A stretch of 58,689 nt of DNA from Mycobacterium sp. Marseille-P9652. Lineage in GTDB: Bacteria; Actinomycetota; Actinomycetes; Mycobacteriales; Mycobacteriaceae. Shown one piece after another: positions 1 through 58,689 of the stretch. Position 1 is the stretch's first letter; the number at the start of each line of letters is the position of its first letter. The stretch is taken from the NCBI RefSeq assembly GCF_902652685.1, contig NZ_CACRUY010000035.1, positions 1-58,689 of the forward strand, given 5' to 3'. Both the position numbers and the translations under genes were made by a program. The notes beneath the pieces are model-generated. The model did not search any database and was not told the DNA's origin. It saw only the letters and a program-made list of their open reading frames with translations.

Positions 1-1179
<1,179 letters not shown>

Positions 1180-1497
1180 CGCCGACCTCCCAGTACCCAA
1201 ACGAGGTCAGCCCCGCTGGTCATCGCTGAATCACGTCGCGCCGAACAACGACCCCCACACCTGGGGGGGTATTGAAATCGACCGTTTTCAGAATTGACTT
1301 TGGAGCCGCACCCACGTAGGGCCAAAGGTCCTTAACTCATGTGACGCGTGGTTCTGACGGAGCCCGTCTGCGTCGCCGCCGAGTTTGTGCTCCGCCGATT
1401 ATCTAGTGCGAGTTGGCAATCTGCGTCGAGAACATGTGGTACGCCGATCTCGTCGCCACGTGTACTCGCACCTAGCCGGCCGCAGTTCGGCGAACGG
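1180..1497. other. Intergenic region upstream of the PE_PGRS gene
   Basis: This 318-base gap separates the PE_PGRS start from the end of the response-regulator gene. I see no credible ORF. It must hold the PE_PGRS promoter on the minus strand, and it contains one DosR-like box, listed separately. Confidence 0.5.
1316..1335 (-). promoter_or_regulatory. Candidate DosR box upstream of PE_PGRS
   Basis: The minus strand reads TTAAGGACCTTTGGCCCTAC, matching the DosR consensus TTSGGGACTWWAGTCCCSAA at about 13 of 20 positions, with the GGAC and GCCC cores in place. It lies about 140 bases upstream of the PE_PGRS start. Pattern match only. Confidence 0.35.
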
Positions 1498-1911
1498 CTA
1501 GCGCGTCGGAGTCCGCAGCAGGCCCATCACCGTGCGTCCGAGCACGATCGGGTCGATGGGATGCGGCACCGCGGCCTCGGCCCGCGACCAGCTGGCCAGC
1601 CAGGCGTCGTCCGGGCGCCCGGTGAGCACGAGGATCGGCGGGCAGGTGTCGAGTTCGTCCTTGAGCTGCTTGGCGATGCCCATGCCGCCGGTCGGCGTGG
1701 CCTCGCCGTCGAGGATGGCGAGGTCGATGCCGCCCTCGTCCATGGTGCGGACCACCATCGGGCCGGTCGCCACCTCGACGTAGGTCAGCTTGGGCAGGTC
1801 GGGGTGCAGTTGGGTGCCCAGTGCCCGCATCACCTGTTCGCGGGTCTTGGCGTTATCGCTGTAGACGAGGACCCTCAGGGCCGCGCTGGATTCGGTGGTC
1901 GACTCAGGCAC
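1498..1911 (-). CDS. Orphan response-regulator receiver protein (Rv3143-like)
   Basis: A single-domain receiver protein of 137 residues with no output domain. Visible features are the first beta strand and acidic turn (LRVLVYSDN), the phospho-acceptor Asp in LAILDGEAT, and the strand-4/strand-5 segments PPILVLTGRP and AAVPHPIDP. It closely resembles M. tuberculosis Rv3143 as I recall it. The GTG start has no ribosome binding site, but a TACCAT -10 element (1924 to 1919) ends 7 bases before it, which fits a leaderless transcript. A stand-alone receiver probably acts by protein contact or as a phosphate sink; no cognate kinase is adjacent. Confidence 0.85.
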   Translation of the reverse strand: MPESTTESSAALRVLVYSDNAKTREQVMRALGTQLHPDLPKLTYVEVATGPMVVRTMDEGGIDLAILDGEATPTGGMGIAKQLKDELDTCPPILVLTGRPDDAWLASWSRAEAAVPHPIDPIVLGRTVMGLLRTPTR

Positions 1912-1941
1912 GGTGCAGATGGTACTGCTGCCGCGGTGTTC

Positions 1942-2478
1942 TCACCCGTGCGACCGCACGAAGACGGCGTCGGCGGCCGCCGTGGCGTTCGCCCCGATCA
2001 TGCCGAGCATGTTCTTGCCGAGGCCGAATGGGGCCCGCTCCAGCTTGGTCTCCCCGCACACGCGGATGGAGCCGTCCTCTTGCTCGCTGATCGTGGCGGG
2101 CAGCGTCAGCGGCGCGGTGACGCCCTTGATGGTCAACTCCGCCCGCAGGTCGGCGGACCTGCCCTTGGTCGGGTGGGCCGCGCTGACGACGACGGCGATG
2201 TCCGCGAAGCGCTCGACGTCGAAGAAGTCGGCCGAGCGCAGATGCTTGTCGCGACGGCCGATCCCGGTGTCGAGCGAGGCGGCCCGGATGTCGATGCGGC
2301 CGAAAACGCCGCCGTCGCCGGTGAGTTGGCCCTCGCCGGAGAAGTCGGTGAAGTGGCCCTTGACGTTCAGCAGGCCCCACATGTTGCTGACCTTGAACGT
2401 GATGGTCGAGCGGTCCGGGGCCAGCGTCCAGGCGCCGGCCATCTCGGGGTCGTTCAGCAGGATTTCCAGGGTCGTCAC
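1942..2478 (-). CDS. YceI family protein
   Basis: A protein of 178 residues with the YceI lipocalin-like beta-barrel pattern: WTLAPDRSTITFKV at the start, NVKGHFTDFSG, then HLRSADFFDVERFADIAVV and ELTIKGVTAPLTLP. YceI proteins bind long isoprenoid or other lipid chains. There is no signal peptide, so this copy is cytoplasmic. I prefer the GTG at 2478 because GGGAG lies at proper distance; the GTG at 2484 overlaps that site. It lies in line between the NTF2-like gene and the receiver gene on the same strand. Confidence 0.8.
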   Translation of the reverse strand: MTTLEILLNDPEMAGAWTLAPDRSTITFKVSNMWGLLNVKGHFTDFSGEGQLTGDGGVFGRIDIRAASLDTGIGRRDKHLRSADFFDVERFADIAVVVSAAHPTKGRSADLRAELTIKGVTAPLTLPATISEQEDGSIRVCGETKLERAPFGLGKNMLGMIGANATAAADAVFVRSHG

Positions 2479-2511
2479 CGTCACTCCCTTCGATTCGGGC
2501 GAATGTAGCCG

Positions 2512-2901
2512 CTAGGACAGCAGCGGCGCGATCTGGGCGGGATCGAAGTATTCGTCGATCCGGGTAATCAGGCCGTCGGGGCCGACCCTGATGACGATGC
2601 ACACCCGCATCGAGATCGATTGCCCCGCATGGCCGTTCGCGTGCAGGACGTGCTGCTGGACGAAGCCGGCGTCGAAGAACTGCCGGTCGAGGATCTCGTA
2701 GCGGCGTGCGGTCGTCGCGGTGATGAACCAGTCGATCACCCGCAGCGCGCGGCCCTTGTCGTCGTCGCGCTTGGCGCCGGTGCGCCACACCGCGACGTCG
2801 CCGCTCCACATCCGGTCGACCGCGGCGAAATCGCCCCTCTCGATCGCGGGGAAGAGGCGGTCGGCCACCTCGGCGATGGTTTGCGCGCTGGTCGTGGGCA
2901 T
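2512..2901 (-). CDS. NTF2-like / SnoaL-like protein
   Basis: A 129-residue cone-fold protein: N-terminal helices (TIAEVADRLFPAIERGDFAAVDRMW), a central sheet, and the closing strand VIRVGPDGLITRIDEYFDP typical of SnoaL/limonene-epoxide-hydrolase relatives. The family includes small hydrolases, isomerases and binding proteins; this one cannot be assigned a substrate. It starts 12 bases after the DUF6285-type gene, with GGAG just upstream, so it is probably read through from the large catabolic operon. From position it may correspond to M. tuberculosis Rv3142c, which I cannot confirm. Confidence 0.75.
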   Translation of the reverse strand: MPTTSAQTIAEVADRLFPAIERGDFAAVDRMWSGDVAVWRTGAKRDDDKGRALRVIDWFITATTARRYEILDRQFFDAGFVQQHVLHANGHAGQSISMRVCIVIRVGPDGLITRIDEYFDPAQIAPLLS

Positions 2902-2913
2902 CGGTACCGGCTC

Positions 2914-3261
2914 CTACTCTGCTGGTTCGACGTCGTATCCGGGGTGGGCCGCGGCCAACCGGCGGCCCACCACCGTGCGCAGGCAGGCCGTGACCTCGTC
3001 GTCGCGCCCGTCCAGCTCGCCGGCCCTGATCGCGGCGGCCAGCTCCTCCTCGTCGCTGAACCCCAAGTCGGCGAGGGCGAGCCGGGACTCCTCCTCGCTC
3101 TCGTCGAGCAGTTCGCGCTCGACGATGCGCAGCGCGTTCGCGGCGACCCGGGCGTGGAAGTTCACCTGCCCGGTGGTCGCCGCCCGGACGTCGGTCTCCA
3201 GGAATTCCGCGACCGCGGCGACGAGTTCGGCCGCCAGGGGACGGCCGTAGGCGCCGATCAC
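2914..3261 (-). CDS. DUF6285-type protein, partner of ACAD/kinase pair
   Basis: A protein of about 115 residues starting VIGAYGRPLAAELVAAVAEF. It contains QVNFHARVAANALRIVERE and ends in an acidic/helical region. I recognise it as the small conserved protein (DUF6285-type) that commonly follows acyl-CoA dehydrogenase plus APH-kinase gene pairs in actinobacteria; no biochemical function is known to me. The GTG start overlaps the kinase stop in GTGA, so translation is coupled. It is the last gene of the overlapping run beginning at 10465. Confidence 0.75.
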   Translation of the reverse strand: MIGAYGRPLAAELVAAVAEFLETDVRAATTGQVNFHARVAANALRIVERELLDESEEESRLALADLGFSDEEELAAAIRAGELDGRDDEVTACLRTVVGRRLAAAHPGYDVEPAE

Positions 3262-4250
3262 GGGCGCACCTCCTCTGCGAAGGTGGGCATCTCCAGCAGT
3301 TCGAGCAGGTCCCATTCGGTCTCGCAGACGCGGCGCCCGATCGCCGCCAGCTCCACCGATCGGAACTGACCGCTCAGGTGCCGCTCGGCCTGGTAGCGGC
3401 AGATGACGCCCCAGCGCAGGGTCGCCAGCACCAGCCACCAGTGGAACGTCACCCGGTCGACGGTAGTCCCGCCGGCCTCCTCGTAGGCCCGCAGGAAGCT
3501 TTCGATGCTGCCGAGGCCGCCGGCGCCCAGGCTGGCGGGGGCGCCGAACCGCCAGGCCCGGATGCAGAACCAGGCCAGGTCCTCGTAGGCCGCCCCGACG
3601 TGCACCAACTCCCAGTCCAGCACGGCGGCAAGGTCGGAGCCGTCGACGATCAGGTTGCCCATGCGGTAGTCGCCGTGCACCAGGACCCGGGCCGACAGCG
3701 CGGGGGGCCGGTGCGCCTGCAGCCACCGGAACGCCCACTCGAAGGTGGCGGTGGTGTCGCCGATGTCGTCCAGGCGCGCGCGCCACTGCTCGAGTGGGTC
3801 TTCGCCGGTGAGCGCCCGATCGGTCGCGTCGGCGCGGTGAATGGCCGCCAGCGCGTCGGCGCACTGACGCAGCAGGCGGGCCCGGCCGGGGGCGTCGAGC
3901 CGACGCTGGATGCGCCGCACGATGGTCTCACCCTCGATGGCGTCGCAGATGAGGAACGGATTGCCCAGCGCCGCCGGGGAATCCGTGGCGACCAGAACGT
4001 GCGGCACCGGTGCGCCGGCCGCGGCGGCCGCGGCCTGAGACCGGGCTTCGAGCTCCATTCCGGCGTGCACGTCGTCGGGCGGGCCGATGCGCAGGATCAG
4101 CGACCGGCGCCGCGTTCCCGTGACCGCGTCGAAGGCCCACGTGGTCCGGCTGGCTCCGCCGGTGAGTGCGCGCAGATGCTCGATCGCCACGTCACCGGCC
4201 CCGAGGACCGGCTCGAGGACGTCGGCAAGTTTGGGCGCCAGTTCGCTCAC
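3258..4250 (-). CDS. APH-family phosphotransferase (ACAD10/11 kinase-like)
   Basis: A 330-residue aminoglycoside-phosphotransferase-fold kinase. The N-lobe has LTGGASRTTWAF and LILRIGPPD (nucleotide loop and Lys/Arg strand region). The catalytic loop HGDYRMGN is at residues 192-199 and the metal-binding LDWE at 211-214. It looks like the family misnamed FadE36 in M. tuberculosis, and like the kinase half of mammalian ACAD10/ACAD11. Its GTG start overlaps the acyl-CoA dehydrogenase stop (GTGA), and its own stop overlaps the DUF6285-type start. I infer phosphorylation of a hydroxyacyl-CoA or hydroxy acid rather than a drug, because of the coupling to the dehydrogenase. Confidence 0.85.
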   Translation of the reverse strand: MSELAPKLADVLEPVLGAGDVAIEHLRALTGGASRTTWAFDAVTGTRRRSLILRIGPPDDVHAGMELEARSQAAAAAAGAPVPHVLVATDSPAALGNPFLICDAIEGETIVRRIQRRLDAPGRARLLRQCADALAAIHRADATDRALTGEDPLEQWRARLDDIGDTTATFEWAFRWLQAHRPPALSARVLVHGDYRMGNLIVDGSDLAAVLDWELVHVGAAYEDLAWFCIRAWRFGAPASLGAGGLGSIESFLRAYEEAGGTTVDRVTFHWWLVLATLRWGVICRYQAERHLSGQFRSVELAAIGRRVCETEWDLLELLEMPTFAEEVRP

Positions 4251-5485
4251 TGCTTGCCGAACTTGAACAGTCGCTGGGCCACCCGGCGGATCTGGATCTC
4301 CTCCGCGCCCTCGGTGATGCGGTAGCGGCGGTGGTGGCGGTAGATGTGCTCGAACGGCTCGTGCCGGCTGTAGCCGAGGCCGCCGAAGATCTGCATGGCC
4401 CGGTCGGCGGCGTCGCAGACCAGCCGGTTCGCGCGGTAGTTCGCCATCGACACCTTGTCCGACACCTCCATGTGGTGGTTGCGGTCCACGTGCCAGGCCG
4501 CGTAATGCACCAGCAGGCGGACCATCTGGGCCTCGGTCTGCAGCTCGGCCAGCGGCCACTGGACAGCCTGGTTCACCGACAGGGGCTTGCCGAAAACGGT
4601 TCTGTTGCCGGCGTATTCGGCGGCCCGGTCGATGCAGTACTGGGCGGCGCCCAGGCTGCTGGCTGCCTGCCGAATCCGGTTCTCGTGCAGGAACGTCTGC
4701 GCCACCTCCAGGCCGCGGTCCACCTCGCCGAGCACCGCGTCGGCCGGTACCCGCACGTCGGTGAGCACCACCTCGCCGTGGTCGGTCGGCATGTTGAACG
4801 TCCACCAGAAATACGGGACGGTGAAGCCGGGCGCATCGGTGGGAACCAGGAACGCCGTGATGCCGCGGGCCTGCCCGGGCTCCCCGGAGGTGCGGGCGAA
4901 CACCAGGTCGTGGGTGGCGCGGTGGACGCCGGTGTTCCACCGCTTGGCGCCGTTGATCACCCATTCGTCACCGTCGGGTTCGGCGTGGGTTTCCAGCCAC
5001 GTCGCGTCCGAGCCGTGCAGCGGCTCGGACAGGCCGAATGCCATCGAGCGTTCGCCGGTGATCAACGCCTCAGACCACGCCCGCCGTTGCTCGTCGGTGC
5101 CGAAGCGCTCCATCATGATCACCTGCGGGAAGTTGCCGACGATCGAGGACTCGTTCTGCAGGTCGTTGTGCAGGCCAAGGCCCTTGTGCGCCAGGTGTTC
5201 CCGGATGACGGCCATGTCGACGTTGCTGCCGTCGCGGCCGCCGAGCGATGCCGGCAGCCCGTAGCGCAGCCAGCCCGCCTTGTCGGCCCGCCGGCGCATC
5301 TCGGAAAGCAGGTCCTCCCACTCCCGCGTCGGGATGCCGTCGTTGTCCCAGTCGGTGCGGGCGTGTTCGCGGCGTTTGTCGAAATACTGGATGTTCTCGC
5401 GCTCCAGCGGCTTGATCTCGGCCTCGATGAAGTCGTCCATCTCCGCGAGCAGGCCCGGAAGGTGTTCGGGCAGGGTGAAATCCAC
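4247..5485 (-). CDS. Acyl-CoA dehydrogenase, ACAD10/11-like
   Basis: A 412-residue flavin acyl-CoA dehydrogenase: N-terminal helical domain, the middle-domain FAD segment AFGLSEPLHGSDATWLE, and the C-terminal FGGLGYSRHEPFEHIYRHHR followed by RITEGAEEIQIRR. The His-rich HIYRHHRRYRITEGA ending resembles the ACAD10/11 branch rather than short-chain dehydrogenases. The GTG at 5485 is chosen because GAGGAG lies just upstream and the protein then begins VDFTLPEHL; longer upstream ORF sequence is low-complexity Arg/Ser and non-coding. It sits 19 bases after the TetR gene and overlaps the kinase gene by 4 bases. Substrate unknown. Confidence 0.88.
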   Translation of the reverse strand: MDFTLPEHLPGLLAEMDDFIEAEIKPLERENIQYFDKRREHARTDWDNDGIPTREWEDLLSEMRRRADKAGWLRYGLPASLGGRDGSNVDMAVIREHLAHKGLGLHNDLQNESSIVGNFPQVIMMERFGTDEQRRAWSEALITGERSMAFGLSEPLHGSDATWLETHAEPDGDEWVINGAKRWNTGVHRATHDLVFARTSGEPGQARGITAFLVPTDAPGFTVPYFWWTFNMPTDHGEVVLTDVRVPADAVLGEVDRGLEVAQTFLHENRIRQAASSLGAAQYCIDRAAEYAGNRTVFGKPLSVNQAVQWPLAELQTEAQMVRLLVHYAAWHVDRNHHMEVSDKVSMANYRANRLVCDAADRAMQIFGGLGYSRHEPFEHIYRHHRRYRITEGAEEIQIRRVAQRLFKFGKQ

Positions 5486-5504
5486 GTTGACTCCTCTGAC
5501 TCCT

Positions 5505-6116
5505 CTACGCGCCGTACAAAGTCTTCTTCCACACCGTCGCCAGCGTCGTGATGGCATCGGTGTCGCTGATCTCCAAGTCCAGGCCGGACGCGCCGACGAA
5601 GACGGTCGTGAAGTTCTCGAACAGCAGCGCGATCGCCGCCGCGATGTGTCGCGCGTCGAGTTCGGCACCGTAGCCCTGCTCCTGGGCGCGGGCCACCGAG
5701 GCCGCCACGATGTCCATGCCGAATCTCCGGAACTCGTTCTGCACGGCCGCGAAGCGCTGCTGGGTGGCGGCGAGCTGCGCGACGGCGATCATGATGCCGA
5801 TGTTCTGCTTGAACATGTTCCAGTATCCGGTCACTACCGCGGTGAAAAACGCGTCGTCGTCGGGCGATTCGGGCAGCCGCAGGCTCAGCCCGGACGGCTC
5901 CACGACGTCGTGCAGGAAGGACTCCGCGAGCGCGGCCAGCAGGTCTTCCTTGTCGGCGTAGTAGCGGTAGAAGGCCGCCGGCGATCTGCCGGCGGCCGAC
6001 GTGATGTCGGCGAGCGTGGTGCCGTGAAAGCCGCGCTCGGCGAACAGCTTCCGGGCGGCCTGCTCGATGGCCTGCCGGGTCTGGCGGCCCTTGGGGGTCA
6101 GCGTGCCGGCGGGCAT
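5505..6116 (-). CDS. TetR-family regulator, embedded in the catabolic operon
   Basis: A 203-residue TetR protein. The N-terminal helix-turn-helix is clear (AARKLFAERGFHGTTLADIT, then SAAGRSPAAFYRYYADKEDLL), followed by a ligand-binding helical domain. Its start shares one base with the stop of the HMG-CoA-lyase-like gene (TGATG), so it is co-transcribed with the enzymes. A regulator inside its own operon usually represses the operon promoter. The palindrome at 10510-10525 in front of the first gene is the best candidate site. The inducer is probably an acyl-CoA intermediate of the pathway. Confidence 0.87.
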   Translation of the reverse strand: MPAGTLTPKGRQTRQAIEQAARKLFAERGFHGTTLADITSAAGRSPAAFYRYYADKEDLLAALAESFLHDVVEPSGLSLRLPESPDDDAFFTAVVTGYWNMFKQNIGIMIAVAQLAATQQRFAAVQNEFRRFGMDIVAASVARAQEQGYGAELDARHIAAAIALLFENFTTVFVGASGLDLEISDTDAITTLATVWKKTLYGA

Positions 6117-7009
6117 CAGGCCCGGATCCGGTCGCCCGCGCGCAACAGTGCGCCCGGAAGGTCATGCCCAACAGCCGATTTGGCGACACGCGCGGCCGCG
6201 ATCGTGGCGTCGAGGTCGAGGTCCACGCCGAAGCCGCTGTCGCGCAGCAGGTACACCAGGTCCTCGGTGGCGATGTTGCCGGTGGCGCCCGGGGCGAACG
6301 GACAGCCGCCCAGCCCGCCGACGGATGCGTCGAGCCGGGTGACCCCGGCGCTCACCGCCGCGTAGGCGCTCGCCAGGCCGGCGCCGCGCGTGTTGTGGAA
6401 GTGCCCGCCCAGTGGCATGTCACCGAGCAACGGACGCAGTTGGGCGACCAGCGAACTGACGCGCCCCGGCGTGGTGGTGCCGATGGTGTCGGCGATCGAG
6501 AACCGGTCGGCGCCGCGCTCGCGGGCGGCCACGGCGATGTCGAGGACGCGCTCGGGTGGCGTCGGCCCGTCGAACGGGCAGTCCCACGCGGTGGCCACGA
6601 TGACCTCGACGGTGACGCCGGCGTCGTGCGCGATCGCGACGATGTCCCGGATCTGCTCGGTGGCCTCGGCGGCGGACCGCCCGACGTTGGCCCGGCTGAA
6701 CGCGTCACTGGCCGCCACCACGTATTCGATGGATCGCAGGCCGGCAGCGACCGCGCGCCTGGCGCCGTTTGGACTGGCGACGAGCGCGGAGAATTCGATG
6801 TCCGGGTAGTCGCGCAGGTGCGCGGCCAGTTCGGCGGCGTCGGCCATCGACGGGACCTTCGACGGCGAGACGAAGGCGGTGGCCTCCACCTCCCGCACGC
6901 CGGTCGCCGCGATGGCGGCCAGCAGTTCCAGCTTGGCGGACAACGGGATCGGCGCCTCGATCTGCAGGCCGTCGCGCAGCGCGACCTCGCGGATCCGGAC
7001 GTGCGTCAT
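6116..7009 (-). CDS. HMG-CoA lyase-like enzyme (DRE-TIM family)
   Basis: A 297-residue DRE-TIM metallolyase. The N-terminus has REVALRDGLQ (catalytic Arg and metal Asp). GGHFHNTRGAGLASA supplies the paired metal His residues, and GGLGGCPFAPGATGN contains the active-site Cys loop of HMG-CoA lyases. The family cleaves 3-hydroxy-3-methylglutaryl-CoA or related 3-hydroxy-3-alkyl acyl-CoAs to acetyl-CoA plus a keto acid. Its ATG overlaps the CoA-transferase in ATGA order, so the CoA ester is probably made by that transferase. The substrate may differ from HMG-CoA given the unusual operon. Confidence 0.88.
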   Translation of the reverse strand: MTHVRIREVALRDGLQIEAPIPLSAKLELLAAIAATGVREVEATAFVSPSKVPSMADAAELAAHLRDYPDIEFSALVASPNGARRAVAAGLRSIEYVVAASDAFSRANVGRSAAEATEQIRDIVAIAHDAGVTVEVIVATAWDCPFDGPTPPERVLDIAVAARERGADRFSIADTIGTTTPGRVSSLVAQLRPLLGDMPLGGHFHNTRGAGLASAYAAVSAGVTRLDASVGGLGGCPFAPGATGNIATEDLVYLLRDSGFGVDLDLDATIAAARVAKSAVGHDLPGALLRAGDRIRA

Positions 7010-8205
7010 ACGACCTCCTCCGCCCTCAAATCCTTCAGTTCGTCCGGCGTCTTGCCGAGCAGGCCGATGTAGACGTCGTCGTTGTGCTGGCCCGGCCGCG
7101 CGGGTCCGGCGTTGCGCACCCGGCCCGGGGACTCCGAGAGCACGGGCACGACGCCCGGCCCGAGCACGTCGCGCCCGATGCGCTCGTCGTAGTGCTCGAC
7201 GAGCATGCCGCGCGCCCGCAACTGCGGGTCCTCGACCACCTCGGCGACGGTGTTGATGGGGCCCGCGATCACGCCCGCGGCGCTGAGCGTCTCGATGATG
7301 TCGCCGGGCTGCCGTTCGGCCGCCCAGGCGCCGATGATCTCGTCGAGCTCGTCCTGGTTGCGGCCCCGGACGCCGTGCGTGGCGAACCGGTCATCGGTCG
7401 CCAGCTCCGGGCGTCCCATCGCCTTGCACAGGCGCGCGAACACCGTGTCCTGATTGGCGGCGATCACCACCCAGGAGCCGTCGGCGCTGCGGTAGATGTT
7501 CGACGGCGCAATGCCCTCCAGCCGGGTGCCCGACGGCCCGCGCACCACGCCGCCGACGTCGTAGTCCGGGATCGTCGACTCCTGAACGGCCAGGCACGAT
7601 TCGGTGAGTGCGACGTCGACCACCTGCCCGCGCCCGGTGACGCTGCGCCGGTACAGCGCGGCCAGTGCGCCCTGCGCGCCGAACATGCCGGCCAGGCTGT
7701 CGCCGAGCGACAGCGCAAGCCGGGGCCGCGGCCCGCCGGGGAAGCCGTTGAGGTGCCGCAGCCCGCTCGCGGCCTCGGCCACCGAGGCGTACCCGGCCTT
7801 GTGCGCGTCGGGCCCCGTCTGCCCGTAGCCGGACACCCGCACGAGGATGATGCGCGGATTGCGTTCGCTGAGCACGTCGTAGCCGAGGTTCCACTTCTCC
7901 AGCGTGCCCGGGCGGAAGTTCTCGACGACGATGTCGGATCGCTCGACGAGCTCGAGGAACAGCTCGCGGCCGCGCGGCTTGCGCAGGTCGAGCGTCACCG
8001 CCCTCTTGTTGCGCGCGTGCACCGTCCAGAAGACGCGGTGCCCGTCGAGTTCGGCCTGGCCCCAGGTGCGCAACGGGTCCGGGGCGCCGGGCGGTTCCAC
8101 CTTGATGACGTCGGCGCCCATGTCGCCGAGGAGCCGGCCGGCGAAGGGTCCGGCGATCAGGGTGCCGAGCTCCAGCACCCGGACGCCGTCGAGCGGTCCG
8201 CTCAT
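7006..8205 (-). CDS. Class III CoA transferase (CaiB/BaiF family)
   Basis: A 399-residue family III CoA transferase: LDGVRVLELGTLIAGPFAGRLLGDMGADVIKVE at the N-terminus, the NKRAVTLDL strand, VENFRPG, and a catalytic Asp in LSLGDSLAGMFG. Counting from the ATG at 8205 this Asp is residue 169, the same number as in formyl-CoA transferase. A TTG three bases upstream is an alternative start, but the ATG gives the TGATG overlap with the hydrolase gene. The enzyme would move CoA (typically from succinyl-CoA) onto a carboxylic acid released earlier in the pathway and feed the lyase. Confidence 0.9.
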   Translation of the reverse strand: MSGPLDGVRVLELGTLIAGPFAGRLLGDMGADVIKVEPPGAPDPLRTWGQAELDGHRVFWTVHARNKRAVTLDLRKPRGRELFLELVERSDIVVENFRPGTLEKWNLGYDVLSERNPRIILVRVSGYGQTGPDAHKAGYASVAEAASGLRHLNGFPGGPRPRLALSLGDSLAGMFGAQGALAALYRRSVTGRGQVVDVALTESCLAVQESTIPDYDVGGVVRGPSGTRLEGIAPSNIYRSADGSWVVIAANQDTVFARLCKAMGRPELATDDRFATHGVRGRNQDELDEIIGAWAAERQPGDIIETLSAAGVIAGPINTVAEVVEDPQLRARGMLVEHYDERIGRDVLGPGVVPVLSESPGRVRNAGPARPGQHNDDVYIGLLGKTPDELKDLRAEEVV

Positions 8206-9374
8206 CAAGCCTCCGCGAAGTCGTGCCGGACCAGCCAGTCGGTGACCACGCCGACCGCCGCGCGCAGCTTGTCCCGCTGGTCGGGGCCAGCGTAATAATG
8301 TGTCGCGCCGGGGATTTCGTGCATCTCCTTGTCATGATGCCCGATCGCCTCGAAGAGCCGTCGGGTGTGGCTGGGTGTGCAGGCGTCGTCGGCAAGGTTA
8401 CCGATCACCAGCGCCGGGACGGCAATGTCGCGCCCGCAGGCCACCCCGTCGCCGCGGGCGTCGTCGTAGCTCCACTGGGAGAGCCAGCTGCGCAGCGTGC
8501 AGAAGCGTGCCAGCCCGACGGGACCCATGTTCACCACGCGGGGATCACCCAGATAGCAGGTTCCCGGGGTGCGTTCGTTGGGATCGACGGCCGGATCCAG
8601 CCAGCGGGGGTCGGCCATGGTGCCGTGCACGACGAAGCAGAACTCGTCGTCCGGGCGGCCCGCAGACTTCAGGGCGGCCAGCTGGTCCTTGACCCACGAC
8701 GTGATGCGCCGGTTCCGCTCGACCTGCGCCGCCCGGTAACGGCCCAGAAACGCCTCGGTGTAGGGCGGCTGGTTGGGGTTGTCGGGGTTGTAGAGGTCGA
8801 GCTCGGGGTCGCGCTTGGTGGGGTCGGATTCGTCGAGGATGGACGCGTCCAGCCATTCGGTGAGCGTGCCGTGGCGGCTGATGTGGGCGGCCAGCAGCAT
8901 GATGCCGTCGGCGGCGGGCAGCTCCAGCTTGGTCAGGTCGGGGCCGTCGCCGGACGGGCTCGATGTGATGGTCGGGTGCTGTGCCTGCTGCTGGTATAAC
9001 AGCGACAGCGAGCCGCCGCCGCTCCACCCCGCCAGCACGACTTGGGAGTAGCCCAGCCGCTTCTTCGCGTCCTTGATGCACTCGCCGAGGTCCTCGACCA
9101 CCTTCTCCATCAGCAGCGCCGAGTCGGTGCCGCGGAATCGGCTGTTGCAGTAGATGACATGGTGACCGGCGCGGGCCAGCGCGTTGATCATCGGCAGATA
9201 AGCCCCGCCGCCGATCGGATGCATGAACACCAGCACCGTGTCCGACGGCCTGTCGGGCTTGAGCAAGTAGCTCTCCAGCACGGTGATCTCAGCCAACCCG
9301 CCGTAGACGTCGCGGACACCCGAATCATTCTGAAAGGCAACGAGATACGGGATGCGCTCGTACTCGTGCTTCAC
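8205..9374 (-). CDS. Alpha/beta hydrolase
   Basis: A 389-residue alpha/beta hydrolase. The nucleophile elbow is GWSGG with Ser118. The acid residue probably lies in VIGNLADDACTPSH and the His in GATHYYAG near the C-terminus. LVFMHPIGGGAY carries the oxyanion region. I chose the GTG at 9374 because it forms a GTGA overlap with the preceding dioxygenase-like gene; the longer upstream frame is Arg/Pro-rich and non-coding. It may open a ring-cleavage product or lactone made by the dioxygenase-like protein, but that is inference from position. Confidence 0.85.
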   Translation of the reverse strand: MKHEYERIPYLVAFQNDSGVRDVYGGLAEITVLESYLLKPDRPSDTVLVFMHPIGGGAYLPMINALARAGHHVIYCNSRFRGTDSALLMEKVVEDLGECIKDAKKRLGYSQVVLAGWSGGGSLSLLYQQQAQHPTITSSPSGDGPDLTKLELPAADGIMLLAAHISRHGTLTEWLDASILDESDPTKRDPELDLYNPDNPNQPPYTEAFLGRYRAAQVERNRRITSWVKDQLAALKSAGRPDDEFCFVVHGTMADPRWLDPAVDPNERTPGTCYLGDPRVVNMGPVGLARFCTLRSWLSQWSYDDARGDGVACGRDIAVPALVIGNLADDACTPSHTRRLFEAIGHHDKEMHEIPGATHYYAGPDQRDKLRAAVGVVTDWLVRHDFAEA

Positions 9375-10465
9375 GAGTGCTGCCCCAGGTCGTGGGCCAG
9401 CACCTCGGCCGACGGGGTCAGCCGGCGGCGGGTGTCGACGGCGATCACCTGCCAGTCGACGCGGTCGTACTCGTCGAACTTGCGGCGCGCCCGTTCGCGC
9501 GCCTTCTCCGGGGCGCCGTGGTGAACCCCCTGGGGCGCATGGGTGATCAGGCCCGGCGGCATCGGGATGCCATACAGCGAACCGCCGTGGAAGAACGCGA
9601 TCTCGTCGAAGTCGACGTTGCGGTGATACCACGGGGTACGTTCCGTGCCGGGCACGCCCTCGGCGGGCTTGGGCAGGAAGTTCATCACGTACACGCCCGT
9701 GGCTTGCATGAACAGGTGCACCGTCGGCGGCAGGTGCACGCTGTCGGACGTGACGACGTTGTAGTCGGCGATGTTGAAGGTGAACGGGAAGTTGTCCCCG
9801 CGCCAGCCCTCCACGTCCAGCGGATTGTGTTGGTAGTACAGCGTTGTCGGGCCGCCCTCGTGAAAGAGCCGCACCTCGTACTCGTCGCGGCCGTCATCGT
9901 CGGACGGGGCGGGTTCGGGGATGGTCGCCTGCGACGGGTCGAAGGGAAAATGCCGGCCCAGCGTGCCGGGCGGCGGGACCCGCAGTTCGTCGGTGGTCTC
10001 CACCATCAGCAGCGTTGTCTCGCCGTCGGGCACCTGCCGCCAGGTGCACGCCTTGGGGATGTACACCCAGTCGCCCTCGCGGTAGGGCAGCGGCCCGAAC
10101 TCGGTCTCGGCCACGCCGCTGCCGCGGTGGACGAACCACAGGAGGTCGCCGTCGACATGGCGCGCGTAGTACGGCATCGCCTCGTGGCGGCGGCTCAAGA
10201 AGATCCGGCAGTCCTCGTTGCTGAACAGCAGCAGCGGTCCGCCGTCGGCATCGGTCGCGTCGCTCGGCTTGAGCTCGCTGGACAGGACATCGACGGGCCG
10301 CAGCGGGCCGACGGCCCGGTAGGCGGTGGGGTCGTGGCGCCGATACATGTTGGCGGTCCGGCCGGTGAACCCGCCGCGCCCCAGTTCGTCGTCCTTGAGG
10401 CCGGCGAGGTCGGCGTGCAGGCGCCGCGGGGTGCGGCCTTTGCGCAGGTGGACGAAGGATTCCAT
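9371..10465 (-). CDS. Homogentisate 1,2-dioxygenase-like cupin
   Basis: A 364-residue double-cupin protein of the homogentisate dioxygenase superfamily. The C-terminal cupin has WYHRNVDFDE (His281 and nearby acids) and THAPQGVHHG (His315/316), the places where HGD binds Fe(II). Real HGDs run about 430-440 residues and read HRNxMSE at this point, so this is a shorter, divergent subfamily and homogentisate need not be the substrate. It is the first gene of the operon, with GGGAG upstream of the ATG and an inverted repeat 45 bases upstream. No tyrosine-catabolism genes (hydroxyphenylpyruvate dioxygenase, fumarylacetoacetase) are nearby. Confidence 0.8.
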   Translation of the reverse strand: MESFVHLRKGRTPRRLHADLAGLKDDELGRGGFTGRTANMYRRHDPTAYRAVGPLRPVDVLSSELKPSDATDADGGPLLLFSNEDCRIFLSRRHEAMPYYARHVDGDLLWFVHRGSGVAETEFGPLPYREGDWVYIPKACTWRQVPDGETTLLMVETTDELRVPPPGTLGRHFPFDPSQATIPEPAPSDDDGRDEYEVRLFHEGGPTTLYYQHNPLDVEGWRGDNFPFTFNIADYNVVTSDSVHLPPTVHLFMQATGVYVMNFLPKPAEGVPGTERTPWYHRNVDFDEIAFFHGGSLYGIPMPPGLITHAPQGVHHGAPEKARERARRKFDEYDRVDWQVIAVDTRRRLTPSAEVLAHDLGQHS

Positions 10466-10509
10466 GGAAGCTCCCAGGCTTGATCCGGTAACGACGCCGA
10501 CTAGAACTG

Positions 10510-10525
10510 AAAGTGACGTTACTTT
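10510..10525. promoter_or_regulatory. Palindromic operator of the 2914-10465 operon (candidate)
   Basis: AAAGTGACGTTACTTT is an inverted repeat with arms AAAGT and ACTTT around ACGT. It lies 45 bases upstream of the first gene. Its length and symmetry suit a TetR dimer, and the operon encodes a TetR protein. Confidence 0.6.
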
Positions 10526-10656
10526 TCTTTCTGAGGTGGCACAAGGGCGGAGTCAGTGTCTTCGGCTCGTCGACCTGTTCGCGAGACGTAACTCAGCGCG
10601 ATGCGTCTCGGCGCGTCGTCGCGGACGTTGACGTGTCGTGGAGAGGGCCTGGGTCG

Positions 10657-11628
10657 TCAGTCGCGCACGCGCAGCACGACTTTGCCCTTGGCCGTGCGGT
10701 TTTCCAGGGACGCCACCGCGGCGGCGGCCTCGTCGAGCGGGTGGACCACCGGCTCGGGCGGGGGCAGCTCGCCGGTGCTGAGCAGGCGCTCGAGGCCGGC
10801 CCACTGCTCGGTCAGCGCGCCCGGGTGCGTCGCGGCCCACGCGCCCCAGCCGACGCCGACGACGTCGATGTTGTTGAGCAGCAACCGGTTTACCTTGACC
10901 GTGGGGATCTCGCCCCCCGTGAAGCCGATCACCAGCAGGCGCCCACCGGGCGCGAGCGAGCGTAGGGAATCGGTGAACCGGTCGCCGCCGACCGGGTCGA
11001 CGACGATGTCGACGCCGCGCCCGTTCGTCAGCTCCTTCACCGCGTCCTTGAACCCCTCGGCCAGCACCACATCCGTTGCGCCCGCGGCGGTGGCCACCTC
11101 GCCCTTGTCCGGCGTGCTGACCACCGCGATGACGCGCGACGCGCCGAGCACCGACGCCAGCCTCAGCGCCGACGTTCCAATTCCGCCGGCCGCCCCGTGC
11201 ACCAGCACGCTCTCGCCGTGGGCCAGGCGGCCGCGCACGGTCAGCGCGAAGTAGACGGTCAGGTCGTTGAACAGCAGGCCGGCGCCCGCCTCGAAGCTCA
11301 CGTTGTCGGGCAGCTTGAAGGCCCGGTCGGGGGACAGCACCGCGACCTCCGCCATGCCGCCGGTGAGCATGGTCAGGCCCACCACCCGGTCGCCGGGACC
11401 CACCCCCGCCCCCTCGGGCGCGGACCGCACGACGCCCGCGATCTCGGCGCCGAGCACGAACGGCGGGTCCGGGCGGTATTGATACAGCCCGCGCGTCAGC
11501 AGCGCATCGGGAAACGCCACACCGGCCGCGTGCACCTCCACGACCACGCCGTCACCGTTGGGTTCGTCCACCTCCGACACTTCGATTGCTTCCGGACCGT
11601 CCAGCCGAGTCACCCGTGCCGCGCGCAT
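10657..11628 (-). CDS. fadB4: Quinone oxidoreductase-like MDR protein FadB4
   Basis: A 323-residue medium-chain reductase/dehydrogenase of the zeta-crystallin/quinone oxidoreductase type. VLVHGAAGGIGTSALRLA is the NAD(P)H-binding AAxGGVG-type loop, and no structural zinc cysteines are present. The sequence is collinear with M. tuberculosis FadB4 (Rv3141) as I recall it, including AGVAFPDALLTRGLYQYRPDPPFVLGAE in pieces. Despite its name it is not a FadB hydratase. It is preceded on the same strand by the AcuI-like gene, 22 bases away. Confidence 0.9.
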   Translation of the reverse strand: MRAARVTRLDGPEAIEVSEVDEPNGDGVVVEVHAAGVAFPDALLTRGLYQYRPDPPFVLGAEIAGVVRSAPEGAGVGPGDRVVGLTMLTGGMAEVAVLSPDRAFKLPDNVSFEAGAGLLFNDLTVYFALTVRGRLAHGESVLVHGAAGGIGTSALRLASVLGASRVIAVVSTPDKGEVATAAGATDVVLAEGFKDAVKELTNGRGVDIVVDPVGGDRFTDSLRSLAPGGRLLVIGFTGGEIPTVKVNRLLLNNIDVVGVGWGAWAATHPGALTEQWAGLERLLSTGELPPPEPVVHPLDEAAAAVASLENRTAKGKVVLRVRD

Positions 11629-11650
11629 GACCGCAGAGCCTACTGTCGGC

Positions 11651-12649
11651 TCAGAACCCGCCCGCGACCCGCACCACGGCCCGGCCGGTGAACGCCCCGT
11701 CGCGCAGCTGGTCCAGCACGCCGACGACGTCCTTGACGTCGACCTCGCTGGTGAGGGCGTCGAGATGCCGGGGGCGCAACGAATCGCCGAGCAGCGCCCA
11801 CAGCTTGCGCCGCTTGTCGATGGGCAGTTGCACCGAATCCATCCCGAGCAGTGCGATGCCGCGCAGGATGAACGGCATCACCGTCGTGTGCAGCGCCGCG
11901 CCACCGGTGAGGCCGCTGCAGGCGACGGCGCCGCCGTAGTCGACGGTGCTCAGCACGTCGGCCAGCGTCGCCCCGCCCACGCAGTCGACGGCGGCCGCCC
12001 AGCGCGCCTTCGCCAGCGGACGCGGCTTCGCGTCGGGGTCGGCGGGCAACCGGCCGATAACCTCCGCGGCGCCAAGCTCTTTCAAAAGCCCGGCCGCCTT
12101 CTCCTTGCCGGTCGAGGCCACCACCCGGTAGCCGGCGGCCGCCAGCAGATCGACGCTCACCGACCCGACACCCCCCGAGGCGCCGGTGACCACGACCGAA
12201 CCCGCCCCCGGCTCGACCCCCCAATCAATGAGCGCCTGAACGCTCATCGCGGCGGTGAAGCCGGCGGTCCCGATGGCGGCGCCCTCGCGGGGGCTCAACG
12301 ATCCGAGGGACACCACCTGGTCGTCGGGCAGCCGGGCATATTCGGCGTAGCCGCCGTGGTGGCCGGTGCCGATCTGATAGCCGTGCGCCAGCACCTTGTC
12401 GCCGACGGCGAACTCGGGGGATTGGGAGTCGACGACCTCGCCCGTCAGGTCGATGCCCGGCACCACCGGATAGCTGCGGACCACGCCGCCGTTCGGCGTC
12501 AACGCGAGCGCGTCCTTGAAGTTGACGCTCGAATACAGCACCCGGATCGTCACCTCGCCGGGTGGAAGATCGTCGGGGGTCAGGGCCTCGACCGAAGCCG
12601 TGATCCGGTCACCGTCCTGGCGCGCGACGAGCGCTTGAAACGTGTCCAT
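11651..12649 (-). CDS. AcuI/YhdH-type NADPH-dependent acryloyl-CoA reductase-like protein
   Basis: A 332-residue MDR enzyme of the YhdH/AcuI subfamily, recognised by LYSSVNFKDALAL near the N-terminus, YPVVPGIDLTGEV, and the cofactor loop VTGASGGVGSVSVDLL. Family members reduce acryloyl-CoA to propionyl-CoA with NADPH, or reduce small enones. It begins 22 bases before the divergent aldo-keto reductase and is followed at once by fadB4, so the two reductases probably form a transcription unit. I do not recall it at this point in M. tuberculosis, where fadE23 and fadB4 are neighbours. Confidence 0.85.
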   Translation of the reverse strand: MDTFQALVARQDGDRITASVEALTPDDLPPGEVTIRVLYSSVNFKDALALTPNGGVVRSYPVVPGIDLTGEVVDSQSPEFAVGDKVLAHGYQIGTGHHGGYAEYARLPDDQVVSLGSLSPREGAAIGTAGFTAAMSVQALIDWGVEPGAGSVVVTGASGGVGSVSVDLLAAAGYRVVASTGKEKAAGLLKELGAAEVIGRLPADPDAKPRPLAKARWAAAVDCVGGATLADVLSTVDYGGAVACSGLTGGAALHTTVMPFILRGIALLGMDSVQLPIDKRRKLWALLGDSLRPRHLDALTSEVDVKDVVGVLDQLRDGAFTGRAVVRVAGGF

Positions 12650-12671
12650 CCCTTGACGCTAGCCTCAGGAC

Positions 12672-13529
12672 ATGGATCCCTTTCCACTCGGTCGCTTCTC
12701 GGTCGCGCGCATCGGCTACGGCGCGATGCAACTGCCGGGCCCGAACGTGTTCGGGCCGCCGCGGGACCGCGACGAGGCGCTGGCGGTGCTCCGGCGGGCG
12801 GTCGAACTCGGTGTCAACCACATTGACACCGCGCAGTTCTACGGGCCCGACGTGGCCAACGAGCTCATCCGGGAGGCGCTGCATCCCTACCCGGAGAACC
12901 TGGCGCTGGTGAGCAAGGTCGGTGGACGCCGCGACGATGCCGGCGCCTGGCTCCCCGTCGACGAGCCGACCGACCTGCGCCGTGACCTCGAGCAGAATTT
13001 GCGCACGCTCGGCACCGACCAGCTGGCCGCCGTGAACCTGCGCGTGTTCGAAAGCGAAGAGCCGGACGAGTTGTTCGACGAACAACTTTCGGTCATGATC
13101 GCCGCCCGCGATGACGGGCTGATCGGCGGCATCGGGCTGAGCAACATCACCGGCAAGCACCTCGTGCACGCCCTCGAGCGCAACGAGATCGTCTGCGTGC
13201 AAAACGCTTTCAACGTCCTGGACCGATCGTCGCAACCCGTGCTGGAGGAGTGCGCGAGGCGCGGGATCGCCTTCGTCCCGTTCTTCCCGTTGGGCGCGGC
13301 CTTCGTCAGGCCGAACCCGGTGCTGAGCCACCCGCTGATCCGGCAGGTCGCCGAGCGGATCGGGCGCACACCGCCGCAGGTCGCCCTGGCGTGGACGCTG
13401 AGCGTCGCGCCCAACGTCCTGCTGATCCCGGGCACCTCGTCGATCGGGCACCTCGAGGAGAACATGGACGTCGCGTCCATCGACCTGGACTCGGCGACGC
13501 TGGAGCAGTTGAACGCGCTCGCGGATTGA
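12672..13529 (+). CDS. Aldo/keto reductase
   Basis: A 285-residue TIM-barrel aldo/keto reductase. Catalytic Asp and Tyr are in HIDTAQFYG and the Lys in VSKVG. Where many family members have the catalytic His (LxxHxP), this one reads AVNLRV, as in the YdbC-like branch. The C-terminal NADPH phosphate-binding strand is LIPGTSSIGHLEEN. It is transcribed away from the AcuI-like gene across a 22-base gap, so the promoters must overlap. Its end faces fadE23 across a large hairpin. Confidence 0.88.
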   Translation: MDPFPLGRFSVARIGYGAMQLPGPNVFGPPRDRDEALAVLRRAVELGVNHIDTAQFYGPDVANELIREALHPYPENLALVSKVGGRRDDAGAWLPVDEPTDLRRDLEQNLRTLGTDQLAAVNLRVFESEEPDELFDEQLSVMIAARDDGLIGGIGLSNITGKHLVHALERNEIVCVQNAFNVLDRSSQPVLEECARRGIAFVPFFPLGAAFVRPNPVLSHPLIRQVAERIGRTPPQVALAWTLSVAPNVLLIPGTSSIGHLEENMDVASIDLDSATLEQLNALAD

Positions 13530-13530
13530 T

Positions 13531-13592
13531 CGCCGAGCGTGCACTGACGGCGAAAAAACGCCCGAATCTCCGCCGCCAGTGCACGTTCGGCG
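13531..13592. terminator. Large inverted repeat between convergent genes
   Basis: The left arm 13531-13552 (CGCCGAGCGTGCACTGACGG CG) and right arm 13571-13592 pair over 22 bases with two non-Watson-Crick positions (one possible G-U), around an 18-base loop. It sits between the stops of the aldo-keto reductase and fadE23, so a bidirectional terminator is likely. The GTGCACTG core may be part of a dispersed mycobacterial intergenic repeat. Confidence 0.6.
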
Positions 13593-13611
13593 CGACGCCC
13601 GAACGCGCCCG

Positions 13612-14817
13612 CTACTTGAGCTCGGCCGACGACAGGCCCAACAGGCGGCGGGCCACCACCAGCTGCTGGATCTGCTGGGTGCCCTCGAAGATGTCGAGGA
13701 TCTTGGAGTCGCGCGCCCATTTCTCCAGCAAGGACTGCTCGGAATAGCCTGCGGTTCCGGACAATTCGACGGTCTTGAGCGTGACGTCGCTGGCCATCCG
13801 GCCGGCCTTGGCCTTGCTCATCGACGCTTCCTTGGAGTTGGGGATCTTGTTGTCGGCCTGCCAGGCGGCGCGCAGCGCCAGCAGGTAGGCGGCCTCCCAG
13901 TCGGCCTCCATCCGCAGGAACTCGGCCGCCGCGGCGCTCTGCACGTGTGACGGCTTGTCGTAGGAGATCTCCACCCCCGCCTCGGTGAGGATTCGGCGGA
14001 TCTCCTCCAGCGCGGCGCGCCCGACCCCGATGGCCATGGCGGCCACGATCGGCCGGGTGTTGTCGAAGGTCTCCAGGACCCCCGAAAATCCCTTGCCCTC
14101 TTCGACTTCCGGGTTGCCGAGCAGGTTCTCCTTCGGGATGCGGACGTTGTCGAACCGGATCGCCGCCGTGTCGGAGCCCTTGATGCCGAGCTTGCGCTCG
14201 AGCCGCTCGACCGTGACGCCGGGGTGCTCGCGCGGGACGATGAACGACTTGATGGCCGCGCGGCCCTTCGACTTGTCCAGCGTCGCCCACACCACGATGT
14301 GGGTGGCGCGCGACCCGGCGGTGACGTAGATCTTCTCGCCGTTGATGACGTACTCGTCGCCGTCGAGCTTCGCGGTGGTGGACACGGCCGCCGAGTCCGA
14401 CCCGAAGCCCGGCTCGGTGATCGCCATCGCCGCCCACACCTGGCCCAGGCGCTCCAGTTGCTCGTCCGTCGCCACGGCGGAGATGGCCGCGTTGCCGAGG
14501 CCCTGGTACGGAACCGACAGCATCATCGCGACGTCGCCCCAGCTGGCCTCCAGCGTCTGCAGCAGCGCGGCCATGTTGGCGCCGTTGCGGTTGGCGCCCT
14601 TGTCGTCGTCCTCGGCGCGCAGCGCGTCGGCCCCGGCGAATTCGAAGGATTCCGAGGCGCCCGCGAACAGGTTGTACAGGGTGTCCAGCTCGACGGGGTA
14701 GGCGTGCTCCGCCAGGTCGTACTTGCGCGCGATCGGCCGCATCAGCTCGGCGGCGCCCTGATGGGTCTTGGTCATCACCGCCTGCAACTTGCGGGGCAGT
14801 TCCAGATTGATTGCCAT
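13612..14817 (-). CDS. fadE23: Acyl-CoA dehydrogenase FadE23
   Basis: A 401-residue flavin acyl-CoA dehydrogenase: MAITEPGFGSDSAAV (FAD contact), LGIKGSDTAAIRFDNVRIP in the beta domain, and AGYSEQSLLEKWARDSKILDIFEGTQQIQ at the C-terminus. Length and position match M. tuberculosis FadE23 (Rv3140). The ATG at 14817 gives MAINLELPRK; the very long upstream extension of this frame is antisense-like shadow. It follows fadE24 by 41 bases on the same strand. Paired FadE proteins in mycobacteria often form heterotetramers, so FadE23/FadE24 may be one enzyme. Confidence 0.92.
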   Translation of the reverse strand: MAINLELPRKLQAVMTKTHQGAAELMRPIARKYDLAEHAYPVELDTLYNLFAGASESFEFAGADALRAEDDDKGANRNGANMAALLQTLEASWGDVAMMLSVPYQGLGNAAISAVATDEQLERLGQVWAAMAITEPGFGSDSAAVSTTAKLDGDEYVINGEKIYVTAGSRATHIVVWATLDKSKGRAAIKSFIVPREHPGVTVERLERKLGIKGSDTAAIRFDNVRIPKENLLGNPEVEEGKGFSGVLETFDNTRPIVAAMAIGVGRAALEEIRRILTEAGVEISYDKPSHVQSAAAAEFLRMEADWEAAYLLALRAAWQADNKIPNSKEASMSKAKAGRMASDVTLKTVELSGTAGYSEQSLLEKWARDSKILDIFEGTQQIQQLVVARRLLGLSSAELK

Positions 14818-14858
14818 GATTGGTCTTTCGGCTCGGGGGAGAAGATTCAGATGACGAC

Positions 14859-16262
14859 TTAGATGACTACGACGCCCTCGGCGACGCCGATGGCCCGCAG
14901 GTCGCGGTACCAGCGTTCGACCGGGTGTTCCTTGGTGAAGCCGTGGCCGCCGAGCAGCTGCACGCCGTCGAGGCCGATCTGCATGCCCTTGTCGGCGCCG
15001 AGGCGCTTGGCCAGCGCGGCTTCCCGGATGAAGGGCAGCCCCTGCTCGGCCCGCGCGGCGCCGCGCCAGGTGATCAGCCGCAGGCCGTCGAGCTCGATCG
15101 CGATGTTGGCGCACATGAACGCCACCGCCTGGCGGCGGGCGATCGGCTCGCCGAAGGCCTCCCGCTCCTTGACGTAGGGGACGACGTAGTCGAGCACCGC
15201 GTGCGAGGTGCCGACGGCGAGCGCCGCCCAACCCAGCCGGGACAGCGCGATCGCCTCGGAGTAGTCGGCATCCGATGCCTCGTCCTCGCCCAGGCGCGCG
15301 CTCAGCGGCACCGACACCCCGGAGAGTTCGACCTGACCCAGCGCCGCGGCGCGGATCCCCATGCTCGGGTCCGGCTTCACGGTCACGCCCTTGGTGGACG
15401 ACTCGACGATGAACAGCGCCGGCTTGCCGTCCAATTGCGCGCCGACGATGAACAACTCGGCGTCGGCGGCCGCGGGAACCAGCGACTTCACCCCCTCGAG
15501 GCGGTAACCGCTCGGGGTGCGCACGGCCGTCGTCTTGAGGTGGGTCGGGTCGAACAGCGGTTGCGGTTCGGCGATGGCCACGCACGCCTGGGGAACGTTC
15601 TCGCCGGCGAACTCGTGGAGGTAGGTCGCCTGCTGGTCGGCGCTGCCCCAGTGCGTCAGCGCGGACGCGACGCCGCCGGGCGCCAGGATCGGCAGCGCCA
15701 GCCCCATGTCGCCGTAGGCGAGTGCCTCGGCCACCAGCACGTTGGTCACGCTGGAGCGGTGTTCGGCGATGCCGTCGAAGTCCTCGGGGATGTTGACCGC
15801 GGTGATGCCCAGTTCCGCCGCCTTGGCGATCAGGTCGCGGGGATAGCTCGCCGCTTCGTCGGCCCCGGCCGCGGCCGGTCGCAGGATTTCCTCGGCGAAC
15901 TCGTCGACGGTCTCGACGATCATCTTCTGGTCGTCGTCGGGGGTCAGGTCGAAGTAGTCCCTGCCGCTCGACTTCAGCCGGGTCGGCCCCCCGCGCAGGC
16001 TCTGCACCCGCTTGAACTGACGCGACGTCGCCGCCGCAGTCGAAAAGACCGTCTTGGTGCCGTAGCGCAGGCCCCGGTTGAGGGGATCGCGCAGGTGGTA
16101 TTTGTCCAGGAATTCCTGCCCGACCAGCGGGGTGAGCAGCGCGATCGCGATGTCGACGGCTGTCCGCCTGTGCCGTTGCAGGCCGACGCCGTTTTCGGCG
16201 CCGCGCCGTGTGGGGCGGGAGGATTTTGCTTGCTTGTTCGAACCGGAAAGAGTTTCGGTCAT
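14859..16262 (-). CDS. fadE24: Acyl-CoA dehydrogenase FadE24
   Basis: A 467-residue acyl-CoA dehydrogenase with an N-terminal extension of about 100 residues (SGSNKQAKSSRPTRRG, then a helical region) before the dehydrogenase core DLTPDDDQKMIVETVDEFAE. ACVAIAEPQPLFDP replaces the usual glycine-rich FAD segment, and LLGGHGFTKEHPVERWYRD ends the protein. Length and order match M. tuberculosis FadE24 (Rv3139). A perfect 24-bp palindrome lies 37 bases upstream of the ATG, pointing to control by a dedicated repressor. The degenerate FAD segment suggests it may be the non-catalytic subunit of a FadE23/24 pair. Confidence 0.92.
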   Translation of the reverse strand: MTETLSGSNKQAKSSRPTRRGAENGVGLQRHRRTAVDIAIALLTPLVGQEFLDKYHLRDPLNRGLRYGTKTVFSTAAATSRQFKRVQSLRGGPTRLKSSGRDYFDLTPDDDQKMIVETVDEFAEEILRPAAAGADEAASYPRDLIAKAAELGITAVNIPEDFDGIAEHRSSVTNVLVAEALAYGDMGLALPILAPGGVASALTHWGSADQQATYLHEFAGENVPQACVAIAEPQPLFDPTHLKTTAVRTPSGYRLEGVKSLVPAAADAELFIVGAQLDGKPALFIVESSTKGVTVKPDPSMGIRAAALGQVELSGVSVPLSARLGEDEASDADYSEAIALSRLGWAALAVGTSHAVLDYVVPYVKEREAFGEPIARRQAVAFMCANIAIELDGLRLITWRGAARAEQGLPFIREAALAKRLGADKGMQIGLDGVQLLGGHGFTKEHPVERWYRDLRAIGVAEGVVVI

Positions 16263-16298
16263 GTGTGCAGCCTCGGTCGTTGGGGCGATGCGATAAGT

Positions 16299-16322
16299 CT
16301 ATCTTACTCCGGAGTAAGATAG
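16299..16322. promoter_or_regulatory. Perfect 24-bp palindrome, fadE24 operator candidate
   Basis: The left half CTATCTTACTCC is followed by its exact reverse complement. It lies between the end of hisN and the start of fadE24, in promoter position for fadE24-fadE23. Length and perfection suit a TetR-family dimer pair. The regulator is not in the window as far as I can tell. Confidence 0.75.
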
Positions 16323-16344
16323 TAGGACCACGTTGTTAACTAAT

Positions 16345-17124
16345 TCACAACGCCAAGCTGTCGAGCACCCGGCGCTGCAGCACGCCGTTCGTGGCGACCG
16401 CGCTCCCGCGGTGCGGCCCGGCGGTGCCGTCCAGCCCGGTCAGCACGCCGCCCGCCTCGCGCACCAGGACGTCCAGCGCCGCGAGGTCCCACACCGAGAC
16501 CTCCGGCTCGGCGGCGATGTCGACCGCCCCCTCGGCGAGGAGGCAATAGGAGAGGAAGTCGCCGAACGCGCGCACCCGCCACACCGCGTCGGTGAGCGCG
16601 ATGAAGCGTTCCCGCAGGCCCCGCTGCGCCCATCCGGAGAGGCTGGAAAACGACAGGCTGGCCGAACCCAGTTCGGACACCGAGGACACCGACAGCCGTC
16701 GCGGCGGCGCCCCGGCCACCGCGACGAACGCGCCGCGCCCGCGCGCCGCCCACCACCGGCGTTGCAGCGCCGGCGCGCTCACCGCACCGACGGTCGGGAC
16801 GCCGTCTTCGAGCAGCGCGATCAGGCTGGCCCACACCGGCACCCCGCGAACAAAGTTCTTGGTGCCGTCGATCGGGTCGATCACCCACTGCCGCCCCGAG
16901 AACGTGGTGGTGCCGCCGAACTCCTCGCCGACGACGGCGTCGTCCGGACGTTCGCGGGCGAGCGTCTCGCGCAGGTCGGTTTCGACCGCGCGGTCGGCGT
17001 CGGTCACCGGCGTCAGGTCGGGTTTGGTGTCGACGCGCAGGTCGAGCGCCCCGAAGCGGGCCGAGGTCAGCGTGTCGGCCCGGTCGGCGAGCGTCAGGAC
17101 CAGCGTCAGATCGTCCGGCGTCAT
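16345..17124 (-). CDS. hisN: Inositol-monophosphatase-family phosphatase HisN
   Basis: A 259-residue Mg-dependent phosphatase. Metal-binding residues are visible in VGEEFGG (Glu67/68), [11 protein letters not shown] (Asp83, Asp86) and [11 protein letters not shown]. It matches M. tuberculosis Rv3137, reported as the histidinol-phosphate phosphatase HisN, and lies beside fadE24 as there. The pflA-like gene (Rv3138) I would expect between them is absent. Stop and the fadE24 operator region are adjacent, so fadE24 has its own promoter. Confidence 0.88.
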
Positions 17125-17216
17125 GGGCGCTGACCCTGGTAAAGCACTGCATCGTCGGGGGCGCGGCTCATGTGAGCAGTCCTACCACTGCCGCTCGCGC
17201 GCCCTACTATGGCCGG

Positions 17217-17546
17217 GTGTGGGAATTCGGTGTGCTGATCCTGTTGGCGGGTGTCCTCGTGGTGCTCCTCATCCAGCGTTTCGGGCCGCACGGACCGCGG
17301 GGTGAGGTGCTGAACGGGACGCTGCTGGTGACCGGCGTCAGCCCCCGCCCCGAGGCCACCGGCGAGCAGTTCGTCACCATCGCCGGCGTCATCAACGGGC
17401 CCAGTGTCAGCGAGCACGAGGTGTACGCGCGCATGGCGGTCGACGTCGACCAATGGCCGAGCGTGGGCCAGCTGCTGCCGGTGGTGTACTCCCCGAAGAA
17501 CCCGGACAAGTGGAGTCTCGCCCCGGCCGTACCCCCTGCGGCCTAG
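17217..17546 (+). CDS. Small single-pass membrane protein, probably leaderless
   Basis: From the GTG at 17217 the protein has 109 residues: a transmembrane helix right at the start (VLILLAGVLVVLLIQRF), then an extracytoplasmic or cytoplasmic soluble domain with GTLLVTGVSP and LLPVVYSPKNPDKWSLAP. I chose this start because TACTAT (17205-17210) is a good -10 element and ends 6 bases before the GTG, the layout of mycobacterial leaderless genes. A GTG at 17172 in frame would add 15 residues but lies upstream of that promoter. Function unknown. It converges on the PPE gene. Confidence 0.7.
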   Translation: MWEFGVLILLAGVLVVLLIQRFGPHGPRGEVLNGTLLVTGVSPRPEATGEQFVTIAGVINGPSVSEHEVYARMAVDVDQWPSVGQLLPVVYSPKNPDKWSLAPAVPPAA

Positions 17547-17552
17547 CAGCTC

Positions 17553-18710
17553 TCACCCCCCGGCGGGCGGGCGCGTCATCACCGTCAGCCGGGTCCCGTA
17601 TCGCGGCAGGACGCCCGAGCCGCGCGCCAGCGTTCCGGCCGGCATCCCGGGAACGCCCGGGTATCCCGAGCCGGCCAGCTCTTCGGTGCCCGGCAGGGTG
17701 GTCAGCCCGGCGGGTTCGAGCGCCGCCACCCGACTGGTCGACGGCGCCGACCAGCCCGCCGGTACCGACATCGGCCCGATCGCGTTGGCCCGGCCCATGC
17801 CGACCGTGACCGCGTTGGGCAGCCCACCGAGCCCGGGCTCCGCCGCCGCGCCCGTGAGCTTGCCGAGGCCGATGGGCCCGAGCGCCGGCGCGGGCCCCGC
17901 CACCCCCGCGAGATAGGTCAGGTTGGCCTGGGCGCCGGTGAGCGAGGCGGGGATGCCGGCCATGGTCCCGGTTCCGGAGAGGGCGGTGTTCACGAGCTGA
18001 ATCGAGTCCAGAATGTTGAGGCTGTTGTTGCCGTTGGGCCCGATCGGGATGGGACTCAGCGAGAGCAGGCTGTCCAGCTGATTCCAGATCTGATCGCTGA
18101 ACCCCCTCAATGTGTCGTAGACGGTGGAGACCGGGTCGCTGGCGGCCCGGGCGGCCGCGGCGTTCTGTTCGGCCGCGCCGTTCGGATCGGTGTTCTGCTG
18201 CGGGGACGGGAACGGCGTCAGCCGGGTGGTCGCCGCCGAACTGGCCGCGTAGCCGTTCATCGCCGTCGCGTCCTGGGCCCACATCTCGGCGTAGTGCGCC
18301 TCGGTGGCCGCGATCGCGGCGGTGTTCTGGCCCAGGAGGTTCGTCGCGATCAGCGCCAGCAGCTGGGCGCGGTTGGCGGCGACCACCGGCGGGGGGACCG
18401 TCATGGCGAAGGCGTGGTCGAAAGCCGCCGCCGCCGCCCTGGCCTGCATGGCGGTCTGCTTGGTCTGCTGGGCCGTGCGGGTCAGCCACTCCACGTAGGG
18501 GGCGGCGGCCGCGGTCATCGACTGCGATGCGGGACCGCGCCAGTGCAGGCCGGTGAGGACCGACAACACCGAATCGTAGGTCTCGGCGGTCGTCGCCAAT
18601 TCGGCCGACAACGAATCCCAGCTTCCTGCGGCCGCCAGCAGCGAGCCCGAACCGGGGCCGGTGTACATCCGGACGGAATTGAATTCGGGCGGGAAAAAGG
18701 CGTAATCCAT
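17553..18710 (-). CDS. PPE51-like PPE-SVP family protein
   Basis: A 385-residue PPE protein. The PPE domain (about 1-180) opens MDYAFFPPEFNSVRMYTGPG and has the conserved WxG region LHWRGPASQSM. The C-terminal SVP motif is present as GPMSVPAGWSAPS, and the end ...GVLPRYGTRLTVMTRPPAGG matches M. tuberculosis PPE51 (Rv3136), which also lies beside Rv3137. PPE51 is linked to nutrient uptake across the outer membrane (glycerol, glucose, trehalose and similar). The ATG at 18710 has GGGAG upstream. No PE partner gene precedes it. Confidence 0.92.
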   Translation of the reverse strand: MDYAFFPPEFNSVRMYTGPGSGSLLAAAGSWDSLSAELATTAETYDSVLSVLTGLHWRGPASQSMTAAAAPYVEWLTRTAQQTKQTAMQARAAAAAFDHAFAMTVPPPVVAANRAQLLALIATNLLGQNTAAIAATEAHYAEMWAQDATAMNGYAASSAATTRLTPFPSPQQNTDPNGAAEQNAAAARAASDPVSTVYDTLRGFSDQIWNQLDSLLSLSPIPIGPNGNNSLNILDSIQLVNTALSGTGTMAGIPASLTGAQANLTYLAGVAGPAPALGPIGLGKLTGAAAEPGLGGLPNAVTVGMGRANAIGPMSVPAGWSAPSTSRVAALEPAGLTTLPGTEELAGSGYPGVPGMPAGTLARGSGVLPRYGTRLTVMTRPPAGG

Positions 18711-21048
<2,338 letters not shown>

Positions 21049-21079
21049 TCGGCGATCTGCAGCTGGCATCCTTGAGGGC

Positions 21080-21283
21080 GTGGCGGGCAAAGACATCGAG
21101 CGGATGCGGGCGACCAGCGCGCTCGAGGTGATCAGGCAGCACCCGGTTCTGGTGCTCTTCGCCGTGTCGCCGGCGCTGGGGGTGCTCGGCGCCATCTGGT
21201 GGCTCGCCGGCGCCGGCTGGGCCATCGTCGCCGCGATCGCGCTGCTGCTGGCCGGCGGGGCGTTCGTCGTCTTCAGACGCTGA
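21080..21283 (+). CDS. Small two-helix membrane protein
   Basis: A 67-residue protein from the GTG at 21080: a short basic N-terminus (VAGKDIERMRATSAL), then two hydrophobic helices (VLVLFAVSPALGVLGAIWWL and WAIVAAIALLLAGGAFVVF) ending in RR. GAGGG lies 2-3 bases upstream of the GTG, which is close. It follows the DevS-like gene by 31 bases and may be co-transcribed. I do not recognise a family or function. Confidence 0.6.
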   Translation: MAGKDIERMRATSALEVIRQHPVLVLFAVSPALGVLGAIWWLAGAGWAIVAAIALLLAGGAFVVFRR

Positions 21284-21297
21284 GCCGGGAGCGCGGA

Positions 21298-22662
21298 TCA
21301 GCCGTGGCTGATGCGCAACAGCTCGGCCAGGTTCGGCAGCTTGACCCGGGGACGCCCGTGCGGCTCGCCCGCGGCACGTTCGTGGCGGTCGATGATCTCC
21401 CAGTGCTCCGAGGTGACCAGCTTCGGCTGGCGTGAGGCCAGCCAGGCCGCCAGTTGGTCGGCGTGGTCCGGCGGGAAGTCCGCGAGCCCGTCGCCCGCGC
21501 GGGCCAGGTCGGCCAGCAGGGTGTCGACGGTGTCCTGCGAGTCCTTCTTATTGGTGCCGATCACCCCGGTCGGTCCGCGCTTGATCCACCCGACGACGTA
21601 TTCGTTGCGGCTGCCCTCGACCTTGCCGTCGGTGTTGGGGATCGTCGCCGACCTCTCGTCGAACGGCAGCCCCGGCGTCGGCAGCCCGCGGTAACCGACC
21701 GAGCGCACGACCAGCTGGACCGGCAACACGTCGCGCTCACCGGTGTCCTTCGCGGCCACCCGTCCGCTCTCGTCGGTGACCAGCTCGTTGCGCCCCAGCA
21801 CGATCTGCTCCACCTTGCCGTCGCCCTTGATCTCGATCGGCGAGGTCAGGAACCGGAACACGATGCGCCGGTGGCCCTCGCGGGGCGCTTTCGCCGCGTA
21901 ATCGCGCAACACCTTGAGGTTCTGCTTGGTGGTCTTGCCGACCGCGGCGGCGTCCTCGTCGGTGATGCCCTCGAGCTGCGCCGGGTCGACGATCACGTCG
22001 ACGCCCTCGAGGTCGGCCAGCTCGCGCAGCTCGAGCGTGGTGAACGCCGTTTGCAGCGGACCGCGCCGGCCGATGACCACCACTTCCTCCACACCACACG
22101 GCCGCAGCGAGTCCAGGGCGTGGTCGGCGATGTCGGTGCGGGCCAGCTCCTCGGGGTCGGTCACCAGGATGCGGGCGACGTCGAGGGCGACGTTGCCGTT
22201 GCCCACCACGGCGGCGCGGGCGCCGGACAGGTCCGGCGACGCCTCCTGGAAATGCGGGTGCGCGTTGTACCAGCCCACGAACTCGACCGCGGCCATGCTG
22301 CCCGGCAGGTCCTCGCCGGGGATCTGCAACGACTTGTCGGATTGCGCCCCGATCGCGTAGACGACGGCGTCGTAGCGCTCGGCCAGCTCCCCGACCTGCA
22401 CGTGTTCGCCCACCACCACGTTGCCGAAGAAGCGGAATCGGGGGTCCTCCGCGATCTTCTCGAACTGCTTGCTGATCGACTTGATCTTCGGGTGGTCGGG
22501 CGCCACGCCCGAGCGCACCAGGCCCCACGGTGTCGGCAGCATCTCCAGGACGTCGACGACGACGTCGAAGTCGTCGGTGCCGTCGGCGGCTTTCAGCAAC
22601 GACGCCGCGGCGAAGAATCCCGACGGGCCGGACCCGACGATCGCGACATGGTAAGGGCGCAT
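21298..22662 (-). CDS. fprA: NADPH-ferredoxin reductase FprA
   Basis: A 454-residue adrenodoxin-reductase-type flavoprotein. The FAD dinucleotide motif opens the protein (VAIVGSGPSGFFAAASL), and the NADPH motif is VVGNGNVALDVARIL with VIGRRGPLQTAFT following. LPTPWGLVRSGVAPDHPKIK and the C-terminal GWIKRGPTGVIGTNKKDS are signatures of M. tuberculosis FprA (Rv3106). It passes electrons from NADPH to ferredoxins, including those serving P450s; one P450 is encoded at 32796. It is divergent from prfB. Confidence 0.95.
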   Translation of the reverse strand: MRPYHVAIVGSGPSGFFAAASLLKAADGTDDFDVVVDVLEMLPTPWGLVRSGVAPDHPKIKSISKQFEKIAEDPRFRFFGNVVVGEHVQVGELAERYDAVVYAIGAQSDKSLQIPGEDLPGSMAAVEFVGWYNAHPHFQEASPDLSGARAAVVGNGNVALDVARILVTDPEELARTDIADHALDSLRPCGVEEVVVIGRRGPLQTAFTTLELRELADLEGVDVIVDPAQLEGITDEDAAAVGKTTKQNLKVLRDYAAKAPREGHRRIVFRFLTSPIEIKGDGKVEQIVLGRNELVTDESGRVAAKDTGERDVLPVQLVVRSVGYRGLPTPGLPFDERSATIPNTDGKVEGSRNEYVVGWIKRGPTGVIGTNKKDSQDTVDTLLADLARAGDGLADFPPDHADQLAAWLASRQPKLVTSEHWEIIDRHERAAGEPHGRPRVKLPNLAELLRISHG

Positions 22663-22823
22663 AGCAAAGCCTTCGTTTCGTGCCGGGCCGCGAGCGGGGA
22701 GGCTTGAACAGGCCGCCGGCGCGCGGCGCGGGCGCACAGCAGTGTGACTCGATGCTAAACGGTGCCCCGCGGCCGCCACCTGAGCATTCGACGCCGGGCG
22801 CGGCGCCGGTAACGTGGTGCGCT

Positions 22824-23933
22824 GTGGAACCCGACCGTCAAGCCGACATAGCAGCCCTCGACTCCACCCTGACCACGGTGGAGCGGGTGCTCGATGTGGA
22901 CGGTCTGCGCGGGCGCATCGAGAAGCTCGAACACGAGGCGTCCGACCCCCACCTCTGGGACGACCAGGCCCGGGCGCAGCGCGTCACCAGCGAGCTGTCG
23001 CACGCGCAGGGGGAGTTGCGCCGCATCCAGGAGTTGCGGCAGCGCCTCGACGACCTGCCGGTCCTCTACGAGTTGGCGGCCGAGGAGGGCGGTACGGACT
23101 CCCTGGCCGAGGCCGACGCCGAACTCAAGGCGCTGCGCGCCGACATCGAGGCCACCGAGGTGCGCACGCTGCTGTCGGGCGAGTACGACGAACGCGAGGC
23201 GCTGGTCACCATCCGCTCCGGCGCGGGCGGCGTGGACGCCGCGGACTGGGCCGAGATGCTGATGCGCATGTACATCCGGTGGGCCGAGCAACACAAGTAC
23301 CCGGTCGAGGTGTTCGACACGTCCTACGCCGAAGAGGCCGGCATCAAAAGCGCGACGTTCGCGGTGCACGCCCCGTTCGCATACGGCACTTTGTCGGTCG
23401 AGCAGGGCACCCACCGGCTGGTGCGAATCAGCCCCTTCGACAACCAGAGCCGGCGCCAGACGTCGTTCGCCGAAGTCGAGGTGTTGCCGGTGGTGGAGAC
23501 CACCGATCACATCGACATCCCGGAAGGCGATGTGCGCGTTGACGTTTACCGCTCCAGCGGCCCCGGCGGCCAATCGGTGAACACCACCGACTCGGCGGTT
23601 CGTTTAACCCACATCCCGACGGGTATCGTGGTCACTTGCCAGAACGAAAAATCGCAATTGCAGAACAAGGTTTCCGCGATGCGGGTTCTTCAGGCAAAGT
23701 TGTTGGAACGCAAGCGCTTAGAGGAACGCGCTGAGCTGGACGCGCTGAAAGGCGAGGGCGGCAGCTCCTGGGGCAACCAGATGCGTTCGTACGTACTGCA
23801 CCCGTACCAGATGGTCAAGGATCTGCGAACCGACTACGAGGTGGGCAATCCCGCGGCCGTGCTGGACGGAGACATCGACGGGTTCCTGGAAGCGGGAATC
23901 CGGTGGCGTAACCGGAAAGATGACGACGACTAA
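22824..23933 (+). CDS. prfB: Peptide chain release factor 2
   Basis: A 369-residue class I release factor: coiled N-terminal domain, codon-recognition SPF at residues 203-205 (UGA/UAA specificity), and GGQ at 248-250 in [17 protein letters not shown]. There is no programmed frameshift near the start; the frame is continuous. TAACGT at 22810-22815 lies 8 bases before the GTG, so a leaderless transcript is plausible. The last 14 bases overlap the start of the mechanosensitive channel gene, so prfB heads an operon running through ftsE, ftsX and smpB. Confidence 0.96.
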
Positions 23934-24912
23934 CACTGTTCTTGCTTCGACGCACACGCTGACGTCGCTGGGCTGGCACGAGTTCTGGCGCGGCGACTTC
24001 GGTCAATGGATCATCACGCGCGGCCTGCGGATCGTCATGGTGCTGATCGCGGCGGTGCTCGCGGCCCGGTTCGTGAACTGGGTCGCCCAGCAGGTGACCC
24101 GGCAGCTCGACGAGGGCTTCGCCGAGAGCGACGCGCTGGTGCGCTCGGAGGCCACCAAGCACCGCCAGGCCGTCGCGTCGGTGATCTCCTGGGTCTCCGT
24201 CGTCCTCATCGGCATCTGGGTGATGCTGCAGATCGCCGACATCCTGCGCTTCTCGGTGACGGGCCTGGTGGCGCCGGCCACCGTGCTCGGGGCGGCGCTG
24301 GGCTTCGGCGCCCAGCAGTTGGTGAGGGACCTGCTCTCCGGTTTCTTCATCCTCGTCGAGAAGCAATACGGCTTCGGTGACCTGGTGCGGCTCACCATCT
24401 CGGGCTCGAACACCGACGCGTCGGGGACCGTGGAGAACGTCACCCTGCGGGTGACCAAGCTGCGTTCGCCCGACGGCGAGGTGTTCACCGTGCCCAACGG
24501 GCAGATCGTGAAATCGGTCAACCTGTCCAAGGACTGGGCGCGGGCGGTGGTCGACATCCCCGTCTCGACGAGCGCCGACCTGAACCGGGTGAACGAGGTA
24601 TTGCACGAGCAGTGCGAGCACGCCCTCGACGATCCGGTCCTGGGCGACCTGCTGCTCGACGCCCCCACAGTGATGGGCGTCGAGAGCATCGAAGTCGACA
24701 CCGTCACCCTGCGGCTCGTCGCGCGCACCCTGCCCGGCAAGCAGTTCGAGGCCGGCCGCCAGTTGCGGGTGCTCGTCATCCGGGCCCTCGCGCTGGCCGG
24801 CATCGTCACGGCCGCCGACGCGACGGTGGGGCTCGTCGAAGATCCCGCCGTCCCGGCCGCCAAGGCCGCCGAAGAGAAAGCCCAGGGCGAAGTCCAGGAT
24901 GCGGTGCGGTGA
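23920..24912 (+). CDS. MscS-family mechanosensitive channel (Rv3104c-like)
   Basis: A 330-residue small-conductance mechanosensitive channel family protein. Transmembrane helices are at about 27-50, 82-105 and 110-130. The pore-lining third helix and beta domain are seen in [39 protein letters not shown], with [16 protein letters not shown] further on. It opens under membrane tension and protects from osmotic downshock. It overlaps prfB by 14 bases and the next gene by GTGA. Position matches M. tuberculosis Rv3104c. Confidence 0.88.
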
Positions 24913-25391
24913 AGTTCACGCTGAACGTCTTCGAGAAGCGCAAAGACGCCCCGCGCAAACCCTGGAGCCACCTGTTCGGCGGTCGGGTCCGGACGTCGAC
25001 GGTCGTCCTGATCGTGGCGTTCATGGCGGTGTGGTGGGTCTACGACACGTACCGCCCGCAACCGGCAGACAAGCCGACGGCCCCGGAGGTGGTGCCACCG
25101 GGGTTCGTCCCGGACCCGAACTACACCTGGGTGCCCCGCAGCCGGGTGCAGCAGCCGCCGGCCACGTTCACGCCGACGCCGACCAGCACGGTCGTGCCGA
25201 CGCCGACGACCACCGTCCCGATCACCACCACGACGACCACGACGTCGCCCCCGCCGTTCGGGCTGCCGCCGCCCCCGTGCCTGCTGCCGGCGCCCTTGTG
25301 CCCGCCCAGCGCAAGCCCAGCGCCGACACCCTCCCAGCTACCCCAGCCGGGTCCCGGTCCGGCCCCTTCGACGCCGCCGCCGGTCGGTTGA
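24909..25391 (+). CDS. Proline/threonine-rich membrane-anchored protein (Rv3103c-like)
   Basis: A 160-residue protein with a basic cytoplasmic N-terminus, one transmembrane helix ([20 protein letters not shown], about 36-55), and an external tail of about 100 residues rich in Pro and Thr ([20 protein letters not shown], then PPP tracts with two Cys). The GTG start forms GTGA with the channel stop. It matches the proline-rich Rv3103c by position. The tail could cross or bind the peptidoglycan layer; function unknown. Being just before ftsE, a divisome role is possible but unproven. Confidence 0.8.
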
Positions 25392-25434
25392 CGACATTCG
25401 CCAGCGAAATTCACGGCTACACTGGCGTGCCGTG

Positions 25435-26124
<690 letters not shown>

Positions 26125-27018
26125 GTGCGCTTTGGCTTCCTGATCAACGAGGTCCTGACCGGGCTTCGCCGCAACATCACCATGACGGTCGCGATGATTC
26201 TCACGACCGCGATCTCCATCGGCCTGTTCGGCGGCGGCCTGCTGGTCGTCCGCCTGGCGGACAACTCCAAGGAGATCTACCTCGATCGCGTCGAGACGCA
26301 GATCTTCCTCACCGACGACATCTCGGCCAACGACGCCACATGCGCGTCGGCGCCGTGCAAGGAATTGCGCGGCAAGATCGAGTCACGCCAGGACGTCAAG
26401 TCGGTGCGGTACGTCAACCGGGAGGCCGCGTACAACGACGCGATCCGGAAGTTCCCGGAGTTCAAGGACGTCGCCGGCAAGGATTCGTTCCCCGCGTCGT
26501 TCGTCGTCAAGCTCAACAACCCCGAGCAGCATTCCGAGTTCGACGCCGCGATGCAGGGTCAGCCCGGCGTGCGCAGCATCCTCAACGAAAAGGAGCTGAT
26601 CGACCGGCTCTTCGCCGTGCTGAACGGGTTGCGCAACGCGGCGTTCGCCATCGCGCTGGTGCAGGCCGTCGGGGCAATCCTGCTCATTGCCAACATGGTT
26701 CAGGTCGCGGCCTACACGCGGCGCACCGAGATCAACATCATGCGCCTGGTGGGAGCCAGCCGCTGGTACACGCAGCTGCCGTTCTTGGTGGAGGCCATGT
26801 TCGCCGCGTCGCTCGGTGTGGCCATCGCGATCGTCGGCCTGATCTTCGTGCGCGCGATGTTCCTGGACAACGCCCTGAGCCAGTTCTACCAAGCCCACCT
26901 GATCGCCAAAGTCGACTATGCGGACATCCTCTACGTATCCCCGATTTTGTTCCTGCTCGGCGTGTCGATGGCCGGACTCACCGCTTACGCGACCCTGCGG
27001 CTCTACATCCGGCGGTAG
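26125..27018 (+). CDS. ftsX: Cell-division membrane protein FtsX
   Basis: A 297-residue protein with four transmembrane helices: one near the N-terminus ([20 protein letters not shown]), then a large extracellular domain (about 45-165) containing the Cys pair in [11 protein letters not shown], and three more after residue 170. The FtsX C-terminal core [19 protein letters not shown] is clear. It couples ATP hydrolysis by FtsE to extracellular peptidoglycan hydrolases. GTG start immediately after the ftsE stop; smpB begins 2 bases after the ftsX stop. Confidence 0.95.
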
Positions 27019-27020
27019 CT

Positions 27021-27530
27021 GTGGCCGACAATCCCGCGCGGCGCAAAGCGGCGGCCGGCAAGCGGGGCAGCAAACAGATCATCGCCACCAATCGCAAAGC
27101 GCGGCACAACTATTCGATCGAAGAGGTCTACGAGGCCGGGGTGTCGTTGCAGGGCACCGAGGTGAAAAGCCTGCGCGAGGGCCAGGCCTCGCTGGCGGAC
27201 GCGTTCGCAACCGTCGACGACGGCGAGGTGTGGTTGCGCAACATGTACATTCCGGAGTACCAGCACGGTAGCTGGACCAACCATGAGCCACGCCGCAACC
27301 GAAAGTTGTTGTTACATAGGCAACAAATCGACAGACTGGTCGGCAAGATACGCGATGGTAACCTCGCGCTGGTGCCAATGTCGTTGTATTTCACCGAAGG
27401 AAAGGTCAAGGTCGAGCTTGCGCTGGGGCGCGGCAAGCGGGCCTACGACAAGCGTCAGGACATGGCCCGCCGCGACGCAAACCGCGAAGTGGTCCGAGAG
27501 ATGGGCCGGCGCGCCAAGGGCATGAGCTGA
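27021..27530 (+). CDS. smpB: tmRNA-binding protein SmpB
   Basis: A 169-residue SmpB: NRKARHNYSIEEVYEAGVSLQGTEVKSLREG is the OB-fold start that binds the tmRNA tRNA-like domain, and the basic C-terminal tail KRQDMARRDANREVVREMGRR occupies the ribosomal A-site and mRNA channel during rescue. The partner ssrA RNA is 3.8 kb downstream on the same strand. Last intact gene of the prfB-led operon. Confidence 0.96.
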   Translation: MADNPARRKAAAGKRGSKQIIATNRKARHNYSIEEVYEAGVSLQGTEVKSLREGQASLADAFATVDDGEVWLRNMYIPEYQHGSWTNHEPRRNRKLLLHRQQIDRLVGKIRDGNLALVPMSLYFTEGKVKVELALGRGKRAYDKRQDMARRDANREVVREMGRRAKGMS

Positions 27531-27711
27531 TCGGGGCGGCCTACGCCCAACTCTCCGCGGTCACCTACGGCGTCAGCGATTTCGTCGGCGGCGTGGCCCG
27601 GCGGCCACCGTGGTGCTGGCGATGGTGGTCCTGCGTGAGCGGGTGAGCCGCTGCCAAGGGGTGGGCATGGTGCTGGCCATGGGTTCGGTGGCGATGATCG
27701 CCGCAAGCTGA
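27530..27711 (+). pseudogene. Remnant of an EamA/DMT-family transporter
   Basis: Just after smpB the sequence reads LIGAAYAQLSAVTYGVSDF then VGGVARR, the start of a drug/metabolite transporter first helix. From about 27600 a different frame reads ATVVLAMVVLRERVSRCQ and continues through VGMVLAMGSVAMIAAS to a stop, the typical last two helices of EamA proteins. Roughly 200 or more middle residues are missing and the two ends are out of frame, so this is an internal deletion that killed the gene. No start codon is in frame with the first part. Confidence 0.7.
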
Positions 27712-27727
27712 GGGCCGCGACCCCCCT

Positions 27728-27733
27728 TACTAT
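27728..27733 (+). promoter_or_regulatory. -10 element before the AAA+ gene
   Basis: TACTAT fits the mycobacterial TANNNT -10 element. With a start site near 27740 it would give a leader of about 29 bases containing the GGGGAG ribosome binding site at 27757-27762. Confidence 0.4.
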
Positions 27734-27768
27734 TGAGCCGGGACTATCGAGCCGGTGGGGAGATCAAG

Positions 27769-28998
27769 TTGGGCGCGGTTGACGAGGACCCCGTCGTGCG
27801 GGAGCTGTCCGCCGCGGTGGAACGCAGCCCCGGCGTGGTCGAGTTGCGGTTGCACCTCGCCGGGCTGCTCGCGGACAAGGGGCGCTACGCCGAGGCGCTG
27901 GCCCACTGCAGCACGGCGCTGACTCAGGACGCCGGAAACGCCGACGCGTTGCGGCTGGTGCAGCGGTGCAGCGCGGCGCTGGCGGCACCCGATCCCCAGG
28001 CCCCCGAGCCCGCCGCGGACGACGGGTTCGACTGGTCGAGCGCCGAACGGGAAGTCGAGGGCATCATCGAGCCGGCTTTCGTCGAGGCGAGCGCCGACGC
28101 CCTCGACGAGAATGACTTCGAGGCCATCCAACGCGTGCAGATGCGGCTCGACGACGTCGCGGGAATGCCCGACGTAAAACGGCAACTCGAGATGTCGCTG
28201 CTCGGACCCCTGCGCAATCCCGAACTGATGAAGGCGTACAAGGTGTCCGCGCGCGGCGGCCTGCTGCTCTACGGACCGCCGGGCTGCGGCAAGACGCACG
28301 TCGCCAAGGCCGTGGCCGGTGAGCTGGGCGCGAGTTTCTACCAGGTGGGCATCGCCGACGTGCTGCACCGCTATTTCGGCGAGAGTGAACGCAGCCTCCG
28401 TTCGGTGTTCGACAGCGCGCGCCGCAATGCGCCCTGCGTGCTGTTCTTCGACGAGGTGGACGCGCTGGGGCACCGCCGGTCGGCGCTGAGCGGTAGCTCG
28501 GGGCTGCGGCCCGTCGTCAACACCCTGCTCGAGGAGATGGACTCGGCCACCTCCGGCAACGACGGCGTCTACGTGCTGGGCGCGACCAACGCGCCGTGGG
28601 ACGTCGACGCCGCGTTGCGGCGGCCCGGGCGGTTCGACCGGATGATCTTCGTCGGCCTGCCCGACGCGGAAGCGCGGGCCGCGATCGTGCGGTTTCACCT
28701 CAAGGACCGACCGGTCGCGGGCATCGACCTGCACTCGCTCGCCGGCCGCACCGAAGGGTTCTCCGGTGCCGACCTCGCCCACATCTGCGACAGCGCAACG
28801 CAACTGGCGATGGCCGACTCGATGCGGGCCGGGCAGGTCCGCCCGGTGACGATGGCCGACGTCAACGCCGCCCTCGCGCAGGTGCGCCCCAGCACCGGGC
28901 CGTGGTTCGAGATCGCGCGCAACGTCGTCGACTTCGCCAACAACGACGGCACCTACGACGAACTGGCAAAGTACATGCGCCGCCGAAAGATTCGGTGA
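27769..28998 (+). CDS. AAA+ ATPase with N-terminal TPR-like domain
   Basis: A 409-residue protein from the TTG at 27769, chosen because GGGGAG lies 6 bases upstream. Residues 1-75 form TPR-like helices (LHLAGLLADKGRYAEALAHCSTAL). A linker of about 50 acidic residues precedes the AAA module: Walker A GPPGCGKT 169-176, pore-loop region around HRYFGES, Walker B LFFDEVD 225-231, and arginine fingers RRPGRFDR 284-291. It resembles Cdc48/FtsH-type AAA domains, with a TPR front end as in EccA, but is not EccA. It is coupled to the TPR membrane protein 6 bases downstream. Substrate unknown; remodelling or unfolding is inferred. Confidence 0.82.
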   Translation: MGAVDEDPVVRELSAAVERSPGVVELRLHLAGLLADKGRYAEALAHCSTALTQDAGNADALRLVQRCSAALAAPDPQAPEPAADDGFDWSSAEREVEGIIEPAFVEASADALDENDFEAIQRVQMRLDDVAGMPDVKRQLEMSLLGPLRNPELMKAYKVSARGGLLLYGPPGCGKTHVAKAVAGELGASFYQVGIADVLHRYFGESERSLRSVFDSARRNAPCVLFFDEVDALGHRRSALSGSSGLRPVVNTLLEEMDSATSGNDGVYVLGATNAPWDVDAALRRPGRFDRMIFVGLPDAEARAAIVRFHLKDRPVAGIDLHSLAGRTEGFSGADLAHICDSATQLAMADSMRAGQVRPVTMADVNAALAQVRPSTGPWFEIARNVVDFANNDGTYDELAKYMRRRKIR

Positions 28999-29004
28999 CG
29001 CACC

Positions 29005-30042
29005 GTGACGTCCGGCCTCGGCGTCGACCAGGGCGACGACGTCCTCCGGCTCGCTAGCGCGTACTTCGACTCCAAGAACTACGAGCGGGCGCGCGACGTC
29101 ATTCGCCGCGGGTTGGCCCAACATCCGAACGACCCGGCCCTGCTCGCGCGCCACGCCCAGGCCGAAATCGCGCTCGGCAACTATCAGGCCGCCGCGCACA
29201 GCGCGTACGCCGCGCTGGGCGCGTCACCGCAGGACGAGTTCGCCATGCGGCTCTATGCCTGGTCGCTCGCCGGGCTGGGCCGGTCCAAGGACGCGCTGTG
29301 GATGGCGTGGCGCGGAGTGCTCGCTCACCCCAATGAGCCGCTGCAGCACCTGACGTATGCGCGTCTGCTGCACGCGGGTCGCCACCAGCAGTTCGCCCTA
29401 CAAGAGATTGACCAGGCCCTGCGGCTCAACCCCGTCAGCGTCGACGCGCTGGTGTTGCGCGGCTCGATCCTGCACGAGCTGAACCGGATCCCGGAGTCCG
29501 ACGCCTGCTATCGCGCGGCGTTGGAGCTCGACCCCGGCAACGCCGAGGCGCTCAACAATCTGGCCGTCAACCGGCTGCAGCGCGGCAGGTTAAGCCGGGC
29601 CCTGCGGGGATTTCTCGGCGCCGCTGGGAGCGACCCCGCGCTCGGGGAGCTGGCCCGCAGCAACATCGGTGTGGTGCTGCGCAAGGTGCTCATGGTGGTG
29701 ACCATCGTCGCGGCGGTGCTCGGATTCCTGGTCGCCTTCGCGGCCGTTCTGCACGGCGAAGGGCGGCCGACCGGGGCGCTTCGCGGCATCTGCGGCGTGC
29801 TCACCGCGGCGATCGCAGTGGTACTGGCCTGGATTGCCCGCACCATCCCGCGCAACGTGCTGGCTTCCGTTCTGCGGCAAAGGTATTTCGCGGCGGTGCG
29901 TCTGCTGCACGCGGTGACGGCCGTGGTGGCCGGGCTGTGGGTGGTGGTGTACCCCGGTCCGCAACCTTTGGTCGCCATTGGCGTGGTCCTCGCCGTCAGC
30001 GGGTTCATCGTGTTCCGGCTGGGCCTGTTCACCGGCAAGTAA
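29005..30042 (+). CDS. TPR-repeat membrane protein
   Basis: A 345-residue protein with about five tetratricopeptide repeats in residues 10-215 (NYERARDVIRRGLAQHPNDP, YQAAAHSAYAALGASPQDEF, QFALQEIDQALRLNPVSVDA, ESDACYRAALELDPGNAEAL). Four transmembrane helices follow (about 225-250, 258-278, 295-315, 320-340). TPR domains bind protein partners; here the adjacent AAA+ ATPase, which also has TPR helices, is the obvious one. GTG start 6 bases after its stop. Function unknown. Confidence 0.8.
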   Translation: MTSGLGVDQGDDVLRLASAYFDSKNYERARDVIRRGLAQHPNDPALLARHAQAEIALGNYQAAAHSAYAALGASPQDEFAMRLYAWSLAGLGRSKDALWMAWRGVLAHPNEPLQHLTYARLLHAGRHQQFALQEIDQALRLNPVSVDALVLRGSILHELNRIPESDACYRAALELDPGNAEALNNLAVNRLQRGRLSRALRGFLGAAGSDPALGELARSNIGVVLRKVLMVVTIVAAVLGFLVAFAAVLHGEGRPTGALRGICGVLTAAIAVVLAWIARTIPRNVLASVLRQRYFAAVRLLHAVTAVVAGLWVVVYPGPQPLVAIGVVLAVSGFIVFRLGLFTGK

Positions 30043-30188
30043 GCTCCCGGCGGCCCCGGCGTCGTCGAGGATGCGACCTGCGTCACATTTCAGCCCACGA
30101 GATTGGGCTCACGGGGGACATGGGTAGACGAAAGTTACGGGCGCGATCGCGCCGACCAAAGCCAACAAGCCCAGGAGGTCGATTCTTC

Positions 30189-31151
30189 ATGACTGCACCG
30201 GACACGACACGTCTGCTCGCGCAATTGCGCACGCTGCTGGACCTGACCCACACCGAGATCCAGGTCGCCGAGACCCGGATCATGCAGGCGCGCACCGAGG
30301 CCGTGCGCCGCGAGCTCACCCAGAACGCCGACAACGCCCGCAAGCGGGCCGACTCCCTGGAGTCCGCAATCCGCAAACTGGGGGGCTACCCCGACGTCAT
30401 TGGGCCCTTCCTGGGCCGCGCGGCCGCGACCGTCAAGGCGCTCACCGAGCAGGCCCAACCCTTCGACGAGGCGCTGCTGGGCGACCTCGCTCTCGAGGAC
30501 CAGTTGCTGGACCGCGCCCGCTACGCGAAGGCGCTTGCCGTCGCCGCGAAGCGGCAGGACATCGAGAACCTGACCGAGCGCCTGATCACCGCGCACTCGG
30601 CCACCGTGGACTGGCTGACGACCGTGCTCGCCGAGGACGCGCTGGGCGGCCCGGCCGCGCTGCGCCGTACGCCGTTGCAGGCGGCCGCCGGCACCGCGGT
30701 GAAGTTTGTCAACCTGCCGGTCGAGTGGTCGGCGCGCGGCGTTGACCGCACCGTCGAGGCGCTGCGCTCGGCGGGGCCCGCGTTCAACGACCTGATTAAG
30801 CGCGGCGGCAACGCCGGCGAGATCGCGGCCAAGGCGCTGTCCGCGTCGCAGAGCGCCGCCCTGCGCGCCGCGGAGCGCGTCACCCGCTCGGAGGGCGCGG
30901 ACCGTACCGCTGACGCCCTGCACTCGGGTCGCACAGCGGCCGGCGTCCTGGACGCCAGGGAGCTACCCATCCGCAAGTACGACGACCTGAGCGTGAACGA
31001 CGCGGTGGCGGCGATCAAGAAGTTGACGGACCCCGCTGACGTTCGCGCCATCATTGCCTACGAAGAGGCGCACAAGAATCGGCAGCGCATCGTATCGGCG
31101 GCGCAGACCCACGTCGCCGCCATCGCGAAGGACGTCGTCGGGATCAAGTAG
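30189..31151 (+). CDS. Ferritin-like domain protein
   Basis: A 320-residue, largely helical protein with AGGAGG at 30170-30175 before the ATG. The first 150 residues form a ferritin-like bundle (TRLLAQLRTLLDLTHTEIQVAETRIMQ and following), recognised loosely. The C-terminal 55 residues read LPIRKYDDLSVNDAVAAIKK through VRAIIAYEEAHKNRQRIVSA, a YExxH helical module common at the ends of actinobacterial lipid- or membrane-associated proteins. No signal peptide. A strong terminator follows. Function unknown to me. Confidence 0.7.
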   Translation: MTAPDTTRLLAQLRTLLDLTHTEIQVAETRIMQARTEAVRRELTQNADNARKRADSLESAIRKLGGYPDVIGPFLGRAAATVKALTEQAQPFDEALLGDLALEDQLLDRARYAKALAVAAKRQDIENLTERLITAHSATVDWLTTVLAEDALGGPAALRRTPLQAAAGTAVKFVNLPVEWSARGVDRTVEALRSAGPAFNDLIKRGGNAGEIAAKALSASQSAALRAAERVTRSEGADRTADALHSGRTAAGVLDARELPIRKYDDLSVNDAVAAIKKLTDPADVRAIIAYEEAHKNRQRIVSAAQTHVAAIAKDVVGIK

Positions 31152-31178
31152 CGATCCGAGCCAGCGTTGCTCCCGTCA

Positions 31179-31218
31179 CCGAGTGCCCCCGGCCGTCAGC
31201 AGACCCGGGGGCACTCGG
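31179..31218 (+). terminator. Strong hairpin terminator after the ferritin-like gene
   Basis: CCGAGTGCCCCCGG (31179-31192) pairs perfectly with CCGGGGGCACTCGG (31205-31218) across a 12-base loop, 27 bases after the stop codon. There is no T tract, as is usual for mycobacterial terminators. Confidence 0.75.
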
Positions 31219-31330
31219 CTCGTGCAATGCCGGCTCCCAGCGGGAAGATAAATCCGTGGCCGGGTGTTGATAACCGAGTACCATTGGATGTCCTGCCGAA
31301 GGTCGGCAGGGATGCTCGAAGTAAGACAAG

Positions 31331-31694
31331 GGGCTGAACGGTTTCGACTTCGCGCATCGAATCAAGGGAAGCGTGCCGGTGCAGGCAAGAGACCACCGTA
31401 AGCGTCGTTGCAACCATATAAGCGCCGATTCACATCAGCGCGACTACGCTCTCGCTGCCTAAGCGACAGCTAGTCCGTCAGACCGGGAAAGCCCTCGACC
31501 CGGAGCCTGGCGTCAGCTAGAGGGATCCACCGGTGAGTCCGGTCGCGGGACTCATCGGGACATCAACAGCGACTGGGATCGTCATCCTGGCTTGTTCGCG
31601 TGACCAGGAGATCCGAGCAGAGGCATAGCGGACTGCGCACGGAGAAGTCTTGAGGGAATGCCGTAGGACCCGGGTTCGATTCCCGGCAGCTCCA
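31331..31694 (+). ncRNA. ssrA: Transfer-messenger RNA
   Basis: The gene starts GGGGCTGAACGGTTTCGACT and ends GGTTCGATTCCCGGCAGCTCC plus the discriminator base, with the acceptor stem GGGGCTG paired to CAGCTCC. The T-arm is intact. The tag reading frame at 31423-31461 encodes ADSHQRDYALAA followed by TAA, the mycobacterial degradation tag. CCA is not encoded. It works with SmpB (27021-27530) to rescue stalled ribosomes. A strong terminator follows. Confidence 0.97.
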
Positions 31695-31704
31695 CAAGTG
31701 AATT

Positions 31705-31744
31705 GGCAGGCCAGAGTGTATTTTCGCTCTGGCCTGTCCCTTTT
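31705..31744 (+). terminator. Intrinsic terminator of tmRNA
   Basis: GGCAGGCCAGAG and CTCTGGCCTGTC form a 12-bp stem with one mismatch around a 10-base loop, followed by CCTTTT. This is a classical Rho-independent terminator, directly after ssrA. Confidence 0.85.
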
Positions 31745-31810
31745 GGTGGGTACCGGCGGCAGCGTAGCGGTACGGAGTTTGGTAGCTGTGGGTGGCTGGA
31801 TGCGCACCGG

Positions 31811-32494
31811 TCATGCCATTTTGACTGATCCGCAAGCGCTGGAAGCCAGTTGGCCGGCATGCGTGAGAGCGCTGAGTGCATCGATGTCGCGGGTCAGTTG
31901 GTGGTAGATGACGGCCGGTCCGAGCCATCTGCCCACGAGACTGCGGAGTGCCACAGGGTTGAGCGGCCGTTCGGGAGGATCGAGCAGAACCGACTGGAGT
32001 GTGCGGACAGCGAGTTCGATGAGGTCGTCCATCGCTGCCCGGTCGAAGCCATGGGCGGCCCAGTCGACGTCATATCGCCGGAACATCTCTCGTCCCAGAC
32101 CAAACGCCGCGCCGGCGGTGAACGAGGCCGACGTGCCACCCGGTAACCGCGCCTCCAGGACGCGGGCCATGAGCGGGTCGTCGGCGAACTCCTCGGCGGC
32201 GAATGCGACCCCCTCGACGACGGCAGCCGCCGGATTTGTCCACCCCCGCAGGTGATCGGCTAAACGATCGAGAAATCCGTTGGCCGAACGCATCTGGCTG
32301 CCGACCATCAGCGCTTCAGCCCCGGGAAAGTAACGGTAGACGGTCTGGCGGCTCACTCCCAGAACGCGGGCCACGTCGCTGACGCGGATGGCCGATCCGC
32401 CTTCGGCAACCAACGAGTCAACCGCGTCCAGAATCCTGTTGACGGCTTCCTCATCGGAGGCCGGCGTGCGGCCCGACCAGCCATGGCTACGCAA
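31811..32494 (-). CDS. TetR-family regulator beside the P450 gene
   Basis: A 227-residue TetR protein. The helix-turn-helix is IRVSDVARVLGVSRQTVYRYFPGAEAL at about residues 36-62, followed by a helical ligand domain with DPLMARVLEARLPGG and a C-terminal helix LTRDIDALSALTHAGQ. The start is a TTG, since the nearest upstream ATG is out of frame. It is divergent from the P450 gene across a 300-base region with inverted repeats, so it probably controls the P450 and itself. Confidence 0.82.
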   Translation of the reverse strand: MRSHGWSGRTPASDEEAVNRILDAVDSLVAEGGSAIRVSDVARVLGVSRQTVYRYFPGAEALMVGSQMRSANGFLDRLADHLRGWTNPAAAVVEGVAFAAEEFADDPLMARVLEARLPGGTSASFTAGAAFGLGREMFRRYDVDWAAHGFDRAAMDDLIELAVRTLQSVLLDPPERPLNPVALRSLVGRWLGPAVIYHQLTRDIDALSALTHAGQLASSACGSVKMA

Positions 32495-32795
32495 GGGAAA
32501 GGCCCATCATCGTGCTCCACTTCGGTATGACGTGACAACCTGTAGCTAGAAGTATTGCGGACTGGGGGCCGGGGTTCAACGATATCTTGTCGCTTCACCC
32601 GCGCCAGTTCGAATGAAAATCCTCATGAAGACTGCGCTCCTACGCGCAATGGCTCCTCGTGACCACACCACGCGAATACGCAGCAGTCAACGACGACGCG
32701 ACATTCTGCGCTGATGTGTCTTGTCAGCTGGCGCCAGGTCTGCTGTGATACATCAAGGAATCGCGGCGGGTTCCACTGCACCGGGAGGACCGACC
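32495..32795. other. Divergent intergenic region, TetR / P450
   Basis: A 300-base control region without ORFs. Near the P450 it holds TGATGTGTC (32712-32720) and GATACATCA (32747-32755), an inverted pair matching at 8 of 9 positions. Inside it is the 10-bp palindrome CTGGCGCCAG (32728-32737). These are candidate sites for the divergent TetR. Confidence 0.45.
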
Positions 32796-33995
32796 ATGAC
32801 CGTGGCTGAGGTCAACGACATTCGGTACGACCCCTACGATGTGGAACTTCTGGCCGATCCCTACCCAACGTTCCGGCGGCTGCGCGAGGAGTCGCCGCTG
32901 TACTACAACGAGCAATACGATTTCTATGCGCTCAGCCGTTTCCAGGACGTGAGCCATGCGCTTGTCGATACCGGCACGTTCAGTTCAGCCCGCGGAATGA
33001 TCCTCGAAGTGATCAAAGCCAACATCGAGATACCGCCCGGCATCATCGTTTTCGAGGACCCGCCGGTTCATGACATCCATCGCAAATTGCTCGCGCGGAT
33101 GTTCACCCCCCGCAAGATCGCGGAACTCGAGGACAAGATTCGGGCGTTTTGCGCACAATGTCTCGACCCTCGCGTCGGCACTGGACGTTTCGACTTCATC
33201 GCCGATCTCGGCGCTCAGATGCCGATGAGAGTCATCGGAATGCTGGTCGGCATTCCCGAGGACGACCAAGAACACGTCCGGGAACGCTCGAATGCGTATT
33301 TGCTGACCGAGGCCGGCGAACCCATGACCCTGGCCGCCGAAGGCGTCCACCACGACGAGGTGTTCGCCGCCTATCTCGACTGGCGCGCCGAAAACCCGTC
33401 CGACGACATCACAACTGAACTCCTCAACGTCGAATTCGACGACGAGACAGGAGTCCGCCGAACCCTGACCCGCGACGAAATCCTGCTTTACATCAGCCTC
33501 GTCGCCTCCGCAGGCAACGAGACCACCACCCGACTCCTGGGCTGGGCCGGAAAAGTTCTCGCCGACCACCCCGACCAGCGGCGCGAAATCGCGGCCAATC
33601 ATCGGTTGATTCCACAGACGATCGAGGAACTGCTGCGCTACGAATGCCCCGTACCGCACCTCGCCCGCTACGTCACCCGTGATACCGAGTGGTACGGCCA
33701 CACGGTGCCGGAAGGCAGCGTCATGATGCCGCTGATCGCATCGGCTTGCCGCGACCATCGCCAATTCCCGCCTGACGGAGACCGATTCGACATCCATCGC
33801 CAGCCGCGTCAGCACCTGGCGTTCAGCGTGGGAGCCCACTTCTGCCTGGGGGCGGCACTCGCCAGGCTGGAGGCCCGAATCGCGCTCGAGGAAATCTTCA
33901 AGCGCTTCCCCGAATGGGACATCGACACCCAGAACGCACACTTGTCATCGGCGTCGGCTGTCCGGGGCTGGGAGTCGATGCCCGCGTTCGTCTAG
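32796..33995 (+). CDS. Cytochrome P450
   Basis: A 399-residue soluble P450. The I-helix oxygen-activation motif is AGNETT (239-244), the K-helix ExxR is EELLR (277-281), PERF-region residues follow at DGDRFDIHR, and the heme loop FSVGAHFCLG has Cys350. The first loop position is F-S-V-G rather than the common F-G-x-G. GGGAGG precedes the ATG. Substrate unknown; actinobacterial relatives oxidise terpenes, steroids or lipids. Electrons could come from FprA via a ferredoxin, but no ferredoxin gene is adjacent. Confidence 0.9.
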   Translation: MTVAEVNDIRYDPYDVELLADPYPTFRRLREESPLYYNEQYDFYALSRFQDVSHALVDTGTFSSARGMILEVIKANIEIPPGIIVFEDPPVHDIHRKLLARMFTPRKIAELEDKIRAFCAQCLDPRVGTGRFDFIADLGAQMPMRVIGMLVGIPEDDQEHVRERSNAYLLTEAGEPMTLAAEGVHHDEVFAAYLDWRAENPSDDITTELLNVEFDDETGVRRTLTRDEILLYISLVASAGNETTTRLLGWAGKVLADHPDQRREIAANHRLIPQTIEELLRYECPVPHLARYVTRDTEWYGHTVPEGSVMMPLIASACRDHRQFPPDGDRFDIHRQPRQHLAFSVGAHFCLGAALARLEARIALEEIFKRFPEWDIDTQNAHLSSASAVRGWESMPAFV

Positions 33996-34101
33996 CGCCA
34001 CGCAAGTCGTCAGGGCGTCGCCGTGGCCGCGAAAACGGGTACCTTGCTTGATATTTCGGTTCGTCTGTCGAGTGAATGCGTCAGGAGCGCGATGCGCTCG
34101 G

Positions 34102-35187
34102 TCAGTGTGTACCGGGCATGCGGCGGACCAGGCCGTCGTCGAGCATCTGTTGGAAGTGCTCGGTGACCGTCTGCTCGACGGGCCGGTAGGTCAGTCCGAG
34201 CTCGTCGCGGCTGCGGCTGTTGTCGAACCTCAGCGGGTAACCCACGTTGCGGTCGACGAACTTTCGCGTCAGCCCGGCTACCGGTGCGATGGCCTTGATG
34301 ATCACCTTGGGTGCCGTCATCCTCGGGAACGGGTAGAGCGGGCCGAACCGGCGGCGCAGGATCTTGCCGATCTCCAGCATGGTCAGCGAATCCGCGTTGA
34401 CGATGTAGCGGCCGTGAGCCTCAGGAGTGAACCCGGCACGCAGGTGAGCATCGGCGACGTCACGCACGTCCACCACACCGAAGGTCAGTGCGGGAGCTCC
34501 GGCCAGCAGCGTGCCGTCCGTGAATTGCTTCATTGTGCTCAGGCTGGCCGAGTCACTGGCAGTGGTCAGCGCAGGGCCGAGCACCAGGCCGGGGTGGATG
34601 GTGACCATGTCCCAGCGGTCCTGCGCCTCGACGTAGCGCCATGCCTCTCGCTCGGCCACCGTCTTGGAGTACGGATACGGTTGGTGGTCAACGCTGCTCG
34701 TGGTGTTCCACTGTTCTTCGGTGAACACGCCGCCGGGAACATCACCGGATTCGCGGGCATCGCCGTAGATTGCGACCACGCTGCTGGTCAGCACGACGCG
34801 CTTGACGGTTTGCACGCGGTTGACCGAGTCCAGCACGTTGCGGGTCCCCTCCAGCGCCGGGCGCACCAGCGCTTCCTGCGCATCCTTGAACCCGGAGATG
34901 AGAAACGGCGATGCGGTGTGCATGACGAGTTCGCATCCGTTCATGGCCTCGTCAAAGCTGCCCGGTTCGAGCAGGTCCGCCTTGAACAGCCGGAGGCGGC
35001 CGGGGTGATCGTCGGAGAGCTTGTGCAGATGCTCCAGGCCGGAAGGCTTCTGCGGGTTGCGCACCGTGCCGTGCACGGTGCGTCCGGCTTCGAGGAGCAA
35101 TCGGACGATCCAACTTCCGATGTAGCCGCTGGCGCCCGTGACGAGCACCGGCGCCTCGGGGTCGATGACCGTCGATGGTGTGTTCAT
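34102..35187 (-). CDS. Extended SDR NAD(P)-dependent reductase/epimerase
   Basis: A 361-residue extended short-chain dehydrogenase of the dihydroflavonol-4-reductase type. The cofactor motif is TGASGYIGSW, the active site VVLTSSVVAIYG with YPYSKTVAE (catalytic Tyr and Lys), and the substrate-binding C-terminal domain contains VDVRDVADAHL. Relatives reduce aldehydes, ketones or act as 3-beta-hydroxysteroid dehydrogenase-like enzymes. It converges on the P450 gene and is divergent from the enoyl-CoA hydratase gene. Substrate unknown. Confidence 0.85.
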   Translation of the reverse strand: MNTPSTVIDPEAPVLVTGASGYIGSWIVRLLLEAGRTVHGTVRNPQKPSGLEHLHKLSDDHPGRLRLFKADLLEPGSFDEAMNGCELVMHTASPFLISGFKDAQEALVRPALEGTRNVLDSVNRVQTVKRVVLTSSVVAIYGDARESGDVPGGVFTEEQWNTTSSVDHQPYPYSKTVAEREAWRYVEAQDRWDMVTIHPGLVLGPALTTASDSASLSTMKQFTDGTLLAGAPALTFGVVDVRDVADAHLRAGFTPEAHGRYIVNADSLTMLEIGKILRRRFGPLYPFPRMTAPKVIIKAIAPVAGLTRKFVDRNVGYPLRFDNSRSRDELGLTYRPVEQTVTEHFQQMLDDGLVRRMPGTH

Positions 35188-35347
35188 GTGGGTGTCCTAT
35201 CCAGTGGACTCGAGGGTGTCACCAATTCGGCGAGGGGGCGATCATCTTTCACAGGGCTTTCTCCTCGCCCCACAGCGTATTGCCTCGGGGTTTGCCGAGC
35301 CGGCGCGGTCGCGCGGACCTCGACCGCGGCGCGATAGATTGCTCATC

Positions 35348-36151
35348 GTGAGCGAAGACAGAGTCCGTGTGCGGATCGCCGACAACGGCGTGGCAACGGC
35401 GACGATGGTGCGCGCCGACAAGCACAATGCGCTCGACCAACCAATGTTCGAAGGATTGGTGAAAGCTGCAGAGCAGCTGGCGGGCGACTCATCGGTACGC
35501 GCGGTTGTTCTGCACGGTGAGGGCAAGAGCTTCTGCTCCGGTTTGGACGTGGCAAGTTTCATGGGCGGCGAAGGCGGGACGGGCGTTCTGTTGACGCGAG
35601 CCGACGACCGGCCGGCGAACCTCGCTCAGCGCGTCAGCTACGACTGGTCGTTGGTACCGGTGCCAGTCATCGCCGCGATCCACGGCAACTGCTTCGGTGG
35701 TGGTTTGCAGATCGCGCTCGGCGCTGACATCCGGATCGCCGCGCCGGACGCGAAGCTGAGCGTCATGGAGATCAAGTGGGGACTCGTTCCCGACATGGGC
35801 ATCACCCAGACGCTGCCGAGGCTCCTACCGATCGACGTCGCGAAAGAGTTGACCTTCACGGGCCGCATCGTCTCCGGCGGCGAGGGTTCCGAGCTCGGCT
35901 TGATCACTCGGACGTCCGAGGATCCGCTCTCTGCGGCGCTGGCGCTTGCGGACGAGATCGCGCTGAAGTCACCGGATGCCATCCGTGCGGCGAAGCGCCT
36001 GTACAACGAAACCTGGACGAGCAACGACCCCGCCGCGGCCCTTGCGCTCGAATCGGCTCTGCAAACCGGGCTGATCGGCACGCCCAACCAGATTGCTGCC
36101 GTGGTCGCTGGAATGTCGGGGGAGCGGCCGGTGTTCACCAATCCCGCTTAG
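35348..36151 (+). CDS. Enoyl-CoA hydratase/isomerase (crotonase) family protein
   Basis: A 267-residue crotonase-fold enzyme from a GTG start. The two oxyanion-hole segments are GEGKSFCSGLDVASF and GNCFGGGLQIALGADIRIA. MEIKWGLVPDMG covers the region of the catalytic acids, reading like the dienoyl-CoA isomerase-type branch. TFTGRIVSGGEGSELGLI follows. It acts on CoA esters in beta-oxidation or side-chain degradation. It is divergent from the SDR gene and upstream of lipY. Confidence 0.88.
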   Translation: MSEDRVRVRIADNGVATATMVRADKHNALDQPMFEGLVKAAEQLAGDSSVRAVVLHGEGKSFCSGLDVASFMGGEGGTGVLLTRADDRPANLAQRVSYDWSLVPVPVIAAIHGNCFGGGLQIALGADIRIAAPDAKLSVMEIKWGLVPDMGITQTLPRLLPIDVAKELTFTGRIVSGGEGSELGLITRTSEDPLSAALALADEIALKSPDAIRAAKRLYNETWTSNDPAAALALESALQTGLIGTPNQIAAVVAGMSGERPVFTNPA

Positions 36152-36252
36152 CGCGAGAGTGCGGCGACAGTTAGACAGTTTCGGGAACCGCTACCAGACT
36201 CCCAGGCGGGGGCATAGGCTAGCTCCGCCTACGCGGCGATCGGTTAGTGGCC

Positions 36253-36272
36253 GGGCAACTGAAAGGTTGCCC
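36253..36272 (+). promoter_or_regulatory. Hairpin in the lipY leader
   Basis: GGGCAAC (36253-36259) and GTTGCCC (36266-36272) form a perfect 7-bp stem with a TGAAAG loop, ending 21 bases before the lipY GTG. It leaves the GGGAG site free. It could be an mRNA stability element or a weak operator. Confidence 0.3.
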
Positions 36273-36293
36273 TGAGTCGGCGGGAGTGGCGCG

Positions 36294-37490
36294 GTGTCCT
36301 ATCTTGTTGCGTTGCCGGACACGATGTCCGCCGCGGCCGCGGACGTGGCTTCGATTGGAGCGGAGGTCGCGGCGGCACACCGGGACATGGCGGGTGCCAC
36401 CACCGGAGTATTGGCGGCGGCTGAGGACGAGGTGTCCGCGGCGATCGCGGCACTGTTTTCCGCACACGGCCGGGCCTATCAAGCTCTCAGCGCACAGGCG
36501 GCGGCTTTTCACGGGCAGTTCGTGCAGGCGCTGGCGGGCGCCGTCGGTGCATATACCGCTGCAGAGGCGACGAACGCTTCGCCGTTGGCGACCCTCGAGC
36601 AGGCGTTGGTCAGTGTCGGACAGGACATTCAGCAATTCCCCACGACGTGGGCCACCGGCGTCACCAATGAACTCAATTTCCTCACCTCCGAACCGGGTTC
36701 GCCGCTCTTGGCGCTGTTCACCGGAGAGAATCCGCTGCTCGGGATAGGCATCAGCAACGGCCCGCCACCATTGTTGCCGCAGCTCCTCGGAGAGACGGTC
36801 CAGTACACCACCTATAACGGAATGAGCGTTGTGCAAATCACGCCGGCGCACCCAACCGGCGATTACGTGGTCGCCATTCACGGAGGCGCGTTCATCTTTC
36901 CGCCCTCGATCTTTCACTGGCTGCAATACACGGTGACGGCCTATCAGACCGGTGCGACCTTCGAAGTGCCGATCTACCCGTTGGTGCAGCAGGGAGGTAC
37001 CGCCGGCACGGTCGTACCGCAGATGGCCGGTCTCATCTCGTCACAAATCGCTCAGCACGGTGCCTCACACGTCAGCGTGATGGGCGACTCCGCGGGCGGC
37101 AACCTCGCACTGGCGGCCGTCCAATACATGGTGCAGAATCCCGCGCTTGGCCCGGTACCGAATTCCATGGTGTTGGTCTCTCCGTGGCTTGACCTGGCCT
37201 CGACCGGGGGGCAGATCGGCAAAGTGTGGGCCGGCGGTCTTTCGCTGACCAACCCCGAGGTGAGCCCGCTGTACGGGTCGCTGAGCGGGCTTCCCCCGAC
37301 GTATGTTTACTCCGGCTCGCTGGATCCACTCGAAGCATCGGCGTTGGCCCTCCAGCAACTGGCCGCAGCCCAACAGGTCCCGATGAGTTTCGAGTTCGCC
37401 TACGGCGGCATTCACGACTGGGTGCTGCTCACACCCGTCGGCCCGCTCTCCTGGCCGCTGATCGACCAGCAACTCGGCATCGCGGCCTGA
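36294..37490 (+). CDS. lipY: PE-domain triacylglycerol lipase LipY
   Basis: A 398-residue protein with a PE domain (1-95, [21 protein letters not shown]), a linker of about 70 residues, and a hormone-sensitive-lipase-type domain. The oxyanion HGG is at 196-198, the nucleophile in GDSAG is Ser266, and the triad is completed by Asp344 (GSLDPLE) and His374 (GGIHDW). The lipase half is collinear with M. tuberculosis LipY (Rv3097c, 437 residues); the linker here is about 40 residues shorter. The PE domain directs ESX-5 export and is removed outside the membrane. The enzyme hydrolyses stored or host triacylglycerol. GGGAG precedes the GTG start. Confidence 0.93.
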
Positions 37491-37611
37491 TTCGGATCAT
37501 TCAAGGTCGACGACGCGCCCGTCACGTCGTCCGGCGGCCAGGGGAGCGTTGCGCGCGCTGGTCACCCGCCGCCAGGTGTATGGACGTGCGAAGTTAGGGT
37601 AAGGAACCGTT

Positions 37612-38043
37612 ATGACCTTTCGTCGTCTTGCCTGGGTGCTCGGCGTGGTCGCCGTGGCGGCCGGCATTCCCGTCCCAGCCTCTTCCGAGCCGCTGACAAA
37701 GTGCCTGACGAATACGCCCAAGGGCAGGCAGGTCTACGTGCCCTGCGATCTTCTCAACGCCGGCGCCAACTTTCCGCCCGGCCAGCGTTGCCCTCCGCCG
37801 CTCGAGCAGTACCCCAAAGACGTCGCGGAATGGTGTGGTGACGGGCCGGGCCTTGCCAGCGCCACGCCCACGCCGACTCCGACAACTCCTACGACTCCTA
37901 CAACCCCGACGAGCCCTGGTAGGCCGACGACCTCGACGAGCCCCACCAGCCCGACGAGCCCGGGGCGGCCGACAAGTTCTGCGAGCCCGACGAGTTCGGC
38001 GACCCCAACCACCACCACGAGCTCCGCGGCTCCGGCCGGGTGA
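37612..38043 (+). CDS. Secreted Thr/Pro/Ser-rich protein
   Basis: A 143-residue protein with a signal peptide (FRRLAWVLGVVAVAAGIPVPASS, cleavage near ASS-EP). A Cys-containing domain of about 55 residues follows (Cys in KCLTN, PCDLL, RCPPP, WCGDG, enough for two disulfides). The tail is a low-complexity stretch of TPTTPT and SPGRPTT repeats likely to be O-mannosylated. GGA lies upstream of the ATG. No family recognised. A surface or secreted role is inferred from the composition. Confidence 0.75.
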   Translation: MTFRRLAWVLGVVAVAAGIPVPASSEPLTKCLTNTPKGRQVYVPCDLLNAGANFPPGQRCPPPLEQYPKDVAEWCGDGPGLASATPTPTPTTPTTPTTPTSPGRPTTSTSPTSPTSPGRPTSSASPTSSATPTTTTSSAAPAG

Positions 38044-38063
38044 TGGGTTGTCACCCGAAATGT

Positions 38064-38088
38064 CCGGCCCTGCGAGTCGGCGGGCCGG
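38064..38088. terminator. Hairpin between convergent genes
   Basis: CCGGCCC (38064-38070) pairs with GGGCCGG (38082-38088) across an 11-base loop, in the gap between the secreted protein and the mmpL gene. Probable bidirectional terminator. Confidence 0.5.
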
Positions 38089-38118
38089 GTAGCCCGTCCT
38101 GCGCACCAGCCGCAGCGG

Positions 38119-41049
38119 TCAGCGTTTCTTGACCACTCCGCCCGGTGGCTGCTCGTCGACGCCGCTGTAGATCAGCTCACGCACGGCGGGGCGCGGTCCG
38201 TACGGTCGCAGCATGGTGCTGGCCGGCCGTGGCCGCACGTGCTGCGGCCACCAGAACCAGCGCCCGAGCAAGGTGGCCAGCGACGGTGTCATGAACGACC
38301 GCACGATCAAGGTGTCGAACAACAGGCCCAGCGCGATCGTCGTACCCACCTGGGCCATCACCAGCAGCGGGCTGAACATGAACGTGGCCATGGTCGCGGC
38401 GAACACCAGACCGGCGGAGGTCACCACCGAGCCGGAACCGGCCATCGCGCGGATCGTCCCCGTCTTGAGCCCGGCGTGGATTTCCTCCTTGAACCGCGAT
38501 ATCAACAGCAGGTTGTAGTCCGAGCCGACCGCCAGCAGCAGGATGATCGCCATCGCCAGCACCATCCAGTGCAACTTCATGCCCAGGATGTACTGCCATA
38601 GAAGCACGGAGAGCCCGAACGAGGCGCCCAGCGACAGCAACACCGTACCGACGATCACGAAAGCCGCCACGACGCTTCGGGTGATCACCAGCATGATGAT
38701 GAAAATCAGTGTGGCCGCGGCGATTCCGGCGATCATCAGGTCGATGTTGGAGCCGTCGTGCATGTCCTTGTACGTCGCGGCCGTGCCGCCGAGGTAGACC
38801 TTGGCGCCCTCCCATGGGGTGCCCTTGATCGCCTCGTGCACGGCCTGCTTGATCGGTTCGATATGGGCGATGCCCTCAGGAGTAGCGGGGTCCCCTTCGT
38901 GGGAGATGATCAACCGGACCGCGCGCCCGTCCGGCGAGATGAACTGTTTGAGGCCCCGTGCGAAATCCGGGCTCTTGAACGCCTCCGGCGGAAGGTAGAA
39001 CGTGTCGTCGTTCTTCGCCTTGTCGAAGGCGTCACCCTGGGCGGTGGCATTGTCGGACTGCGCTCTGGCCTGTTCGTTGAGACCCATGGTGGTCGCGTAG
39101 TTCGACATGATCGTGTCGAGGTTGTGCTGCTGGCTTTCGATCTGCGGCGGTATGAGCGCCACCAGCTGCGGCTGGATCCGATCCAGCTTGTCGAGGTTCG
39201 CGCTGAGGTTCACGATGTTCTGGGCCACCTGGTCGATGCCGTCGAGCGCGTTGAAGATCGACCGGATCGCCCAGCAGGCGGGGATGTCGTAGCAGTGCCT
39301 CTCCCAGTAGAAGTAGCTGCGGATCGGCCGGAAGAAGTCGTCGAAGTTGGCGATGTCGTCGCGCAACGCCTCGGTGATCTGCACCGTCTCTTTGGTGAGC
39401 CTGGTGGTCTCGTGCGTGGTGTTGCTGAGATCCTGGGTTACCCGCATCTGCTCGTGCAGCGTCGCCATCGTCTTGCGCAGCTCGTCGGCCTGCTTGAGCA
39501 GGTTGGCCGCCTGCTCGTCTTGATAGTGCTGGGTCTGGATCCGTCCCGCGGCCTGTGCGCCCATCTGGAAGCCCAGCGTGCTGTGGTCCAGCGGCGTGCC
39601 CAACGGCCGGGTGATGGTCTGGACCCGGCCGATGCCGGGGATGTGGAAGACCGCCTTGGCGACCTTGTCCAGGACCAGGAAGTCGGCCGGGTTGCGCAGG
39701 TCGTGGTCGGTCTCGATCATCAACAACTCGGGGTTGAGCCGAGCCTGGTCGAAGTGCCGGTCCGCGGCGGCATAACCGACGTTGGCCGGGGTGTCCGCCG
39801 GCAGGAAGTGGCGGTTGTCGTAGTCCGTCTTGTAGCCGGGCAGGGCGAGCAGACCGATCAGGGCGACCGCGATGGTCACCGCGAGAACCGGCGCGGGCCA
39901 GCGGACGATCGCCGTGCCGATTCGGCGCCAGCCCCGAGTCTGGAGCTTTCGCTTCGGATCCATGAGCTTGAAGAACGACGCCACGGTCAGCACCGCGGGG
40001 CCCAGAGTCAACGCCGCGAGCACCGCGACCAACATGCCGATGGCGCACGGTGCGCCCAGTGACTGGAAATACGGCAACCGGCAGAAGCTCAGGCAGTACA
40101 TCGCGCCGGCGATGGTCAGGCCCGACCCGAGCACGACGTGCGCGGTGCTGTGGAACATGGTGTAGAAGGCTTGTTCGCGGGTCTCGCCCAGACCGCGGGC
40201 CTCGTGATAGCGCCCGACAACAAAGATCGCGTAGTCCGTCCCGGCGGCGATCGCCATCAGCACCAACAGGTTGTTGGCGAACGTGGAGAGTCCGATGATC
40301 TCGTTGTTGGCCAGCAACGCAACGACGCCTCGAGCCGCTGCCAACTCAATGAACACCATCGCCAGCATGATCAGCATCGTGGTGAACGAACGATAGACGA
40401 TCAGCAGCATCACCACGATCACCACGAAAGTGACAAGAGTGACCAGCGCGACGCCCTTCTCGCCCGCGTGGGACTGATCGGCGAACAGCGGACCCGCGCC
40501 GGTGACGTAGGCCTTGATTCCAGGCGGCGCGGGCACCGAATCCACGATCTTGCGGAGGGCCAGGGCAGACTCGCTGGCCTGCCCGCCGCCCATGTTGCCG
40601 GAGAGGTAGACCTGGACGTACGCGGCCTTCTGGTCGTGGCTCTGGGAACCCGCCGCGGTCAGCGGATCGCTCCAGAAGTCCTGGACGTGCTGAACGTGCT
40701 TCTTGTCTTGCTCGACGCGCCGGACGATCTCGTCGTAGTACTGGTGGGCTTCGGCCCCGAGGGGCTTGTCACCCTCCAGCAAGATCATGGCCGAGTTGTC
40801 GGAGTTGAACTCCTTGAACGTCGAGCCGACCTTCATCGTCGACTGAAAGGATGCCGCGTCCGTCGGACTCATCGACACCGAGTGGCTCTTGGAGACGGCT
40901 TCCAGCTGAGGCGCCGCGGTGTTGGTGACGAAGACGATGCCCAACCACACCAGGACGATCGGCAGCGCGAGCCGGTGAATCATCCGCGGCAGGAACGGCG
41001 GGATGAGCGGCTGATCGACGCGCGGCGGAGCCTCGCCCGGCTGGCTCAT
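38119..41049 (-). CDS. MmpL-family RND transporter
   Basis: A 976-residue RND transporter with about 12 transmembrane helices in two halves, each preceded by a large periplasmic domain. The proton-relay Asp/Tyr motifs are [18 protein letters not shown] (first half) and [17 protein letters not shown] (second half). The second periplasmic domain carries the long coiled-coil insertion ([18 protein letters not shown] and following) typical of MmpL4/MmpL5. These export siderophores, glycopeptidolipids or drugs. The ATG overlaps the mmpS stop in ATGA, so the pair forms one machine. Confidence 0.93.
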
Positions 41050-41603
41050 GCGGACTTGTCCAGGCAGTAGACGAAGGCGTTCACGGTTTCGTTGGGATCC
41101 GAGCGATTCGGAGCCTTGATGACGTCACCGCGCCCGTCGTGGTTGTTCACGACGAATTGGCAGGCGATCCAACTGCCGTCGCCTTGCGCGACGAGGTTTG
41201 CCGGGATGCCGGGCTTCGTTGAGCTCAATACTTTGCTCCAGGGCAAGGGCACGTTGAGAGCCTGCTGCGGATGGGAGTTTTCGTCCAGGTAGTTGATGGT
41301 TGCCGTGCTGCCCGGCGAGCCCCAGACCTCGAGCGTGATCGTCTTGGCGTTGAACTGGTCGAGGACCTCGCCCGAGGTGCCGCCGCCGAACGAACCCTTG
41401 TGAACGCCGAAGATGCCGTGCAGTCGGTAGACAACGAATCCGGACACCGCGACGACGGCCACAATGGTGAGGACTAACCAGAACCGGGTGAACAGGCCCG
41501 CGAGGAATTTGCGCTTGGCTGGCTTGCCGGATGCCGTCGCGCCCTCTTTGCCGGCAGTGCGCGGTGTCGTCAAGGGTTCGGTCCTTGGCTCAGTCGTCGT
41601 CAA
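41046..41603 (-). CDS. MmpS-family accessory protein
   Basis: A 185-residue MmpS protein: a basic cytoplasmic N-terminus, one transmembrane helix ([21 protein letters not shown]), then the MmpS beta domain with [25 protein letters not shown] in pieces and [10 protein letters not shown] near the end. It acts as periplasmic adaptor for the MmpL it overlaps. An inverted repeat lies about 30 bases upstream of its start. The N-terminal Thr/Pro-rich extension is longer than in M. tuberculosis MmpS proteins (about 140 residues). Confidence 0.92.
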
Positions 41604-41632
41604 ATGCGCTTCCCCAACCGGTGACGAGAAAT

Positions 41633-41648
41633 GCTCAACTAATTGAGC
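41633..41648. promoter_or_regulatory. Inverted repeat upstream of mmpS-mmpL
   Basis: GCTCAACTAATTGAGC is a perfect inverted repeat with 6-base arms around CTAA, 30 bases upstream of the mmpS start. Mycobacterial mmpS-mmpL operons are commonly repressed by TetR or MarR proteins at such sites. No repressor gene is adjacent. Confidence 0.55.
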
Positions 41649-41800
41649 GTGTGTGTCAGCTTAGCTACTCTAACCTTCAAGGCGGCTGCGCGCGATCAAA
41701 ACATTACAAGACCGTCATCGCACCGGCCCCTGGCGCTTTAGGAGTGCGCTGTCTTTTCTGCAGTCCCGTTGCCGCTGGGCAAGCCTGGGCCGGGGTCAAG

Positions 41801-41959
41801 CTAGCCGTGATGCGGCGGTCGCTCGTCGTAAAGTCGGCCCTCGTCCCACGCCGCGCGCGCTTGGTCCTCGTCGCCGAACCTCTCCCAGTCCTCGGGCTTG
41901 ACGTCGACCGGCGGGGGCTTTGCCGCGGCCGGTCTTGGCGGACGGGGTTCGGTCGGCAC
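41801..41959 (-). CDS. Small acidic hypothetical protein, 52 residues
   Basis: A GTG-started frame encodes VPTEPRPPRPAAAKPPPVDV followed by KPEDWERFGDEDQARAAWDE and GRLYDERPPHHG. The pattern of a Pro-rich start then an amphipathic acidic segment with Trp25, Phe28 and Trp38 looks like a real conserved short protein rather than random GC-rich frame. It lies between mmpS and the kinase gene on the same strand. The ribosome binding site is weak. No function can be proposed. Confidence 0.55.
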   Translation of the reverse strand: MPTEPRPPRPAAAKPPPVDVKPEDWERFGDEDQARAAWDEGRLYDERPPHHG

Positions 41960-42025
41960 GCCGCAATCATCTCAGGCCCGCGGGAAACGCCGGGCCGGGC
42001 AATGGTCGCCGGGAGCTCGACGACC

Positions 42026-43819
42026 TCACGCGGCCGCCTGCAGCGTGATCTCCGAGATCGCCATCCGGCTCTGGCCGTTCGTGATTCCCAGGGTGGAGAT
42101 CCACACCAGCGCATCGGATGTCTTCGTCTGGTCGTGCACGGTGATCCGGTTGTGCCCCGGCTGCAGTGATGTGGTCGGGGTCAATGCCTTGGTATCGGCC
42201 AATCTGGCGGGATGCTCGGTGGGCGACGAGCGGATCTGCACCTGGCTTCCGGTGCTCGACACGTCGAGCGTCACGGCGCTCAGCGCAGTCGGTTCGGGCA
42301 AGTGCAGCAACAGACCCATGCCCGAGATGAACTTCGGGAAGGGCACGGCGTCCATATAGGTGACGGTGGACCACGCGGTGTTCGGGTTGCCGTCGATCGC
42401 CAACCCGGCGTCCTGCGGGTTGTCCGGCGCGCCGTCGGGGGAGAACACGGTGGCGCTCACCGGCTTGACGATGGGTCCGGGACGCGACGAACGGCCGAAG
42501 CCGTGGGTGAACCACACGACCCCGGCGGCCGCCAACACGATCACAGCGGCGACGGCGACCAGGGCGGCGAGGCGAAACTTCCGCCTGCTGGATGTTTTTG
42601 GCGCTTGGTCGGCCACCGGTTCGGCCGCGGCCTGCGGCCGCCTCTGCTCGGGCGCCGCTCCGGTCGAGAAGTTGATGAGTTGGTCGGCATCCAGGATGTC
42701 GCCGTCCCAGACGCCGGAGACCTCGATCTCGTCACCGTCGGCGAGCTGACCCGCCGCGAGTTCGCTTTCGATCTCGACCGAGATGAGAGCGGGCAGGTCG
42801 TCGAGTGGCTCGTAGGGGATCACCCGCAACGACCACGTTCCGGGCTCGTCGTGCGCACCGGCCGCGGTTCGCCGCACGTCGCGTGCCGTGCCGTTGACCA
42901 CCCGCCGCTCGAGGCGCTGCGTGGGCGGCCGTTCGCCCGGTTCGACGGGGATGGCGGGACACGAGCCGGACGGCTGTGATGCGGATTGCGCTTGCGTGAG
43001 GGCGCGGGCGAAGTCGGTGCAGGTGGGGTACCGCTTGCCGGGGTCCTTGGCCAGCGCCCGGGCGATCACGGCATCAAGGTGCGCGCAATCGGGGCGGCGC
43101 TCCGAGACCCGCGGGGGCGGCGCATTGAGGTGCTTGCTGAGAACGACGGCACGGTTCGAGTCGTCGAAAGGGGGCGCGCCGGTCAGTAGGTAGAAGGCGG
43201 TGGCCGCCAGCGCGTATTGATCCGCCCGTCCGTCGAGCGGCTTCCCCAGAAGTTGTTCTGGAGCAACGTAACTGATGGTGCCGACGGCGACGTTGGCCTC
43301 GGTGAGGTGGCTGACGTCGTCGATCTTCCGGGCTATGCCGAAGTCGGTCAGCAGCACCCTGCGGCGGTGGCCGTCGGCCGCCGTCACGAGGATGTTCTCC
43401 GGCTTGACGTCCCGGTGGAGCAGACGGCGGTCGTGACCGAAGTCCAGCGCATCGGCCACCGCGGTCACGATGTCCACGACATCTTGTTCCGGCATGCCTT
43501 TCGGGTAGCGTTCGCGGACCAAGCGGCCCGCGTCGGTGCCGTCGACATACTCCATCGAGATCCACAGCCGTCCGTCGGACTCGCCCCGGTCGAGGACGCT
43601 CACGATGTGCGGATGCCACAGCTGCGCCGCCAGCTCGGCTTCGCGGATGAATCGCGCCCGGAACTCCTCGTCGCCCGTGGCGGACAGCGACAAGATCTTC
43701 AGCGCGTCGTGACGAGGCAGCCGCGGATGCTGGGCGAGGTAGACCTCGCCCATGCCGCCGGTGCCGAGCAAGCGCTCCAGGACATAGCCAGCGAAGACCT
43801 CTCCGGTTTCGAATGGCAT
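42026..43819 (-). CDS. Transmembrane Ser/Thr kinase with discoidin-like ectodomain
   Basis: A 597-residue Pkn-type kinase. Kinase domain 1-275: glycine loop [12 protein letters not shown], Lys41, HRDVKPEN with Asp137, DFG 159-161, and an activation loop with several Thr/Ser. A juxtamembrane region contains a beta-rich segment ([20 protein letters not shown]). One transmembrane helix is at about 416-438. The external domain (455-597) begins [20 protein letters not shown] and holds [10 protein letters not shown], a discoidin/F5-8C-like fold similar to the external part of mycobacterial MurJ. It would sense a carbohydrate or cell-wall ligand and signal inward. Confidence 0.9.
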
Positions 43820-43928
43820 GGAGGAAAGCCTACAAACCGGCGTCCCCGGCTACCGAAAACCGCCGGTCACGGGCGTGCGCACGCCACAGAGGGCAATGCG
43901 GATCGCGATTTCCGCGACGGACGGGCCG

Positions 43929-44828
43929 TCAGGGCTGACGCGCCACGATCACCGGGACCTTGGCCCTCTTCACCACGGCCGCCCCGACCGAGCCCAGCAA
44001 CGTGCGTCCGAACCGTCCGAGACCGTGGCTGCCGACCACCACCAGTTGCGCCTGCTCGGACGCGTCGACCAGCCGGCGTGCCGGATCGCCGACCTCGACG
44101 GTGCGGCTCACCCCCACCTCGGGATAGCGTTCGTGCCACCCCGCCAGCCGTTCGGCGAGCGTCTCCTCCTCTTCGGACAGCTTCGCGTCCCACCTGGAGT
44201 CTTGGAATCCCGCCCGGGAGCCGGAGACCCGCGGATCAGCCCAGACGTGCATCGCCTTCAGGCGCACACCTCGCCGCGAGGCCTCCTCGAACGCGATGGC
44301 AGTGGCCAACTCCGATGCCGGTGACCCGTCGATGCCCACCAGCACCGGTGCCCGCGAGTGATCGCCGGTCACGGCCTTCTCGTCGTGGATCACGGCCACG
44401 GGGCAACGCGCGTGGTGGACCAGGGCCGAGCTCACGGAGCCCAGGAAGGTGCGGGCCAGGGCGCCGCCACGTCCGCCACGGCCCACCGCGACCATCTCCA
44501 CCTCGCTCGAGAGGCCGACCAGCGTGGGGACGGTGGCCGAGTGAAACACGTTCCTGCTCAACGGCACTCGATGGCCGTCAAGGGTGGTCTCCTCGGCGAC
44601 CTTGATCGCCGACTCGATGAGGAGGCCGGGCTCGTGTTTACGCTTTTTGCCGGCGCCGGCCGGGGCGGCGACGTCGAACCACTCGGGTAAGGCGCCGTCG
44701 GCGACGTGCACGACAGCCAACGGCGCCTTGCGCGTCGCGGCGTTGCGGGCCGCCCACCGCACGGCGCTCAGCGCCGCTGCCGAACCGTCAACACCTACCA
44801 AGATCGCGCCACGTGGTGGTTGCCACAT
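43929..44828 (-). CDS. Tandem-domain universal stress protein
   Basis: A 299-residue protein with two USP domains. Each has the Rossmann-like start (ILVGVDGSAAALSAVRWA; VLVGIDGSPASELATAIA) and the ATP-binding loop (VAVGRGGRGGALARTFLGSV; VVGSHGLGRFGRTLLGSV). M. tuberculosis relatives such as Rv2623 and Rv1996 bind ATP and belong to the DosR regulon. Possible DosR-like sequence and a GGGTC/GACCC inverted repeat lie 65-100 bases upstream. Single gene, followed by the kinase gene after a 109-base gap. Confidence 0.9.
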   Translation of the reverse strand: MWQPPRGAILVGVDGSAAALSAVRWAARNAATRKAPLAVVHVADGALPEWFDVAAPAGAGKKRKHEPGLLIESAIKVAEETTLDGHRVPLSRNVFHSATVPTLVGLSSEVEMVAVGRGGRGGALARTFLGSVSSALVHHARCPVAVIHDEKAVTGDHSRAPVLVGIDGSPASELATAIAFEEASRRGVRLKAMHVWADPRVSGSRAGFQDSRWDAKLSEEEETLAERLAGWHERYPEVGVSRTVEVGDPARRLVDASEQAQLVVVGSHGLGRFGRTLLGSVGAAVVKRAKVPVIVARQP

Positions 44829-44893
44829 CTGCAGTTCTCTTCTGATCGGCGGGTCCCCACCGGAAGAATCACGGACGAACGCGGCGGCTGTGA

Positions 44894-44929
44894 GGGTCGA
44901 AAAGACCCAAGCCGAAGGACCAAAGACAC
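44894..44929. promoter_or_regulatory. Inverted repeat and DosR-like half-sites upstream of the USP gene
   Basis: GGGTCGAAAAGACCC (44894-44908) is a perfect inverted repeat, and GGACCAAAGACAC (44917-44929) resembles a degenerate DosR box. Both lie 66-101 bases before the USP start on the opposite strand. A real DosR core GGGAC/GTCCC is not intact, so this is tentative. Confidence 0.3.
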
Positions 44930-44969
44930 CGTCGCGACGGCCGGTGGCTCCGGGGTGACGCGGCGGCGG

Positions 44970-45200
44970 TCAGGAGGCGTCGCGCAGGCGGGTCTCGACG
45001 TCCTTGATTCCCTGGCGCAGGTGCTGAGCGAGGTACCACTCCTCGCCGCTCTGGGCATGGTGCAGGGCCTTGTCGACCGCCAGCTTGGCGTCCGACAGGT
45101 GTTCCCGGCGCTCATCGCCGCGCGTTGTCATGGCGTGCAGGATCGCCCTCACGGACTCCTGACAGGCGGCGGCGAAACCGGTGAGATTGGTGACCGACAC
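44970..45200 (-). CDS. Small helical hypothetical protein
   Basis: A 76-residue protein from the GTG at 45200, with AAAGGGG about 6 bases upstream. It is almost all helix: NLTGFAAACQESVRAILHAM, then LSDAKLAVDKALHHAQSGEE and WYLAQHLRQGIKDVETRLRD. No signal peptide or membrane segment. It is upstream of the USP gene on the same strand, 140 bases apart. Function unknown; it looks like a small stress-associated helical protein. Confidence 0.65.
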   Translation of the reverse strand: MSVTNLTGFAAACQESVRAILHAMTTRGDERREHLSDAKLAVDKALHHAQSGEEWYLAQHLRQGIKDVETRLRDAS

Positions 45201-45379
45201 GCTGGCCCCTTTCGTCGGAGAAAGACGTCTGCCGCAAACGCGACGTTCAGCGCCCTGTTCCACGTATGTCGAATGACATTCCCGGCATGCGGTGACGGCA
45301 AACCTGCGCCCGACGCCGTCGCGCGAGCGCGGGCAGGCGTGGCTAAGCTGCCCGTTGGCCCGGCGACTGGAGGTCTGCG

Positions 45380-47443
45380 GTGCGCGTGCTCGTTGGAACG
45401 GTGGCTTTGTCGATGGCCTTGTCCGTGGCCGCCGGCTTGGTGCTTGTCGGGTGTCACGGCCCGGCCGAGCACCCGGCCAAACCGAAGGTCGGCTCGTGGG
45501 GCGTCGACCTGGCCGACATGGACAAGGCCGTCCGCCCCGGCAACGACTTCTTCGACTACGTCCTCGGGACGTGGGTCAAAAACGCGAAGATCCCGCCGGA
45601 CAAGGTGTGCGCCGGCGTCAACCTCGACATCCAGAATCAGCTCAACGCCGACCTGAAGGCGATCGTCGCGGGCGCGGCCGCCAAACACGCCGCCGCCGGG
45701 GACGTTTCGCAGCAGATCGGCGACCTCTACGCGTCGTACATGAACGAGGCGTTGCTGAACCAGAAGGGCGCCGAGCCGGTGCGGCCGCTCCTGGCGTCGA
45801 TCGACGCGGTCAACGACAGGCCGGGCCTGGACCGGGTTCTCGTGTCGTTCAACGGCAAGACGGAGGTGGAGGACCCCTTCCCGGTTTCGGTGGACATCGA
45901 CCCGAACAATCCGACCCGGTACATACCCGACATCTCCCAGGGCGGCCTCTCGCTCGGTGACCGCGGGTATTACGTGAACGACGACCCGCAGTCGGTGCAG
46001 CTGCGCGACAAGTACGTCGCCCATGCGGCCAAGCTGATCGGCCTCGCCGGTTACGCGGACGCGCGGCAGCAGGCCGAGCAACTGCTCGCACTCGAAACCA
46101 AGCTGGCGGCCGTGCAGCTGCCCATGGAGGAAGCGCGCGACGTCGAAAAGACGAACAACATCATGCCGCGCGCGCAGGTCGAGCAGCTCGGGCAGGGCGC
46201 GCCACTGCGGCAGCTCTTCGACGAGCTGAAACTGCCGCCCGTGATCGACTTCCAGGTCGGCATGCCCGAGGTGTTGCAGAAGACCGCACAGCTTTTCGCC
46301 ACCGAGCCGTTGGACGCGTGGAAGGCGTACCTGCGCTACCAGGTTCTGCGCGCGTACGGCGGCGACCTCTCCACGCCGTTCGCCGACGAGCTGTTCGACT
46401 TCTTCGGCCGGACGGTGCGGGGCGCCCAGGAGCGCACCCCGCGGGACAAGCGCGGGGTCTCCATGGTGAGCGACGGCCTCGGTGACCCGGTCGGCGAGCT
46501 CTACGTCGACGCGCACTTCGGCCAGCAGACGCGGGACCGGGCGCGGGCGCTGGTCGAGAATCTCCGCACGGCGTACAGCAAGCGCATCGCCGGCGCCTCG
46601 TGGATGGCGCCCGAAACCAAGAAGGAAGCGCAGGCCAAGCTGGCGGCGCTGGTCGCCAAGATCGGCTACCCCGACAAGTGGAAGTCGTACGCGACCGTCA
46701 AGATCGACTCCGGCGACCTCGTCGGCAACCAGAACAACCTCGCGGTGTGGTCGTGGAACGACGACGTCAGCAAGTTGGGAAAGCCCATCGACCGAGCCGA
46801 GTGGAGCATGACGCCGCAGACCAACAATGCCTATTACTCTCCGCGACTCAACGACATCGTCTTTCCCGCCGCCATCCTGCAGCCGCCGAACTTCGATCCC
46901 GCGGCCGATCCGGCCGCCAACTACGGGGCGATCGGGGCAACCATCGGCCACGAGATGAGCCACGCGTTCGACGACCAGGGCCGCAAGAGCGACGGGACCG
47001 GCCTGCAGCGCGATTGGTGGACACCGGCCGACGCCCAGCGCTACGTGCGCGAGTCGGACAAGCTGGTCGAGCAGTTCAACTCCTATGAGCCGCTGCCGGG
47101 CAACCACATCAACGGCAAGCTGACGCTCGGCGAGAACATCGCCGACCTCGCGGGGCTGCGCATCGCCTACGACGCCTACAAACTGTCGCTGGGCGGCAAG
47201 CCCGCGCCCGTCATCGACGGCCTGAGCGGCGACCAGCGGTTCTTCATCGCCTTCGCGGCGAGTTGGAAAGAGATCTGCCGTCCCGAAGCCGAGCGCGACC
47301 AATTGCTGACCGACGTCCACAGCCCCGCCAAGTTCAGGGTCAACGGGATCGTCCGCAACATTGACGAGTGGTACGCCGCTTTCGACGTCCGGCCGGGGGA
47401 CTCGCTCTTCCTCAAGCCCGAGGACCGCGTGCGCGTCTGGTGA
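45380..47443 (+). CDS. M13-family metalloprotease lipoprotein
   Basis: A 687-residue neprilysin/PepO-type peptidase. The signal peptide ends in the lipobox LVGC with Cys25, so the protein is lipid-anchored. Zinc ligands are in GHEMSHAFD (His524, Glu525, His528) and ENIADLAG (Glu585). NAYYSPRLNDIVFPAAILQP upstream is the conserved substrate-binding stretch. M. tuberculosis has the related Zmp1, which lacks a lipobox of this kind as I recall. It probably cleaves peptides at the cell surface. GGAGG lies 6 bases upstream of the GTG start. Confidence 0.9.
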   Translation: MRVLVGTVALSMALSVAAGLVLVGCHGPAEHPAKPKVGSWGVDLADMDKAVRPGNDFFDYVLGTWVKNAKIPPDKVCAGVNLDIQNQLNADLKAIVAGAAAKHAAAGDVSQQIGDLYASYMNEALLNQKGAEPVRPLLASIDAVNDRPGLDRVLVSFNGKTEVEDPFPVSVDIDPNNPTRYIPDISQGGLSLGDRGYYVNDDPQSVQLRDKYVAHAAKLIGLAGYADARQQAEQLLALETKLAAVQLPMEEARDVEKTNNIMPRAQVEQLGQGAPLRQLFDELKLPPVIDFQVGMPEVLQKTAQLFATEPLDAWKAYLRYQVLRAYGGDLSTPFADELFDFFGRTVRGAQERTPRDKRGVSMVSDGLGDPVGELYVDAHFGQQTRDRARALVENLRTAYSKRIAGASWMAPETKKEAQAKLAALVAKIGYPDKWKSYATVKIDSGDLVGNQNNLAVWSWNDDVSKLGKPIDRAEWSMTPQTNNAYYSPRLNDIVFPAAILQPPNFDPAADPAANYGAIGATIGHEMSHAFDDQGRKSDGTGLQRDWWTPADAQRYVRESDKLVEQFNSYEPLPGNHINGKLTLGENIADLAGLRIAYDAYKLSLGGKPAPVIDGLSGDQRFFIAFAASWKEICRPEAERDQLLTDVHSPAKFRVNGIVRNIDEWYAAFDVRPGDSLFLKPEDRVRVW

Positions 47444-47471
47444 ACCGGCCGCGATCTCCGCGGATCCTGTG

Positions 47472-47489
47472 GTGTGACGTACGTCACAC
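47472..47489. promoter_or_regulatory. Perfect CRP-type binding site upstream of the mce operon
   Basis: GTGTGACGTACGTCACAC is an 18-bp perfect palindrome containing TGTGA-N6-TCACA, the CRP/cAMP consensus also used by mycobacterial CRP (Rv3676). It lies between the M13 protease stop and yrbEA, 123 bases upstream of the yrbEA start. Confidence 0.7.
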
Positions 47490-47611
47490 TCACCTGCTTC
47501 TGCGAACAGGGGCGCGTCGCCGCTGGTAGAACGCACCTACCGGTCCCGCTAGTAGACACGCGACAAACTAATTTCACATCTTTGCTGGCGGACGAGCTGT
47601 GACCGCGAGTA

Positions 47612-48619
47612 GTGAGGAATCCGTCGTTGACCGCAGGTGTCCATGACGCGACAGCGGCCGAACCGGCGACCGAAGAACAGTTGATCAGCCTCCCGTGTGA
47701 CGCGCCGGCTGCGGGCGCGGACGCGGACGGAGATCACTCCGCGATCACGTCCCCTGCCCCGGACGAACTCCCGGACGCGGCGGCTCCGGTCGGCCGCCCC
47801 GTCGCCGCTCTGCTGACCAGGCCGATGCGGTACGCCCTCGGCCAGACGGATTCCTCGCTGCAGACCCTGGGCCGCTTCTTCGACTTGGCCGCACAGTCCT
47901 TCGCCTACCTGATCGCCGACGTGGTCCGGTTGCGGCACCCCTGGCGGGACACCCTCAACCAGGCCTGGTTCATCATCAGCGTCACGGCGATACCGGCGTT
48001 GCTGGTGTCCATCCCCTTCGGGGTCATCGTGGCGGTGCAGGTCGGCAACTTCATCCAGCAGGTCGGCGCCTCGTCGATCTCGGGCGCGGCCGGCGGCCTC
48101 GGCGTCATCCGGCAGGGCGCGCCGATCGTGGCCGCCCTGCTGCTGGGCGGTGCGGCCGGTTCGGCCGTGGCCACCGACCTGGGTGCCCGCACCATTCGCG
48201 AAGAGGTCGACGCCCTGCGCGTCATGGGCGTCAACCCGGTGCAGCGACTCGTCACCCCCCGGTTGGCCGCGATCCTCTTCGTCGCGCCCGTGCTGTGCTC
48301 CTTCATCGTGTTCATGGGGCTGGCGGCGGGCTACGCCATCAACGTCGGATTCCAGTCGGGGACCCCCGGCAGCTACATCGCGTCGTTCGCGTCCTTCGCC
48401 AGCGTCAGCGACGTGGTGGTCGCCGTGCTGAAGACCTGGCTCTTCGGCGTGGTGGTCATCCTCGTCGCCTGCCAGCGCGGCCTGGAGACCAAGGGCGGGG
48501 CACGCGGGGTTGCCGACGCGGTCAACGCGTCCGTGGTCATCGGTGTGGTCGCCGTGTTCGGGCTCAACCTGGTGATCACCCAGGGCTTGTCGATGTCAAT
48601 GCCGCTGAGGCTCGGCTGA
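47612..48619 (+). CDS. yrbEA: Mce-associated permease YrbEA (MlaE family)
   Basis: A 335-residue MlaE/YrbE permease. Residues 1-65 are an acidic, Ala-rich extension not usual for YrbE proteins. The permease core begins near RPVAALLTRPMRYALGQ and has about five membrane helices, with the conserved cytoplasmic coupling segment RTIREEVDALRVMGVNPVQRLVTPR. With YrbEB it forms the inner-membrane part of the Mce lipid importer, powered by MceG encoded elsewhere. The GTG at 47612 is the longest start; an internal start after the extension cannot be excluded. Confidence 0.9.
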   Translation: MRNPSLTAGVHDATAAEPATEEQLISLPCDAPAAGADADGDHSAITSPAPDELPDAAAPVGRPVAALLTRPMRYALGQTDSSLQTLGRFFDLAAQSFAYLIADVVRLRHPWRDTLNQAWFIISVTAIPALLVSIPFGVIVAVQVGNFIQQVGASSISGAAGGLGVIRQGAPIVAALLLGGAAGSAVATDLGARTIREEVDALRVMGVNPVQRLVTPRLAAILFVAPVLCSFIVFMGLAAGYAINVGFQSGTPGSYIASFASFASVSDVVVAVLKTWLFGVVVILVACQRGLETKGGARGVADAVNASVVIGVVAVFGLNLVITQGLSMSMPLRLG

Positions 48620-49491
48620 TGGCGGCACCTTCGCGGCACGTTCCGCGCGGACTGGTCACCGCCCTGCGGGGTCCCTGGTGGGTGGCGCAGCGGGGCGACT
48701 CGCTCATCCAGCGGCTGGGGCACCAGATCACCTTCGGGTACCAGGTGCTCGCGGCCATTCCCCACACCCTCAAGCGCTACCGGCACCAGACCGGGGTGCT
48801 GCTGGTCGACATGATCTGGGGCAACGGGTCTTTGATCGTCGGCGGCGGCACCATCGGCGTGCTGGTGTTCATGGGCGCGGCGGTGGGCGGCTCGGTGGGA
48901 ATCGAGGGGTACGGCGCCCTGGACATGGTCGGCATGGGCCCGCTGACCGGGTTCGTCTCCGCCTACGCCAACACCCGGGAGATGGCGCCGATGATCGCCG
49001 GGATCGGCTTCGCGGCCCAGGCCGGGTGCCGAATGACCGCCGAGCTCGGCGCCATGCGGATCTCCGAGGAGATCGACGCGCTGGAAGCCCTTGGCATTCA
49101 ATCCATTCCGTTCGTCGTCACGACGCGGGTGATCGCCGGGTTGATCACCATCGTCCCGCTGTACGTGGTGACGCTGGCGTTGAGCTATGTGTCGTGCGTG
49201 CTGGTGGTCAACGTGCTGCACGGGCAGTCGTCCGGCACCTACTACCACTACTTCGACTCGTTCATCCAGCCCTCCGACGTGGTGCTCTCCGTGCTCAAGG
49301 CGGCGGTCTTCGTGACGCTGATCATCGCGATTCACGGCTATCAGGGCTACTACGCGAGCGGCGGTCCCGAAGGTGTCGGACGCGCATCCGGCCGGGCCAT
49401 CCGGGCCAGCATCGTCACCGTGGTCGCCGCCGACATGGTGCTGACGCTGCTGTTCTGGGGCAACGGTCCCGGCGTTCGGATCTCGGGGTAG
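48619..49491 (+). CDS. yrbEB: Mce-associated permease YrbEB (MlaE family)
   Basis: A 290-residue permease with five to six membrane helices and the coupling segment MRISEEIDALEALGIQSIPFVVTTR. Its ATG shares one base with the yrbEA stop (TGATG), so translation is coupled. It pairs with YrbEA to form the transmembrane core of the Mce transporter. mceA begins 3 bases after its stop. Confidence 0.93.
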   Translation: MAAPSRHVPRGLVTALRGPWWVAQRGDSLIQRLGHQITFGYQVLAAIPHTLKRYRHQTGVLLVDMIWGNGSLIVGGGTIGVLVFMGAAVGGSVGIEGYGALDMVGMGPLTGFVSAYANTREMAPMIAGIGFAAQAGCRMTAELGAMRISEEIDALEALGIQSIPFVVTTRVIAGLITIVPLYVVTLALSYVSCVLVVNVLHGQSSGTYYHYFDSFIQPSDVVLSVLKAAVFVTLIIAIHGYQGYYASGGPEGVGRASGRAIRASIVTVVAADMVLTLLFWGNGPGVRISG

Positions 49492-49494
49492 GCG

Positions 49495-50565
49495 ATGCCC
49501 GTCTTCGCCGACCAGGGGGTGCGGGCGCCGAGTTCGCGTTCGCTGCGGATCCGCGGCCTCATCGCAGCGGTGGCGCTCGGCAGCGCGGGAGTCGTGCTGT
49601 ACCAGTTGGGCACCGGCGGCTACGCCGACACCTACAAGCTGACCGTGGTGGCCGACACGATCGGCGAGGGGCTGACGCCGGGCGCGGAGGTGAAGTTCCG
49701 CGGCCTCACGATCGGCACGGTCAAGACGCTCGACTCGTTCGGCTACAACAAGCAGAAGATGACGGTCGAACTCGACCCGGGGCAGGCGAAAGCCCTGGCC
49801 GCCGACACCACCGCCAGGTTCATGTCGTCGAACACCTTCGGGCTCGCGGCGGTCGAACTGATCAGCAGCGGTGCCGGTCCGCGGTTGAGACCCAACCAGA
49901 CACTGTTGATCGGCGGCGGCGTGCAGTCGACGTCCATCACCGGACTGCTGCGGCAGGGCGAGAAGCTCGGCAAGATCGTGGACTCTCCCGACGTCGGCCA
50001 CATCATCGAGGTGATGCGGCGCCACGCCGACCTGACCGAGCCGGTGACCCGGGCGTATTTCGACCTGGCCAAGATGCTCGTCGACTCGCAGAAGACCCCG
50101 TTCTCCCAGTCGCTGTCCGTGTTCGCCTCCGTGGTGAACGGGTCCAGCGACGCCATTCCGCTGATCAAGCTGGCCTACGACCTGCTCAACGGGATGGCGT
50201 TCCTGGCGCAGCGCGACGGGGTGGAGCGCACCAACCTGATCCTGGATCAGACCGCCAAGCTGCTGTTCAAGAGCGAGGACGTGTTCACCAGGAACATGTC
50301 GTGGGTCGTCCCGATCATCTCCTCGCTGACCGACTTCATGCTGCCGCAGATGTTCACCCTGGGCAGCCTGGCGCCCGCCTACGACCGGCTCTCGGGCCTG
50401 CTGGACCGCACCAGCGCCGCCTTCCCGGTGATCGACGGCAAGGTGCGCATGAACGTCGAGGTGGCGCTCGAGGCGATGCCGGGGCTGCCGGCGGCCCTGA
50501 CACCGCAGCCACCCAAGCCACCGCCGGCCCCGGGCGCGCCGCCACCGCAGGGGGGCCCCCGATGA
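49495..50565 (+). CDS. mceA: Mce family protein MceA
   Basis: A 356-residue Mce protein: N-terminal membrane anchor (LIAAVALGSAGVVLYQL, about 22-39), the MCE/MlaD domain (KLTVVADTIGEGLTPGAEVKFRGLTIGTV), a long helical region, and a Pro-rich end (PKPPPAPGAPPPQ). MceA-F form a hetero-hexameric tunnel that carries lipids or sterols across the periplasm. The stop overlaps the mceB start in ATGA. Confidence 0.92.
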   Translation: MPVFADQGVRAPSSRSLRIRGLIAAVALGSAGVVLYQLGTGGYADTYKLTVVADTIGEGLTPGAEVKFRGLTIGTVKTLDSFGYNKQKMTVELDPGQAKALAADTTARFMSSNTFGLAAVELISSGAGPRLRPNQTLLIGGGVQSTSITGLLRQGEKLGKIVDSPDVGHIIEVMRRHADLTEPVTRAYFDLAKMLVDSQKTPFSQSLSVFASVVNGSSDAIPLIKLAYDLLNGMAFLAQRDGVERTNLILDQTAKLLFKSEDVFTRNMSWVVPIISSLTDFMLPQMFTLGSLAPAYDRLSGLLDRTSAAFPVIDGKVRMNVEVALEAMPGLPAALTPQPPKPPPAPGAPPPQGGPR

Positions 50566-51572
50566 GGAGCGTCACCAGATCCGTTGTGTGGCTGACGATC
50601 TTCACCGCGATCGCGGTGGTCTGCGCGCTCGTGGTCCTCACCGCCCTGCGCAGCCCGGTGACCGGTGCGGTGTCCCGCTACACCGCGGCGTTCTCCGACG
50701 TCTCGGGGCTCTACGCCGGTGACGACGTTCGCATCTCCGGTGTGGGTGTCGGCAAGGTGCAAGCGATCCGGCTCGACGGCCGCATCGCCAAGGTGGATTT
50801 CACTGCGCAGGACGATCACCCGGTGTTCGCGAACACCGTCGCCGCGGTGCGCTATCAGACCCTGCTCGGCCAGCGCTACGTGGAGCTCGTGCAGCCGGCC
50901 AAACCGGGTGCGCGGCTGGCGCCCGGGGGCGTTCTCGGGCTGGGACAGACGATCCCCTCGTTCGATGTGGCCAAGCTGTTCAACGGGTTTCGGCCGATCT
51001 TCCAGACCCTCGACCCGGCCCAGTTCAACCTGCTGGGGGAGAACCTGCTGCGCCTGATCCAGGGGGACGAATCCGGCATCGGCCCCTTCCTGCACGACCT
51101 CGACGTCATCTCCAAGCTGGCCGTGGACCGCCAGGCCGTCATCACCGCGGTGATCCGCAATCTCAGTGCGATCTCGCAGGACCTGGGCGGCAGGTCGCAG
51201 CAGCTGTTCCATCTCATCGCCACGCTCAACGACGTGCTGACCGGATTCAACGCGAGCGCCGAGGATTTCCGTCACTCGCTGGACACCGGGCTGCCCGTGC
51301 TGCGCACCAGCACCCACCTCCTGCAGTACATCGAGCACAGCTTCGACGGGAGCACCGTTCCGCTCTACGACCTGAGCAGCAGGATGTGGCCACAGACGCC
51401 GACGATCATCGCCGGCCTCTCGCTCGTGCCGTCGTTGATCCAGGGGATCCGCGACTCGCTGGTCGACGACAAGCCCGCTACGCCAACGTTTTCCTGCTCC
51501 CACGGCCAGGTCACCCTGCCGGGAATCGGCGAGGTGTCCTTCGCGGAGCAGAACCTGGTGGTGTGCCGGTGA
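50562..51572 (+). CDS. mceB: Mce family protein MceB
   Basis: A 336-residue Mce protein with anchor (VVWLTIFTAIAVVCALVVLT, about 8-28), MCE domain (YTAAFSDVSGLYAGDDVRISGVGVGKVQAI), helical region, and a C-terminal pair of Cys (FSCSHG and NLVVCR) likely to form a disulfide. ATGA overlap with mceA and GTGA overlap with mceC. Confidence 0.92.
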   Translation: MRSVTRSVVWLTIFTAIAVVCALVVLTALRSPVTGAVSRYTAAFSDVSGLYAGDDVRISGVGVGKVQAIRLDGRIAKVDFTAQDDHPVFANTVAAVRYQTLLGQRYVELVQPAKPGARLAPGGVLGLGQTIPSFDVAKLFNGFRPIFQTLDPAQFNLLGENLLRLIQGDESGIGPFLHDLDVISKLAVDRQAVITAVIRNLSAISQDLGGRSQQLFHLIATLNDVLTGFNASAEDFRHSLDTGLPVLRTSTHLLQYIEHSFDGSTVPLYDLSSRMWPQTPTIIAGLSLVPSLIQGIRDSLVDDKPATPTFSCSHGQVTLPGIGEVSFAEQNLVVCR

Positions 51573-52609
51573 AGACCTTCGGCAACCGACTCGCCATGTT
51601 GGGCAGCAGGCAGTCCGGGCGCGCCGTGCTCGACGAGCGCGCCGCCGCCGTCCGCAGTCGCCGCCACGGGATCATCGGTCTCCTCGTCATCGTTGCGGCG
51701 CTGGCGGCCACGGGACTGGCGTACCTGAACCCCTCCGGCCAGGCGGGTTACACCGCGCACCTGCCCAGCGCCGCGGGTGTGCGCGCGGGTGACCAGGTCC
51801 GCATCGCCGGCATCCCGGTCGGGAAGGTCACCGGCATCCGGCTCGCGGGCGCCGTCGTCGAGATGACGTTCGACGTCAAGCAGTCCGTGGTGGTCGGTTC
51901 GGAGTCCACGTTGGACATCAAGCTGCTCACGCCCCTGGGCGGCCACTACGTCGCGCTCGACCCCAAGGGCGCGCTGCCGTTGGGGCACAACGTGATTCCG
52001 CCGCAACGCGTCACCCTGCCGTTCGAGGTCAACGACATGATCCAGGCCGCCACCCCGGTGATCAAGGAGGTCGACGGCCAGGTCATCCACGACACCTTCA
52101 CCGAGGTCGCCAACGCCGCCGACCATTATCCGAACGCGGTGCGCGACCTGCTCCGGTCGGCCGACGCGCTGACGGCGTCGCTGGGGACGACCACCGCCGA
52201 GTTCCACCGCAGCCTGGAGTTCGTCGGCAACGGGTTGCGGGCCATGGTCTCCGGGCGAAGGCAGCTCGTCACGCTGTTCGAGCAGGCCGACGTCCTGGGT
52301 AAGGCGTACACGTCGAAGACGGTCGACATCGTCGAGTACTTCACCCTGCTCAAGGAGTTGGCTCGCATCATGGACCGGGCCGTGACGTTCTACGGCCGGG
52401 AGGTCGAACCGATCGTCAACGGCATCGACGACATCATCGACACGCTGGTCGCCCATCCCGACCGTCTGGGCAAGGCGGCCGAGGAACTCGGACAGACCCT
52501 CCGAATCGTGGGCCCCATGCTCAGTGGCAACGGCGTGGTCTTCGACGAACACAACCGGCTCGTGCCGGGACAGGACCTGTGCCTGCCGAACATCATGAAG
52601 AACTGTTGA
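51569..52609 (+). CDS. mceC: Mce family protein MceC
   Basis: A 346-residue Mce protein. The membrane anchor is IIGLLVIVAALAATGLAYL after a basic cytoplasmic segment of about 35 residues. The MCE domain reads GYTAHLPSAAGVRAGDQVRIAGIPVGKVTGI. The C-terminus DLCLPNIMKNC carries a Cys pair. The GTG start overlaps the mceB stop. It forms part of the six-subunit Mce tunnel. Confidence 0.92.
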   Translation: MKTFGNRLAMLGSRQSGRAVLDERAAAVRSRRHGIIGLLVIVAALAATGLAYLNPSGQAGYTAHLPSAAGVRAGDQVRIAGIPVGKVTGIRLAGAVVEMTFDVKQSVVVGSESTLDIKLLTPLGGHYVALDPKGALPLGHNVIPPQRVTLPFEVNDMIQAATPVIKEVDGQVIHDTFTEVANAADHYPNAVRDLLRSADALTASLGTTTAEFHRSLEFVGNGLRAMVSGRRQLVTLFEQADVLGKAYTSKTVDIVEYFTLLKELARIMDRAVTFYGREVEPIVNGIDDIIDTLVAHPDRLGKAAEELGQTLRIVGPMLSGNGVVFDEHNRLVPGQDLCLPNIMKNC

Positions 52610-52610
52610 C

Positions 52611-53777
52611 ATGGCGACGATTCCGGGCTTCGCCACCAGGCTGCGCTCCCCGCTGGGGGTGGCGACGGTGGTGGCCGTCGTCGCCGCGGTGGCGGCCGCG
52701 GCCGTGTTCGGCGCCAGAATCCTGCTGCCCAGGATCAGCCACACGCGCGCGATGTGCGCCGAACTGACGGACGCGGTCGGACTGTACCCGGGGAACAAGG
52801 TGGCGCTGATGGGCGTCGAAATCGGCTCCACGACCGCGATCGTCAACAAGCCCGACCACGTCGAGGTCGACTTCACCGTTCCCTCCGACCTCGACCTGCC
52901 GGCCGACGTCGGTGCGGTCACCTACTCGCAGTCGATCGTCACCGACCGCCATCTCGAGCTCACGAAGCCCTACACGTCCGGCCCGAAATTCACGGGGCCG
53001 GGCTGCATCAAGCTGGCGTCCACCAAGACTCCGATCAGCGTCAGCGAAACCTTCTCGGCCATCGGCAGACTCGCCGACGCGATCCTCGGGCCCCAGCCCG
53101 GCCAGGACCCGTCCCGGGCCCCGGGCGTGCAGGCCATCAACGACAGCCTGCGCGCGGCCAGCCGCTCGCTGGACGGCACCGGACCCGGACTCAACCAAAC
53201 CCTGCGCAACCTGGTCACCATGCTCGCCGACCCGTATCAGGCCGACGCCGAGTACCGGCAGGTGTTCGAAAACGGTGAACTGTTCACCTCGGGCTTCCTC
53301 AAGCACTGGGACACCTTCGCCTCGGTGATCGGGACGCTTCCGCAGACCACTCAGGTGATCGAAGGCCTGTCGGACAACTTCGCGGACGGACTGAGCCATC
53401 TGTCGCACCTGCTGCCGATCCTGATCGAGGCCCTGGACCGGTTCGCGCCGCGGATTTATCACAACATCGGCGACAAATTGATCCCGGGGATACGCGACTT
53501 CCTGAACCGCCACACCCCGGCCATCCTCGCCATGATCAACTCGTGGCCGCAGTTCAGCCATTGGCTGTCCGACATCTACGAGCCGGCGTGGGGCACCCAC
53601 AACGTCACCTACATCCCACCGCAGGTGGCCATCTCCCCGACACAGGCCGGCGCCATCTGCGAGGTGCTGCGCAAGCGCCACACCCCGGGCGCCGCGGCGG
53701 CGTGCGCGTCCGAGACCGCGTCGGACCCGGTCACCCTCGGGCTGACCGACCTGATTCTGGGGGCCGCGCTGTCATGA
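52611..53777 (+). CDS. mceD: Mce family protein MceD
   Basis: A 388-residue Mce protein with an N-terminal anchor (VATVVAVVAAVAAAAVFGA), the MCE domain (MCAELTDAVGLYPGNKVALMGVEIGSTTAI), and a long helical tail ending in an Ala-rich segment with Cys residues. ATG one base after the mceC stop; ATGA overlap with mceE. Confidence 0.92.
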   Translation: MATIPGFATRLRSPLGVATVVAVVAAVAAAAVFGARILLPRISHTRAMCAELTDAVGLYPGNKVALMGVEIGSTTAIVNKPDHVEVDFTVPSDLDLPADVGAVTYSQSIVTDRHLELTKPYTSGPKFTGPGCIKLASTKTPISVSETFSAIGRLADAILGPQPGQDPSRAPGVQAINDSLRAASRSLDGTGPGLNQTLRNLVTMLADPYQADAEYRQVFENGELFTSGFLKHWDTFASVIGTLPQTTQVIEGLSDNFADGLSHLSHLLPILIEALDRFAPRIYHNIGDKLIPGIRDFLNRHTPAILAMINSWPQFSHWLSDIYEPAWGTHNVTYIPPQVAISPTQAGAICEVLRKRHTPGAAAACASETASDPVTLGLTDLILGAALS

Positions 53778-54826
53778 CCCGAATCTTCCTACGCCTCAGA
53801 CGAATTCTGCTGTGCGCGTTCGCGGTCGGCCTGACGGCGGCTTGCTCGCTGGATCCGACGCGGCTCCCGGTTCCGGGTGCCTACGCCCCGCACCACCCGT
53901 ACCGCATCAAAATCGAGTTCTCCAGCGTGCTCAACCTGCCCGCGCGGGCCAAGGTCGACTCCGGCGGAATCCAGGTCGGCGTGCTCGACCACGTCGCACT
54001 CGACGGCGCCACCGCCGTCGCCTACGTCGACATGTCCGGCGACGCCGCCCTGCCCGATAACACGCGCGCCGAACTACGCCAGGCCACGCCCCTGGGCGAC
54101 ATCTACATCGCGCTGCTCCCGCCGGACACGTCGTCGGGCGATGCCCCGGCATTGCGCGACGGCGACACCATCCCGTTGCGCAACACCGTTCCCGCCGCCA
54201 ACGTTGAAGACGTCCTGCGATCGGTGTCCAACCTGATGGCCGGCGGCGCGATCGGCACGCTGCGCGACACAGTCGTCAACGCCAACAAGGCGTTTCCGAA
54301 AGACCCCGCCGAACTGACCAGGACGCAGCAGACCATCGCCGGTGTCCTCAACGACCTGGCGGCCAATCAGCAGACCATCAACGGCATCTTGGCCAGCATG
54401 CAGAACATCAGCACCAACCTGGCTGGCAACACCGAGGTGTTCAACCGGCTGGTCAGTGAGGGGCCGGAAAAGCTCGAAGGGCTCTCGGTGGTCACGCTTT
54501 CCATCGTCACGGTCGTCGCGGACTCTAAAGAGCTGAACGACCTCAGCGCCAAGGCCATACTCCCGGTCGCCGGCGACTGGATGCAGATGATCTCCTACAT
54601 GACGCCGTGGGTAGGAACCCTGTCAACGGTGGACACCACCATCCCGGTGGTCGCCGACAAGCTCAACGCGTTGATCCGCACGAAGCTCATCCCGTTCTTC
54701 CGCAAGGGAGGACCGAAATACTCGGTCTCCGAACTCCATCTGCCGACCGACCACGAAGGTGTCGACCCCGCCGACAAGGCCGACCAGGCGGTGTCGGCGA
54801 TGCGGTCGATGGGACTGCTGCCATGA
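53774..54826 (+). CDS. mceE: Mce family lipoprotein MceE
   Basis: A 350-residue Mce lipoprotein (LprK/LprN type). The signal peptide ends with the lipobox LTAAC before SLDPTRLP, so the mature protein is lipid-anchored at the outer face of the membrane. The MCE domain is KIEFSSVLNLPARAKVDSGG followed by IQVGVLDHV. E subunits are the lipoprotein member of every Mce hexamer. ATGA overlaps on both sides. Confidence 0.93.
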   Translation: MTRIFLRLRRILLCAFAVGLTAACSLDPTRLPVPGAYAPHHPYRIKIEFSSVLNLPARAKVDSGGIQVGVLDHVALDGATAVAYVDMSGDAALPDNTRAELRQATPLGDIYIALLPPDTSSGDAPALRDGDTIPLRNTVPAANVEDVLRSVSNLMAGGAIGTLRDTVVNANKAFPKDPAELTRTQQTIAGVLNDLAANQQTINGILASMQNISTNLAGNTEVFNRLVSEGPEKLEGLSVVTLSIVTVVADSKELNDLSAKAILPVAGDWMQMISYMTPWVGTLSTVDTTIPVVADKLNALIRTKLIPFFRKGGPKYSVSELHLPTDHEGVDPADKADQAVSAMRSMGLLP

Positions 54827-55788
54827 AGTTCAACGCCCGCATCACCCTGGTCATCCTGACGGTGTTGACGCTGCTCGGCGCGGTCTACATGGCGGTCGGT
54901 GTGCTCGACATGAGCCCGACCAGACAGGTCACCCGGCTCACCCTGCTGCTCAACACTTCCGGTGGCCTGCTGCCCACGTCCGAGGTGACGATGCGCGGGA
55001 TCAAGATCGGCCGGGTGACCGGAATACACACCACCACAACGGGACTGGCGGTCTCGATCGATGTCGACCGCGCGCACCCGATCCCCGCGAACAGTCCGAT
55101 CAGCGTGGAGAACCTCTCGGCGGCCGGCGAACAATACATCGACTTCAAGCCGAAACTCATTGCGCCGCCGTATCTTACCGACGGTGCGGTGATTCCCGCG
55201 GATCGGGTCGCACCGATGGTGACCGGCGCCGAGCTGTTCACCAAGGCCAATGCTCTGATCTCGGCGCTCAACCCCGACTACGCACACACCGTCGTCACCA
55301 ACATCTCGGGGGCGCTCGCCGGCAACGACGGCACCCTGGACTCCCTGGCCACGACGGCTGCGTTGACCGCCAAGGTGATCCGCGACGACAAGCAGCTGAT
55401 GGCCACCCTGTTCGGCAACGTCGCCACGCTGACCACCAACCTGGGCGATCTCCACGCCGCCGACATCATCAGCGACACCGGAAGGGAGCTGCCGCGCACG
55501 GTGCCCGCGTTCCTCAAGTTGATCCACGAGATCGAGATCCTGTCGCACAGCGGCGTCGGCGTCGTGGGGCCCGGCGACCCTGCCGGGGTCCTGATGGACA
55601 AGCTGAGCGAATACGTGGATGAACTCGCCGGCCCGTTGAGCACGTTCGCGACCGTCCTGCAACCCGCGACCGCACCGCTGCGCCCCATCAAGGTGGACGC
55701 GGGGCATTGGCTCGACTTCTGGGAATCGACCTTCAACGACACCGGCGGCGTGCGGGTGCAGCTCAACGTGCCCGAGTGGCACCAGTGA
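54823..55788 (+). CDS. mceF: Mce family protein MceF
   Basis: A 321-residue Mce protein with an N-terminal anchor (ITLVILTVLTLLGAVYMAVG), the MCE domain (LTLLLNTSGGLLPTSEVTMRGIKIGRVTGI) and a helical region. It is shorter than most MceF proteins, which often carry long Pro-rich tails; this one ends at LNVPEWHQ. It closes the six-subunit set. The associated membrane protein follows after 25 bases with AAAGG just upstream. Confidence 0.92.
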   Translation: MKFNARITLVILTVLTLLGAVYMAVGVLDMSPTRQVTRLTLLLNTSGGLLPTSEVTMRGIKIGRVTGIHTTTTGLAVSIDVDRAHPIPANSPISVENLSAAGEQYIDFKPKLIAPPYLTDGAVIPADRVAPMVTGAELFTKANALISALNPDYAHTVVTNISGALAGNDGTLDSLATTAALTAKVIRDDKQLMATLFGNVATLTTNLGDLHAADIISDTGRELPRTVPAFLKLIHEIEILSHSGVGVVGPGDPAGVLMDKLSEYVDELAGPLSTFATVLQPATAPLRPIKVDAGHWLDFWESTFNDTGGVRVQLNVPEWHQ

Positions 55789-55813
55789 CCGGCAACGAGA
55801 AAAGGGAAAGAAC

Positions 55814-56518
55814 ATGACGAACTCGGCGATCACCGATGACGAAAAAGTAAGCGACGCAGAGCCAGAAGCCGCCGAAGCGGCCCCGGACGACGATGACGAC
55901 GGGGCGCGTCCCGGCGAGTCCGCCAAGCGGCGATTCAGGAAGCCCCAGAACCCGATGCGCTGGGTTGCGGCCGCTGTCGCGGCGGCGGTGCTCGGCGCCG
56001 GCGCGTTCGGGTACATCAAGTACCACCAGGTGACCACCCAGCTCGCCGCGCTGCGGCAGGACCGCGCCGACCGGGAGGCCGTGGCGCAGCTCGCCAGGGA
56101 CTACGCGCTGAAGTCGCTGACGTACACCTTCGAAGACCCGGACGCCTTCTTCAGGTCGGTGGAAGACGGTGTGTCGCAACAACTCAAGGACAAGTACGTC
56201 AACGCCACCGACGTGCTCAAGAGCATCATGCTGCAGGCACAGGTCACCTCGAGCGGGGAGGTGCTGGCAACCGATCCGGTCGCCCAGCCCGGCGGGGCCT
56301 ACCAGGTGGTGGTGTCGGCCCATCAGACCACCCGCAACCTGCAGAACCCGACGCCCAAGGTGTCGATCATCCTGCTGCAGATCACCGTGAACCGGGCCGG
56401 CAACGCCTGGCAGGTTTCCGACATCGGCCCGAAGGCCGGTGCGCATCCTCCCGTCGAGGAGCAACTCCCGCCGCCAGAGCCCCTGCCCGCGCCCGGCAAG
56501 CCGGCACCCAAGCGTTAG
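55814..56518 (+). CDS. Mce-associated membrane protein (Mam)
   Basis: A 234-residue Mam-type protein: an acidic cytoplasmic N-terminus (EPEAAEAAPDDDDDGARPGE), one membrane helix (WVAAAVAAAVLGAGAFGYI, about 50-68), and an NTF2-like external domain (about 75-205) with VNATDVLKSIMLQAQ and WQVSDIGPK. A Pro-rich end follows. Mam proteins stabilise Mce complexes. It is in operon with mceF. Confidence 0.87.
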   Translation: MTNSAITDDEKVSDAEPEAAEAAPDDDDDGARPGESAKRRFRKPQNPMRWVAAAVAAAVLGAGAFGYIKYHQVTTQLAALRQDRADREAVAQLARDYALKSLTYTFEDPDAFFRSVEDGVSQQLKDKYVNATDVLKSIMLQAQVTSSGEVLATDPVAQPGGAYQVVVSAHQTTRNLQNPTPKVSIILLQITVNRAGNAWQVSDIGPKAGAHPPVEEQLPPPEPLPAPGKPAPKR

Positions 56519-56528
56519 CCGCTCCGCC

Positions 56529-57296
56529 GTGAAGCGGCTCGCCCTGCTGACCGTCCTGGCCATGGGGGCCGCGACCCTGGGGTGCCCCGTCGCGGCCGCC
56601 GACACGGCGTTGCCGCCGTGCCCGCAGCGGGGCGCACTGATCAGCCCGAAAACCACGTCGCCCCAGGTGGATTGCCGCCTGCACTCCGGCGGCCTCGACT
56701 TCGCCGTCACGTATTGGAGCGTTCCCGAGCTGCCCCGGCCCAGGGCGGTGAAGGTGACCGTCACCGATGCGTCGGGCGCGGTGGTGCAAACCATCGACGA
56801 GCTGTTGGAGCCGTCCAGCCCTGGGGGCGTGGGTTTGGAGGACGTCGACGGCGACGGCCGCGAGGAGCTGATCATCCCGATCGCGCAGAACCTGTTCAAC
56901 GGCAGCCCCAACACGCGGTTCTCGGTGTGGCGCGCGCCGGGTGACCGCCTCCACTACGAACGCACCCAGATGGTCGGGCAGGCCGTGTACCCCAGCGGCG
57001 ACGGCTATCTGGTGACCAATGGCGGCGCGCTCGACAGCCGGGACCTCACCTTCTATTTGCCCACGGGGGCCGGATACACGCTCGTGGTGGTGCTGACGAT
57101 CGAGGCCGAGCAGGTCGATCCGGACACCCACCACGTCTTGACCGTCATCTGCCGGGCCCACCAGGAAGACGGCCTGCACGCCATCGACATGGACGTCTAC
57201 CAGGCCGAGGACACCTTCTGCGCGTCACCGGCCGCCATGGCCATTTGGCCCGACGCGCAACGACTTTCGGTTCGCAATCGACCTGCGGGCAGGTAG
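56529..57296 (+). CDS. Secreted FG-GAP/VCBS-like protein at the end of the mce operon
   Basis: A 255-residue exported protein. The signal peptide is KRLALLTVLAMGAATLGCPVAAADT; a lipobox is not convincing. The mature part contains LEDVDGDGREELIIPIAQNL, a calcium-binding FG-GAP/VCBS-like loop, and four or more Cys (PPCPQRG, VDCRLH, VICRAH, TFCASP). The GTG lies 10 bases after the Mam gene stop, so it is the last gene of the mce operon. It converges on the next gene with a gap of 4 bases. Function unknown. Confidence 0.75.
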   Translation: MKRLALLTVLAMGAATLGCPVAAADTALPPCPQRGALISPKTTSPQVDCRLHSGGLDFAVTYWSVPELPRPRAVKVTVTDASGAVVQTIDELLEPSSPGGVGLEDVDGDGREELIIPIAQNLFNGSPNTRFSVWRAPGDRLHYERTQMVGQAVYPSGDGYLVTNGGALDSRDLTFYLPTGAGYTLVVVLTIEAEQVDPDTHHVLTVICRAHQEDGLHAIDMDVYQAEDTFCASPAAMAIWPDAQRLSVRNRPAGR

Positions 57297-57300
57297 CTTC

Positions 57301-57684
57301 CTACGGCGCGCAGTACTCACGGGCCGTCACCAGCTGTTGTCGCGCCGCCGTCAGATCACCGGCCAGCTGCTCCGGGCTCGCCGGCCGATACGGATCGCTG
57401 GCATCGATCTGGGCCGCCAGCATGTCCGACCGGATTCGGAGGTCGACGGCGGCCGGACTGGTCAGGCCGTGCAGTGGAGACGACGCGTTGCGCAGCTGGC
57501 CGGCCACATAGGGCGGCGTCCCGGCGGGGGAGACGAGGGTGAACACATTCTCCAGCCGGTCGGCCGCCGGCAGGATGATGGCGCACTCCCAGTCGACCGC
57601 CGCCGCGGCCGGGGCCGCCGTCAGGCACAGGGTGAGTGTGGCGACCGACAGCGGCACCCCGAGAAGCATCCGGCGGCTTGTCAA
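57301..57684 (-). CDS. Small secreted protein coupled to the amidase gene
   Basis: A 127-residue protein with a signal peptide (RRMLLGVPLSVATLTLCLTA then APAAAA, cleavage near AAA-VD), giving a helical mature domain with two Cys (WECAII and REYCAP) likely to be bonded. The TTG start overlaps the amidase stop in TTGA, so the two are translationally coupled. No family recognised; a role beside the amidase in the cell wall is inferred from coupling. Confidence 0.7.
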   Translation of the reverse strand: MTSRRMLLGVPLSVATLTLCLTAAPAAAAVDWECAIILPAADRLENVFTLVSPAGTPPYVAGQLRNASSPLHGLTSPAAVDLRIRSDMLAAQIDASDPYRPASPEQLAGDLTAARQQLVTAREYCAP

Positions 57685-58499
57685 TTGCCGGCCTCGATGG
57701 CGGCGACCTTCGCGGCCGCCTCCGATCCGCAGATGCGCTGGAGGTTCACCGGGCCGCTCGCCAGCAGGGCGTCGATGCGGCGCCTGAGGTCACCCGAGGA
57801 GAGATGGGTGTAGAGGTTGGCGCCCGGACACGACGTCTGGGCGAGGTCCCGGTGGCCCGCCAGCGTGCCGCTCGCCACCCGGAACGTCTGCGCGGCCCAC
57901 GCGAAGGCGAGGGCCGCTCCCTGCAACTGGGCCTCCGTCACCGCCTCCTGGTCGAAGTCGCCCTCGCACAGCACCAGGAAGTGGCCCGTCGTGTCGTAGT
58001 CCGTGGCGGTGTCGCCGGCGATCGCGGTGCTCCGCAGCTCGTAGATGTTGCCGTCGCGGTCGACGCCGACGTGGTAGGCGATGTCGACCCAGCCGTGGTC
58101 GTCCTGGTGGTATCGCTGGTCGCTTCGCAAGTGGCCCGGGGCATTACGGTTGTCGCCGAGGACGACGGCCTCGTGGTGCAGTGTCATGCGGGTGATGGTG
58201 TGGGCCTTGCCGCCGGGGCGGGCCGGTCGGGCGCCCCAGGCGTCGCGGCAGAGCAGCGCGGCCGACGTGGCGGTGACGCTGGGCGTGGCCGGTTCGGTCG
58301 TCGCGACCGGTTTGGCCGGCAGTTGTGGCGGTGGGCCGCTGGCCGGCGACGAGGCAACGGACGACGGTGTGTGGCCCGAGCAGCCGCCGAGCACGGATGC
58401 CACGCCGACTGCGCCCGCCAGGCTGAGCAGCCGGCGGCGGTCGACGAGATCGGCGGGTTTGCCGGCCCGACCGGTCGAGGCCGAATCCACGGACCTCAC
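57681..58499 (-). CDS. Tat-type lipoprotein N-acetylmuramoyl-L-alanine amidase
   Basis: A 272-residue protein from the GTG at 58499. The N-terminus has a twin-arginine signal with RRRLLSLAGAVGVASVLGGC, where Cys40 fits a lipobox. A Ser/Thr/Pro linker follows, then an amidase_2/PGRP domain from about residue 85. Zinc ligands are in TRMTLHHEAV and AGHRDLAQTSCPG; the central GWVDIAYHVGVDRDGNIYELR is typical. It would cut the lactyl-peptide bond of peptidoglycan or recognise it. GTG at 58490 is an alternative start. It is coupled to the small secreted protein downstream. Confidence 0.85.
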   Translation of the reverse strand: MRSVDSASTGRAGKPADLVDRRRLLSLAGAVGVASVLGGCSGHTPSSVASSPASGPPPQLPAKPVATTEPATPSVTATSAALLCRDAWGARPARPGGKAHTITRMTLHHEAVVLGDNRNAPGHLRSDQRYHQDDHGWVDIAYHVGVDRDGNIYELRSTAIAGDTATDYDTTGHFLVLCEGDFDQEAVTEAQLQGAALAFAWAAQTFRVASGTLAGHRDLAQTSCPGANLYTHLSSGDLRRRIDALLASGPVNLQRICGSEAAAKVAAIEAGN

Positions 58500-58578
58500 C
58501 CTACGGGCGTTAGTGCGGGTTTGGGTCGATGTTCGTCGCCCTGAGGTGAGGGGCGCCGGGCGGTCGTTGGGCGCGACG

Positions 58579-58689
58579 TTAGTTGGTGGTGGGTGGTGCC
58601 TGGGGTTGGAAGGGGTTGTACCACCACCAGTCGGCGCGTTCACCGAGCGGTCCGCGACAGGGCGGCACGTCGGGTGGGGGTGTGGTGGG
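58579..58689 (-). CDS. C-terminal end of a Pro-rich protein (partial)
   Basis: The minus strand from the window edge is open for 36 codons to a TAA at 58581-58579. It reads TTPPPDVPPCRGPLGERADW then WWYNPFQPQAPPTN. The Pro-rich and Trp-rich composition suggests the end of an exported or surface protein. It stops 80 bases before the amidase gene on the same strand. Too little is present to name it. Confidence 0.55.
   Translation of the reverse strand, partial: PTTPPPDVPPCRGPLGERADWWWYNPFQPQAPPTTN

Follow-up and report, generated by a model that had tools for sequence, protein, structure and literature searches.

Which compound is degraded by the eight genes that occupy positions 2914–10465 on the minus strand of the window (the whole stretch of DNA analysed, 58,689 nucleotides of Mycobacterium sp. 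Marseille-P9652)? A first-pass annotation had described them as a cluster with no known pathway, carrying a set of genes absent from the standard homogentisate, leucine and cholesterol pathways. Standard homogentisate, leucine and steroid operons are indeed not known to carry this set, and a search of the literature found no paper assigning the cluster to a pathway or substrate. We propose, with a probability of about 0.5, that the putative operon serves the catabolism of a phenol or hydroquinone with a carbon skeleton that gives hydroxyacyl-CoAs. Ring opening would be followed by a CoA-thioester part with phosphorylation-based deoxygenation of these esters, as in levulinate degradation.

Gene order and conservation

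The features are listed in Table 1. The genes overlap by 1 or 4 bases throughout except at one gap; this layout had been noted before and our coordinates agree with it. The Pfam assignments were also in agreement with the protein labels given earlier, weakly so for the cupin.

Table 1. Features of the operon and its flanks (positions in the window).
Feature	Positions	Strand	Evidence	Junction with next gene
Short HGD-like cupin dioxygenase, 364 aa	9371..10465	-	HgmA_N 29 bits; 3zds alignment	4-base overlap, GTGA
Alpha/beta hydrolase (ABH), 389 aa	8205..9374	-	Pfam Hydrolase_4/Abhydrolase_1	1-base TGATG from ATG 8205, or 4-base from TTG 8208
Family III CoA-transferase (CaiB)	7006..8205	-	PF02515 417 bits	4-base overlap, ATGA
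HMG-CoA-lyase family lyase (HMGL)	6116..7009	-	PRK05692 274 bits; 6nds E 3.2e-56	1-base overlap, TGATG
TetR regulator	5505..6116	-	TetR_N 57.8 bits	19-base gap
Acyl-CoA dehydrogenase (ACAD)	4247..5485	-	Pfam ACAD domains; ACAD11 alignments	4-base overlap, GTGA
APH-type kinase	3258..4250	-	PF01636 121.6 bits	4-base overlap, GTGA
DUF6285, 115 aa	2914..3261	-	PF19802 83.8 bits	
SnoaL-like gene	2512..2901	-	PF12680 30.3 bits, cut-off 27	
YceI-family gene	1942..2484	-	PF04264	
Palindrome AAAGTAACGTCACTTT, candidate TetR operator	10510..10525	.	44 bases from cupin ATG	

The run of genes extends beyond DUF6285 to a SnoaL-like gene 12 bases on and a YceI-family gene 27 bases after that. The SnoaL-like gene is probably a ninth member of the operon; by the gene-order patterns, 45 of the 80 loci have it, and a SnoaL-like gene lies immediately upstream of the cupin gene in Microtetraspora glauca (L260) and Streptomyces adustus (L199). 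The YceI-family gene, with the highest dN/dS of the set (0.45–0.60), is a possible tenth member with a weaker case. The earlier inventory of eight genes was correct as far as it went, but had missed the SnoaL-like gene, the palindrome and an upstream phenol-hydroxylase-like gene discussed below.

A gene-neighbourhood search, which had been suggested as a check, showed that 72 of 80 named loci (the best 80 of 283) carry all eight genes on one strand and identically arranged. The cupin query matched 131 of 148 genomes of the genus at E ≤ 1e-3; 128 of these carry an orthologous cupin gene (74–100% identity, four matched in pieces), G060 and G023 gave a short piece only and G063 a distant HmgA-type gene only. 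In-frame 4-base overlaps recur at the ABH–CaiB (72/80), CaiB–HMGL (65/79), ACAD–APH (67/73) and APH–DUF6285 (62/71) junctions, and 4- or 1-base overlaps at cupin–ABH (50/80), HMGL–TetR (23/75) and TetR–ACAD (4/74). This conservation was relied on instead of the overlap-start baseline (9418 of 15989 random stops), which ignores the reading frame and is an unfair control. All eight genes are under purifying selection (dN/dS 0.07–0.31, three comparisons), and the catalytic residues that were checked are kept. The 72 loci and the recurrent overlaps support a conserved, coupled, catabolic-looking operon.

Predicted ring-cleavage genes

The cupin resembles HmgA in its sequence family and in its candidate Fe(II) ligands, H281, E288 (or D287) and H316, which are kept in 81 of 81 orthologues; the Glu position of homogentisate dioxygenase (HGD) aligns with D287, not E288. 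It differs from HmgA in being shorter, in having an alpha/beta hydrolase as its partner and in scoring 45.9 bits with TIGR01015 (hmgA), far below the cut-off of 510.75; on this score a true homogentisate pathway was ruled out. It also has WRG for the WHG motif of HGD, the His of which is catalytic, with Arg in the catalytic-His position. Other short cupins differ from one another at this position, with Lys in the cupin beside HppD and His in that of R. opacus. Related short cupins lie with HppD and an FAH-family gene or near fahA, which hints at homogentisate-type chemistry. If ABH substituted for fumarylacetoacetase, a modified homogentisate (tyrosine) route would account for the weak HGD homology and the kept ligand positions. 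It is nevertheless most improbable: the same score argues against it, separate HmgA-type genes (25–28% identity, frames of 445–455 aa) occur in five of the 148 genomes of the genus, and CaiB, HMGL and the kinase are not known to act in the homogentisate pathway.

ABH, with a candidate triad S118, D329 and H359 kept in 81 of 81 sequences, is a candidate C–C hydrolase acting on the ring-cleavage product. This role depends on context because a PDB search gave no close relative (best E 0.0017). Relatives of ABH lie directly 3' of related cupins in two Rhodococcus plasmids; the plasmid clusters examined gave no fix on the substrate. The relatives in three Proteobacteria had varied contexts with no listed cupin neighbour.

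Upstream of the cupin gene, 45 of the 148 genomes of the genus have a phenol-hydroxylase-like (HsaA-like) gene; among the 80 named loci, 32 have one that shares the strand of the cupin gene. HpaB precedes the cupin in three genomes (Gordonia soli and two more of its genus); the L062 gene at 11614–12990 was considered as a 4-hydroxybutyryl-CoA dehydratase and rejected, being HpaB by NCBIfam and Pfam. In 15 of the 80 loci the hydroxylase and cupin genes flank an F420H2-dependent quinone-reductase family gene. Many relatives have, one after another, genes for a flavin hydroxylase, a ring-cleaving dioxygenase and an alpha/beta hydrolase, as in HsaA–HsaC–HsaD. These genes may follow a meta-cleavage logic, with an alkylated phenol turned into a catechol and not into a hydroquinone for an HGD-type enzyme, although we regard this as rather unlikely. 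The upstream hydroxylases match the HsaA model (230–250 bits in three relatives) and the HpaB-1 model (about 170 bits), enzymes of these types hydroxylate ortho to an OH already present, and an alpha/beta hydrolase comes next, as in steroid ring degradation. However, the sole family match of the cupin is HGD-type, and its short relatives lie beside HppD and an FAH-family gene or near fahA. In contrast to the Hsa system, the dioxygenase here is a cupin, CaiB, HMGL and the kinase module come after it, the hydroxylases fall under the HsaA cut-off of 450 and the Marseille-P9652 genome gave no HsaA-like gene at E ≤ 1e-90.

Predicted CoA-thioester genes

The model nearest to CaiB is succinate–glutarate CoA-transferase NF052585, yet the score is 260 bits against a cut-off of 750; D169 is kept in 79 of 79 sequences. 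HMGL resembles HMG-CoA lyase, exceeding the PRK05692 cut-off (274 versus 246 bits) and keeping R12, D13, H203, H205, C236 and N245, which we take to be the catalytic residues of that enzyme, in 77–78 of 78 sequences. Unlike either known enzyme, the CaiB–HMGL pair sits within a ring-cleavage operon.

An APH-type kinase, a protein of about 12 kDa and an ACAD in one operon are reminiscent of LvaABC (levulinate, Pseudomonas putida) and of mammalian ACAD10/ACAD11. APH is predicted to be a hydroxyacyl-CoA kinase; its PDB matches include ACAD11 (kinase domain), and D194, N199 and D212 are kept in 74 of 74 sequences. DUF6285 is predicted to be its small partner, and the two are fused in M. glauca and S. 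adustus. DUF6285 is single-copy in the Marseille-P9652 genome; searches gave one plasmid match and no relative in the PDB. It may correspond to LvaB. LvaB is described in PMC6692424 as a 12 kDa protein pulled down with LvaA.

The Marseille-P9652 ACAD departs from LvaABC and ACAD10/ACAD11, as does the tie of the module to ring cleavage. In ACAD11 alignments it has the canonical Glu392 and RQAAS replacing HHCMR, and the upstream Arg is absent. Membership of LvaC was rejected, the catalytic Asp and HCMR being missing. Phosphate elimination by this ACAD is therefore only predicted, which counts against our preferred explanation. Elsewhere, the ACAD beside the S. adustus fusion has the catalytic Asp and HCMR, that two genes from the Microtetraspora fusion has Asp and HAMR, and in G186 an ACAD (Asp and HAMR) stands together with APH (50%) and DUF6285 (43%); these are LvaC/ACAD11-type residues according to PMC12440821. 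The first-pass annotation had placed the kinase in a catabolic set, but the likely joint role of kinase and DUF6285, suggested by the fusion and these ACADs, had been missed.

Modularity and probable regulation

The operon is modular, consisting of cupin and hydrolase with TetR, CaiB with HMGL, and ACAD with kinase and DUF6285. Three genomes of the genus with no intact cupin gene (L174–L176) keep CaiB-HMGL-ACAD-APH-DUF6285 and have lost cupin, ABH and TetR; L143 keeps ACAD-APH-DUF6285-SnoaL-YceI alone. ACAD-APH(-DUF6285) also occurs as a stand-alone unit, G441 and G196 being two of several examples. In Nocardia speluncae and four g2 genomes the locus holds nothing but cupin-ABH(-CaiB). The set is conserved, but the losses in L174–L176 and L143 do not support the full route proposed earlier as one indivisible pathway. 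These losses and the stand-alone units would suit a single transcript with two functions: cupin, ABH and TetR would form a unit for ring opening, and the other five genes one for general salvage. The salvage unit would take in acyl-CoAs of several origins, either hydroxylated or methyl-branched. We hold this to be possible but doubtful, since the same set, as distant homologues, surrounds the cupin in L260 and L199: cupin 71–72% and ABH 73–74%, with more distant CaiB 47–50%, HMGL 45%, APH 45%, ACAD 31–33% and SnoaL 32–34%, in differing orders and with an acyl-CoA ligase, an SMP-30-type protein and beta-oxidation genes. Moreover, outside the genus an ACAD orthologue is found in 11 of 14 genomes with an ABH orthologue and 18 of 136 without (author-set identity cut-offs, kinship uncorrected), leaving three genomes with ABH but no ACAD and 18 with ACAD but no ABH; the two genes are mostly unlinked there.

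HMGL might instead be the housekeeping leucine HMG-CoA lyase of the genome inside an unrelated operon, as it is the only one of five HMGL-like genes with a suitable frame (the others judged by frame length and score). This was rejected as very unlikely: in L174–L176 it is still found together with CaiB and the ACAD module, to which it remains joined, and it is absent from the L143 locus, and leucine in M. tuberculosis is served by a CitE-like lyase.

TetR is separable from the flanking modules and is probably a local regulator. It gave no match at E ≤ 1e-40 in G064, G023, G105 and G029, where cupin and ABH are absent from the locus. The palindrome is the only site with at most one mismatch in the 5.7-Mb genome, and is found within three mismatches in 75 of 80 loci. 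Every one of the 80 loci without it also gave no TetR orthologue; L144 and L146 have TetR relatives (58% and 65%), yet no palindrome within three mismatches. L175 and L176 retain the palindrome with TetR gone.

Proposed pathway

Every reaction is inferred, and so are the order in which the reactions run, what TetR does and the substrate, which would be a phenol or hydroquinone with a branched or hydroxylated side chain. In many relatives a phenol hydroxylase of the flavin type, either HsaA-like or, in G. soli and its two congeners, HpaB, would first ready the ring. The HGD-like cupin would open the ring and ABH would break a C–C bond of the product. CaiB would transfer CoA onto a released acid, and HMGL would cleave a 3-hydroxy(-3-methyl)acyl-CoA to acetyl-CoA and an oxo product. 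A hydroxyacyl-CoA would be phosphorylated by APH with DUF6285, probably at C4, and ACAD would complete the removal of oxygen so that beta-oxidation could continue. TetR, at the palindrome upstream of the cupin, may sense an intermediate of the ring-opening part. The observations themselves cover the arrangement of the genes, their conservation and co-occurrence, the catalytic residues, the conserved palindrome, the loss of modules and the kinase–DUF6285 fusion. Besides the ACAD residues, several of them speak against this pathway: loci that carry one half without the other, genomes with ABH or ACAD alone, the lack of an HsaA-like gene at E ≤ 1e-90 in the Marseille-P9652 genome, Arg at the catalytic-His position of the cupin, and the mismatch of TetR and palindrome in L144, L146, L175 and L176.

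A more specific and quite improbable substrate is a chromanol or prenylquinone of the vitamin E kind. Opening of the ring would give a hydroquinone whose side chain is a 4-hydroxy-4-methyl acid; such a chain readily forms a gamma-lactone. A lactonase (the Streptomyces-type SMP-30 gene) and a ligase would make the CoA ester, the kinase–DUF6285–ACAD unit would remove the tertiary gamma-hydroxyl, and beta-oxidation would yield a methylated homogentisate suited to the cupin. ABH would act in place of fumarylacetoacetase, and CaiB and HMGL would process a methyl-branched dicarboxylate, e.g. citramalyl-CoA-type esters. If true, this would give the main genes a place, the quinone-reductase-family gene among them. 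A tocopherol literature search, judged by title and start of abstract, gave nothing relevant.

Significance

The operon is retained by most sampled genomes of the genus, yet no substrate has been assigned to it in the papers searched. The comparison offers a testable chemistry, in which a short HGD-like cupin would cleave the ring and phosphorylation would drive the removal of oxygen from a hydroxyacyl-CoA. If the proposed phenol or hydroquinone pathway is true, DUF6285 would gain a role as a kinase partner, and the kinase–ACAD strategy of levulinate and 4-hydroxy fatty acid degradation would reach into aromatic catabolism.

Operon layout and conservation

The window is contig C35 within a 5.7 Mb genome. 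The eight minus-strand genes run in the order cupin (a short dioxygenase resembling homogentisate dioxygenase, HGD), ABH (alpha/beta hydrolase), CaiB (family III CoA-transferase), HMGL (HMG-CoA-lyase family), TetR, ACAD, APH (predicted kinase) and DUF6285. A SnoaL-like gene follows 12 bases beyond DUF6285 and a YceI gene after a further 27 bases. The first-pass annotation had described translational coupling, and every junction is indeed a 1- or 4-base overlap, except for 19 bases between TetR and ACAD; its gene labels agreed with Pfam, weakly for the cupin (HgmA_N match).

The operon proposed there is real and conserved. In 72 of the 80 named loci (the best 80 of 283 loci encoding relatives) the eight genes share a strand and keep a single order. 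Gene content differs from this pattern in L187, L199 (Streptomyces adustus), L258 and L260 (Microtetraspora glauca), and L191, L206, L223 and L264 are shorter stretches ending within the operon. The cupin query matched 131 of the 148 genomes of the genus (E ≤ 1e-3). An orthologous gene (74–100% identity) was present in 128 of these, counting G032, G074, G076 and G111, where it is in pieces; the match was a short piece alone in G060 and G023 (26 residues in the latter), and solely an HmgA-type gene was found in G063.

An intact cupin gene was missing in 20 genomes of the genus, with an ACAD match (E ≤ 1e-100) in 12 and none in eight. The 12 matches showed 82–90% identity in eight genomes and 64–65% in four; three of these four were inspected and had a different neighbourhood. 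Two of the 12 (G070 and G126) are incomplete genomes in which the contig stops within the operon. In three pairwise comparisons dN/dS was 0.07–0.31 for the eight genes, 0.19–0.28 for SnoaL and 0.45–0.60 for YceI.

Positions of the operon and palindrome, and retention of selected residues in the encoded proteins
Feature	Position	Strand	Kept
Operon, cupin to DUF6285	10465–2914	minus	
Palindrome	10510–10525		
Cupin, catalytic positions	H281, D287, E288, H316		81/81
ABH, catalytic positions	S118, D329, H359		81/81
CaiB	D169		79/79
HMGL	R12, D13, H203, H205, C236, N245		77–78/78 (single misses, gap)
APH	D194, N199, D212		74/74
ACAD	E392		74/75 (single miss, gap)

Palindrome and TetR

The palindrome AAAGTAACGTCACTTT precedes the cupin gene and is the sole site genome-wide with at most one mismatch. 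Of the 80 named loci (best 80 of 283), 75 carry it with at most three mismatches and one further locus with four; in a shuffle control (n = 400) the best result was four mismatches, reached three times. The palindrome is missing (7–8 mismatches) in L187, L199, L258 and L260, and no TetR orthologue was found in these four named loci. A second copy (two mismatches) stands 32 bases ahead of the predicted TetR start in L056, whose HMGL and TetR genes have a further gene between them. On the opposite strand between HMGL and TetR, L056:3272–4141 resembled a mycolic-acid-type methyltransferase by eye.

We doubt a strict pairing of TetR and palindrome, because L144 and L146 encode TetR relatives (58 and 65%) yet have no palindrome within three mismatches, and L175 and L176 retain the palindrome though their genomes lack TetR. 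It is not retained in L174 (without cupin, ABH and TetR) or L143 (ACAD to YceI only).

Modules and partial operons

A full route had been proposed for the eight genes. The operon is conserved but modular, its halves being separable across genomes. fadB4-CaiB-HMGL-ACAD-APH-DUF6285 is retained in G064, G023 and G105, with cupin, ABH and TetR absent at the locus, and G029 retains ACAD-APH-DUF6285-SnoaL-YceI only; a TetR match at E ≤ 1e-40 was absent from all four genomes. Elsewhere, the locus comprises cupin-ABH-CaiB in G196, G586 and G561, cupin-ABH in G574 and cupin-ABH-HMGL-TetR in G514; in G497 an HsaA-like gene and a second TetR precede all eight genes. Stand-alone ACAD-APH units occur in other genera (ACAD identity 62–69%). 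A family sample of 161 genomes served for the comparison outside the genus: an ACAD orthologue (E ≤ 1e-130) was found in 11 of the 14 genomes that have an ABH orthologue (at least 65% identity, one partial match) and in 18 of the 136 that lack one (uncorrected for kinship, Fisher p = 6e-7).

Cupin genes are decayed or shortened in two genomes of the genus (L072:9105–9248 and L073:8762–9682); in L072 the missing stretch extends into the ABH start and the later operon genes remain. Another genome of the genus carries a second CaiB-HMGL pair (L119:6900–9043; 49 and 37%). Since CaiB and HMGL relatives are also close together in L117 and L121, the pair recurs as a unit of its own.

Upstream hydroxylases

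In 45 of 148 genomes of the genus, a gene for a flavin oxygenase resembling HsaA, the steroid-ring hydroxylase, stands within 6 kb upstream of the cupin and is read in its direction. Such a gene also shares the operon's strand in 32 of the 80 named loci (best 80 of 283). Three such proteins scored 230–250 bits against the HsaA model (cut-off 450) and 188–205 against p-hydroxyphenylacetate 3-hydroxylase. An HpaB-family hydroxylase precedes the cupin in Gordonia soli (L148/L187), G441 and G581. One phenol hydroxylase is thus exchanged for another, and this swap is the best clue to a phenolic substrate ring. In 15 of the 80 named loci (best 80 of 283) the hydroxylase and cupin genes are separated by a gene of the F420H2-dependent quinone-reductase family. 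No HsaA-like gene was found at E ≤ 1e-90 in the window's own genome. L073:2886–5865, upstream of quinone-oxidoreductase-type genes, holds FAD-monooxygenase-like and extradiol-like genes (by eye) and is possibly another aromatic cluster.

Gene sets in Microtetraspora and Streptomyces

M. glauca and S. adustus encode the cupin (71–72% identity) and ABH (73–74%) together with distant homologues of CaiB (47–50%), HMGL (45%), ACAD (31–33%), APH (45%) and SnoaL (32–34%), in gene orders unlike that of the window. Acyl-CoA ligase, SMP-30-type protein, thiolase, SDR, second ACAD and enoyl-CoA hydratase genes are added, those of S. adustus being assigned by eye against those of Microtetraspora. This looks to us like independent assembly, although it may instead reflect a rearranged common ancestor. 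Both sets contain an APH-DUF6285 fusion.

Proposed cupin and hydrolase chemistry

The window's cupin shares its metal positions with HGD, but the WHG motif of that enzyme is WRG here. This is compatible with HGD-like chemistry, since the His position varies among short cupins and is Lys even in a Variovorax cupin encoded beside HppD. Related cupins are encoded beside an FAH-family gene, near fahA or immediately before an ABH relative, and these neighbours suggest that ABH could replace fumarylacetoacetase. The short HGD-like cupins of L082 and L083 (Variovorax, beside HppD and an FAH-family gene; Rhodococcus rhodochrous, near fahA) may form another branch of the homogentisate-type dioxygenases. 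On Mycobacterium avium plasmid pP7a (L080, L076), a cupin and an ABH, both only distantly related (50 and 51%), are separated by about 40 kb; the clusters around them hold many P450, FAD-oxidoreductase and SDR genes.

Kinase-ACAD module

DUF6285 may be LvaB of the Pseudomonas putida levulinate module LvaABC. LvaB, of 12 kDa, binds LvaA (PMC6692424). LvaA and ACAD10/11 phosphorylate 4-hydroxyacyl-CoAs, the phosphate then being eliminated by the ACAD (PMC11342911, PMC12440821), and PMC12440821 gives a catalytic Asp with HCMR-type residues as the ACAD10/11-LvaC signature. The Asp (YDGPDEVH) is present in the ACADs of S. adustus, Microtetraspora and G186, with HCMR in the first and HAMR in the other two. 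At these positions the ACAD of the window instead carries Glu and RQAAS, as do its relatives in G441 and G196 (63–64% identity), and its identification as LvaC was therefore rejected. It may reach the same end by different means or be an ordinary dehydrogenase.

No substrate assignment for the operon was found in the literature searched. The best reading is phenol/hydroquinone catabolism with a hydroxyacyl-CoA kinase module, the two halves of the operon probably functioning together.
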